From a virus, in IMG/VR virus record IMGVR_UViG_3300025508_000052, positions 1 to 37,829 of that record: a DNA stretch of 37,829 bases; one strand, given 5' to 3'. Positions 1 to 37,829 of the stretch are shown one piece after another. Each line of letters begins with the position of its first letter. The first letter of the stretch is position 1. A program made the position numbers and the translations under genes. A model generated the notes under the pieces. The model saw only the letters and a program-made list of their open reading frames with translations, was not told the DNA's origin and made no database searches.

Positions 1-1
1 A

Positions 2-463
2 TCATTGTCTGGAAATCAGAACAACGTTCTTGCAACAGCGGCGGATTTAAATGAAACGTCATTAGAGCAAATGTTGATTGATATTGCTGGATTTACTGAT
101 GAGCGTGGATTAAAAATTGCTGTACGCGGCATGAAACTGATTATTCCAAAAGAACTTCAGTTTATTGCGGAACGTGTGCTTAATTCAAATCTACGTCCCG
201 GCACTGCCGACAATGATACCAATGCGATGCGCAGCATGGGAATGTTGCCAGAAGGTGCTTCTGTAAACCACTTCCTTACAGACACTGACGCATTCTTCAT
301 CAAAACTGATGCTCCAAACGGTTTTAAATACTTTAACCGTTCGGCCATCAAGACTGCGATGGAAGGTGACTTTGATACAGGAAACATGCGTTTCAAGGCC
401 CGTGAGCGCTACAGCTTCGGTGTTTCTGACTGGCGCTGTGTTTTTGGTACACCCGGCGCGTAA
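2..463 (+). CDS. Major capsid protein, C-terminal part (5' partial)
   Basis: The reading frame is open from the first bases of the window, so the gene starts upstream; the TTG at 5 is only an internal codon. The visible 153 or so residues end in a segment (FIKTDAPNGFKYFNR, then KARERYSFGVSDWR) that I recognise as the C-terminal half of the coat protein in HTVC010P-like and related marine podoviruses. It would form the icosahedral shell, probably with the HK97 fold. A strong terminator follows 52 bases after the stop, which fits a highly expressed coat gene at the end of a transcription unit. The assignment rests on remembered family resemblance and on its position before the decoration and connector genes. 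Confidence 0.8.
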   Translation, partial: SLSGNQNNVLATAADLNETSLEQMLIDIAGFTDERGLKIAVRGMKLIIPKELQFIAERVLNSNLRPGTADNDTNAMRSMGMLPEGASVNHFLTDTDAFFIKTDAPNGFKYFNRSAIKTAMEGDFDTGNMRFKARERYSFGVSDWRCVFGTPGA

Positions 464-514
464 AGTGTGTTATAAGGGGGGAGGATACTTCATTATTCTC
501 CTCACTCTCGACTT

Positions 515-546
515 AGGGGCAACTTCGGTTGCCCCTTTCTTTTTTT
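515..546 (+). terminator. Rho-independent terminator after capsid gene
   Basis: A perfect 9-bp stem (AGGGGCAAC, 515-523, with GTTGCCCCT, 528-536) is closed by a TTCG tetraloop and followed by a T-rich tract (536-546). The C(UUCG)G loop is exceptionally stable. This is the clearest intrinsic terminator in the window. It should limit read-through from the capsid gene into the next structural genes. Confidence 0.93.
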
Positions 547-577
547 AAAAATTACTGTATGATTTGTTTATCCCTGA

Positions 578-596
578 CAAACACACGGTGTGTTTG
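578..596. promoter_or_regulatory. Perfect dyad (possible operator or hairpin)
   Basis: CAAACACACGGTGTGTTTG is a 9-bp inverted repeat around one central G, lying between the terminator and the start of the gene at 620. No T-tract follows, so it is not a second intrinsic terminator. I found no convincing -35/-10 pair beside it. It could be an operator for a dimeric regulator, part of a phage-specific promoter, or an mRNA 5' hairpin. I did not see the same dyad elsewhere in the window. Confidence 0.5.
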
Positions 597-619
597 ACTA
601 ACCCAGACAGGAGATCGAC

Positions 620-1081
620 ATGGGTACTACTACTTTCTCAGGCCCGATTAAAGCCGGGACCATAAAAAATACCACAGGCACAACACTTGGAAGCGACGTT
701 GCAAACGTTGGCCAAGTAGTCATGTCTCAAACTTTTGCGGCGGATTTATCAAACGGTGCTATTGCTGCGGACACAACTAACGTTGTTATTCCTGCAAACT
801 CTCAAATTATTGATTGTGTGATTGATGTTATCACTGCGGCAAGCGGAGCTACCAATCTGAGTGTTGGAGATACCGTAGGTGGCGCAACCTCTATTCTTAA
901 CACTTTTGCTATCGGAACTTCTGCGGGCCGTAAATACCCTACTACGCAAGCGGGGGCCGCATTGGCGTGGGAAGATACCGGAACGGCAGATATTCGTTTG
1001 ACCGTAACAAACTCTGCCGCAACAAATGCGGGAGAGGTTCGTGTTACTATTCTGTATTCTCAGAATAATAACCTTGGTTAA
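620..1081 (+). CDS. Putative capsid decoration / virion structural protein
   Basis: A 153-residue protein rich in Thr, Ala, Gly, Val and Asn, with almost no Lys or aromatic residues, as expected for an extracellular beta-sandwich virion protein. It starts with MGTTTFSGPIKAGTI, a beginning I associate with small structural proteins next to the coat gene in marine podoviruses. The start is supported by an AGGAG site seven bases upstream. It is the first gene after the capsid terminator and dyad. The exact role (shell decoration, head fibre or vertex protein) cannot be told from sequence alone. Confidence 0.6.
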   Translation: MGTTTFSGPIKAGTIKNTTGTTLGSDVANVGQVVMSQTFAADLSNGAIAADTTNVVIPANSQIIDCVIDVITAASGATNLSVGDTVGGATSILNTFAIGTSAGRKYPTTQAGAALAWEDTGTADIRLTVTNSAATNAGEVRVTILYSQNNNLG

Positions 1082-1092
1082 AGGAGGCTTGA

Positions 1093-1368
1093 ATGGCCAA
1101 TTCAGACGTAAGGGCTAAACGGCTTACGGGGGCTGGAGCGGCTTCCACAGGCCGTGCGCGGCTCCGTCAGGTTCAAGTCTTAACCGCTGCGGGTGCGGGA
1201 AGACTTACTTTAACTGACGGAAACGGCGGTGCAACGGTGGTTGATCTGGACTTCTCACAATCTGAAACTCATTCGGTAAACATTCCGGATGAAGGGGTTT
1301 TGTTTACGTCGGACATTCATGTGAGTGCTGCAACTAATGTCACGGCATTAACTATATTCTATAGTTAG
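1093..1368 (+). CDS. Small virion structural protein (hypothetical)
   Basis: A 91-residue protein with a basic N-terminus (VRAKRLTGAGAASTGRARLRQ) followed by beta-rich sequence alternating Thr/Val with Asp/Gly. It has a good AAGGAGG site upstream and lies 11 bases after the decoration-like gene. The pattern suggests a small beta-barrel virion component whose basic N-terminal arm may contact DNA or capsid. I recognise the type from uncultured marine podoviruses but know no demonstrated function. Confidence 0.55.
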   Translation: MANSDVRAKRLTGAGAASTGRARLRQVQVLTAAGAGRLTLTDGNGGATVVDLDFSQSETHSVNIPDEGVLFTSDIHVSAATNVTALTIFYS

Positions 1369-1376
1369 GGCTGAGT

Positions 1377-1664
1377 ATGGCTTCTAAGCGCGACGACAAG
1401 ATGCCTAAGCGCAATAAAAAGAATTTCCGCCCTACGAAAAAAGGGGCGGGAATGACAGAAGCTGGCGTAAAAGAGTATAGGAAGAAAAACCCCGGTTCCA
1501 AGTTAAAAACAGCGGTAACGGGAAAAGTAAAAAAAGGCAGCAAGGATGCAAAAAGACGTAAATCTTTCTGCGCCCGTTCTGCGGGTCAAATGAAAAAGTT
1601 CCCTAAAGCGGCTAAAGATCCAAATAGTCGTTTACGGCAAGCTAGGAAGCGTTGGAAATGTTAG
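1377..1664 (+). CDS. Small very basic phage protein (hypothetical)
   Basis: A 95-residue protein very rich in Lys and Arg throughout. The core (MTEAGVKEYRKKNPGSKLKTAV, then FCARSAGQMKKFPKAAKDPNSRL, read across 1452-1635) belongs to a small conserved family that I recall from cyanophages and other marine phages, without known function. Two cysteines (in SFCAR and at the C-terminus) could take part in metal binding or disulphides, but no zinc motif is evident. The charge suggests nucleic-acid or capsid-lumen binding. Its stop codon overlaps the start of the next gene. Confidence 0.6.
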   Translation: MASKRDDKMPKRNKKNFRPTKKGAGMTEAGVKEYRKKNPGSKLKTAVTGKVKKGSKDAKRRKSFCARSAGQMKKFPKAAKDPNSRLRQARKRWKC

Positions 1665-1864
1665 AACGTCCGTTACTGGTTATTGGTTTGTCTACAAGTT
1701 TAGGTCTTATTGGAGCGGTATCCTACGCGTGGGCGAGTTGGACAACGGAAACTCTAATATCTGTAGACAAGCGCACCGAAGTAATTGCGACTCAGATTGA
1801 ATACATAAAATTAGAGATGGAGAAAGCCTATGGCGGCAATGTCCAAGCGTACAAAGCAGAATAA
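1658..1864 (+). CDS. Small single-pass membrane protein
   Basis: ATG at 1658 (residues MLERPLL) is preferred over the in-frame TTG at 1652 because AGGA lies just upstream and ATGTTAG overlaps the previous stop. The 68-residue product has one hydrophobic segment (about residues 5-27, LLVIGLSTSLGLIGAVSYAW) and a charged, probably helical C-terminal half. Size and topology would suit a phage holin, spanin-like or accessory membrane protein, and no other lysis gene is evident nearby. There is no specific family signature, so holin is only a possibility. Confidence 0.55.
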   Translation: MLERPLLVIGLSTSLGLIGAVSYAWASWTTETLISVDKRTEVIATQIEYIKLEMEKAYGGNVQAYKAE

Positions 1865-2060
1865 AACCCCCAAGGGTTTAACCTACTTTCGAAAAGGTGG
1901 GGAGGCTTCATCAAAAAGCAAAGGAAGTAAGATCTGTCCAAAAGGTAAGGCTTGGGCGCAGCGCACGTTTGATACATATCCGTCTGCATACGCAAATATG
2001 GCTGCATCTAAATATTGTAAGGATCCAAATTATGCTAAGAAGTCTAAGGGAAAAGCTTAA
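1830..2060 (+). CDS. Small basic Cys-containing phage protein (hypothetical)
   Basis: A 76-residue Lys-rich protein containing GLTYFRKGGE near its N-terminus and KICPKGKAWAQRTFDTYPSA in the middle, followed by ANMAASKYCKDPNYAKK. I have seen close relatives in marine phages and their metagenomic contigs; no function is known to me. GGAG eight bases upstream supports ATG 1830, so the gene overlaps the membrane-protein gene by 35 bases in another frame. Two cysteines (KICP and KYCK) might bind metal. It forms a series with the other short basic genes around it. Confidence 0.6.
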   Translation: MAAMSKRTKQNKTPKGLTYFRKGGEASSKSKGSKICPKGKAWAQRTFDTYPSAYANMAASKYCKDPNYAKKSKGKA

Positions 2061-2438
2061 ATGGGCGAGCTTAAAGAATGGCGTGATCAGAATTGGGTTA
2101 GGATTAACTCAAGCGGTGAAATCGCTGGGGAATGCGGTACGTCTAAAGATACGAAGAATCCTGACCGTTGTCTTCCTGCGTCGAAAGCAAGATCCCTTTC
2201 CAAAAGCGAAAGAAGATCCACCGCTGCAAAGAAAAAGCGTGAAGGCGCAAAAGGCAAAACCGTCGTTAAAAACACAAAAGCCGCGGAAGTCCAAAACGCC
2301 AGATACGGCGGCGAAATCTCGCACCAAAAAGCCAAAAGAAAAACCCCGCGTCCGAAAAACGGCAAAGTAGTTGCAAGGGGGTGCGGAAAGGTGCTTTCCA
2401 ACCGACGTAAGTTTACGTCGGGGTCAGTGAGTACGTGA
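2061..2438 (+). CDS. Basic phage protein with CGTSKD and ARGCGKV motifs (hypothetical)
   Basis: A 125-residue protein starting directly after the previous stop. The N-terminal part (WVRINSSGEIAGECGTSKD, then NPDRCLPASKARSLSKSER and GKTVVKNTKA) resembles a small conserved family seen in many phages. The C-terminal part (PRPKNGKVVARGCGKVLSNRRK) is a motif I recall as a short separate or terminal element in marine podoviruses, so this may be a fusion of two such pieces. It is strongly basic. The coding sequence ends in a perfect hairpin, and TGATG couples it to the next gene. Confidence 0.6.
   Translation: MGELKEWRDQNWVRINSSGEIAGECGTSKDTKNPDRCLPASKARSLSKSERRSTAAKKKREGAKGKTVVKNTKAAEVQNARYGGEISHQKAKRKTPRPKNGKVVARGCGKVLSNRRKFTSGSVST
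2402..2421. promoter_or_regulatory. Perfect inverted repeat before the gene at 2438
   Basis: CCGACGTAAGTTTACGTCGG has 9-bp arms around GT. It lies inside the last codons of the upstream gene, 16 bases before the next start codon. It could fold as an RNA hairpin that modulates translational coupling, or bind a protein as DNA. There is no T-tract, so a terminator is unlikely. Confidence 0.45.
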
Positions 2439-3028
2439 TGCGAGTCGAGTTTTTTGAACCTAAGCTTGAACAAGGAATTGTTCACGAAATACTTCAGTGG
2501 TCTAAGGACGTTTTAGAAACAAATAGTTCTTTCTTTGGGGGATTGCCCCCGTGCCCTTACGCGCAAAAGGCTTGGGCTGACCATAAAGTATCAATAATGT
2601 TCAAGTACGAACCTAGCTTTCAGGTTTTGTATACGTCCATTTCTCAGTTTGACGATAACTTTGATCTTAACATAATTGTGGATATTAACTATGAGCAAGA
2701 TCCAGAAAACTTTCACGAATATTTGCATATTCTCAATGGGTGCATTGCTGACGGGATGTTCATTGATAGAGATGTTTGGTTAATGGGTTTTCATCCGGAT
2801 GATGAACCAAATGATTTTGTTGCGGAACCCTCTGAAACTTTTGAACCGGTTATAGATCAAGAATATGCTATGATATTTGTACAACGGTTAAGTAAGTTGC
2901 AAGAAAGCGCAGACAAACTTGCAAAAAGAGGCTATTATAAGCCTTACGAAGAAGATTACAACGCCAAGGAACTATTTGAACACAGACATCAACTGTATAG
3001 GAGACTTAAAAATGGCAATGCGTCCTAA
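2438..3028 (+). CDS. Conserved hypothetical protein (GLPPCPYAQKAW)
   Basis: A 196-residue acidic, soluble alpha/beta-type protein, clearly different in composition from its short basic neighbours. A GTG at 2435 directly precedes the ATG at 2438; I take the ATG because TGATG overlaps the previous stop, but the choice is not certain. The segment FFGGLPPCPYAQKAW near residues 33-47 is the most distinctive. The C-terminus is charged and helical. I do not recognise a characterised family. It may be a non-structural protein embedded in the late operon, for example a chaperone or a host-modifying factor; nothing in the sequence decides this. Confidence 0.55.
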   Translation: MRVEFFEPKLEQGIVHEILQWSKDVLETNSSFFGGLPPCPYAQKAWADHKVSIMFKYEPSFQVLYTSISQFDDNFDLNIIVDINYEQDPENFHEYLHILNGCIADGMFIDRDVWLMGFHPDDEPNDFVAEPSETFEPVIDQEYAMIFVQRLSKLQESADKLAKRGYYKPYEEDYNAKELFEHRHQLYRRLKNGNAS

Positions 3029-3149
3029 GAAAAAAATGCGGGCTGGCGGCATGGTTAAGAAGATGCGCGGCGGGGGAATGGTTAAGAAGATGCGCGGCGG
3101 CGGCATGGTTAAGAAGATGCGCAAAGGCGGAATGGTAAAGAAGAAGTAA
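3012..3149 (+). CDS. Short basic tandem-repeat protein (4 x MRxGGMVKK)
   Basis: A 45-residue protein. The true start is ATG 3012, with AGGAG about ten bases upstream; longer in-frame readings would run through the preceding gene. After MAMRPKKK come four exact-length copies of a nine-residue unit, MR(A/G/K)GGMVKK, and a final Lys. It is highly basic and has no hydrophobic core, so it is probably unstructured until it binds nucleic acid, membrane or another virion protein. The GGMVKK unit resembles the short GG motifs found in the large late proteins. It overlaps the upstream gene by 17 bases. Function unknown. Confidence 0.6.
   Translation: MAMRPKKKMRAGGMVKKMRGGGMVKKMRGGGMVKKMRKGGMVKKK
3036..3143 (+). 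repeat. Four tandem 27-bp coding repeats
   Basis: Four uninterrupted 27-bp units each encode MRxGGMVKK. The units differ mainly at the third codon and at wobble positions; copies two and three encode the same peptide. In-frame slippage or unequal recombination could change the copy number without breaking the gene. Confidence 0.95.
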
Positions 3150-3150
3150 A

Positions 3151-3819
3151 ATGGCTGTATCTGGAAGCAAAGATTTTGAGCTTGACGTAGCCGAATACGT
3201 TGAAGAAGCCTTTGAGCGTTGCGGTTTGGAGGTTCGCACAGGATATGACTTGCGAACCGCAAAGCGTTCTTTAAATCTAATGCTTGCAGAATGGGCTAAC
3301 CGCGGTCTTAATCAGTGGACAATTAAGCAGCGCACCGTTACGCTTACTCAAGCCGACGGCGAATACGACTTAGGCACAGACATTATTGACGTACTTTCTG
3401 TGGTCGTGCGGCGCAGTAATACGGACTATGCCTTAGAACGGGTTAGTCGGGATACTTTTTTATCTATCCCTAACAAAACAACTCAAGGTCGGCCTTCGCA
3501 GTTTTTCTTGGACCGTCAAATTTCTTCAAATTTAAAGTTGTGGCCTATCCCTGACAATAGTACGGACACAATTATCTATGATGCTTTAACGCGTATGGAT
3601 GATGCGGATGCTCAAACAAATACAATGGATATGCCGTTTCGCTTTTACCCCTGTCTTGCTGCGGGTCTTGCGTATTACATTGCAATGAAGCGGGCTCCTC
3701 AACGCATTCAACTTTTAAAGGCGGTTTACGAAGAAGAGTTTGAACGTGCGATGACCGAAGATCGGGATCGGGCCTCGTTTAATGTGGTTCCGCAGTACCA
3801 ATACTTTAGGACGGGCTAA
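3151..3819 (+). CDS. Putative head-tail connector / tail accessory factor
   Basis: A 222-residue soluble protein with a helical N-terminus, the segment LNLMLAEWANRGLNQWTIKQ (residues 47-66), then a beta-rich part containing GEYDLGTDIIDVLSVVVRR and a helical C-terminus. This order and the YxLxxDxxDxLxxxxR pattern resemble connector proteins of the P22 gp4 / T7 gp11 type, which form a ring between portal and tail. It lies in the expected place between head genes and tail fibres, and overlaps the next gene at TAATG. The assignment is by pattern and context, not by alignment. Confidence 0.55.
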   Translation: MAVSGSKDFELDVAEYVEEAFERCGLEVRTGYDLRTAKRSLNLMLAEWANRGLNQWTIKQRTVTLTQADGEYDLGTDIIDVLSVVVRRSNTDYALERVSRDTFLSIPNKTTQGRPSQFFLDRQISSNLKLWPIPDNSTDTIIYDALTRMDDADAQTNTMDMPFRFYPCLAAGLAYYIAMKRAPQRIQLLKAVYEEEFERAMTEDRDRASFNVVPQYQYFRTG

Positions 3820-4124
3820 TGGCAAAATTTGCTTCAGGAAAACACTCATACGCTATTTCAGATCGGTCTGGTTTTCGTTACCGATATAAAGACATGCGTA
3901 AAGAGTGGACGGGAGCCCTTGTTGGAAAGGACGAGTGGGAACCCAAGCAACCTCAATTGGGGCCTTTTAGAAAGGTTATTGATGCACAAGCTTTACGTGA
4001 TGCTCGCCCTGATATAAAAGCTACTATGTCCGTTTATGTTGGTATTCGGACGGTTGAGGGCCCTAATTTACGCCCACCCACCGGGTTTGGTCAGGTGGGC
4101 ACTGTTACGGTGGTGACGACATGA
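3819..4124 (+). CDS. Small structural protein with terminal VTV motif (hypothetical)
   Basis: A 101-residue protein with an aromatic and basic N-terminal half (YAISDRSGFRYRYKDMRKEW), a central PQLGPFRKVIDAQALRDARPD and a C-terminal GFGQVGTVTVVTT. The terminal motif resembles the end of the product of 14916-15212 and the repeats in 5528-6049, so these proteins may share a beta element used at a tail interface. It overlaps both neighbours by start/stop sharing (TAATG upstream, ATGA downstream), placing it in the connector cluster. Probably a virion protein; exact position unknown. Confidence 0.5.
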   Translation: MAKFASGKHSYAISDRSGFRYRYKDMRKEWTGALVGKDEWEPKQPQLGPFRKVIDAQALRDARPDIKATMSVYVGIRTVEGPNLRPPTGFGQVGTVTVVTT

Positions 4125-4777
4125 GTTTTACATATTCGCAGTTAAAGCAGGCGATACAAGATTACACGGAAAACGATGAGACGTCTTTTGTGACTAATCT
4201 CCCTCTTTTCATCCGGTCTGCGGAAGAACGGATCTTAAAAAATGTTCAATTAAGTTTGTTTCGTAAAAATGTGACGGCAACAACCACCATTTCTAACAAA
4301 TATTTACCTGCGCCTTCTGATTTTTTAGCTCCGTTTTCTTTAAGTTTAGCGGGCACAGATGACGACAAAGTTTTTGTGGAATTTAAAGATCCTTCTTTTG
4401 TACAATCATATACGCCGGACGCCTCAACAACGGGCCTTCCCAAATACTACGCTCAGTTTGATTTAGATTACTTTATTTTAGGTCCGACGCCGGATCTGGC
4501 CTATTTAGCGGAGCTTCATTATTATTATAGGCCCCTTAGTATTACAGATTCTAGTTTAACGGAGAGCAGCACAACATGGCTAAGTGAAAATGCTGAATTA
4601 TCGTTGCTTTATGGCTGCTTGGTCGAATCATATGTTTATATGAAAGGTGATCCGGATGTAATGGCGATGTACAATCAACGTTTTCAAGAATCTTTAATTG
4701 GCATTAAGATGTTGGGGGAATCAAAAGAGGTTACGGATGAATACCGCACGGGTAAAATAATAAGGCCGAAACAATAA
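4121..4777 (+). CDS. Head-tail adaptor protein (SU10/T7 gp11-like)
   Basis: A 218-residue protein. Key segments are YSQLKQAIQDYTENDETSF at the N-terminus, IRSAEERILKNVQL, YLPAPSDFLAPFSLSL, PKYYAQFDLDYFILGPTPD, and a helical C-terminus with LLYGCLVESYVYMKGDPDVM. This arrangement (helical ends around a beta domain with an N-term QDY and a C-term L.YGxL.E) is what I recall for adaptor proteins of SU10-like and other podoviruses, which sit as a ring under the portal and correspond to T7 gp11. It follows the other connector-like gene directly, which supports the role. Confidence 0.65.
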   Translation: MSFTYSQLKQAIQDYTENDETSFVTNLPLFIRSAEERILKNVQLSLFRKNVTATTTISNKYLPAPSDFLAPFSLSLAGTDDDKVFVEFKDPSFVQSYTPDASTTGLPKYYAQFDLDYFILGPTPDLAYLAELHYYYRPLSITDSSLTESSTTWLSENAELSLLYGCLVESYVYMKGDPDVMAMYNQRFQESLIGIKMLGESKEVTDEYRTGKIIRPKQ

Positions 4778-5073
4778 TGTTTAAAATAGATGTAGACGTT
4801 CCACAACATAAGAGCCTTGTGAGTGTAAAAACCACTCATAATCGTGGGTTTAATGCCGAAGAAGTATCAAAAGACTGTGTGAGTAAACTGATAAGTGTAT
4901 CTGATTCAACACACCCTGCGATTAGAGAACAGGCAAACGCTTATAAATCACAAATGGAGCGCATTGTTGCTTATTACATGCGTGAAGCTATTCGCAGTGA
5001 TCGTACAACTGTGTATAACGCCCTTATAGATGCAGGGCATCCGAAACTTGCTGAACTTATAAGGAGACTTTAA
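4777..5073 (+). CDS. Small conserved structural-module protein (hypothetical)
   Basis: A 98-residue mostly helical protein. The segment HPAIREQANAYKSQMERIVAYYMREAIRSDRTT followed by LIDAGHPKLAELIRRL (read across 4915-5070) resembles a small conserved family between adaptor and tail genes in marine podoviruses. No function is known to me. It starts by TAATG overlap with the adaptor gene, and its last codons carry the AAGGAG site for the next gene. It could be a connector-associated or scaffolding-like protein. Confidence 0.5.
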   Translation: MFKIDVDVPQHKSLVSVKTTHNRGFNAEEVSKDCVSKLISVSDSTHPAIREQANAYKSQMERIVAYYMREAIRSDRTTVYNALIDAGHPKLAELIRRL

Positions 5074-5074
5074 A

Positions 5075-5524
5075 ATGGCTTTCAGCGGAAACTTTATGTG
5101 TACCTCTTTTAAAAAAGAGCTTCTTGAAGGTGGGCACAACTTTTTAAATTCAGGCGGTGATACCTTCAAATTAGCTTTGTATACCAATAGCGCTTCGTTT
5201 ACAGCGGCGACTACGGACTACACTTCGACTAATGAGGTTAGCAACTCTGGTTCATATAGCGCAGGGGGCGGGACATTAACTCGCGTCGATCCAACCACAT
5301 CCGGTACAACGGCGTTTACAGATTTTGCAGATCTTACGTTTACGTCTGCAACGATTACTGCACGGGGTGCTTTAATCTATAACACAACTGAAGGCGCTGG
5401 ATCAGGAACTACTAATACAGTAGTTGTTTTGGACTTTGGCTCTGACAAAGCTTCAACTTCAGGAGACTTCCAAATTGTGTTTCCAACCGCAGATGCGTCT
5501 AACGCCCTTATTCGTATAGCTTAG
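5075..5524 (+). CDS. Putative tail/virion structural protein
   Basis: A 149-residue beta-rich protein starting MAFSGNFMCTSFKKELLEGGHNF and continuing with Thr/Ser/Ala/Gly-rich strands (LALYTNSASFTAATTDYT; GSYSAGGGTLT; ARGALIYNTT). The pattern is familiar from marine and cyanobacterial phage virion proteins that begin with this KKELLxGxHNF element and have a single compact beta domain. AAGGAGAC lies nine bases upstream. It opens the tail/fibre group. Whether it lies in the tail hub, a fibre base or the head cannot be told. Confidence 0.55.
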   Translation: MAFSGNFMCTSFKKELLEGGHNFLNSGGDTFKLALYTNSASFTAATTDYTSTNEVSNSGSYSAGGGTLTRVDPTTSGTTAFTDFADLTFTSATITARGALIYNTTEGAGSGTTNTVVVLDFGSDKASTSGDFQIVFPTADASNALIRIA

Positions 5525-5527
5525 AAA

Positions 5528-6049
5528 ATGGCTGATGCGAAGGTTGTTTTTTCTGGCTGGAACTCCTCCACACAAGCGTGGGGTTCTGGTACGTGGGGCA
5601 ACGATGTAGCATTTCCTGTTTCTGCTACTGGCGCGATAGGCACAGTATCTATTGAAGGCGCAGCGTCTGTACCCGCGACAGGACTGGCCGCTTCTGGCTT
5701 AGTTGGAAGTGTTTCTATTACAGTCGGTGCTGGAGTAAACGTAAGTGTCACGGGCGTTGCGGGTACGGGTGCCGTTGACGATGTAACAATTGTTGCAAAT
5801 GCAGTATGTTCCGTAACAGGCGTTGCGGGTACGGGTGCGGTTGGCACAGTCACTTTAAAAACTAATCAAATCGTCCCGGTTGCTCCAACGGGCATCATCT
5901 CGACAGGGCAGGTCGGTTCTGTTACAGTAATTGGAGATGCGAATGTGTACCCAACGGGCATTTTTGCCACGGGCGAGGCGAGCCGTACAACTGTTTGGGG
6001 TAAGATAATCCCAGATGCAAATACAATTTGGACTGAAATAGCGGCGTAA
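5528..6049 (+). CDS. VT-repeat virion protein (tail-associated)
   Basis: A 173-residue protein built from about five imperfect repeats of 25-30 residues around the consensus V(S/T)G(V/I)xxTGxVGxVTV, for example SVTGVAGTGAVGTVTL and PTGIISTGQVGSVTVIG. The N-terminus has AWGSGTWGNDVAFP and the C-terminus WGKIIPDANTIWTEIAA, both typical caps of this class in marine phages. It is almost free of charged residues, suggesting a beta-solenoid or stacked-strand fibre element. The upstream ribosome site is weak. Related VTV ends occur in two other small genes in this window. Confidence 0.6.
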   Translation: MADAKVVFSGWNSSTQAWGSGTWGNDVAFPVSATGAIGTVSIEGAASVPATGLAASGLVGSVSITVGAGVNVSVTGVAGTGAVDDVTIVANAVCSVTGVAGTGAVGTVTLKTNQIVPVAPTGIISTGQVGSVTVIGDANVYPTGIFATGEASRTTVWGKIIPDANTIWTEIAA

Positions 6050-6058
6050 GGAAACAAA

Positions 6059-6775
6059 ATGGCAAGTACATATACAGGAAGCGGTATTGAGAAAATCGCC
6101 ACGGGCGAACAGTCTGGTACGTGGGGTAATACAACAAATACCAACTTTGATATCCTAGACCGATTGGTTAATGGCGTTGGTACGATTACACTATCTGGAA
6201 CAACTCATACGCTTACAACCACAGATGGTACGCTATCGGATGGTATGTTTAAAGTTCTTGTTTTAAGCGGATCACCATCGGGAACTAATACCATTACGGT
6301 ATCTCCCAACGATGCGGCACATCTTTACTTTGTGCAGAATGATAGTGGTCAGGACGCTATTTTTTCTCAAGGCTCTGGTGCAAATGTCACTGTGGGCAAT
6401 GGAGATAGTAAAATAATTTATTGCGATGGCGCTGGTTCTGGCGCTGCGGTAAGTGATTTCACCAGCGATTTAGCTATGGATAGCGTCCGAATAACTGGCG
6501 GTAATATTACGGGGATTGCAGACCTTGCCGTTGCGGATGGTGGTACGGGGGGTTCGACAACATCTGCTGCAAGAACAAATCTTGGTGTAGCGATTGGGTC
6601 AGATGTTTTGGCGTATGATGCAAACCTACAGAGCTTTGTAACGGCGCTTACTCTGCCGACATCGGATGGCACAAGCGGCCAAGCATTAGTTACTAACGGA
6701 AGTGGCACTATTAGTTTTGGTAGTGCTGGTATATCAACTGGTAAAGCCATAGCTATGGCAATCGTGTTTGGCTAA
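6059..6775 (+). CDS. Tail fibre protein
   Basis: A 238-residue protein. The N-terminus (GIEKIATGEQSGTWGNTTNTNFDILD) is the typical attachment region of fibres in marine phages, followed by beta-strand sequence. VADGGTGGSTTSAARTNLGV at about residues 160-179 is a well-known tail fibre shaft motif, and the C-terminus ISTGKAIAMAIVFG matches fibre tips I remember from pelagic phages. AAGGA precedes the start. It probably forms a trimeric fibre joining the tail to the receptor-binding modules encoded next. Confidence 0.75.
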   Translation: MASTYTGSGIEKIATGEQSGTWGNTTNTNFDILDRLVNGVGTITLSGTTHTLTTTDGTLSDGMFKVLVLSGSPSGTNTITVSPNDAAHLYFVQNDSGQDAIFSQGSGANVTVGNGDSKIIYCDGAGSGAAVSDFTSDLAMDSVRITGGNITGIADLAVADGGTGGSTTSAARTNLGVAIGSDVLAYDANLQSFVTALTLPTSDGTSGQALVTNGSGTISFGSAGISTGKAIAMAIVFG

Positions 6776-6787
6776 AGGAGAAAACAA

Positions 6788-7162
6788 ATGGCTGCACCGA
6801 ATATTGTAAATGTCGCAACGATCACAGGCAAATCCGCCACCGTTGCCCTTTCTTCAACTTCTCAGACCACGCTGGTCAGCAATGCTGCATCAAGCAACAA
6901 GGTCTTTAAAATCAACATGATCCAAGTGGCAAATGTGGATGGCACCAACGCATGTGACGTTACGGTTGACGTACATAGCGCGGCCTCTGGCGGGGGCACG
7001 GCTTATTCGTTGGTTAGCACGGCATCTGTTGCAGCGGATTCATCTCTTGTTGTTTTGGATAAAAACACTGCGCTTTATCTGGAAGAAAACACTTCAATAA
7101 GTGCAACGGCTGGCACAGCGAATGACTTGGAAGTTATTGTGAGCTACGAAGAAATCTCATAA
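6788..7162 (+). CDS. Small beta-rich tail protein (hypothetical)
   Basis: A 124-residue protein of small and beta-forming residues (Ala, Ser, Thr, Val) with regular alternation, ending in LEVIVSYEEIS. It has an AAAGGAG site at good spacing. Composition and location between the fibre and the blade-repeat genes suggest a virion surface or fibre-joint protein. I recognise the type from uncultured marine podoviruses but no role is established. Confidence 0.5.
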   Translation: MAAPNIVNVATITGKSATVALSSTSQTTLVSNAASSNKVFKINMIQVANVDGTNACDVTVDVHSAASGGGTAYSLVSTASVAADSSLVVLDKNTALYLEENTSISATAGTANDLEVIVSYEEIS

Positions 7163-7173
7163 GGAGAACGGTC

Positions 7174-8634
7174 GTGGTAAGATCTATTGGCAATGTCCAA
7201 CAAGATGCTCAAGTTAGAGCGGTAGCCTCTGGTGCATTGGCTAATGGCGATACTGTTATTGTGAATGCAGATGGCACGGTGAGTGTTGTTGCGGAGGTAG
7301 GCGTTTCAGAAGCAGTGGGAACTCCCACCGCTTTTGGCTCTGGCTCTGGTTTTTTCAATGCTTTAGCTTTTGATACCAACAGTAATAGAATGGTTATAGC
7401 ATATAGAGACAATAATAACAGTAACTATGGAACCGCTGTTGTAGCCACGGTCAATTCTAACAATACTTTAACCCTAGGTACTCCTGTTGTTTTTATAAGC
7501 TCACATACACAAGATGTTGGATTGGTTTTTGATAGTAGTAACAACAAAATAGTAATATGCTTTAAAGATTCTGGTAGTTCATCCTACGGAAAAGCTGTTG
7601 TTGGAACAGTTGATCCATCAGATAATTCAATAAGTTTTGGATCAGTAGTAACATACAGTACCGTGACTTCCACAAGCGAACATAAACCTGTTTTTGACAG
7701 CAGCAATAATAAAATAGTTATTACCTTTTTTGAATCTTCTCCTGCAAACGGTAAATGCATTGTTGGAACAGTATCTGGAACCAGTATTAGTTTTGGGTCT
7801 AGTGTTTCTTTTAACTCAGGGACTACTGCGTTTTTAGATGCCGCATACGACAGCAGCAATAATAAAGTTATTGTTGTCTATACAGATAGTGCTGCAACAG
7901 GAAACCCACTTAATGCTAGAGTAGCAACAGTATCTGGAACCAGCATTAGTTTTGGGACTGAGGTGACGGTGCTTTCTACTGAAACTCAATATAACTCCGC
8001 AGTTTTTGACGAAAATAGCGGAAAAGTTGTTGTGAGTTATATGGACGAAAATAACTCTAGATACGGCACATCAAAGGTTGGAACTGTATCTGGAACCAGC
8101 ATTAGTTTCGGGTCAGCAGTCGTTTGGGAGCAAGGAGAGTCCCAGTATATTTCTGGTGTGTATGATTCTGTTGCGAAACAAGTTGTTCTTTTTTATAATG
8201 ATGGTGATGACGGTAGCAAGGGCAAGATAGTAAGTGGGACAGTAAGTGGTACAAGTATCAGCTATAGTTCTGCAACTCAATTTGAACCAGATAACGCACA
8301 ATCTTTAGGAGTAGGTTACGCTTCTTCTGGCAAAAGTGTTGTTTTTTATCACGATAATGGGACTACTTCTAGGGCGTATGTTGTTTATCAAAACGGCTAC
8401 ACCTCCACCAACCTCACCTCAGAGAACTTCATAGGCTTTGCTGATGGCGCATATGCAGACACGCAAAGCGCAGCGATTAACTCAACCTGCTCCGTGGATC
8501 GCAGCCAAACAAGTTTAACTGCTGGTCAGAAGTATTATGTACAAACGGACGGTTCGCTTGGCCTAACCGCGGCTGATCCATCAGTAGAAGCGGGTACAGC
8601 GATATCAGCTACAGAAATCTTAGTGAAAGGATAG
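7174..8634 (+). CDS. Blade-repeat tail fibre protein A (7 blades)
   Basis: A 486-residue protein starting at GTG 7174 with AAGGAG upstream. Residues 15-38 (AVASGALANGDTVIVNADGT) form a fibre N-terminal module. Residues 46-65 resemble the tail end of a blade. Seven blades of about 50 residues follow from F66, consensus (F/Y)DSxxNKVVIxYxD...GxxxVGTVSGTSISFGSxVxF. The C-terminal 75 residues (LTSENFIG... LTAGQKYYVQTDG... SVEAGTAISATEILVKG) are a conserved fibre tip or attachment cap. The geometry suggests one seven-bladed beta-propeller closed by the N-terminal strand, displayed for glycan or receptor binding. Propeller folding is inferred from the blade count, not shown. Confidence 0.7.
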   Translation: MVRSIGNVQQDAQVRAVASGALANGDTVIVNADGTVSVVAEVGVSEAVGTPTAFGSGSGFFNALAFDTNSNRMVIAYRDNNNSNYGTAVVATVNSNNTLTLGTPVVFISSHTQDVGLVFDSSNNKIVICFKDSGSSSYGKAVVGTVDPSDNSISFGSVVTYSTVTSTSEHKPVFDSSNNKIVITFFESSPANGKCIVGTVSGTSISFGSSVSFNSGTTAFLDAAYDSSNNKVIVVYTDSAATGNPLNARVATVSGTSISFGTEVTVLSTETQYNSAVFDENSGKVVVSYMDENNSRYGTSKVGTVSGTSISFGSAVVWEQGESQYISGVYDSVAKQVVLFYNDGDDGSKGKIVSGTVSGTSISYSSATQFEPDNAQSLGVGYASSGKSVVFYHDNGTTSRAYVVYQNGYTSTNLTSENFIGFADGAYADTQSAAINSTCSVDRSQTSLTAGQKYYVQTDGSLGLTAADPSVEAGTAISATEILVKG

Positions 8635-8637
8635 AAG

Positions 8638-8901
8638 ATGAAGACCATTGTGGAAACGGCAACTAAGTTAAGCAAGTATCTGCTTGCTGATGATGTGGAA
8701 ATCACAGCCACTGCTGACAACATCACTGTAGGTGATCCTGCACAGTTCATTATTGGTGATCTGAACAGCGGTAATGCTACCATCACAGAGAACGTGACCA
8801 ACGCACCAAGCGATTGGACGGGCAACAAGTATAAACTGGATGGCACAACGTGGTCAGCTAATCCTGATTGGGTAGACCCAGAGGCAGAAGACGGGGAATA
8901 A
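8638..8901 (+). CDS. Small fibre-associated protein (hypothetical)
   Basis: An 87-residue acidic protein: N-terminal MKTIVETATKLSKYLLADD, a central FIIGDLNSGNATITENV and a C-terminal DWTGNKYKLDGTTWSANPDW. Similar small proteins stand beside tail fibre genes in several marine phages. It is wedged between two blade-repeat genes with 3-base and 2-base gaps, so it is co-translated with them. It may be a minor fibre subunit or an assembly factor; the sequence shows no chaperone signature. Confidence 0.5.
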   Translation: MKTIVETATKLSKYLLADDVEITATADNITVGDPAQFIIGDLNSGNATITENVTNAPSDWTGNKYKLDGTTWSANPDWVDPEAEDGE

Positions 8902-8903
8902 GC

Positions 8904-10352
8904 ATGAAAATCATTGGTAATAATCCTGATAAGACAAGACAGACGCAGGTTGTTGCCAGTGGTGCGCTGACCAATGGTGCGGCAGTTGTGGTAAATGCTG
9001 ACGGGACGGTGAGTGTTGCTGCGGAGACAAATATTAGCCAAGCTATTGGAACACCTGTTGCAACTTCAAGCTCAAGCACGAACTGGTTTGCTTCTGCATT
9101 TGACCCTGTTGCTAACAAAGTCGTTTTGGTGTTTCAGCAAAGTAATCATCTCAAGGCTGTAGTCGGAACAATTAGCGGCACCTCTATAAGTTTTGGCACT
9201 ATCGTAAATGCTGATTCCAATTCACAGCCAACTTATGTATCGGCTGCATTTGACAGCAATGCGAATAAAGTTGTTATTGCTTATAGAGATGTGGCTAATT
9301 CTAATAGGGGTCAGGCAGTAGTAGGAACTGTTTCGGGCACTTCAATTAGCTTTGGAACTCCCGTTGTTTTTGACATAAATGGGCCTACGGAATTCACCTC
9401 TACTACATTTGATAGTGCTTCTAATAAAATTTTTATAGCGTTCAGAGGTGATGGCGGTACGCAAGGGTATGGAATAGTAGGAACTGTTTCTGGCACTTCA
9501 ATTAGCTTTGGTAGCTCTACCCGTTTTGAAACTGGAGTAACAGCCGATATTTCATGCTGCTTTGACAGCAGTAATAATAAGGTTGTAGTCGCCTATAGGG
9601 ATCAAGGTAATTCTTTTTACGGAACGGCAGTAGTTGGAACAATATCTGGAACTTCTGTGAGTTTTGGAACCCCAGTTGTATTCTATAGCGGAACCAATAG
9701 TTATAACGCTATTACCTTTGACTCAAGCTCAAATAAAGTAGTTATAGCTTGGCAAGCTGTTAGTAATTCTAATTACGGCACGGCTATTGTTGGAACGGTA
9801 AGCGGAACTTCTATTAGTTTTGGAAGTTCGGCCACTTTTGAAAGCGCTAAAGTTCAGTATGTTGCTTCTACATTTGACAGCAATGCCAATAAAGTTGTCA
9901 TATCTTATAGAGATGATGGCAATTCTAACTATGGCACACTTGTAGTTGGAACCGTAAGTGGCACATCAATTAGCTTTGGAACTGCTGTAGTTTTTGAAAC
10001 TGCTACTACAAATAGTAGAACATCTGTGTTTGATAGTGTTTCAAATAAAGTTTTTGTAGGGTATCAAGACGATGGAAATTCTCAAGCCGCTACAGGTGTT
10101 GTATTCCAAAATGCCTCTACAGACACCAACCTTACCAGCGAGAACTACATCGGCACAGCCGCCAGTGGCGTACCTGATGGCAAGGCTGCTAGGATCAACA
10201 TCAAGGGCGATGTAGACGATAACCAATCTAGCTTAACAGCAGGTCAGAGCTACTACGTTCAAACAGATGGCACACTAGGTACGACACCCGCAGATCCCAG
10301 TGTATTCGCGGGTACGGCTGTATCTGCAACGAAACTTATCGTGAAAGGCTAA
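8904..10352 (+). CDS. Blade-repeat tail fibre protein B (7 blades)
   Basis: ATG 8904 (MKIIGNNPDKTRQTQ) is preferred to an upstream in-frame TTG that would overlap the previous gene; it follows that gene's stop by two bases, with GGGGA upstream. The 482-residue product has the same order as protein A: N-terminal VASGALTNGAAVVVNADGTV, a closing-strand-like segment (46-65), seven blades from F66, and the C-terminal cap (LTSENYIG... LTAGQSYYVQTDG... LIVKG). Blade cores are AT-richer than the cap (line 9841-9900 has 22 G/C of 60; line 10141-10200 has 34 of 60). It is likely a receptor-binding fibre with one seven-bladed propeller. Confidence 0.7.
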   Translation: MKIIGNNPDKTRQTQVVASGALTNGAAVVVNADGTVSVAAETNISQAIGTPVATSSSSTNWFASAFDPVANKVVLVFQQSNHLKAVVGTISGTSISFGTIVNADSNSQPTYVSAAFDSNANKVVIAYRDVANSNRGQAVVGTVSGTSISFGTPVVFDINGPTEFTSTTFDSASNKIFIAFRGDGGTQGYGIVGTVSGTSISFGSSTRFETGVTADISCCFDSSNNKVVVAYRDQGNSFYGTAVVGTISGTSVSFGTPVVFYSGTNSYNAITFDSSSNKVVIAWQAVSNSNYGTAIVGTVSGTSISFGSSATFESAKVQYVASTFDSNANKVVISYRDDGNSNYGTLVVGTVSGTSISFGTAVVFETATTNSRTSVFDSVSNKVFVGYQDDGNSQAATGVVFQNASTDTNLTSENYIGTAASGVPDGKAARINIKGDVDDNQSSLTAGQSYYVQTDGTLGTTPADPSVFAGTAVSATKLIVKG

Positions 10353-10355
10353 CAC

Positions 10356-12950
10356 ATGCTCAAGGTTATTGGTGGCGCACAAGAGGGTGAGTTTAAGGCA
10401 GTAGCAAGTGGTACGTTACCTAATGGTAAGCCTGTTGTTGTTAATGCAGATGGTACTGTTAGTGTTGCAGAAGAAACTACACAAGCAGTAGGAACAGTAG
10501 CTACTTCATCAACCCCGCCTAATACAACTTGGGTAGTTTTTGATAGCAACTCCGATAAATTAGTAATTATTTTTGGTGATACGAGTAATAGCGATTATTT
10601 AACCACGATAGTTGGTACTATTAGCGGCACATCCATTACCTTTGGAACTCCTGTTGTAATATCTGAAGGTATATCTCCTTCCGCAGATGGTTACATACTA
10701 GCCGCCACTTTTAATTCTAGTGCAAACAAAATAGTACTTGTGTATGACCCGCAATCTGGAAATGCTGTAGCAAGGGTTGGGACTGTAAGTGGTACATCTA
10801 TTTCTTACGGGTCTACTAGAGACTTGGGGGGAAATTACAATTACTTTGGAATATGTTTTGATAGCAGCAATAATAAAGTAGTAATTGGCTACATAGACAC
10901 CAACGGGAAAGGTACCGCTGTAGTAGGAACAGTCAGTGGAACAAGTATATCTCTAGGTTCGCCTACTCAATTTAATTCATCAACAGGCACAGCGAATATT
11001 TTTTGTGTTTTTGATAGCACAAATAATAAAGTTGTAATTGCATATAGGGATGCATCCAGCTTTTCGGGAGATGGTCCGGGTTCGGCTATTGTCGGAACAG
11101 TTAGCGGTACTTCTATAAGTTTTGGTAGCGAGGTGCAGTTTTCAAGTAACAATGTTCACTATGTTGGAGCTTCTTTTGATGAAGAAAGTTCTAAAGTAGT
11201 GATTGTTTTCTGCGACTTAACGGCTAGTGGCAACACAAACGAGGGTCCACCGAAAGCTATTGTGGGTACAGTAAGTGGAACAAGTATAAGTTTTGGCTCC
11301 TTGGTTACAATAGACAGCGCAAATTCAAGAAATTCCTTTGTTACTTATGACCCCGTTGCAAAAAAACATTTAATTACTTGGCGAGATAGAACTAACGATT
11401 ACGGCTACTATGTAGAAGGCACCGTCAGCGGAACAAGCATTGCATTTGCGACAAAAGCCACATTTAGCGAGACAAATACACAATCTATAACAAGCGGCTC
11501 TGACCCAAACTCTGGTATAAATGTTATTGCTTATCGGGATGGTACAAACACTAATCTTTCTGCTAGAGTTTATCGTTTTCAAACAGCCAACCTCACCTCA
11601 GAGAACTACATCGGTATGTCTGGTGGGGCGATTGATACCGAAGTCATAAGTCAGGCATTAGGTTCAGCCGTTGTGTTTGAAAGTGCAGCCGTTGGTTCCA
11701 ACGTGGCATCTACTTTTGACAGTAATTCAAATAAGGTGGTTATAGTTTACCAAGACACGGCTAACTCTTTCTACGGCACTGCTATTGTCGGTACTGTCAG
11801 TGGGACCTCTATATCTTTTGGAAGCCCTGTTGTGTTTTCGTCAGCGAATAGGACGCAAGAGATACAAATTACTTTTGACTCCAATAGTAATAAAGTCGTA
11901 GTTGCGTATGACGATAAAGCTGACGGGCAAAAGGGTAAAGCCATAGTCGGAACTGTATCTGGAACGTCAATTAGTTTTGGAAGCGCCGTGGTTTTCAATA
12001 ATGGGTCTACCGATACGGGTACACCTAACGCAATTACATTTGACTCTAACAGCAATAAGGTCGTAATTGCCTTCCAAGATAAGGCTGATACCAACAAAGG
12101 CAAAGCTATCGTCGGGACGGTTAGCGGAACCTCTATTAGTTTTGGAAGTGAAGCAACCTTTTTAAATGCTGATTATGCCACCCATGTATCGGCAACTTTT
12201 GACTCCAACAGTAACAAGGTTGTTATTGTTTATAAGGACGGCTCTAACTCCACACACGGTTATGCCGTAGTTGGAACTGTTAGCAGTACCTCAATCAGTT
12301 TTGGTACGCCTGTGGTCTTTGAGTCAGCCGCAACAAATAACCCCAACGTAGCTTTTGATACAGTTAATAATAAGATAGTAATTGCATATGCTGACGGAAC
12401 CGTAGGAACAGCGATTGTTGGAACTGTATCTGGAACGGCAATTAGTTTTGGAAGTCCTGTAATTTTTAATAGCACTGAAACCACAAGCCCTAGAGTACGT
12501 TTTGACGCAACCGCAAGTAAAATAGTAATTGCTTACGGAGAGGGCAGTTCTAACGTAGGAACATTTAAAACGGGAACTGTTAGCGGAACATCCATTAGCT
12601 TTGGCTCTGCTACCGTATTTGAAAGTGGTGCTACCAATGGACAAAACGGGTTAGTTTACGACAGTAATGCTGGAAAAATGGTGCTTTCCTATTATTCTGG
12701 TAGCAACTCAGGCTATGGGACTTCTAAGGTGCTTCAAACTGGATACACCAACATTACTAGAGGCGAAGTAGCCGACGGTGACAATGCAACCGTGGACATC
12801 GTAGGCACTGTCTCAAGCAACCAACTGAGCCTCACAGCAGGGCAGCAATACTTTGTGCAGACAGATGGAACGATAGGCACTACAGCAGATAGCCCAAGTG
12901 TGTTGGCGGGAACCGCAATATCTGCTACAGAGTTATTAGTGAAAACATAA
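10356..12950 (+). CDS. Double blade-repeat tail fibre protein C (7+7 blades)
   Basis: An 864-residue protein. After the common N-terminal module come seven blades from F62, then a shortened piece of the C-terminal cap (NLTSENYIGMSGGAID, from residue 412), then immediately a strand like the closing strand (ALGSAVVFESAAV) and seven more blades from F454, ending in a complete cap (LSLTAGQQYFVQTDG... ATELLVKT). This is what an in-frame fusion of two single-propeller genes would give after loss of most of the first cap and the second N-terminal module. Blades 1-4 of the second half are near-identical in protein but use different codons. Probably a two-propeller receptor-binding fibre. Confidence 0.7.
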   Translation: MLKVIGGAQEGEFKAVASGTLPNGKPVVVNADGTVSVAEETTQAVGTVATSSTPPNTTWVVFDSNSDKLVIIFGDTSNSDYLTTIVGTISGTSITFGTPVVISEGISPSADGYILAATFNSSANKIVLVYDPQSGNAVARVGTVSGTSISYGSTRDLGGNYNYFGICFDSSNNKVVIGYIDTNGKGTAVVGTVSGTSISLGSPTQFNSSTGTANIFCVFDSTNNKVVIAYRDASSFSGDGPGSAIVGTVSGTSISFGSEVQFSSNNVHYVGASFDEESSKVVIVFCDLTASGNTNEGPPKAIVGTVSGTSISFGSLVTIDSANSRNSFVTYDPVAKKHLITWRDRTNDYGYYVEGTVSGTSIAFATKATFSETNTQSITSGSDPNSGINVIAYRDGTNTNLSARVYRFQTANLTSENYIGMSGGAIDTEVISQALGSAVVFESAAVGSNVASTFDSNSNKVVIVYQDTANSFYGTAIVGTVSGTSISFGSPVVFSSANRTQEIQITFDSNSNKVVVAYDDKADGQKGKAIVGTVSGTSISFGSAVVFNNGSTDTGTPNAITFDSNSNKVVIAFQDKADTNKGKAIVGTVSGTSISFGSEATFLNADYATHVSATFDSNSNKVVIVYKDGSNSTHGYAVVGTVSSTSISFGTPVVFESAATNNPNVAFDTVNNKIVIAYADGTVGTAIVGTVSGTAISFGSPVIFNSTETTSPRVRFDATASKIVIAYGEGSSNVGTFKTGTVSGTSISFGSATVFESGATNGQNGLVYDSNAGKMVLSYYSGSNSGYGTSKVLQTGYTNITRGEVADGDNATVDIVGTVSSNQLSLTAGQQYFVQTDGTIGTTADSPSVLAGTAISATELLVKT

Positions 12951-12963
12951 GTTCAATTGAACT
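12950..12963. promoter_or_regulatory. 14-bp perfect palindrome between fibre and tail genes
   Basis: AGTTCAATTGAACT spans the stop of the blade gene and the short gap before the tail gene at 12979. It is an exact palindrome. Its role is unknown: possible protein-binding site or weak hairpin. No clear promoter boxes lie next to it. Confidence 0.4.
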
Positions 12964-12978
12964 AATTGAGGAACTGAC

Positions 12979-14916
12979 ATGCCCCTCCAAAAATTACAGT
13001 TCCAACCGGGAATCAACAAAGAAACAACGTCCTATACAAATGAGGGCGGTTGGTTTGATTGCGACAAGGTAAGATTTAGGCAGGGGTTCCCAGAAAAAAT
13101 TGGCGGTTGGGCTAAGTTAGGGCAGAAAAGTTTCCTTGGAACGTGCCGTGCGATGCATCCTTGGCGTACATTAGGTGGGGATCTATATCTTGGTTTGGGT
13201 ACAAGCTCAAAGTATTACATAGAGAGCGGGCAAGGGTATTATGATATCACGCCCCTTGATGTAACCACGGCTGCGGGGGATGTTACGTTTAGCGCAACTA
13301 ATGGATCATCTACGATTACTGTTGCGGATGCTTCTCATGGCAGGGTTGCGGGTGATTTTGTTACTTATAGCGGTGCAGCCACGTTAGGTGGCAACATAAC
13401 TGCTAATGTTCTTAACCAAGAGTATCAGATTGAAGGGATAAGCGATTCCAATTCCTACACGATTATAGCTCGTGAGGTGAACAGTGTTTCCCAAATAACC
13501 GTAGATGGGCAGTACACGCCTACGCCCGTGACAGCTAATGCTTCTGACACAGGTAACGGGGGGTCTTCAGTTGTTGGGGCGTACCAAGTAAGTGTTGGCT
13601 TGAATACATCACTGTTTGGCACAGGTTGGGGCGCAGGAACATGGGGCCGCAATACGTGGGGAAGTGCTGCGTCACTGACGCTGACAGATGTTTTACGCAT
13701 ATGGGGCCATGACAACTTTGGCGAAGACCTTGTTTTAAATGTTCAAGATGAGGGTGTATTTTACTGGGATGCATCTGCGGTAAGTGCCTTAGATACCCGT
13801 GCTGTAAAGTTATCCACCTTAGCTGGGGCAAAATCCTGCCCGACAAAAGCAACTAAAGTCATCGTGTCAGACCGTGACAGGCATGTAATTGCGTTTGGTG
13901 CTGATGGCTTGGGTGGCGCGAATGATGCAGAAGGCAACGGCGTTCAAGACCCATTGCTTATACGTTTTAGTGACCAAGAGAACGCAGCGGATTGGTTCCC
14001 AACTCCAGAGAACACTGCGGGTGATTTGACCATAGGCTCTGGTTCACAGATCGTTACAGCGGTTGAGACGCGGCAACAAGTCATAGTGTTCACAGATATT
14101 TCACTATATTCCATGCAGTTCATAGGCCCCCCGTTTACCTTTGGAATCAACATGATCTCAGAGAACATCACGATACGTGGCCCGTTGTCTGCTGTCGCCG
14201 TTGACGATCAAGTTTATTGGATGGGTAAGAATGAGTTCTATGTTTACAACGGTTCAGTGCAACGGCTTCCTTGTTCTGTACGAGACTACGTGTTCTCAGA
14301 CTTCAATGAGCTTCAGGGCGACAAGTGCTTTGCTTCCGTAAATAGTGCCTTTGGTGAGATATGGTGGTTCTATCCATCTAGCAGTAGCGACAACATCGAC
14401 AGATATGTTGTTTATAACTACCAACAAAGCATATGGTACATTGGCACTTTAGCGCGTTCATTCTGGATTGATCGCGGCGTGTTCAACTTGCCAATAGCAG
14501 CGGGGCTTGACGGTTACTTGTACAACCATGAGACGGGTTTTGATGATGGCAGCAACAATCCTGCCAGCGGCATTTCTGCGTACATTGAGTCTAGTCAGTT
14601 TGACATTGGGGAAGGTGAGCAGTTTTCTTTTGTCCGTAGGCTTATACCAGACCTCACGTTCCGCGACTCAACATCTACAGATGCGGCGGTGAATTTTACA
14701 TTGAAAGCTAGAAACTTTCCCGGCGGTGCATACCTGCAAGAAAACACGAAGAGCGTAGAAAAGACTGCGACAGTACCTGTTGAGCAGTTTACGCAAGATG
14801 CACATGTACGTTTGAGAGGTCGCTCTGTAGCAATAAAGGTGGATAGTTCTGAGAGGGGAACGGCTTGGCGGTTAGGATCTCCAAGAATCGAAGTACGAAC
14901 AGATGGTAAGCGGTAA
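12979..14916 (+). CDS. Large tail protein (nozzle / tail tubular B-like)
   Basis: A 645-residue protein starting MPLQKLQFQPGINKETTSYTNEGGWFDCDKVRFRQGFPEKIGGW (read in two parts). This start is characteristic of a large podovirus tail protein family in marine phages, often annotated as a stabilisation or tail tubular protein and probably equivalent to the tail nozzle (T7 gp12, P22 gp10). The rest is beta-rich with many WG turns, including GWGAGTWGRNTWG near residues 216-228, and the segment SLYSMQFIGPPFTFGINMIS. GAGGAA lies seven bases upstream. It couples to the next gene by TAATG. Confidence 0.62.
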   Translation: MPLQKLQFQPGINKETTSYTNEGGWFDCDKVRFRQGFPEKIGGWAKLGQKSFLGTCRAMHPWRTLGGDLYLGLGTSSKYYIESGQGYYDITPLDVTTAAGDVTFSATNGSSTITVADASHGRVAGDFVTYSGAATLGGNITANVLNQEYQIEGISDSNSYTIIAREVNSVSQITVDGQYTPTPVTANASDTGNGGSSVVGAYQVSVGLNTSLFGTGWGAGTWGRNTWGSAASLTLTDVLRIWGHDNFGEDLVLNVQDEGVFYWDASAVSALDTRAVKLSTLAGAKSCPTKATKVIVSDRDRHVIAFGADGLGGANDAEGNGVQDPLLIRFSDQENAADWFPTPENTAGDLTIGSGSQIVTAVETRQQVIVFTDISLYSMQFIGPPFTFGINMISENITIRGPLSAVAVDDQVYWMGKNEFYVYNGSVQRLPCSVRDYVFSDFNELQGDKCFASVNSAFGEIWWFYPSSSSDNIDRYVVYNYQQSIWYIGTLARSFWIDRGVFNLPIAAGLDGYLYNHETGFDDGSNNPASGISAYIESSQFDIGEGEQFSFVRRLIPDLTFRDSTSTDAAVNFTLKARNFPGGAYLQENTKSVEKTATVPVEQFTQDAHVRLRGRSVAIKVDSSERGTAWRLGSPRIEVRTDGKR

Positions 14917-15212
14917 TGTCTCGAAACTTATCCATACCGTACTTTCCCAATGCTCCCGAAACATATAGTCAACAATATCTGGCAGAGGTTGTTCGCTCGT
15001 TTTCTATTTACGTGCAGCAAATACAGAATCCCGGTGAAGGTAGAAATACGTTTAGCGTTTTTACAAACTTACAGACAGACGATTCTGGTTTGGAGCTTGG
15101 GGCTATCTTTAATCACGAGGGATATGTTAAGGTTGCAGAAATAAATACGCCTCATCTGCGTGGATCAGAGGGGACTGGCGCTGTTGGCTCCGTAACGGTT
15201 ACAACAACATAG
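14916..15212 (+). CDS. Small structural protein ending in VGSVTVTTT (hypothetical)
   Basis: A 98-residue protein. The helical N-terminal half (PETYSQQYLAEVVRSFSIYV) is followed by a beta part and a C-terminal GTGAVGSVTVTTT that nearly repeats the end of the protein of 3819-4124 and the repeat core of 5528-6049. It overlaps the large tail gene at TAATG. I know similar short genes in marine podoviruses without function. It may contact the tail through the shared terminal beta element. Confidence 0.5.
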   Translation: MSRNLSIPYFPNAPETYSQQYLAEVVRSFSIYVQQIQNPGEGRNTFSVFTNLQTDDSGLELGAIFNHEGYVKVAEINTPHLRGSEGTGAVGSVTVTTT

Positions 15213-15219
15213 GTGAAAA

Positions 15220-15453
15220 ATGTCTGACGAAACGATTATTATAATGGATGACGGGGGTCGGTTTCGGCCTTCATCCTCTGTAGACAAGTTGCAGTGCCAT
15301 CATTGCGATAATTTGGTGGATACACCGGAAGAGGTTGCTTCTTATCCAGAGGGAACTTGTCCGGACTGTGGTAAAAGTTGGACGGCGGAGACAAAAAGAC
15401 ACACCTCTGTGACGGTAACAATGCCGGAAGCGGCGGGTGGCTCTACATTGTGA
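15220..15453 (+). CDS. Small zinc-ribbon protein
   Basis: A 77-residue protein with two CxxC knuckles, C26-H-H-C29 and C47-P-D-C50, separated by 17 residues: a compact four-cysteine zinc ribbon. The N-terminus is acidic (IIIMDDGGRF) and the C-terminus Thr/Val-rich. Zinc ribbons bind nucleic acid or protein; its place between tail and ejection-protein genes does not say which. AGGTG precedes the start. Confidence 0.6.
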   Translation: MSDETIIIMDDGGRFRPSSSVDKLQCHHCDNLVDTPEEVASYPEGTCPDCGKSWTAETKRHTSVTVTMPEAAGGSTL

Positions 15454-15512
15454 TTATGGTGGAAACCATGCTATAAGTTTGATAACATGCGGGTAAGACA
15501 TAGGTTTAAAAC

Positions 15513-16979
15513 ATGCAATATGACTCTTTGAAACAAATGCCCGCTGGCGGTTTGGCTTCTTTTCTTACGTCAAACATGGACGAAATAGAAGATAATGTTT
15601 TAGCTTTTGGTGCCCCACGGGGCATCAATTCTATGGTGGATGTCGGCAATCGCATGGCGATGATGGGTCGCAATGGTGACGATCAGCTTGTACATGCCCG
15701 TTCTCGTGAAGTCATGGTTTCTCCAGAAATCTTGGAAGAGAACCCTAAGCTTGCAAATGAGTTGACGAAAGCGTTTGACCGTTCAAACGTAGACATGGCG
15801 CGTTATGAGGTTGGTAATCCAGCAAATTCTATTAATCCTATGACGGGTCAACGAGAGTTTTTTCTTAAAAAGTTAATTGGCGGCATTAAGGATATTTTCA
15901 AGAAGATTGCTCCGGTTGTTATACCAATTGGCCTTAACATGTTGTTTCCGGGCCTTGGCACAGTTGCGTCTGGAGCGTTGGGCGCGGGCATTGGTACGTT
16001 GGTTCAAGGCGGTAGCTTTAAGGATGCGTTAAAATCAGCGGCCCTTGGTGGTGTAATGGGCGGTGTGAGTGCGGGCATTGGAATTGGCGGGCCTGCGGGC
16101 GCAGAAGGTTTTAAAGAGCGGGCCTTTGGCGCACTTGGCGGAATGGATACGCCTATTGTACGTCCGGGCATGTTTGGGACACCGAAGGTTCCTCCTTCGG
16201 CTTCGCCTGTGACGACGACACCAACCGCCATGACAAGTGGAGCGGAACTTTCGCAGGGGCCAACACCGGGCGCTTCGTCCAGCGTTTTAGACAAAGCGAA
16301 AGATTTTTATGGCGAGTATTTGTCACCAAACCGCAATGTGTTAAACCCAACTGAAATGGCGACTGAGGCGAGCAAGCTTGTAAGCAGCACTCCTGCTTTG
16401 ACCGAAATGGCAAAAACAATGCCAACTAAGGCGTTTGAACTCGCTATGGAAACGGTAAAGTCACAGCAGCCCGGTATGATTGCGCGTTATGCGCCGCTTG
16501 CCCTTGCAGGAACCGCGGTCTTTGGCGCAGCGGGCGGGTTTGAAACACCAAAAGAAGATTTAGGCGGTTCTCCATTTGGCATAAGTTCACAGGAGCTTTA
16601 TGACCAAAACCCAAGCAAATACAGCGTGTTTGCGGGGTACAACATGCCCACGCCTATGTCACGAGTCAGCCAACCCGTAGAAAAGGATGATCGTGATTAC
16701 ATCTTCCAAAGCTATCTTCAACCGCAGTATGCTGCGGAGGGTGGCGCAATGAACCGCCAAGGTCAGCGAAATATGGCGTTGGAAGACTTCCCGCGTCGTC
16801 AAGGATATATCGCGGGCCCCGGTACAGAAACTTCAGATGATATACCCGCTATGTTATCGGATGGTGAGTTTGTAATGACCGCTCGTGCGGTACGCGGCTT
16901 GGGCGACGGTAGTCGCAAGCGGGGGGTTAAGAAAATGTACGATATGATGAGGGCTTTTGAAGGGGGTGTAGTAGCGTGA
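15513..16979 (+). CDS. Putative internal virion / ejection protein with glycine-zipper segment
   Basis: A 488-residue protein. Residues 60-120 hold VHARSREVMVSPEILEENP and NSINPMTGQREFF, seen in large late proteins of cyanophages and marine podoviruses. Residues 131-193 form a long hydrophobic Gly/Ala region (LGTVASGALGAGIGTL; GVMGGVSAGIGIGG) that could insert into a membrane. The C-terminus from residue 442 carries DDIPAMLSDGEFVMTARAVR, a widespread phage tag, followed by a basic helix and AFEGGVVA. It opens the block of five large genes after the tail genes and overlaps the next start (GTGA). A role in genome ejection is inferred from position and the membrane-like segment. Confidence 0.5.
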   Translation: MQYDSLKQMPAGGLASFLTSNMDEIEDNVLAFGAPRGINSMVDVGNRMAMMGRNGDDQLVHARSREVMVSPEILEENPKLANELTKAFDRSNVDMARYEVGNPANSINPMTGQREFFLKKLIGGIKDIFKKIAPVVIPIGLNMLFPGLGTVASGALGAGIGTLVQGGSFKDALKSAALGGVMGGVSAGIGIGGPAGAEGFKERAFGALGGMDTPIVRPGMFGTPKVPPSASPVTTTPTAMTSGAELSQGPTPGASSSVLDKAKDFYGEYLSPNRNVLNPTEMATEASKLVSSTPALTEMAKTMPTKAFELAMETVKSQQPGMIARYAPLALAGTAVFGAAGGFETPKEDLGGSPFGISSQELYDQNPSKYSVFAGYNMPTPMSRVSQPVEKDDRDYIFQSYLQPQYAAEGGAMNRQGQRNMALEDFPRRQGYIAGPGTETSDDIPAMLSDGEFVMTARAVRGLGDGSRKRGVKKMYDMMRAFEGGVVA

Positions 16980-19243
16980 GTGTACAAACAACCATAACCC
17001 GCCAAGACCCTGCTATTGAGGCATATCGGTTAGGTCTTCTGGGCGATGTACAAGGGCTTGTTCGAAATCAAATGTTTGGTCAGCAAGTTCAAAACTTGCG
17101 GGGGCAGGGCCTAAACGATGAAGAAATTGCGGCTCGTTTATCCACCGGACAAGGCACTGAAGGCGAAGAGGGGTATGTTCCCGGAACTGTTTATACTGCG
17201 GATCAAATTGGTCAAGTAAGTCCGGACGCCCAGTTTGCACCGCCCGATTATCAAGTTGCGGGCTTGTCGCAAAACCAAACGGACGCGGCTAATCTTGCGG
17301 CTAGAGGCGTGGGGTCATACCAACCTTTTGTTCAAGGTGGTTTGCAAGCGATTCAGCGTGGAATCCCACAACTAGCGGCATCTACGTTTGGCGGGTTGCG
17401 TGAAGCTCAAATTGCACAAAATATTGCGGGGCAAGGTTTAGGTTTTGCGCGGTTAGGAACACAGGGCGCTATGGCGGATCTTCAGGGATCCTCTTCGCAA
17501 GCCGCAATGCAGGCGGCAAGAACGGGTCGTCAATTAGGTCAGATAGGTCGCGGCGCTCAAGATATTGCCGCGCAAGCCCGCATGGGCGGGCAAAATGTTC
17601 TGGGTCGTCAAGCTATGGGACTTGCTCGTGCGGAAGACACGATGGGTCAAAATGTGGCTCGCGGTCAAGCGCAAATGGGAGAAGCCGTAGACCGCGCTCG
17701 TGCGTCTACTGGGCGAGCAACAGATGCTCTCTATGGCGCAGGCGACGCGTCTCGCGGGATAGCCGCAGACGTCACGGGCCGCGCTCGTGGGCTACAAGAT
17801 CCTTTAGAAGGTCGTCTTTTAGGTTCAACTGCGGGCGGACTTGGCGAAGCGCAACGCGGACAGATAGGTGCAGATGAAGCCGCGCGCCTTGCGCGTATGT
17901 CTACTGCGCGGTCGCAGGAGCAATTGGGCCGTGCCGCAGAGTTTGGCATGGGAACAGCGCAATCGGGTATTGCAGGCCTTATGGGCGCATCCGCAGAGTT
18001 TAACCCGTACTCTGCTTACCAGTATATGAACCCGTTTGAAGATGTTGCCGTTCAGCAAGCTTTGCGGGACATTCAGCGTCAGGGAGATATACAGGCCCAG
18101 AACGTGGCGGCACAGGCGGTGCAGTCCGGGGCCTTTGGGGGAAGTCGTCAAGCTGTCGCAGAGGCGGAACTGGGCCGTAACGTTTTGGAACAACAAGGCC
18201 GGACCGCGGCTCAAATGCGGCAAGCGGGTTTTGAAAGTGCGGGCCAGAGAGCGCAGACGGCTTTCGAACAAGCGCGTCAACGTCAGATTGCGGCAGCACA
18301 AACAACGGGGCAGTTGGGTCAGGCGGGTGCCGGAACTTCTGCGCAGGCTGCGCAAGCCGCGGGACAGTTAGGTTTGGGCGCAGAACAACTGGCTCAAACA
18401 GGAGCCTTGCAAGGGGCACAATTGGGCTTGTCCTCCAGACAGTTTGAGGCAGCTAACGCAAAAGCAATTGCTGACACAGGTTTGAGTATTGAACAACTTG
18501 CGTCGCAAACTGGCTTGCAGGCACAACAGATTGCCGGAAACTTTGCACAAGCAGCGGGCCAAATGGGTTTACAGACAGAACAGATGGCGGCTCAAACGGC
18601 GGAACGCGCTGCTAATCTTGGCATGACCGAAGCGCAATTCCAAGCAGCTAACCAGCAAGCTTTGGCCTCTACAGGCATGAACGTGGAGCAGTTATCGGCT
18701 CAAACGGGCATGAATGCCCAGCAACTTGCGGGTCAGTTAACAACGCAAGCGGGTCAAATGGGCATGGACGCTGCGCGTATTCGCCAAGCGGGTGCGCAAC
18801 AAGCGGGTGCGTTGTCACAAGGTCTTGGTTCACTAATGGGTAGCACCGCGACGAATATGGGTCAGTTAGGGTTGTCCGCCCGTCAGCAACAGGCCTCAAA
18901 TGCCGCACAGCAAGCGCAAATGGGTATTCAACAAGCTGGACTTGGTGAGTTAGAACAAGCCATGCGTAACCGCGACGTAAGCTCTTTGATGCAGACGGGC
19001 GGAATGCAGCAAGCGCAGGACCAATCAGTGTTAGATGCTACCCGCCTAAGCAACATGCAGCGGTATCAACAACCATTCCAACAGCTAGGGTTTTTGTCTG
19101 ACGTATATGCAGGCATACCAACGTCGCAATCGACACAAACTATGACGTCCGGAAGCAGCGCGTCACCATTTATGCAGGCAGCAACCCTTGGCATAGCGGG
19201 ACTTTCCGCCGCTTCGGGCGCTCAGAATGCGGGGATTTTATAA
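16976..19243 (+). CDS. Gln/Ala/Gly-rich helical repeat protein, putative internal virion protein
   Basis: A 755-residue protein starting at GTG 16976, overlapping the previous stop. From about residue 140 it is dominated by Gln, Ala, Gly, Met and Leu, with almost no hydrophobic clusters, suggesting long amphipathic helices. Residues 484-548 and 549-613 are two tandem 65-residue repeats (start G(L/M)xxxQFxAAN; centre TG(L/M)xxEQL). Shorter related units occur upstream. Such low-complexity helical proteins occur in podovirus ejection sets (the T7 gp14-16 and P22 gp7/16/20 position). Function is inferred only. Confidence 0.5.
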   Translation: MSVQTTITRQDPAIEAYRLGLLGDVQGLVRNQMFGQQVQNLRGQGLNDEEIAARLSTGQGTEGEEGYVPGTVYTADQIGQVSPDAQFAPPDYQVAGLSQNQTDAANLAARGVGSYQPFVQGGLQAIQRGIPQLAASTFGGLREAQIAQNIAGQGLGFARLGTQGAMADLQGSSSQAAMQAARTGRQLGQIGRGAQDIAAQARMGGQNVLGRQAMGLARAEDTMGQNVARGQAQMGEAVDRARASTGRATDALYGAGDASRGIAADVTGRARGLQDPLEGRLLGSTAGGLGEAQRGQIGADEAARLARMSTARSQEQLGRAAEFGMGTAQSGIAGLMGASAEFNPYSAYQYMNPFEDVAVQQALRDIQRQGDIQAQNVAAQAVQSGAFGGSRQAVAEAELGRNVLEQQGRTAAQMRQAGFESAGQRAQTAFEQARQRQIAAAQTTGQLGQAGAGTSAQAAQAAGQLGLGAEQLAQTGALQGAQLGLSSRQFEAANAKAIADTGLSIEQLASQTGLQAQQIAGNFAQAAGQMGLQTEQMAAQTAERAANLGMTEAQFQAANQQALASTGMNVEQLSAQTGMNAQQLAGQLTTQAGQMGMDAARIRQAGAQQAGALSQGLGSLMGSTATNMGQLGLSARQQQASNAAQQAQMGIQQAGLGELEQAMRNRDVSSLMQTGGMQQAQDQSVLDATRLSNMQRYQQPFQQLGFLSDVYAGIPTSQSTQTMTSGSSASPFMQAATLGIAGLSAASGAQNAGIL
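18425..18814 (+). repeat. Two tandem 65-residue coding repeats
   Basis: Residues 484-548 and 549-613 of the Gln-rich protein are of equal length and align along their whole length, with strongest identity in the first 50 residues (QFxAANxxA, TGxxxEQLxxQTG, QAxxxAGQMG). Sub-units of about 11-15 residues beginning G(L/M) are visible inside, consistent with helices packed at a regular spacing. Confidence 0.85.
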
Positions 19244-21930
19244 TGAACGAAGGTTTTAAAGCACTTCCTGAACAGGTGCAGCGTAAAATTAATCCTGAAA
19301 TGGCGGAGCAGTTTATGGGCGGGGGAGCAGTTTTGCAACGTCCGCTTTTCCGTCAGATGGGCGGACCTGCACAGCCCATGCCTCAAGATATGATGCCCGC
19401 GGCCCCTGCTTCAATGCCCGAAGAAGAGCTTATGCAGGTCGAGGGATCAATGGAGCAAGTAGGTCGCGATTATGTGGGCCAAATGATGGGCAACATTGAC
19501 GCTGCGGAAGATGTAACAAGTATGATTGACGCGCTACGAGGAAACGAAGCGCCTATTGAACAACGGTACGCGGAGCTTGCGCAATTTGTTGGAGAAGCCG
19601 ATGCGGGCCGGACGCCGGAGAGTGTTTTGGCGATGGTGCAGCCCACTATAATGATGACAGAACAAGGTGTGGTAGACAGCGGCATAGGGCAGTTAATGCA
19701 GGGCATAGCTTCTTCCGAAATGGAAGATGAGATGGGCAGAGCTACTGAAATGGGTCAGGGCGTAGGCGAACTCATGGCACGGGGAGCGGGCAACACTCCA
19801 CCCGTAAATTTTAATCAAGGCGGAGAGGTTGCGGTCCGCAAGTTTCAGGCCGGAACACCTGAAACTGGAAATTTATCCCAACCGTCAGAACTAATGAGTT
19901 TAAACCCCTATCTTCAACGGGCGCAATCCGCTCGCGAAAATATTTTGGGTTCTCCTGCGGAACGTGCCGCACAGTTAGACGAACAGAAAAAACTTTCTAA
20001 GGCTCAAATGTTTTTTGATCTTGCGCAAACGGCATTGGCCGCAGGCGCTCCTACTGACCGTCCCATGTCCGCGGCAGAAAGAATTATTAATGCAACGCAG
20101 CAAACACAGTTTTTTGATCGTTTAGGTCAGCGGGCTTCTGATTTCCAAGCAAGCAAAGATTTGCAACGGCAACAAGACCAACAGATGAGATTAAGCGCGT
20201 TGGATTCCGCTGAGAAATCATTGGCGGCGCAAGAAGAGCGCGGAGGCCGCATGGCCTTGGAGGAATTAAAAATCGAGGCGGACAATCAACGCCTTGATAA
20301 GCAACTTGAAGCACAAATCGCGGCTGCAACAACAGCCTTTGATAGGCAGGGGATTTTAAATGAAAAGTCCGCGGAATATGAAGAGCGCATTGCTAATCTT
20401 AGGATAAGTGCAACTGCCGCAGAGGGAACGGCTAATCGCAAACTGCAAGAACGCTTACAAACCGCAGCTAATTCACTCCAAGAAAAATTAGTCGGTCTAA
20501 GAGCCGACGCTAATCTTGGTAACTCTGTTGCGATGTTTAACCTGCAAAGCGCACTTGATCTTGAAAAGATGGAGATGGGTCAAGAGTTTGAGATAGCCAA
20601 GATGAACACCATGCAGGGTTATGAAACCATTGCGGCTGAAAAGCAGATGGCGTTTACGGCGGCACAGAATGCGTTAAATCGCATGGTAACTCGCGGAGAG
20701 GGTGCGAAGAACCGCAGCTTCCAAGCTGAACAAAAGAATCTGGACCGCGAGCTAAACAAAGAATTGACAGAATTGGGTTTAGATGAAACGGCAAAGAGCC
20801 GTGTATTGTCTCACGCTCAATTTATGATTACCTCTGCGCAAAAAGACCATCAGTTGCTGCAAGGTGATGAACAGCTAACCTTGAACAACGCTATTGCAGG
20901 GGTAGATGCTCAGTACAAAGCTGAAAAACTGGCTCTGGAAAGAGAAGCAATGAATGTTGTCAAGCTGGGCAGCGATGCAAAGAGTGATCAAATCAAGTAT
21001 ATCACTAATGCAGAGCGCCTTAACCAGTATGCCAACGGCGAGCTTGGAGACAATGCAACCACCTTTGAACAGGCCATACTAGACTACATGAAGCCCACTG
21101 AAACATGGGATTCTGCATTAGGTAAATATGTGCAAGGCAAGTCTCCGGACCTTGCGCCGCGGGTTAAGAAAGCTATTCAGGCGGGAAGCCCAGAGTTCTT
21201 TAATCAATTGTTTGGTGGAGGCGGCACTCCTGCGCCAGCGATTGCCGCGGACGACGGACCTATTGATCTGTCTAAAAAAGCTCCGGACCTTATGACTCCA
21301 GATGGAAAAGTAAATCTTAAGTCCCCCTTGTTTGATCGTGCGGACCCAACTTTGTTTAAGCCAGAGGTTGATTATTCGATGGCAATCGGGGCTTCTCGTG
21401 TGATCCCCGGTGTAAGTAAGGCTTTTTCTGAAGGTGCTTCCGAATTTGGAATTGGTGAAGGAACCGGACCAGAGGGACAAAACCTTTCTCAAGCACAAAA
21501 AGATCTAACAACCTTGGCAAACCGTTTGTTTTCTTTGACGGTAGACAAGTCTCACGAGGATCGCGTGTTAAAAACAGTTCAAGAGAAATTGGAGAAAGAA
21601 GTGGATGGGATCAGACCCGGCGGCTTCTTGCTTAAAAACGATGCTGATGCTTTGGCGGGATTAAAAACAATGGCTAGTTCTTTAGCTTTAATTATTGAGC
21701 TTAACGCTACCAAAGTACCAGAGTTTGGCGGAAACGCAGAAGGTTACAAAACTGAACAGGTTACACGCGCTCGTGACGCTATTATTTCTTCTGTGCTGGT
21801 CTTGAACGAAGTTCTTGCTTTCCAAAAGCAGTTTGAAATGAACGTTTCTGGGGCGATGGATAGAACTGCTACAGATCAAGGTGTGGACGCCGCAGTAAAC
21901 TTTTTAGACAACTTAGTTCCAAAACAATAG
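19243..21930 (+). CDS. Large coiled-coil internal virion protein (putative)
   Basis: An 895-residue protein. The N-terminal 60 residues are Met/Pro/Gly-rich. Residues 100-160 hold PIEQRYAELAQFVGEADAGR and IMMTEQGVVDSGIGQLMQ, a conserved block I associate with marine podovirus structural proteins. NQGGEV follows at 191-196. From about 270 to 590 the sequence is Ala/Glu/Gln/Lys-rich and predicted by eye to be a long coiled coil. The C-terminal 250 residues are globular and mixed. It sits between two other large late genes and starts by TAATG. Probably ejected with DNA or located inside the head. Confidence 0.5.
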   Translation: MNEGFKALPEQVQRKINPEMAEQFMGGGAVLQRPLFRQMGGPAQPMPQDMMPAAPASMPEEELMQVEGSMEQVGRDYVGQMMGNIDAAEDVTSMIDALRGNEAPIEQRYAELAQFVGEADAGRTPESVLAMVQPTIMMTEQGVVDSGIGQLMQGIASSEMEDEMGRATEMGQGVGELMARGAGNTPPVNFNQGGEVAVRKFQAGTPETGNLSQPSELMSLNPYLQRAQSARENILGSPAERAAQLDEQKKLSKAQMFFDLAQTALAAGAPTDRPMSAAERIINATQQTQFFDRLGQRASDFQASKDLQRQQDQQMRLSALDSAEKSLAAQEERGGRMALEELKIEADNQRLDKQLEAQIAAATTAFDRQGILNEKSAEYEERIANLRISATAAEGTANRKLQERLQTAANSLQEKLVGLRADANLGNSVAMFNLQSALDLEKMEMGQEFEIAKMNTMQGYETIAAEKQMAFTAAQNALNRMVTRGEGAKNRSFQAEQKNLDRELNKELTELGLDETAKSRVLSHAQFMITSAQKDHQLLQGDEQLTLNNAIAGVDAQYKAEKLALEREAMNVVKLGSDAKSDQIKYITNAERLNQYANGELGDNATTFEQAILDYMKPTETWDSALGKYVQGKSPDLAPRVKKAIQAGSPEFFNQLFGGGGTPAPAIAADDGPIDLSKKAPDLMTPDGKVNLKSPLFDRADPTLFKPEVDYSMAIGASRVIPGVSKAFSEGASEFGIGEGTGPEGQNLSQAQKDLTTLANRLFSLTVDKSHEDRVLKTVQEKLEKEVDGIRPGGFLLKNDADALAGLKTMASSLALIIELNATKVPEFGGNAEGYKTEQVTRARDAIISSVLVLNEVLAFQKQFEMNVSGAMDRTATDQGVDAAVNFLDNLVPKQ

Positions 21931-21942
21931 TGGATTTGTAAG

Positions 21943-24900
21943 ATGGCAGAACAAGGACCACAACTTACTGAAGGCATAACAAGCGTTAAACAACAGTTCA
22001 CAAAAGAACAGTTTGACGAAGCCTTGCAAAAGTTTGGAGCTAATAACTTAGCTAGAGCCCTGACGCAAAGGGCTTCTTCTTTAATGCCTGACGAATATAA
22101 GTTTACGTTTGAAGACTTTCAAAGCGGTGACGCCCCGATCCTTGATCAAATGCCAATGTTTCGGGAAATGTCTAAAGACGACAGACAACGTTACTTTGGA
22201 GACGTAAATTCTTTTTTCAGTATTTTCTCTAATGTAGAAGATTTTGGCAAATATGATCCGTCAAGGGCATCTAAACCCGGTATGGAAGCCGCTGCCGACA
22301 AATTTGCTAGGAACATCCCTATCGGAACATTTATGGGCGAGGGGTTGTTGGTCGGATCGCGTCTTGCAAAAGGTGTTGCGGAAAAAATACCTGTTCGTGA
22401 TCCCAGAGCCTTACTTTTGAAGCTGGGGATTTACGGCACAGGGGCTACTTTAGGCGCAGTTGGGGGCGCGATGGTGGGCCAAGAGGCTTCTGACTTTATT
22501 TTTGGTGAAGAGCAACCGGTAAGCCCTTCTTTGCGAGCTTACCAAAACTTTGGGGAAACCACAGGACTTACTATTAACCCCAGCTTTTTATCACAAACCC
22601 GTCGTTGGACTACCGATAAAAACTGGTTGGGAGCCTCTAACTTCTTAGAAAACTTCAAAAAAGTTACACGCGACAGGTGGCCCGGTTATGGCAATGCGTT
22701 TGATCTTACAGGAGGAGCCGCTGGCCTGTCGGCAAGGCAACTAGAAGTTGCGAGAAACGCGCAATCTGGATTACTTATTGATCGTACCAAAGGGCCGACT
22801 GGCGTTAGAGTATTGTCCGCGTTTGAAAAAGCGCTGCCCGCGGCCCAAGAGTTTGCAGTTAAGAATCCTTACTTTACGCTAGGGTTGGATGTGTTTTCGG
22901 GTGTAGGTGCAGGCACGGGTGCTTTTGTAGCAGAGGAGATGGCCCCCGGATCTAATGGAACGCGGTTGCTTCTGGAATTAATAGGTGGTGGTCTTCCGGG
23001 GCCCGCGGTTGAGCTTTCAACACGCGGGGGAGCCGCAGGCTTTGACAAATTGAAAACCGCCTTTATGCGTTATTATTTGGACAGAGAAGGCGCAATGACG
23101 TCTGCCCAAGAAAAGCTGGCGTCTAACCGTATTTACAGCGCACTAGAGCAGGCTACGGAATCGGACACCAATCAAATAGATTTGTTACTTGGAATAATCG
23201 CGGAAGAAGCTGCGCTTATTGAAGACGGCACTAAGTCCAGCGTCAGTTTGGCCGCGGCGGCTAAAGGGAGCAAACTTGCTCCTGCTTTGGTTCAAATCGA
23301 TCAGATGCTTTCAAAAGGTCTTAACGAACTTTCCGTTACCTCAAAAGCGGGCAAAGAGGCTTGGATACAGGGCGCTAAAAACAAAATACTGGAGTTCCAA
23401 AACTCCGGTGATCCTACGCTTGTGGCAACGGCAAATCTATTACAGAAGGGTTTGTTTGAAGAAGCTTTAGCTGGAGAAATGCAAAGTCGCGTAAACCGCA
23501 TGTACAGTGCTTTGAAAGCTGTTGCGGGAGACGATCCTAATAATCTGCAAAAATACCCTGTCGCGGACATGCTGTACCAGCGTCTCTCCACTTTTGTTTC
23601 CGATACGAAACAAATGGAAAGAGACTTCTGGAACAACGTAACTAATTTTGAGTTGACTGAATTTAGAAACGCCAACGGCGAGTTGCAAGATTTACCCAAC
23701 ACTGTTCAGATTTTTGACACTCCAAAGAGCCAAGGTGGTCTTCAGTTCCCATCTCAGACAGGTCGCGCAACCTTTTTAGCGGCGGCTCCAAAAGGGTTGG
23801 CTAAAGACTTAACAGAGATTTTTGAATACTTCGGACAAAGCTTTGACGATGTGTTTCCAGAAATTGCCGAAGAAGCTAGTGAGCAAATGTCTGGTCGTTT
23901 GCGCACGGCACTAAGCAGTTTTGAGGAAACTCAGGATGCTTTACGCGGAACAGATAGCTTTAATGTGTTGCAGCGCGACATAGAGCGCGTCAACCAAATG
24001 GATAGTGTTGATGAGAAGGTCACCTATCTACGCTCGCAGGCTGAAATGCTGAAGTCCAACGCCAGAGATTACGACAATCCGCGCACGGTCCAAAGACTAG
24101 GTACGGCCCTTGATCGTTTGGCTACCGTGGAGCAAGCACGGGCTCAACAAGAGGCCACTGATTTAGCTCAGAGCGTTGTGCCCGGAGAAGAAGCTCCAAA
24201 CCCAATGACCTCAGAGCGGTTGATTGAAATACGGTCAAAACTTTTAGAAGCGGCGGGTAATTTAAGAAGCGGGACCAACAAGCGCGGTAATAGCGATACC
24301 GCGGAGAAGCTGGACCGCCTTGCTAACGCGGTTCTTGACGACGTTCTTAGCGCAGACACGGACGCTGCGGATTACAATGCCGCTCGCGCCTTCACGTTAG
24401 CACGGCGTGATTTGACACAGAGAACCTTTTTGGGGGATCTTGGTAATGCAGACCCGCTTGGCAGACCGCGGGTCACGCCTGAAGGCATGTTGGATTATAT
24501 GTTTAAGGGTGGAAATGATTCCGTTCTGCGTCGGTTTAATGAGCTTGAAACTGTAAATCAGTTTATTAGAACTCAGATGGGACTGCCTGAAAGCGACGCT
24601 GCGGAGTATGCGGGAGACGTTGCTAACGCTTACGAAAACGCTTTTCGGTACACTGCTTCTAAAATTATGGTGGATCGCCCTGATCCAAACGATCCAAATC
24701 AAACCATTAAGATGGTTGATCCTAAACGTCTAAGAGATTTTAAAGCGGATCCAGCAAATCAACAGATTTTAGCAACGATGCCTAACTTGGCTAAAGATCT
24801 TAAAAGTGCCAGCAAAGCACAGATGTTGTTTTCCAGCATAGATCCGGATAAATTTTTTAAACAAAACCCTGAAATGAAAGCTTTTGAGTTAGCGGCTAAT

Positions 24901-26112
24901 CTTGGAACAGAAAAACCGGGTAAAGCGGTTGCTAAAATAATGGGGCAGGACAATCCGTTTAGGGATCTTAACTTCATGTTAAATGGGGTTCGTAATGAAC
25001 AGAAAGCCCGCATTTTGCAAAACGGAGAGGTAAAGGTAACCACTAAGCCCCGCAAGAATATCTTTTCAGAGGATGGTACAAAGTTCACTGTTGGCGACGC
25101 TGAACAGGGTATGAGGTCCGCTATAATGAACTATGCCATCATGCGCGGCGGCGGAGATGGACTTAGCATCAATCCCAAAAACATCTTTGATACGTTGTTT
25201 ACGAAACCTCCGGGGATCAAAGACGCTGACAATACGCTGATGAATTGGATGAGAAAAAATGACCTCGTGACTGAGGATGAAGTTACCATCATACGGCAAT
25301 CTTTGCGTGAGATGATTAACGTTGAAGAAGCCTTTCAACAGGGCAACCTTGAGAACGTTTTGTTTAAGAACCCAACGCAGTCAAAGCGCACGGGTATTCG
25401 TATCTTAGGTGCTACGCTTGGTCAAAAGTCTCAAGAATCCCTTAACAACATGCTCAGTAAGATTGGTTTAGGTACTACGGGTGGTGGTATTGGCGGCGGC
25501 ATGATTGCGGCAGAAGAAGGCTCGCAAGCCTTGCAAAACATCTTGCTGGTTGCACCAGAAACCGCCATTGTTAAAACAATGCAGAAAATGATGGAAGACC
25601 CCAAAAAGTTTTCTGAAATGCTGCTTGATATTCGTAATGCAAAGCAAGACGCTGCAAGCACAGAGCGTCTGAACAATTTGATGGCTGAGTTCGGAGTCAA
25701 CCAATTAGCTAAACGTGATGCCGTAATTCTACGATCCCTTCTGCTAGAAGAAGAGGAGTTTGAGCCCGAAGCGTTACCAGAAGCCGTACCTTCCCAAGAG
25801 GAAACAACTCCACAAGATCAAAGAAACCTGCGCGGACGCAACAGACCACGTGATGACAGAAAGCCAATGCAGCTTAGTCCACAACCTTCCGCAGCTTCTC
25901 AAGGACGTAATGTCCCACGCTCGCAGCCTGTAGGTACTCCCACCACTCAGGCGGCTCTCCCCGCCCCATCAGTTAGCTCCAGTGGGGCGGGGACGAATCC
26001 ACAGGTGCGTCAAACATATGCCGCACTGTTCCCTAATGACCCCATATCGGGTATGTTGGTTCAACAACCACGGACCTTCCGCCGTGGCGGTATTGCTAGT
26101 TTAATGGAGTAA
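21943..26112 (+). CDS. Very large internal virion protein (putative ejection protein)
   Basis: A 1389-residue, mainly helical protein. Residues 157-179 are a Gly-rich hydrophobic stretch (LLLKLGIYGTGATLGAVGGA); a second lies near 309-345, and a third (GLGTTGGGIGGGMIAAEE) in the last quarter. The final 130 residues are Pro/Gln/Ser-rich and end TFRRGGIASLME. Length, helicity and position match large podovirus ejection proteins such as T7 gp16, but I see no catalytic motif. The upstream ribosome site is weak. Its neighbour at 27477 carries the transglycosylase that T7 gp16 itself contains, so enzymatic and structural parts may be split here. Confidence 0.5.
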   Translation: MAEQGPQLTEGITSVKQQFTKEQFDEALQKFGANNLARALTQRASSLMPDEYKFTFEDFQSGDAPILDQMPMFREMSKDDRQRYFGDVNSFFSIFSNVEDFGKYDPSRASKPGMEAAADKFARNIPIGTFMGEGLLVGSRLAKGVAEKIPVRDPRALLLKLGIYGTGATLGAVGGAMVGQEASDFIFGEEQPVSPSLRAYQNFGETTGLTINPSFLSQTRRWTTDKNWLGASNFLENFKKVTRDRWPGYGNAFDLTGGAAGLSARQLEVARNAQSGLLIDRTKGPTGVRVLSAFEKALPAAQEFAVKNPYFTLGLDVFSGVGAGTGAFVAEEMAPGSNGTRLLLELIGGGLPGPAVELSTRGGAAGFDKLKTAFMRYYLDREGAMTSAQEKLASNRIYSALEQATESDTNQIDLLLGIIAEEAALIEDGTKSSVSLAAAAKGSKLAPALVQIDQMLSKGLNELSVTSKAGKEAWIQGAKNKILEFQNSGDPTLVATANLLQKGLFEEALAGEMQSRVNRMYSALKAVAGDDPNNLQKYPVADMLYQRLSTFVSDTKQMERDFWNNVTNFELTEFRNANGELQDLPNTVQIFDTPKSQGGLQFPSQTGRATFLAAAPKGLAKDLTEIFEYFGQSFDDVFPEIAEEASEQMSGRLRTALSSFEETQDALRGTDSFNVLQRDIERVNQMDSVDEKVTYLRSQAEMLKSNARDYDNPRTVQRLGTALDRLATVEQARAQQEATDLAQSVVPGEEAPNPMTSERLIEIRSKLLEAAGNLRSGTNKRGNSDTAEKLDRLANAVLDDVLSADTDAADYNAARAFTLARRDLTQRTFLGDLGNADPLGRPRVTPEGMLDYMFKGGNDSVLRRFNELETVNQFIRTQMGLPESDAAEYAGDVANAYENAFRYTASKIMVDRPDPNDPNQTIKMVDPKRLRDFKADPANQQILATMPNLAKDLKSASKAQMLFSSIDPDKFFKQNPEMKAFELAANLGTEKPGKAVAKIMGQDNPFRDLNFMLNGVRNEQKARILQNGEVKVTTKPRKNIFSEDGTKFTVGDAEQGMRSAIMNYAIMRGGGDGLSINPKNIFDTLFTKPPGIKDADNTLMNWMRKNDLVTEDEVTIIRQSLREMINVEEAFQQGNLENVLFKNPTQSKRTGIRILGATLGQKSQESLNNMLSKIGLGTTGGGIGGGMIAAEEGSQALQNILLVAPETAIVKTMQKMMEDPKKFSEMLLDIRNAKQDAASTERLNNLMAEFGVNQLAKRDAVILRSLLLEEEEFEPEALPEAVPSQEETTPQDQRNLRGRNRPRDDRKPMQLSPQPSAASQGRNVPRSQPVGTPTTQAALPAPSVSSSGAGTNPQVRQTYAALFPNDPISGMLVQQPRTFRRGGIASLME

Positions 26113-26115
26113 ACT

Positions 26116-27477
26116 ATGGCTACGTTTAGTAATAAAGATTATTCTGGTCCTTTTTCAAGCAAGTACGAAGAAGATGAAGCGCTTTCAGGAAACCGTGGTA
26201 ACCAAGCGAGGCACATGGCGACACAAGCCCGTCACAGTCAGGGCCTTACGGGCAGCGGACGGATTGACACTTCCGCCTTTGGCAGGAATCGCGATGTTTT
26301 TGGAAATGATCAATATGAAAAGGCTACGGATAATCCTCTTAATTCTTTAATTCGCTTTGCCAATAGACCGCAAACCAATTTTTCGCAGTCTAGTGGCGCA
26401 CAAATGGCTACAAATCAATTTCGCCCAGAAATGTTGGAAGAACAAGCCCCCGCAAACCCTACACAAAGCGGCCTTGGAAGTTTTTTAAATCGGTTTGGAC
26501 AAGATGTCCAAATGGGCCTGTCTAACATATTGTCAGGCGGAGCTTTTCAAAATGACCCCAATGAACAAATTAATCGTTTAGTAGAAAGAGGGTATTCCCT
26601 CAGTGACGCGGCTGATTTTGTAAACAGTACGCAGAGAACGATGGAGCAGAATAATATTCAAAGAGCATTGTACGGGGATACTTCTGATCCATCATCCAGC
26701 GTTCTGAGTGGGGACGAGGGAACTGGCTTAGGAGACATTGTGATGGACGGAACAGGTGACGGGGGAACAGGTGACGAGGGAACAGGCGTACCTAGCAGCA
26801 CAGACTTTCGATTTTTTGGAGGTTATAATCCCGTCTCGCGCTCCGACGTTCTTGTGCCGTCTACGTTTCGGCAGGACATAAGGAGGCCTGATGCACGTTT
26901 AGACCCGGTTTTTCCGCAACGCCCTGACGGTGGTGATTATAGACCATTGCCCATAGATAGAACAGACCCCATTTTTAGAGAACAGCCTAGTGATCAAGGC
27001 TTTGATTTTGGTGCTCCTGCAAATGTGGGTGACACGTATTTTGATCCTGAATTAAATACGACGTATGAGTATACGGAAAAGCCTAATGGCAGAGGCGGAA
27101 CGTATCAAGGCTGGGATATTGTGTCGGGCACGGGTGGAACTGTGGGTTTGTTTGGAGCGCAGCCTGAAAACAAGATTTCTGCGGGTATAATGGCCGATCC
27201 ACAGATGCCGGGTCCGGGTCAGTTTAGCACGATGCAAGAGTTGATGGATTATCAACAACAATTTCCGTCGCTAAACTTGATGGGCGAATACAAACGCTTA
27301 AGGAACGATCCTAATTATCGGGGTGACGGAACAAATTTTGGCATGATTGAAAATAATTCTTATCGTCCATCTGGAAATCCTTTAATAAACAGGGACATGT
27401 TTGCTCAAGGCGGAGTAGACCGCCTGTTTGGTAACGAGCAAGCGCCGCCGTACATGTACCAAGGTATTATGAGCTAA
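26116..27477 (+). CDS. Gly/Asp-rich late protein (hypothetical)
   Basis: A 453-residue protein, polar and apparently largely disordered. It contains a Gly/Asp/Thr-rich tract around residues 205-230 (GDEGTGLGDIV, GTGDGGTGDEGTG), many Asn/Asp/Pro/Arg segments (FRQDIRRPDARLDPVFPQR), and a compact WDIVSG-containing part. The C-terminus is FAQGGVDRLFGNEQAPPYMYQ, again a short GG motif. GGAG eight bases upstream supports the start. It is translationally coupled to the multidomain gene that follows (TAATG). No recognised domain; probably a virion component. Confidence 0.45.
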   Translation: MATFSNKDYSGPFSSKYEEDEALSGNRGNQARHMATQARHSQGLTGSGRIDTSAFGRNRDVFGNDQYEKATDNPLNSLIRFANRPQTNFSQSSGAQMATNQFRPEMLEEQAPANPTQSGLGSFLNRFGQDVQMGLSNILSGGAFQNDPNEQINRLVERGYSLSDAADFVNSTQRTMEQNNIQRALYGDTSDPSSSVLSGDEGTGLGDIVMDGTGDGGTGDEGTGVPSSTDFRFFGGYNPVSRSDVLVPSTFRQDIRRPDARLDPVFPQRPDGGDYRPLPIDRTDPIFREQPSDQGFDFGAPANVGDTYFDPELNTTYEYTEKPNGRGGTYQGWDIVSGTGGTVGLFGAQPENKISAGIMADPQMPGPGQFSTMQELMDYQQQFPSLNLMGEYKRLRNDPNYRGDGTNFGMIENNSYRPSGNPLINRDMFAQGGVDRLFGNEQAPPYMYQGIMS

Positions 27478-30400
27478 TGGCTGACGTTCCCGCACCAGTA
27501 GAAACCAACCGCGGCCCACGGGTCCGGACAAATTCCAAGGGCCTTGGTTCGTTTATTCCGCCAGAGCTTAAAGAAACAGGTCGGCAGGCTTTAAACCTTG
27601 CTTCTGCTATAGATCCTGTCCAAGGTATTCTGCGGGGTATGAGTGCTAGTGGACGCGCCGCAGATACAGATCTAAGTCCGGAAGAACGCAGAGCCGCCTT
27701 AATAGAAGCGGGTATTGAAACCGCGGCTCCTTTGGCCATGATGGGTTTAGGCTCGTTAGCCAAGCAACCCGTAAAAGCTACTGTTTTGGATATTCTTACT
27801 CCAACGGGTGCGCCGCAAGCTGTGGTAGACGATGTTTCAGATCCTAGCCGCCGTGCGTTTATGAAAGGCGCGGTAGCTACGGGAGGCATTGCAGCCATTG
27901 CTCCAGACGTAATCACAGAAGCTTTGGAGAGAGTTCCTGCGGCGGTTAAAAAGCTTAAACCTATTCCGAATCCTATTGATATTTTTACCCAAAACATGAA
28001 GATTTTGCGCCGTGAGATGGAAGAGGCCTACGACGCTGCGGACGATATGCCGTATGGTTCTACCATGAGCCGCGACTACGACGAAGCATCCGCAGAAGCC
28101 TACAACGAAGCTATACAGAATGCTGAGAAACTTGCATATGATTTAGACGCAACTACAGAAATGGATTTGCGCGAGCTTATTTCTGATATTGGGCCCAAAC
28201 AAATTGCTGAAGCCGCGGATGAGTCGTTAGAAGAAATATCTCAGGCTTTGACTGACTTTAGAATGGTCAGTGAGGATGAGTACATTGAACAGATGATCCC
28301 GCTCGCAGAAGAAATACAACGCCGCGGTTTGTTAGAGGTTAAAGACAACGGCATATTCCAATATCCGTATGCTCGTACCGTCGTAGAAGACGTCGAAGAT
28401 TACCGTGTTGGTGAAAACAGAGCTAGGAATAACTCCGCGATTATTGACAGGCCGCGGGATCTTCAAATGACGGAAGGCGACAAATATGTAACTTCTAATC
28501 AACAACCATTAAAACAGGAACAATTAAGAAACATAATAATTAAAGGCGAGGCCGACGGCGAAAGTGTCGAGGCGATAAACAAAAAGGTGGTGGACGCTGC
28601 AACGCGCTTGAAAGTTCCTTACCCACAAAGAGCCTTTGAGAACCCAAAGGTAGAGTATGTTAATACCCAGACTATTGCGGACAACGTAGCTCAATTTAAC
28701 TTTCCGCGTTATGACGTTGGTAAGTTTGGTGGGGATTTTGAAAGCGGTGACATGGCGAACATGCCGGGGGTGCTGGAGAAATTTCAGGCTTCCGGAAAAG
28801 AAACGCTTAAAGAGAATATTTTTAACGAGGGCATCAAAAAACCAATTGAGATTGAAGTCGTTATGTCAAACGGTGGTATTAATATTGGTCAAGGACACCA
28901 TCGTTTGCAAGCTGCACTAGAGCTTGGGATTCCAGAAATACCCGTAATTGTGACCACAAAAGCTAACCCTCGCGCAAAAGGTATGGAAGTTATGCGGTCT
29001 GCAACTTTGGACACTTCTGGTTTAAAAACGGGGCAAACCTATTCTTTTTCTGAGCTTGGCTTGAAACAACGTTTAAAAACACCAAAAGAAACACCGGAAG
29101 AAATTCAAGCCCGTGGTGGCACGGTATTTAGCGATTTCAACACTGGCGATGTTTCTGACAGAAAGTTTCCTCAATATGAAACACCCATGCGCGAAGGCTT
29201 CTTTCGGGTCATAGATGAAAAAGCCGACGGCGGCGAGATGCGCAAGGGCGTTGGTTCGTTGAGCGAGACTGCCCGTCGTATGAACGAGGGCGGGGAGGCT
29301 AAAATAGATACAAGAAGCGGACAAGAAGTAAGGCAATCTATTAGAGACGCTTTAAAAAATCTCAATGATACAGAAATTCAAGACCAGTGGGGGAAATCTC
29401 GTAAAGAGTTAAAGACGGCGTTAGACATGCTGATTTTACAAGAGTACCACGGTGAATATGAACCTCCCGTAACTCAAGGAGTAGGATCACTTAGTGAAAC
29501 GGCCCGTCGTATGAACGAGGGCGGCGAGGCTAATATAAACTATTCTTTAGGGGATATTGAGTACCGCGTTGATTTAGAGCCGCACATGGACCCGTTGGCG
29601 GAGATGGGTTTCGACGTTAATAAAATTGATTACGACATGATGTATGATCGCTCAAATGATAGGTCGCAGGGTTCTCATTTTAACCCTAACAATGATAGGA
29701 TACTAATTAGTCCGGAAGATTATTCTTCAAAAGGAGTTGCGGCCCATGAAATGCGGCATCGTGGTTTAGAAAGGCTTTTTCGTATTGTAGAACAGGGGTA
29801 TCCTACCGCGAAAAAGTTAGGCTTATCTAAAGAAGATTATTTAAAAATTCTTAGACTGTATAAGTTAGAGCAACAGCAAGACCGTCAGCGTCGTGTAAAC
29901 GATCCTGATTTTGACTATTCCGATTACGCGCATGAGAAAATTGCGGAGGGTTTTGAAAAGGATGAAACAATCATCCGTGGTGCGAAGTATTTTTTAAACA
30001 ATCCTAATGCGCCTGTTTTTACTTTTGACCGCAAAGAGCGTCGTCCAACAACGCCCGCGGAACGTTTGGCTTTAATGCAGGATTTAGTGCGAGAAAACGC
30101 CATGTCTGGGGGACAAGCTTTTGGTCCGGATTTAGCAATTCAGAAATCAATTACTTCGCCAACTTCTATGGAAGCTTTTAGGGAAACAGGGGGCCGTGCG
30201 GAAATAGATCGATATTTAGACGAAGGTCCGCAAAACACACCTGAAAACATTGTTGAATTTGCCGAGCAGGCTTTGGCGGCACAAAGGTATGCTGACATAA
30301 TCAACGAAAGAAATAAAACTATTATGCGAAATTCTTCCGAATATGCGATGGGCGGCGAGGTATCCGGCCCGCCTCCGGATCGCGGTCCAACGCCACAGGG

Positions 30401-31208
30401 AATAGGATCACTTAGTGAAACAGCCCGTCGTATGAACGAGGGCGGGCCGTCCTCTATTGATGATGAAATAAACGCAATCGTGCCCTCTGTAATAATGGCA
30501 GAAAGCAGTAACGATCCAAAGGCAGTCAGTGAAGACGGAGCCATTGGGTTGATGCAGGTTTTGCCGTCCACGGCCATGAAACCGGGTTACGGGCTTCCAA
30601 CCATCTTTGAGCTTGCTCGCGAACAAGGCTTTGTCGTAGACGAAGAAACCCCTGAGACAGCAACACAACTATTGTTCATGCCCGATCTAAACGTAGAGTT
30701 TGGCTCGCGGTATCTTAAAGCCATGCGCAACGAATACGATACGATGGAAGATGCGCTCCGCGCCTACAACGCTGGGCCCGGAAACTTTAACGATTACTTG
30801 GCTAAGGGTCGTGACTTGAGCGCATTGGACGATGAGGCCGTACAGTATCCGTTGCGGGTCGCCGCGGCAGGACAGGGAATAAACCCCAACGAGCCTGCGC
30901 AATACGAAGCGTTTACAGACTCTCCCGAAGCGTTTTCTACCTTTATGAACATGGCTTCAGAAGAGCGTCCGCCTGCTCCGCGCCCTCGTGCTAGACCTTC
31001 TGTCACGTATGACGGCCCACGGCCCATGCAGCGTCCAACGTTACCGCAGGAAATAATTGGGCAACCGCTTGCAGACTTAGCCCCGCCTCAAAACCTGCAA
31101 CAAAAATATTCTCTGGAAGGGATTGAACAGATGCTTACTGGAACCAACTCCGAGCTTCTTCTCCCAAGACAGTTTCAGCAAGGTTCACCTTATTCTTCAA
31201 TGCGGTAA
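27477..31208 (+). CDS. Multidomain ejection protein: ParB-like + HExxH + lytic transglycosylase
   Basis: A 1243-residue protein. Residues 122-145 hold DPSRRAFMKG followed by a hydrophobic stretch, a Tat-like pattern in an internal position. About 420-500 is a ParB-like module with GQGHHR at 471-476. H757-E-M-R-H761 is an HExxH zinc-peptidase motif. Residues 1000-1125 are a lytic transglycosylase domain: E1009 (MAESS), GAIGLMQVLPSTA (1021-1033), AYNAGPGN (1096-1103). GVGSLSETARRMNEGG or a near copy occurs at 591-606, 668-683 and 975-990, at the module boundaries. The transglycosylase would cut peptidoglycan during DNA entry, as T7 gp16 does. The other activities are motif-based inference. The 3' end overlaps the opposing helicase gene by 74 bases. 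Confidence 0.75.
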   Translation: MADVPAPVETNRGPRVRTNSKGLGSFIPPELKETGRQALNLASAIDPVQGILRGMSASGRAADTDLSPEERRAALIEAGIETAAPLAMMGLGSLAKQPVKATVLDILTPTGAPQAVVDDVSDPSRRAFMKGAVATGGIAAIAPDVITEALERVPAAVKKLKPIPNPIDIFTQNMKILRREMEEAYDAADDMPYGSTMSRDYDEASAEAYNEAIQNAEKLAYDLDATTEMDLRELISDIGPKQIAEAADESLEEISQALTDFRMVSEDEYIEQMIPLAEEIQRRGLLEVKDNGIFQYPYARTVVEDVEDYRVGENRARNNSAIIDRPRDLQMTEGDKYVTSNQQPLKQEQLRNIIIKGEADGESVEAINKKVVDAATRLKVPYPQRAFENPKVEYVNTQTIADNVAQFNFPRYDVGKFGGDFESGDMANMPGVLEKFQASGKETLKENIFNEGIKKPIEIEVVMSNGGINIGQGHHRLQAALELGIPEIPVIVTTKANPRAKGMEVMRSATLDTSGLKTGQTYSFSELGLKQRLKTPKETPEEIQARGGTVFSDFNTGDVSDRKFPQYETPMREGFFRVIDEKADGGEMRKGVGSLSETARRMNEGGEAKIDTRSGQEVRQSIRDALKNLNDTEIQDQWGKSRKELKTALDMLILQEYHGEYEPPVTQGVGSLSETARRMNEGGEANINYSLGDIEYRVDLEPHMDPLAEMGFDVNKIDYDMMYDRSNDRSQGSHFNPNNDRILISPEDYSSKGVAAHEMRHRGLERLFRIVEQGYPTAKKLGLSKEDYLKILRLYKLEQQQDRQRRVNDPDFDYSDYAHEKIAEGFEKDETIIRGAKYFLNNPNAPVFTFDRKERRPTTPAERLALMQDLVRENAMSGGQAFGPDLAIQKSITSPTSMEAFRETGGRAEIDRYLDEGPQNTPENIVEFAEQALAAQRYADIINERNKTIMRNSSEYAMGGEVSGPPPDRGPTPQGIGSLSETARRMNEGGPSSIDDEINAIVPSVIMAESSNDPKAVSEDGAIGLMQVLPSTAMKPGYGLPTIFELAREQGFVVDEETPETATQLLFMPDLNVEFGSRYLKAMRNEYDTMEDALRAYNAGPGNFNDYLAKGRDLSALDDEAVQYPLRVAAAGQGINPNEPAQYEAFTDSPEAFSTFMNMASEERPPAPRPRARPSVTYDGPRPMQRPTLPQEIIGQPLADLAPPQNLQQKYSLEGIEQMLTGTNSELLLPRQFQQGSPYSSMR
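29247..29294 (+). repeat. Interdomain tag, copy 1
   Basis: Encodes GVGSLSETARRMNEGG (residues 591-606), after the ParB-like module. Bases 29271-29293 are identical to the matching parts of the other two copies. Confidence 0.95.
29478..29525 (+). repeat. Interdomain tag, copy 2
   Basis: Encodes GVGSLSETARRMNEGG (residues 668-683), before the HExxH module. Apart from single wobble changes it matches copy 3 almost throughout. Confidence 0.95.
30399..30446 (+). repeat. Interdomain tag, copy 3
   Basis: Encodes GIGSLSETARRMNEGG (residues 975-990), immediately before the transglycosylase module. Its core 23 bases (30423-30445) are identical in all three copies. Confidence 0.95.
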
Positions 31209-32583
31209 GGATCTTTTCGTCTAGCGTATCCGGCGACACCATATCAATATAGGTGACAGTGTTCTTCTGGCCAATTCGGTGCGCCCTGTCCTCTGATTGC
31301 AGGCGTATCTCCAAATCGTAGCTATTGCTGAAGTAAATCACCGTCGTTGCGGCGGTCAGGGTAATCCCATAACCGCCCGTCTTTGGTTGGCCCACAAAAA
31401 ACCGCAGGCGGTCCTCTGGATCTTGAAAGCGCTCAACGATTTGTTGGCGCTCTTCTTGGGGCGTCTCCCCGTAATAAAGTGCGACTGCTTCGGGCCCAAA
31501 GCAGTCGCGCAGGGCAGAATGTATCCGTTGAATATCGTGGGTGTACGATGCCCAAATTATACATTTTCCCTGAAGCTCTTCCGTAATGCTCATTAGCTCG
31601 TCCAGACGGTTACTGTCCAAGCTTCTGGTTTCTCCTATGTCAGGAGTAAAATGACCGCAGCATATTTGCTGCAAGCGCATAATCTGTGTCAGGACACTGG
31701 TAGTCGTGGCTAACTCTCCGTTGTCCAGTTGGGCCAAGGCCATGTCTTTCATCTGGTTATACAGCTTTCCCTGTTCCGCCGTGAGAGGCACGTAGCGCTT
31801 CGTGTAAAGCTTTTCGGGTAGGTCTAGGCATTCTGACTTCAATATGCGCGTACTGAAGCCTGTCAGGCGCTCGTTAAGCTCTTCTAAGCGTCTATACCCC
31901 ACAATCTCTTGGAACGAGCGGTGACCCATCGTCTGTTGGCGTACTACAGCATACCTGTTCTGGAAAGCAAAGTAACTATTATAGCCCAAGGCCATTGGGG
32001 CCAAGAACGAGCACTGACTGAACAAATCCATAGGGCTCTTTGTAATGGGGGATCCCGTCAGGATGCGGCGGTACTTGGCAAACTTTTGCAGAACTTGGAG
32101 GTTTTTTGTACGCGCTGCCTTACGGTTTTTAATCGTAGTGCTTTCATCCACAATCATCATGTTGTTTGGGTTCTGGACAAGAAATCGTCCCGCAGTCTTT
32201 GCGCCCCGCTGCGTAGAAAAGGCTTCGACATTCATTACAAATATCTTCAGACCATCAAAGTCCTCCATGATAAACTCTTCTAGCATAGCCATGTAAGTTT
32301 TGGTTGTCTTTGGATCCCAACGCACGATGCTGCGCGTAATGCTCTCCGGTAAGTGCGCAGGAAACTCACCCTTCACCCAGTTATCGTACACGCCCTTTGG
32401 AGCTATGACCAAAGCCGCATCCAGTTCGCCCTGCTCATAAAGAAGTCCAATGTTATCAATGGCTACCTTGGATTTACCTGTACCCATTTCCATAAACAAA
32501 GCATAATACTCCGCAGCCCACGATTCGTTGAGCGCATCCGCTTGGTGTTTAAAAGGTTTTGTTTTAAAGTTGTAGTTCTGCAT
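31135..32583 (-). CDS. SNF2-type (SF2) DNA helicase/ATPase
   Basis: 482 residues from ATG 32583 (MQNYNFKTKPFKHQ), chosen because AAGGAG lies six bases upstream; an in-frame extension would run across the promoter region. Motifs: FKHQADAL (11-18), Walker A GTGKS (34-38), motif II DEST (146-149, in place of DEAH), motif III TGSP (176-179), motif VI EDRAHRIGQ (431-439). This is a complete SNF2/Rad54-type core without accessory domains. It probably remodels DNA or clears bound proteins during replication or recombination. It is the only leftward gene seen, and its 3' end overlaps the late operon. Confidence 0.88.
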   Translation of the reverse strand: MQNYNFKTKPFKHQADALNESWAAEYYALFMEMGTGKSKVAIDNIGLLYEQGELDAALVIAPKGVYDNWVKGEFPAHLPESITRSIVRWDPKTTKTYMAMLEEFIMEDFDGLKIFVMNVEAFSTQRGAKTAGRFLVQNPNNMMIVDESTTIKNRKAARTKNLQVLQKFAKYRRILTGSPITKSPMDLFSQCSFLAPMALGYNSYFAFQNRYAVVRQQTMGHRSFQEIVGYRRLEELNERLTGFSTRILKSECLDLPEKLYTKRYVPLTAEQGKLYNQMKDMALAQLDNGELATTTSVLTQIMRLQQICCGHFTPDIGETRSLDSNRLDELMSITEELQGKCIIWASYTHDIQRIHSALRDCFGPEAVALYYGETPQEERQQIVERFQDPEDRLRFFVGQPKTGGYGITLTAATTVIYFSNSYDLEIRLQSEDRAHRIGQKNTVTYIDMVSPDTLDEKILTALKNKVNLAETVLGEEARSWFQ

Positions 32584-32593
32584 CTTTTTCTCC

Positions 32594-32622
32594 TTGACTA
32601 TGGGATAAGATACAACTATATG
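32594..32622 (+). promoter_or_regulatory. Rightward sigma70-like promoter for replication operon
   Basis: TTGACT (32594-32599), a 17-base spacer, then TATATG (32617-32622). The predicted start near 32629 leaves a leader of about 50 bases before the gene at 32680. It fully overlaps the leftward promoter. The -35 box also overlaps the ribosome site of the helicase gene on the other strand. Confidence 0.5.
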
Positions 32623-32634
32623 GGAATATGTCAA
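32607..32634 (-). promoter_or_regulatory. Leftward sigma70-like promoter for the helicase
   Basis: On the minus strand: perfect TTGACA (32634-32629), a 16-base spacer, then TATCTT (32612-32607), giving a predicted start near 32600 and a leader of about 17 bases containing AAGGAG. The best sigma70 match I found in the window. Confidence 0.65.
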
Positions 32635-32679
32635 GGCTCGTAAAAGGAGTCTTTAACCACGAAAAACGGAAAATGAAAA

Positions 32680-33261
32680 ATGAATGATATATCGGAACTA
32701 ATGGAAGCGGACTTTGAGTCCAATTTCGCAAATCCTCTTGAAAAAACCAATAACTCAGCTTTGTCCACAGTGTCAAAGTTGGCTCGTGCTATCAAGGCCA
32801 AAGAGCAGGAAGTCCAGTCTCTGGATGACCAGCTTAAACTTGCCAAAAAAGAATTGCTCAAGTTGACAGATGAAGAATTGCCTGCCTCTATGGCAGAGGT
32901 GGGTCTTGCATCATTTACCTTGGACGATGGTTCGGAAGTAAACATCAAGCCAACGTATGGTGCTTCGATTTTAGTAAAGAACCGTGAAGCCGCTTATGAG
33001 TGGCTACGCGACAATGGCTATGACGATATTATCAAGAACACAGTTTCTTGTAGTTTCGGCAGAGGCGAAGACGACAAGGCTTCGGCCTTTAAGGCTTTCG
33101 CTTCGAAAGAAGGTTATTTGGCTGAACAAGCTACGGGTATTCATTCTTCAACCCTTCGGGCGTTTGTCAAAGAACGTGTTGAAAACGGAGATGAATTTCC
33201 AATGGATTTATTTGGGGCGTATGTAGCACAACGCGCTGTTATTAAGAGAGGAAAAGCCTAA
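32680..33261 (+). CDS. Conserved phage replication-module protein with N-terminal coiled coil
   Basis: A 193-residue protein. Residues 30-65 form a coiled coil (LARAIKAKEQEVQSLDDQL), followed by an alpha/beta part with TLDDGSEVNIKPTYGA, YEWLRDNGYDDIIKNTVS, CSFGRGEDD and GIHSSTLRAFVKERV. This pattern recurs in phage replication/recombination regions as a conserved protein of unknown function. An in-frame stop just upstream fixes the start at 32680, although the ribosome site there is weak; AAGGAG at 32644 is too far away. A four-codon reading frame (MKNE) overlaps the start. It leads the rightward operon and overlaps the SSB-like gene at TAATG. Confidence 0.6.
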   Translation: MNDISELMEADFESNFANPLEKTNNSALSTVSKLARAIKAKEQEVQSLDDQLKLAKKELLKLTDEELPASMAEVGLASFTLDDGSEVNIKPTYGASILVKNREAAYEWLRDNGYDDIIKNTVSCSFGRGEDDKASAFKAFASKEGYLAEQATGIHSSTLRAFVKERVENGDEFPMDLFGAYVAQRAVIKRGKA

Positions 33262-34034
33262 TGGGTAAAGTTGCTAAGAAACAAGAAACAAATGTTGTAG
33301 AGTTTGATATCTCTATGATGGAAGCCGACGCAAGCGTTGGTGTTTCAAACATGGGCCAAGACGATCTGGCCCTGCCATTCCTTAAAATCTTGTCAGGGTT
33401 AGACCCCTTGCTTGATGAGTTGGATGAAGCCAAGCGCGGTGATCTATACAACACCGTCAGCGGTCAAATCTACAAAGGAAAAGAAGGCGTCATGCTGATC
33501 CCTTGTGCATACCAACGTCGGTTTATCCAGTGGGCTCCAAGGGGCGCAGGAACGGGGGCACCAATCGCTATCTTTGATACGGCGCAGGATTGCCCAAAGA
33601 CAGAGCGCAGCAAAGACGACAACAAAGATTACGTTGTCGGCGGAGATGGCTCGTACATTGAAGAAACCCATCAGCATTTTGTAATACTGGTGGGCGCAGA
33701 TGGTTCGGCGGAAACGGCTCTGATCGCCATGAAGTCAACCATGCTCAAGAAAAGCCGCAAGTGGAACAGCATGATTGCGTCCGCCACGGTTCAAGGCAAG
33801 AACGGTCCATTCACTCCACCGCGCTTTGGTTTTATTTATCGCGCAAAAACAGTGATGGAAGAAAACAGCAAAGGTAGTTGGCACAACTGGGAAATCTCGC
33901 GAGAGAAACAGGTGGACGATGCCGCGCTGTATGTTCGGGCAAAAGACTTCTCTACAACCATCGACACAGGTGATGTTGTGGTCAAGCACCAGAACGAAGA
34001 GGCGCAGAACAAGTCGGACGACGTTCCATTTTAA
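33261..34034 (+). CDS. Putative single-stranded DNA-binding protein
   Basis: A 257-residue protein with a beta-rich core (HQHFVILVGADGSAETALIAM, read near residues 138-158; then FTPPRFGFIYRAKTVM) and a flexible, acidic C-terminus ending KSDDVPF. Bacterial and phage SSBs typically end in an acidic stretch plus PF (DDDIPF in E. coli), the docking site for partner enzymes. Its place directly before the primase and helicase supports an SSB role. The core is not obviously the bacterial SSB family, so it is probably a phage-specific OB-fold type. A hairpin follows the stop. Confidence 0.62.
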   Translation: MGKVAKKQETNVVEFDISMMEADASVGVSNMGQDDLALPFLKILSGLDPLLDELDEAKRGDLYNTVSGQIYKGKEGVMLIPCAYQRRFIQWAPRGAGTGAPIAIFDTAQDCPKTERSKDDNKDYVVGGDGSYIEETHQHFVILVGADGSAETALIAMKSTMLKKSRKWNSMIASATVQGKNGPFTPPRFGFIYRAKTVMEENSKGSWHNWEISREKQVDDAALYVRAKDFSTTIDTGDVVVKHQNEEAQNKSDDVPF

Positions 34035-34040
34035 TGCAAC

Positions 34041-34058
34041 GGGCGGCGCAAGCCGCCC
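34041..34058 (+). terminator. GC-rich hairpin between SSB-like and primase genes
   Basis: GGGCGGC (34041-34047), a GCAA tetraloop and GCCGCCC (34052-34058), followed by ACCTTTTC. The stem is perfect and very stable, but the T-tract is short. It may act as a partial terminator or as a 3' stabiliser that raises SSB-like levels relative to downstream genes. Confidence 0.6.
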
Positions 34059-34076
34059 ACCTTTTCTGAGGTATCA

Positions 34077-35615
34077 ATGTCTGTCCAACAATTCTCAGCC
34101 ATCTTTGATGGCCTGCAAGAGGCATACGGCACTTATCGCGTAGATAAAAAGCAGGCTAACGGGAAAAATACTGGCAAAGCACAAATCATTCGGGAGCCAC
34201 GCTCCGCGAAGCTATGGCGGGAGCATCTTTCTGGTAAAGGTGCCTCAATGGGTATCATCCCCATTAACGCCGAAAACAAATGCAAGTGGGGGTGCGTAGA
34301 CGTAGACCAATATCCCCTTGATCATAAATTACTGGTAGAAAAGATCCGCAGGCTCAAGCTGCCTTTGGTGGTATGCCGCTCCAAATCAGGCGGGGCTCAC
34401 TGCTTTCTGTTCTCTATCGAATGGGTCGAAGCTTCTGACATGCAGAAGGCCCTGCAAAATATTGCCGCGGCCCTTGGCTATGGCGGTAGTGAAATCTTCC
34501 CAAAGCAAGTCAAGCTGCACCTTGACCGTGGAGATGTAGGTAACTTTCTTAACCTACCGTATTACGACGCAGAAGAGGGGCTACGCTACGCTATCTTAGA
34601 TGACGGCACCTCTGGTACTCTGGAAGAGTTTTTGGCGCTGTACGAGGCGCATAAGCAAACACCGGAACAGATCGTCAATCTGCAAGTAACCCAAGAAAAC
34701 GATAGCGAGGCCTTTGCCAACGGTCCGCCGTGCCTAAAAGCTTTAGCGCGTATCAAAATATCAGAGGGTGGGCGCAACAACGGCCTGTTCAACGTTGGTG
34801 TATATCTGCGTAAAGCGCACCCCGACACGTGGGAGACAGAAATCCTGCGCTATAACAACGATTACTTTGAACCGCCCCTGCCTCTTAACGAGGTCAACGT
34901 GGTCGCAAAGCAAGTGCAGCGTAAAGAATATGCTTACAAGTGTAACGATGCGCCCATCAATGCTTACTGCAACAAGGATCTATGCCGTACCCAACGGTTT
35001 GGTATCGGAGCCGCAGCGTCAGGGGTGCCCGTAGCAAACCTGCGCAAGTACAACTCCACGCCGCCTGTGTGGTTCTTGGACGTCAACGGTGAACCCTTAG
35101 AGCTAGACACCGATGGTCTAATGAACCAACCCTCGTTCCAACGGGCCTGCATGGAGCAACTTAATCTCATGCCGCACACTGTAGCCAAGCCGCAGTGGGA
35201 AGGGCGCATAAGTTCCTTGCTAAGAGAAATGGCAGAGAATGACAGTGCTATCGTAGAGGTCGCTCAAGATGCCAGTATCAACGGGCAGTTCTACGATTAT
35301 CTGGAAGAGTTCTGTGTCTTACTGCAAACCGCGCAGGACAAGGAAGAAATCCTACTCCGCCGCCCGTGGACAGATGACGAAGAGCAAATGACTTACTTCC
35401 GTTTGAAAGACTTCGAAGCCTTTCTAAAAAAGAATAAGTTCTTTGAACTCAAGTCGCACAAGATTGCTCAACGCCTACGGGACATTAACGGCGAAAGCAT
35501 GTTGCTTAAAATCAAAGGTCGCCCTGTCCGCGTATGGAAGATACCTGCCTATGACAACGGTGACGTCGAACTGGCTACTCCAATCTTTGCAGCGAAAGGG
35601 GAGGCACCTTTCTGA
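34077..35615 (+). CDS. AEP-type primase/polymerase with PriCT-like domain
   Basis: A 512-residue protein. The catalytic half shows the archaeo-eukaryotic primase pattern: VDVD (74-77, metal ligands), SKSGGAH (102-108), and an FPKQVKLHLD-GNFLNLPY block (141-161). A PriCT-like helical region follows (GGRNNGLFNVGVYLRKAHP, 231-249; VAKQVQRKEY to about 285), then a possible zinc element C289-x8-C298-x4-C303. The C-terminal 200 residues are helical and unrecognised. It should synthesise primers and possibly extend DNA. GAGG precedes the start, and TGATG couples it to the UvrD-like helicase, a natural primase-helicase pair. The protein ends in APF, resembling an SSB tip. Confidence 0.78.
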   Translation: MSVQQFSAIFDGLQEAYGTYRVDKKQANGKNTGKAQIIREPRSAKLWREHLSGKGASMGIIPINAENKCKWGCVDVDQYPLDHKLLVEKIRRLKLPLVVCRSKSGGAHCFLFSIEWVEASDMQKALQNIAAALGYGGSEIFPKQVKLHLDRGDVGNFLNLPYYDAEEGLRYAILDDGTSGTLEEFLALYEAHKQTPEQIVNLQVTQENDSEAFANGPPCLKALARIKISEGGRNNGLFNVGVYLRKAHPDTWETEILRYNNDYFEPPLPLNEVNVVAKQVQRKEYAYKCNDAPINAYCNKDLCRTQRFGIGAAASGVPVANLRKYNSTPPVWFLDVNGEPLELDTDGLMNQPSFQRACMEQLNLMPHTVAKPQWEGRISSLLREMAENDSAIVEVAQDASINGQFYDYLEEFCVLLQTAQDKEEILLRRPWTDDEEQMTYFRLKDFEAFLKKNKFFELKSHKIAQRLRDINGESMLLKIKGRPVRVWKIPAYDNGDVELATPIFAAKGEAPF

Positions 35616-37132
35616 TGTTTAGAATATTTGGACCGCCCGGAACGGGCAAGACTACCACTCTACTAAATATGGTAGACAAAGCTTTGGAAGCAGGCACCCC
35701 ACCACAATCCATAGGGTTCTTGGCCTTTACCCGCAAAGCGGCAACAGAAGCAAAGGAACGCGCTGCGGCGCGTTTTCGTTTGGACCCACAAAAGGATCTG
35801 CAATACTTTCGCACCCTGCACAGCTTTGCACTCTCCCTGTCAGGAATCCGTCCAGAACAAATCATGCAACCTGAGAACTATAAAGAACTCAGCGAAGCAA
35901 TGGGCATCAAACTGGAGACAGGTCGCGTCAATCAATTAGAAGAAGACGTCCAAGATGCCGTCAAAGCCAGTGACCCCATCCTTGGGCTCATCAACCTCGC
36001 GAGGCTGAAGAAGACTTCTTTGCGTAAGGAGTATAATCTTAGCAGCATTGAACACGATTGGAACACCGTCAACCATGTGGACCGCTCGCTGCGCTCCTAC
36101 AAACACGAAAGCGGCCTTTATGACTTCACCGATATGCTGCAAGGTTTTATCGACAAGGGACACCAGTTCTGCCCGCGCTTTAACCTATGCTTTGTAGACG
36201 AAGCCCAAGACTTATCCCCCATGCAGTGGGACATTGCCCATCTGATAGAAGCCAAAACCAAGCAGATGTACTGCGCAGGAGACGATGACCAAGCCATCTA
36301 CAAATGGGCAGGGGCCGACGTTGAACACTTCCTTGGTTTAGACGGCGGATCAGAAACGCTTAAACAATCCTACCGTATACCAGCAAGCGTTCACCGCGTG
36401 GCAGAAACAATCGCCCGCCGCATCCATCACCGTTACCCCAAGATATACAAACCACGCGAAGAAGAAGGCCAGTGCCGACGCGTGGCGCAAGTCGGGGAAC
36501 TGGACATGAGCGAAGGCTCGTGGCTCATACTTGCACAAGCAGGATACCAACTACAGCCCGTGGCAACAGACCTGCGGTCCTTTGGTTATCTGTACGAATA
36601 CCGCGGCTCACGGTCCATTGGTCAAAAACTAAGTGACGCCGTAAACGGGTGGACTGACCTACAACGCGGTAAGGAAATACCTATCGACACAGCCCGAAAC
36701 ATCTATAGCTTTATGTCTACAGGAAAACGCGTGGCACGGGGGTATAAGAAAATCAAAGGCGTTCCAGATGACGAACTGGTTAACATCGACGATCTGCAAA
36801 TATCCCACGGCCTTATAGCCACAAAGGATATGATCTGGTCTGAAGCAATGGACCGCATTGCAGATAAAGACCGCGCCTACGTGACAGCATTGCTGCGCCG
36901 CGGAGAAAAGTTCAACGGCATTCCCCGCATTGTAGTGTCCACGATCCACGGTTCAAAAGGTGGAGAGGCGGACAACGTTGTATTGTTCACGGACCTGTCA
37001 CCCGCTGCGGACAGTACCCTGCGAATTGCACCCGACGATGTTCATCGTGTTTTCTACGTCGGCGTGACGCGTACAAGAAAGAACTTGTATTTGGTGGAGC
37101 CTGAAGACGCGACAAGGAGTTATGATATATGA
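35615..37132 (+). CDS. UvrD/PcrA-like SF1 helicase
   Basis: A 505-residue protein with the SF1A motifs in order: Walker A GPPGTGKTT (6-14), TLHSFA (67-72), DEAQD (195-199), GDDDQAIYKWAGA (222-234), QSYR (251-254), HGSKGGEAD (445-453) and VGVTRTRK (482-489). It is shorter than bacterial UvrD (about 720 residues), so the accessory 1B/2B domains are reduced, as in other phage versions. It would unwind DNA 3' to 5' at the fork or in recombination. It overlaps the primase (TGATG) and the HTH gene (ATGA), suggesting coordinated synthesis. Confidence 0.9.
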   Translation: MFRIFGPPGTGKTTTLLNMVDKALEAGTPPQSIGFLAFTRKAATEAKERAAARFRLDPQKDLQYFRTLHSFALSLSGIRPEQIMQPENYKELSEAMGIKLETGRVNQLEEDVQDAVKASDPILGLINLARLKKTSLRKEYNLSSIEHDWNTVNHVDRSLRSYKHESGLYDFTDMLQGFIDKGHQFCPRFNLCFVDEAQDLSPMQWDIAHLIEAKTKQMYCAGDDDQAIYKWAGADVEHFLGLDGGSETLKQSYRIPASVHRVAETIARRIHHRYPKIYKPREEEGQCRRVAQVGELDMSEGSWLILAQAGYQLQPVATDLRSFGYLYEYRGSRSIGQKLSDAVNGWTDLQRGKEIPIDTARNIYSFMSTGKRVARGYKKIKGVPDDELVNIDDLQISHGLIATKDMIWSEAMDRIADKDRAYVTALLRRGEKFNGIPRIVVSTIHGSKGGEADNVVLFTDLSPAADSTLRIAPDDVHRVFYVGVTRTRKNLYLVEPEDATRSYDI

Positions 37133-37446
37133 AAGTCTTCGAAGAAAAGTTGGGTCAGGCTATGGCCAAACTCGCTATCGTTGAAAATGCACGAGCCCGA
37201 AAAACTTGGGGAAACATGAACGCGTATAGCGCGGAGAAAAATCAAACAAACGGGTACAAAGGGGGCAGGCCAAAGTCGGATAAGTCTCTAAGACCGCTCA
37301 ACCCCACCGCTCGCATGGTCGATAAGATGCTGAAAAATGGTTTGAATTGTGTTGAGATTGCGGATGTCTTAGACAAACACCCTGACACTGTGCGCGATAT
37401 TAAAGCGCGATATGAATTACCAAGAGAAGAAAAAAATGAAACGTGA
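37129..37446 (+). CDS. Small HTH protein (putative DNA-binding regulator)
   Basis: A 105-residue basic protein. Residues 60-98 (NPTARMVDKMLKNGLN, then CVEIADVLDKHPDTVRDIKARY) form a likely helix-turn-helix of the resolvase/sigma-region-4 type, with VEIADVLDKHPDTVRDI as the turn and recognition helix. The N-terminal half is charged and contains a Gly/Arg/Lys segment (GYKGGRPKSDK). It may regulate the operon or assist replication. It overlaps the helicase gene by ATGA and the next gene by about 11 bases. Confidence 0.6.
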   Translation: MKVFEEKLGQAMAKLAIVENARARKTWGNMNAYSAEKNQTNGYKGGRPKSDKSLRPLNPTARMVDKMLKNGLNCVEIADVLDKHPDTVRDIKARYELPREEKNET

Positions 37447-37687
37447 TGAAATCCTTCAGACAGCGCAGGCCCTTATAAACGGAGAACGTGCATCCGAATA
37501 CGGTGATGCAAAACAGAACTTCCAAGATATCGCAGACCTCTGGTCCGTCTTTCTAGGTCGCCCGACAACGCGGCAAGAGGTTGCGGTCTGCATGGTTTTG
37601 GTAAAATCCGCACGGCTTATGAAATCCAACAAAGAGGACTCATGGGTGGACATCTGTGGGTATGCCGCTTTAGGAGGAGAGCAATGA
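37436..37687 (+). CDS. DUF6378-like small phage protein
   Basis: The likely start is ATG 37436 (MKRDEILQTAQALINGERA); ATG 37412 would add eight residues. The 83-residue product has the pattern ILxTAxxLINGxRxxxYGD, then NFxxIADLWSVFL, KSARLMKS and EDSWVDICGYAALGGEQ. I recognise this as the DUF6378 type, common beside nucleotide-metabolism and replication genes of phages; it is sometimes compared with small MazG-like helical proteins, but no activity is established. The stop overlaps the next start (ATGA). Confidence 0.75.
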   Translation: MKRDEILQTAQALINGERASEYGDAKQNFQDIADLWSVFLGRPTTRQEVAVCMVLVKSARLMKSNKEDSWVDICGYAALGGEQ

Positions 37688-37829
37688 ATTGCTGGCACTG
37701 CAAAGCAAAATTAATCTGGGGCGGAGATGATGATGCCGAGGATGAGCCTGAATATGACATGGTTACCAATCTCTCATGCTCTAACTGCGATACGTTTGTA
37801 TTAGTTTATTATAAGGAACCAGAAGATGA
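37684..37829 (+). CDS. Small zinc-ribbon protein (3' partial)
   Basis: The frame stays open to the window edge, with 48 full codons visible. CWHC (C3, C6) and CSNC (C32, C35) form a four-cysteine zinc ribbon around an acidic loop (GGDDDAEDEPEYD). Very similar short proteins (CWHC...IWGGD...NLSCxNC) are common in phages, with unknown role. The gene probably ends just beyond the edge, since an acidic tail is already present. Confidence 0.7.
   Translation, partial: MNCWHCKAKLIWGGDDDAEDEPEYDMVTNLSCSNCDTFVLVYYKEPED

Follow-up and report, generated by a model that had tools for sequence, protein, structure and literature searches.

Predicted seven-bladed propellers in a split, cement-like base: three tandem genes encoding likely tail adhesins of a marine phage

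Three neighbouring genes of an uncultured virus (IMG/VR record IMGVR_UViG_3300025508_000052; the window is the whole stretch of 37,829 nucleotides that was analysed) encode proteins made up largely of repeats of ~52 residues, which raises the question of what these repeats fold into, what carries them, and what they do on the virion. The genes, here named A, B and C, and the features referred to below are as follows.

7174..8634, + strand: gene A, 486 aa, GTG start; class I base and one predicted seven-bladed propeller, with seven blades starting at residues 66, 119, 174, 225, 278, 330 and 382
7174..7290, + strand: base N-half of gene A, a conserved segment common to A, B and C
8404..8631, + strand: base C-half of gene A, TNLTSENFIG...ILVKG
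8638..8901, + strand: gene of an 87-aa protein, lying between A and B; a probable chaperone for the assembly of the propeller proteins
8904..10352, + strand: gene B, 482 aa; class II-like base and one predicted seven-bladed propeller
8904..9020, + strand: base N-half of gene B
10122..10349, + strand: base C-half of gene B; joined to the N-half, it gives a weak Phage_cement_2 match
10356..12950, + strand: gene C, 864 aa; class III base and two predicted seven-bladed propellers
10356..10470, + strand: base N-half of gene C (from the alignment)
11583..11630, + strand: base middle strand of gene C, NLTSENYIGMSGG, between the two propellers of C (from the alignment)
12771..12947, + strand: remainder of the base C-half of gene C, VADGDNATVDIVG...LLVKT
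12979-14916: nozzle-like gene, the next gene downstream of C and separate from A-C

An HMM made from the window's own blades detects 7 full blades in A, 7 in B and 14 in C, each with an i-E of ~1e-13 or better; since the HMM comes from these same blades, independent support lies with the relatives and the structure. Repeat splitting of the proteins also gives 7, 7 and 14 units, those of C falling into 7 + 7, separated by a linker that puts ~72 residues between unit starts, and the count of seven, seven and two sets of seven made in the initial annotation is thus borne out. Adjacent blades are spaced 52.3 +/- 2.1 residues apart (1400 adjacent blade pairs, relatives). The blades are similar as protein and diverged as DNA, with a mean pS of 0.77 against a pN of 0.31 in conserved blocks, and the serines of the SGTSIS motif are written with both AGY and TCN codons. 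The repeat is therefore old and has been kept by selection, and recent slippage as the origin of the blades is ruled out by the same values together with the mixed serine codons. Upstream of each ring there is a half-blade, at residues 46-56 of A (EAVGTPTAFGS), at residues 42-53 of B (NISQAIGTPVAT), and once before each of the two blade sets of C (~41-51 and 427-440). This half-blade aligns to positions ~29-52 of the blade HMM, and it appears as a partial extra HMM match in many proteins.

According to an AlphaFold2 model of B, built with 43 relatives in the alignment (pLDDT 93.9, pTM 0.88), every blade contains four strands (a-b-c-d). In structure comparison with this model, seven-bladed propellers rank first, among them (i) YncE (Z 32.5, 303 residues, 2.5 Å); (ii) virginiamycin B lyase (Z 32.0); and (iii) the lectins PLL, PHL and BP39L (Z ~30 over 310-317 residues, 7-12% identity). 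The matches start at residues 41-60 of B, so that many of them include the extra N-terminal strand. The model of C has a lower whole-chain confidence than that of B (pLDDT 81.4, pTM 0.51), and the mutual placement of its two rings is unreliable; the rings themselves are predicted at ~41-410 and 430-799 and both match seven-bladed structures, the first being matched over residues 41-410 by rhamnose-glucuronate lyase and the second by YncE (Z 33.7). Structure prediction and a fold search, part of the check that the initial annotation had proposed, thus return seven-bladed propellers for both B and C, and the closed rings that it had suggested agree with the two models, with the PDB matches and with the fixed blade number in relatives. 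The velcro closure that it proposed is plausible, given the half-blade before each ring and structure matches that begin at residue 41-47. As a prediction, four closed seven-bladed propellers in A, B and C are near certain. At the level of sequence, the WD40, kelch and FG-GAP profiles of Pfam match none of the three proteins at E up to 1, the WD, YVTN and DxDxDG motifs do not occur in them, and searches of A-C against Pfam, PHROGs and the PDB return chance-level or single-blade matches only. Weak sequence matches to RACK1 were also seen, which are consistent with the fold and are not taken as kinship.

The number seven extends across the relatives. A search with B gave 46 loci, in which 48 complete proteins have 7 detected blades and 15 have 14; these relatives are kin and not independent trials, but the set falls in 61 clusters at 60% identity. 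A second sample was drawn via the unrelated 87-aa gene, which avoids selection by the propeller, and comprises 80 loci (78 of them new) with 121 complete proteins of 7 and 41 of 14 detected blades. In single-insert proteins the distance between the base halves is 350-395 residues (mean 371, sd 7.4, n=116), and none of these 116 carries a six- or eight-blade insert, which would be off by a whole 52.3-residue period. One relative (L026) has 21 blades, or 3x7, and another (L139) has 28, or 4x7, with a base C-half after each set. Odd counts of 5, 6, 8, 11, 12 and 13 do occur among the relatives. In the cases examined, a count of 8 arises when the N-terminal half-blade is scored as a blade, and low counts mostly coincide with double-length gaps or absent first blades. 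In L122 (815 aa), a frame break inside the base ends the protein, and the seventh blade is present. The blade counts are less certain for a few divergent proteins (L040, L043, L006/L007, L078).

Outside the blades, the proteins contain one small domain in two parts of the same chain, an N-half of 40 residues and a C-half of 75 residues. Across 46 proteins, the pairwise identities of the N-half correlate with those of the C-half at r 0.65, whereas the propeller correlates with the two halves at 0.39 and 0.27. In the alignment, the second propeller of C lies inside the base C-half, between NLTSENYIGMSGG and VADGxNATVDI. When the halves are joined, they show a weak profile likeness to phage cement proteins (Phage_cement_2, E217 gp24/Pam3 gp6, XM1 gp53). 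Phage_cement_2 is matched by 8 of 16 joined bases (E up to 1; best E 1.7e-5), the XM1 gp53 minor capsid protein by 7 of 16 (best E 2.3e-5), and E217 gp24 by 8 of 16 (E 0.016). Eight of the base sequences also match phrog_1731, a virion structural protein, and all 16 match phrog_4368, a family of unknown function. The base of window B scores 16 bits against a curated cut-off of 24 for Phage_cement_2 (PF09956), and is therefore not assigned to that family. A match of the base to the A-1(L) neck fibre (E 0.42) was not counted as evidence. We know of no propeller inserts in phage cement proteins. The picture of fibre genes in the initial annotation was right about the blades, but overlooked both a base that hosts inserted propellers and the exchange of those propellers.

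Grouped by their C-half, the bases mostly sort into three classes, and the gene order I, 87-aa gene, II, III recurs at many loci. With three base classes in a fixed order, as genomes tend to have, each genome would show three to six propellers. The base of window B belongs to a small separate group with that of L003, which resembles class II. Compared with the class I gene of L001, window B has a propeller that is 85% identical on a base that is 65% identical in the C-half and 58% in the N-half; two further cases of exchange combine propellers of 80-82% identity with base C-halves of 64-71%. On the L001 contig (also numbered L128), a class II gene carries an unrelated insert of ~410 residues, as does one in L130. 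Proteins of ~740-750 residues have a second insert closer to the end of the base, whose five repeats are related to the profile of the SGL propeller, and a five-repeat propeller is found in the base of L061, L092, L122, L012 and L034. The base of L036 has an apparent small non-propeller insert. By these comparisons, propellers have been moved between base classes, doubled, or replaced by other domains, and a split base with exchangeable propellers is well supported by sequence. Whether this amounts to a general display platform of marine phages is a closer call, and we lean slightly towards it: a cement-like base would have up to three insertion loops, each accepting an entire propeller, with seven blades in the first two loops and with five repeats, or other domains, further on, with three classes per genome and with recognition heads that are combinatorial and driven by recombination.

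As to where on the virion these proteins would sit, the genes upstream of A have matches in families of virion structural, tail and tail-fibre proteins, and the gene at 12979-14916 has relatives that carry the annotation of stabilization or tail proteins. By this last gene, the closest isolates are Phage DSL-LC04 and Pelagibacter phage HTVC023P. In DSL-LC04 the flanking genes stand in the same order (63%, 36%, 38% and 68% identity), and the slot between them holds a glycine-rich protein and a concanavalin-like lectin; HTVC023P has four tandem glycine-rich genes upstream of its tail genes. We read the glycine-rich genes of these cultured relatives, by analogy with known phage adhesins, as putative adhesins. 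Across the closest loci the 87-aa protein is 80-92% identical, and many of these have it at the same position; over 81 aa it shares 43% identity with a protein of a Lentibacter phage, one that follows a propeller gene and has a Phage_tail_APC domain C-terminal to the shared part. In a profile search the 87-aa protein itself matches neither Phage_tail_APC nor any other family. Given its resemblance to the Lentibacter protein, it probably acts as a chaperone in the assembly of the propeller proteins. One relative (L026) carries an Mtd_N domain (E 1e-14), and long fibre-like N-terminal parts are present in L004, L046, L127, L133 and Marine virus AG-345-O18; in Pfam and PHROGs searches, A-C have no Mtd_N anchor and no recognisable fibre shaft. 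Taken together, the neighbourhood, the 87-aa gene, the Mtd_N and fibre-like relatives and the contents of the slot favour a tail adhesin, and from this context A-C are likely to be tail adhesins that bind receptors. The four tandem propellers of the receptor-binding array that the initial annotation had suggested are retained here, and its fibre and receptor role is put forward on the strength of genomic context.

The weak cement likeness of the base also fits a different placement, in which A-C are a cement-type decoration of the capsid that shows propellers on the head, perhaps attaching weakly to cells or particles, and are not the primary tail adhesins. We regard this as unlikely, though it deserves to be weighed, as the joined halves do match Phage_cement_2, XM1 gp53, E217 gp24 and phrog_1731. 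However, the window protein scores under the cut-off, A-C sit among tail genes directly before the nozzle-like gene, a relative of a tail chaperone lies between A and B, in relatives the base with its propeller is joined to Mtd_N or to fibre-like chains, and cement-like domains may be re-used in fibres. Less probable still, and in our judgement improbable, is that the propellers are tail enzymes such as glycan lyases or sialidase-like depolymerases. Several structure matches are indeed carbohydrate enzymes (a rhamnose-glucuronate lyase matches the first ring of C, and the Foldseek list contains sialidases), but a common fold proves no function, the Asp-box is absent from A, B and C, no enzyme family matches A-C, and the near-identical blades leave no single distinctive active site. 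That the blades form stacked strands or an open solenoid in place of closed rings, the outcome that the initial annotation had set against its own proposal, has a nearly negligible probability and is refuted by the blade count. Nothing but the repeat nature of the blades speaks for it, whereas seven per set is fixed in >100 relatives, a putative closing half-blade is present, and rings are predicted with confidence and match closed rings at Z >30.

Several known propeller proteins bear comparison with A-C. The PLL, PHL and BP39L proteins of Photorhabdus and Burkholderia are seven-bladed lectins, and they are the best functional analogues among the structure matches of B. They differ from it in that they are only 7-12% identical, are not phage proteins, and come without a cement-like base. 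Among phages, phiKZ gp131C (PDB 4GBF) is a seven-bladed propeller proposed as a receptor-binding domain (PMC4901313); it is one domain of a myophage baseplate-periphery protein, and the part of that paper that deals with it describes no propeller array or exchange. Its absence among the structure matches listed for the window models excludes nothing. The receptor-binding protein of Staphylococcus phage phi11 has a propeller closed by an N-terminal strand (PMC4901313), but it has five blades, is a trimer with a coiled-coil stem, and shows no sequence kinship to A-C. In the short-tailed phage SU10, the nozzle (T7-like convention) is a tail protein that forms a velcro-closed propeller of seven blades (PMC9509320). 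It is a component of the tail channel, however, and the nozzle-like gene of the window is separate from A-C. Closer in sequence, the Lentibacter phage vB_LenP_ICBM2 and Marine virus AG-345-O18 1087-aa proteins have 27-31% identity to the window propeller proteins, but are unannotated and in single copies. That of AG-345-O18 lies inside a long fibre-like chain, and that of ICBM2 is directly followed by the gene of a full Phage_tail_APC chaperone. Searches of the literature for AG-345-O18, for DUF2190 together with cement and for pelagiphage propellers found nothing. The propeller family itself is present on many marine virus contigs and is matched by no sequence in Pfam, PHROGs or the PDB. Among 84,980 scanned genomes there are 7 loci, most of them on MAG contigs, some of which are short; plasmids gave no match. 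One Peregrinibacteria protein with similar blades has a signal-like N-terminus and may be cellular. Seven-bladed phage propellers are therefore already known (phiKZ gp131C, the SU10 nozzle), while the A-C family and its exchangeable-cassette design look new.

Returning to A-C as virion adhesins of a marine short-tailed phage with exchangeable propellers on bases, we consider this account as a whole quite probable. The base, a small beta domain, would dock the protein on the virion, most likely on the tail, while one loop of the base would hold a closed seven-bladed propeller and, in C, a second loop would hold another. The rings would then contact glycans or proteins of the host surface, mainly via the more variable side formed by strand a and the BC loop. 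Among 609 distinct blades, conservation is highest in the CD loop and the outer strand, and variability is greatest in the BC loop and where strand a starts. Substitutions per site, taken from 15 close pairs that are not independent, are 0.28 in the BC loop, 0.22 in strand a, 0.16 in the AB loop and 0.03 in the CD loop. This variability would fit binding by the DA/BC side, a proposal with moderate support. Recombination would move, double and replace propellers on a constant base, and specificity could thereby change with assembly undisturbed.

The retention of sevens at 7, 14, 21 and 28 blades means that the unit of duplication is the whole folded ring and not the single repeat. Which marine bacteria a phage can kill depends on host recognition, and most uncultured marine phages have adhesins that are not recognisable from sequence. 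If the base is fixed and the propellers are exchangeable, recognition domains could be spotted in contigs, the host-linked variable part could be predicted, and the design would offer a ready protein scaffold for tests of propeller binding.

The base into which the propellers are inserted, a small domain formed by an N-terminal and a C-terminal segment of one chain, also accommodates other inserts. In five relatives (L061, L092, L122, L012, and L034) the base carries a second insert whose repeats number exactly five and show kinship to the SGL propeller profile; this suggests five-bladed propellers next to the seven-bladed ones. Further observations concern these loci outside the window:

L128:7045-8622 and L130:8261-9889, the same base with an insert that is divergent and about 410 residues long
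L139:1-5931, one open frame with four propellers (4 x 7 blades) and four base C-halves
L143:2914 onwards, a Peregrinibacteria protein that lacks the base but has about seven blades of similar type, together with a signal-like N-terminus
L055:3276-4487, a further gene of Lentibacter phage ICBM2, with a hit to PF10282, the profile of seven-bladed lactonases (E 3.6e-7)

The divergent insert may be a further seven-repeat propeller. The contig of the four-propeller chain was binned as Euryarchaeota; it is more likely a mis-binned virus. The propeller may have a cellular relative in the Peregrinibacteria protein. The PF10282-matching gene adjoins a tail chaperone gene.

Elsewhere in the window lie three further reading frames of note:

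6788-7162, a 124-aa protein with 63% identity to a 'putative lectin' of Phage DSL-LC04
27477-31208, encoding a protein of 1243 aa, of which residues ~435-505 resemble ParB and residues ~998-1130 a lytic transglycosylase
31135-32634, minus strand, a 499-aa reading frame that hits phrog_62, a family of phage DNA helicases, at E 6e-129

The helicase frame overlaps the end of the 1243-aa gene, and its match to phrog_62 indicates that the strand changes here. With its two enzyme-like regions, the 1243-aa product is probably an internal protein of the virion. The 124-aa protein is also present in Synechococcus and Pelagibacter phages, and the propeller genes always lie shortly downstream of its gene.
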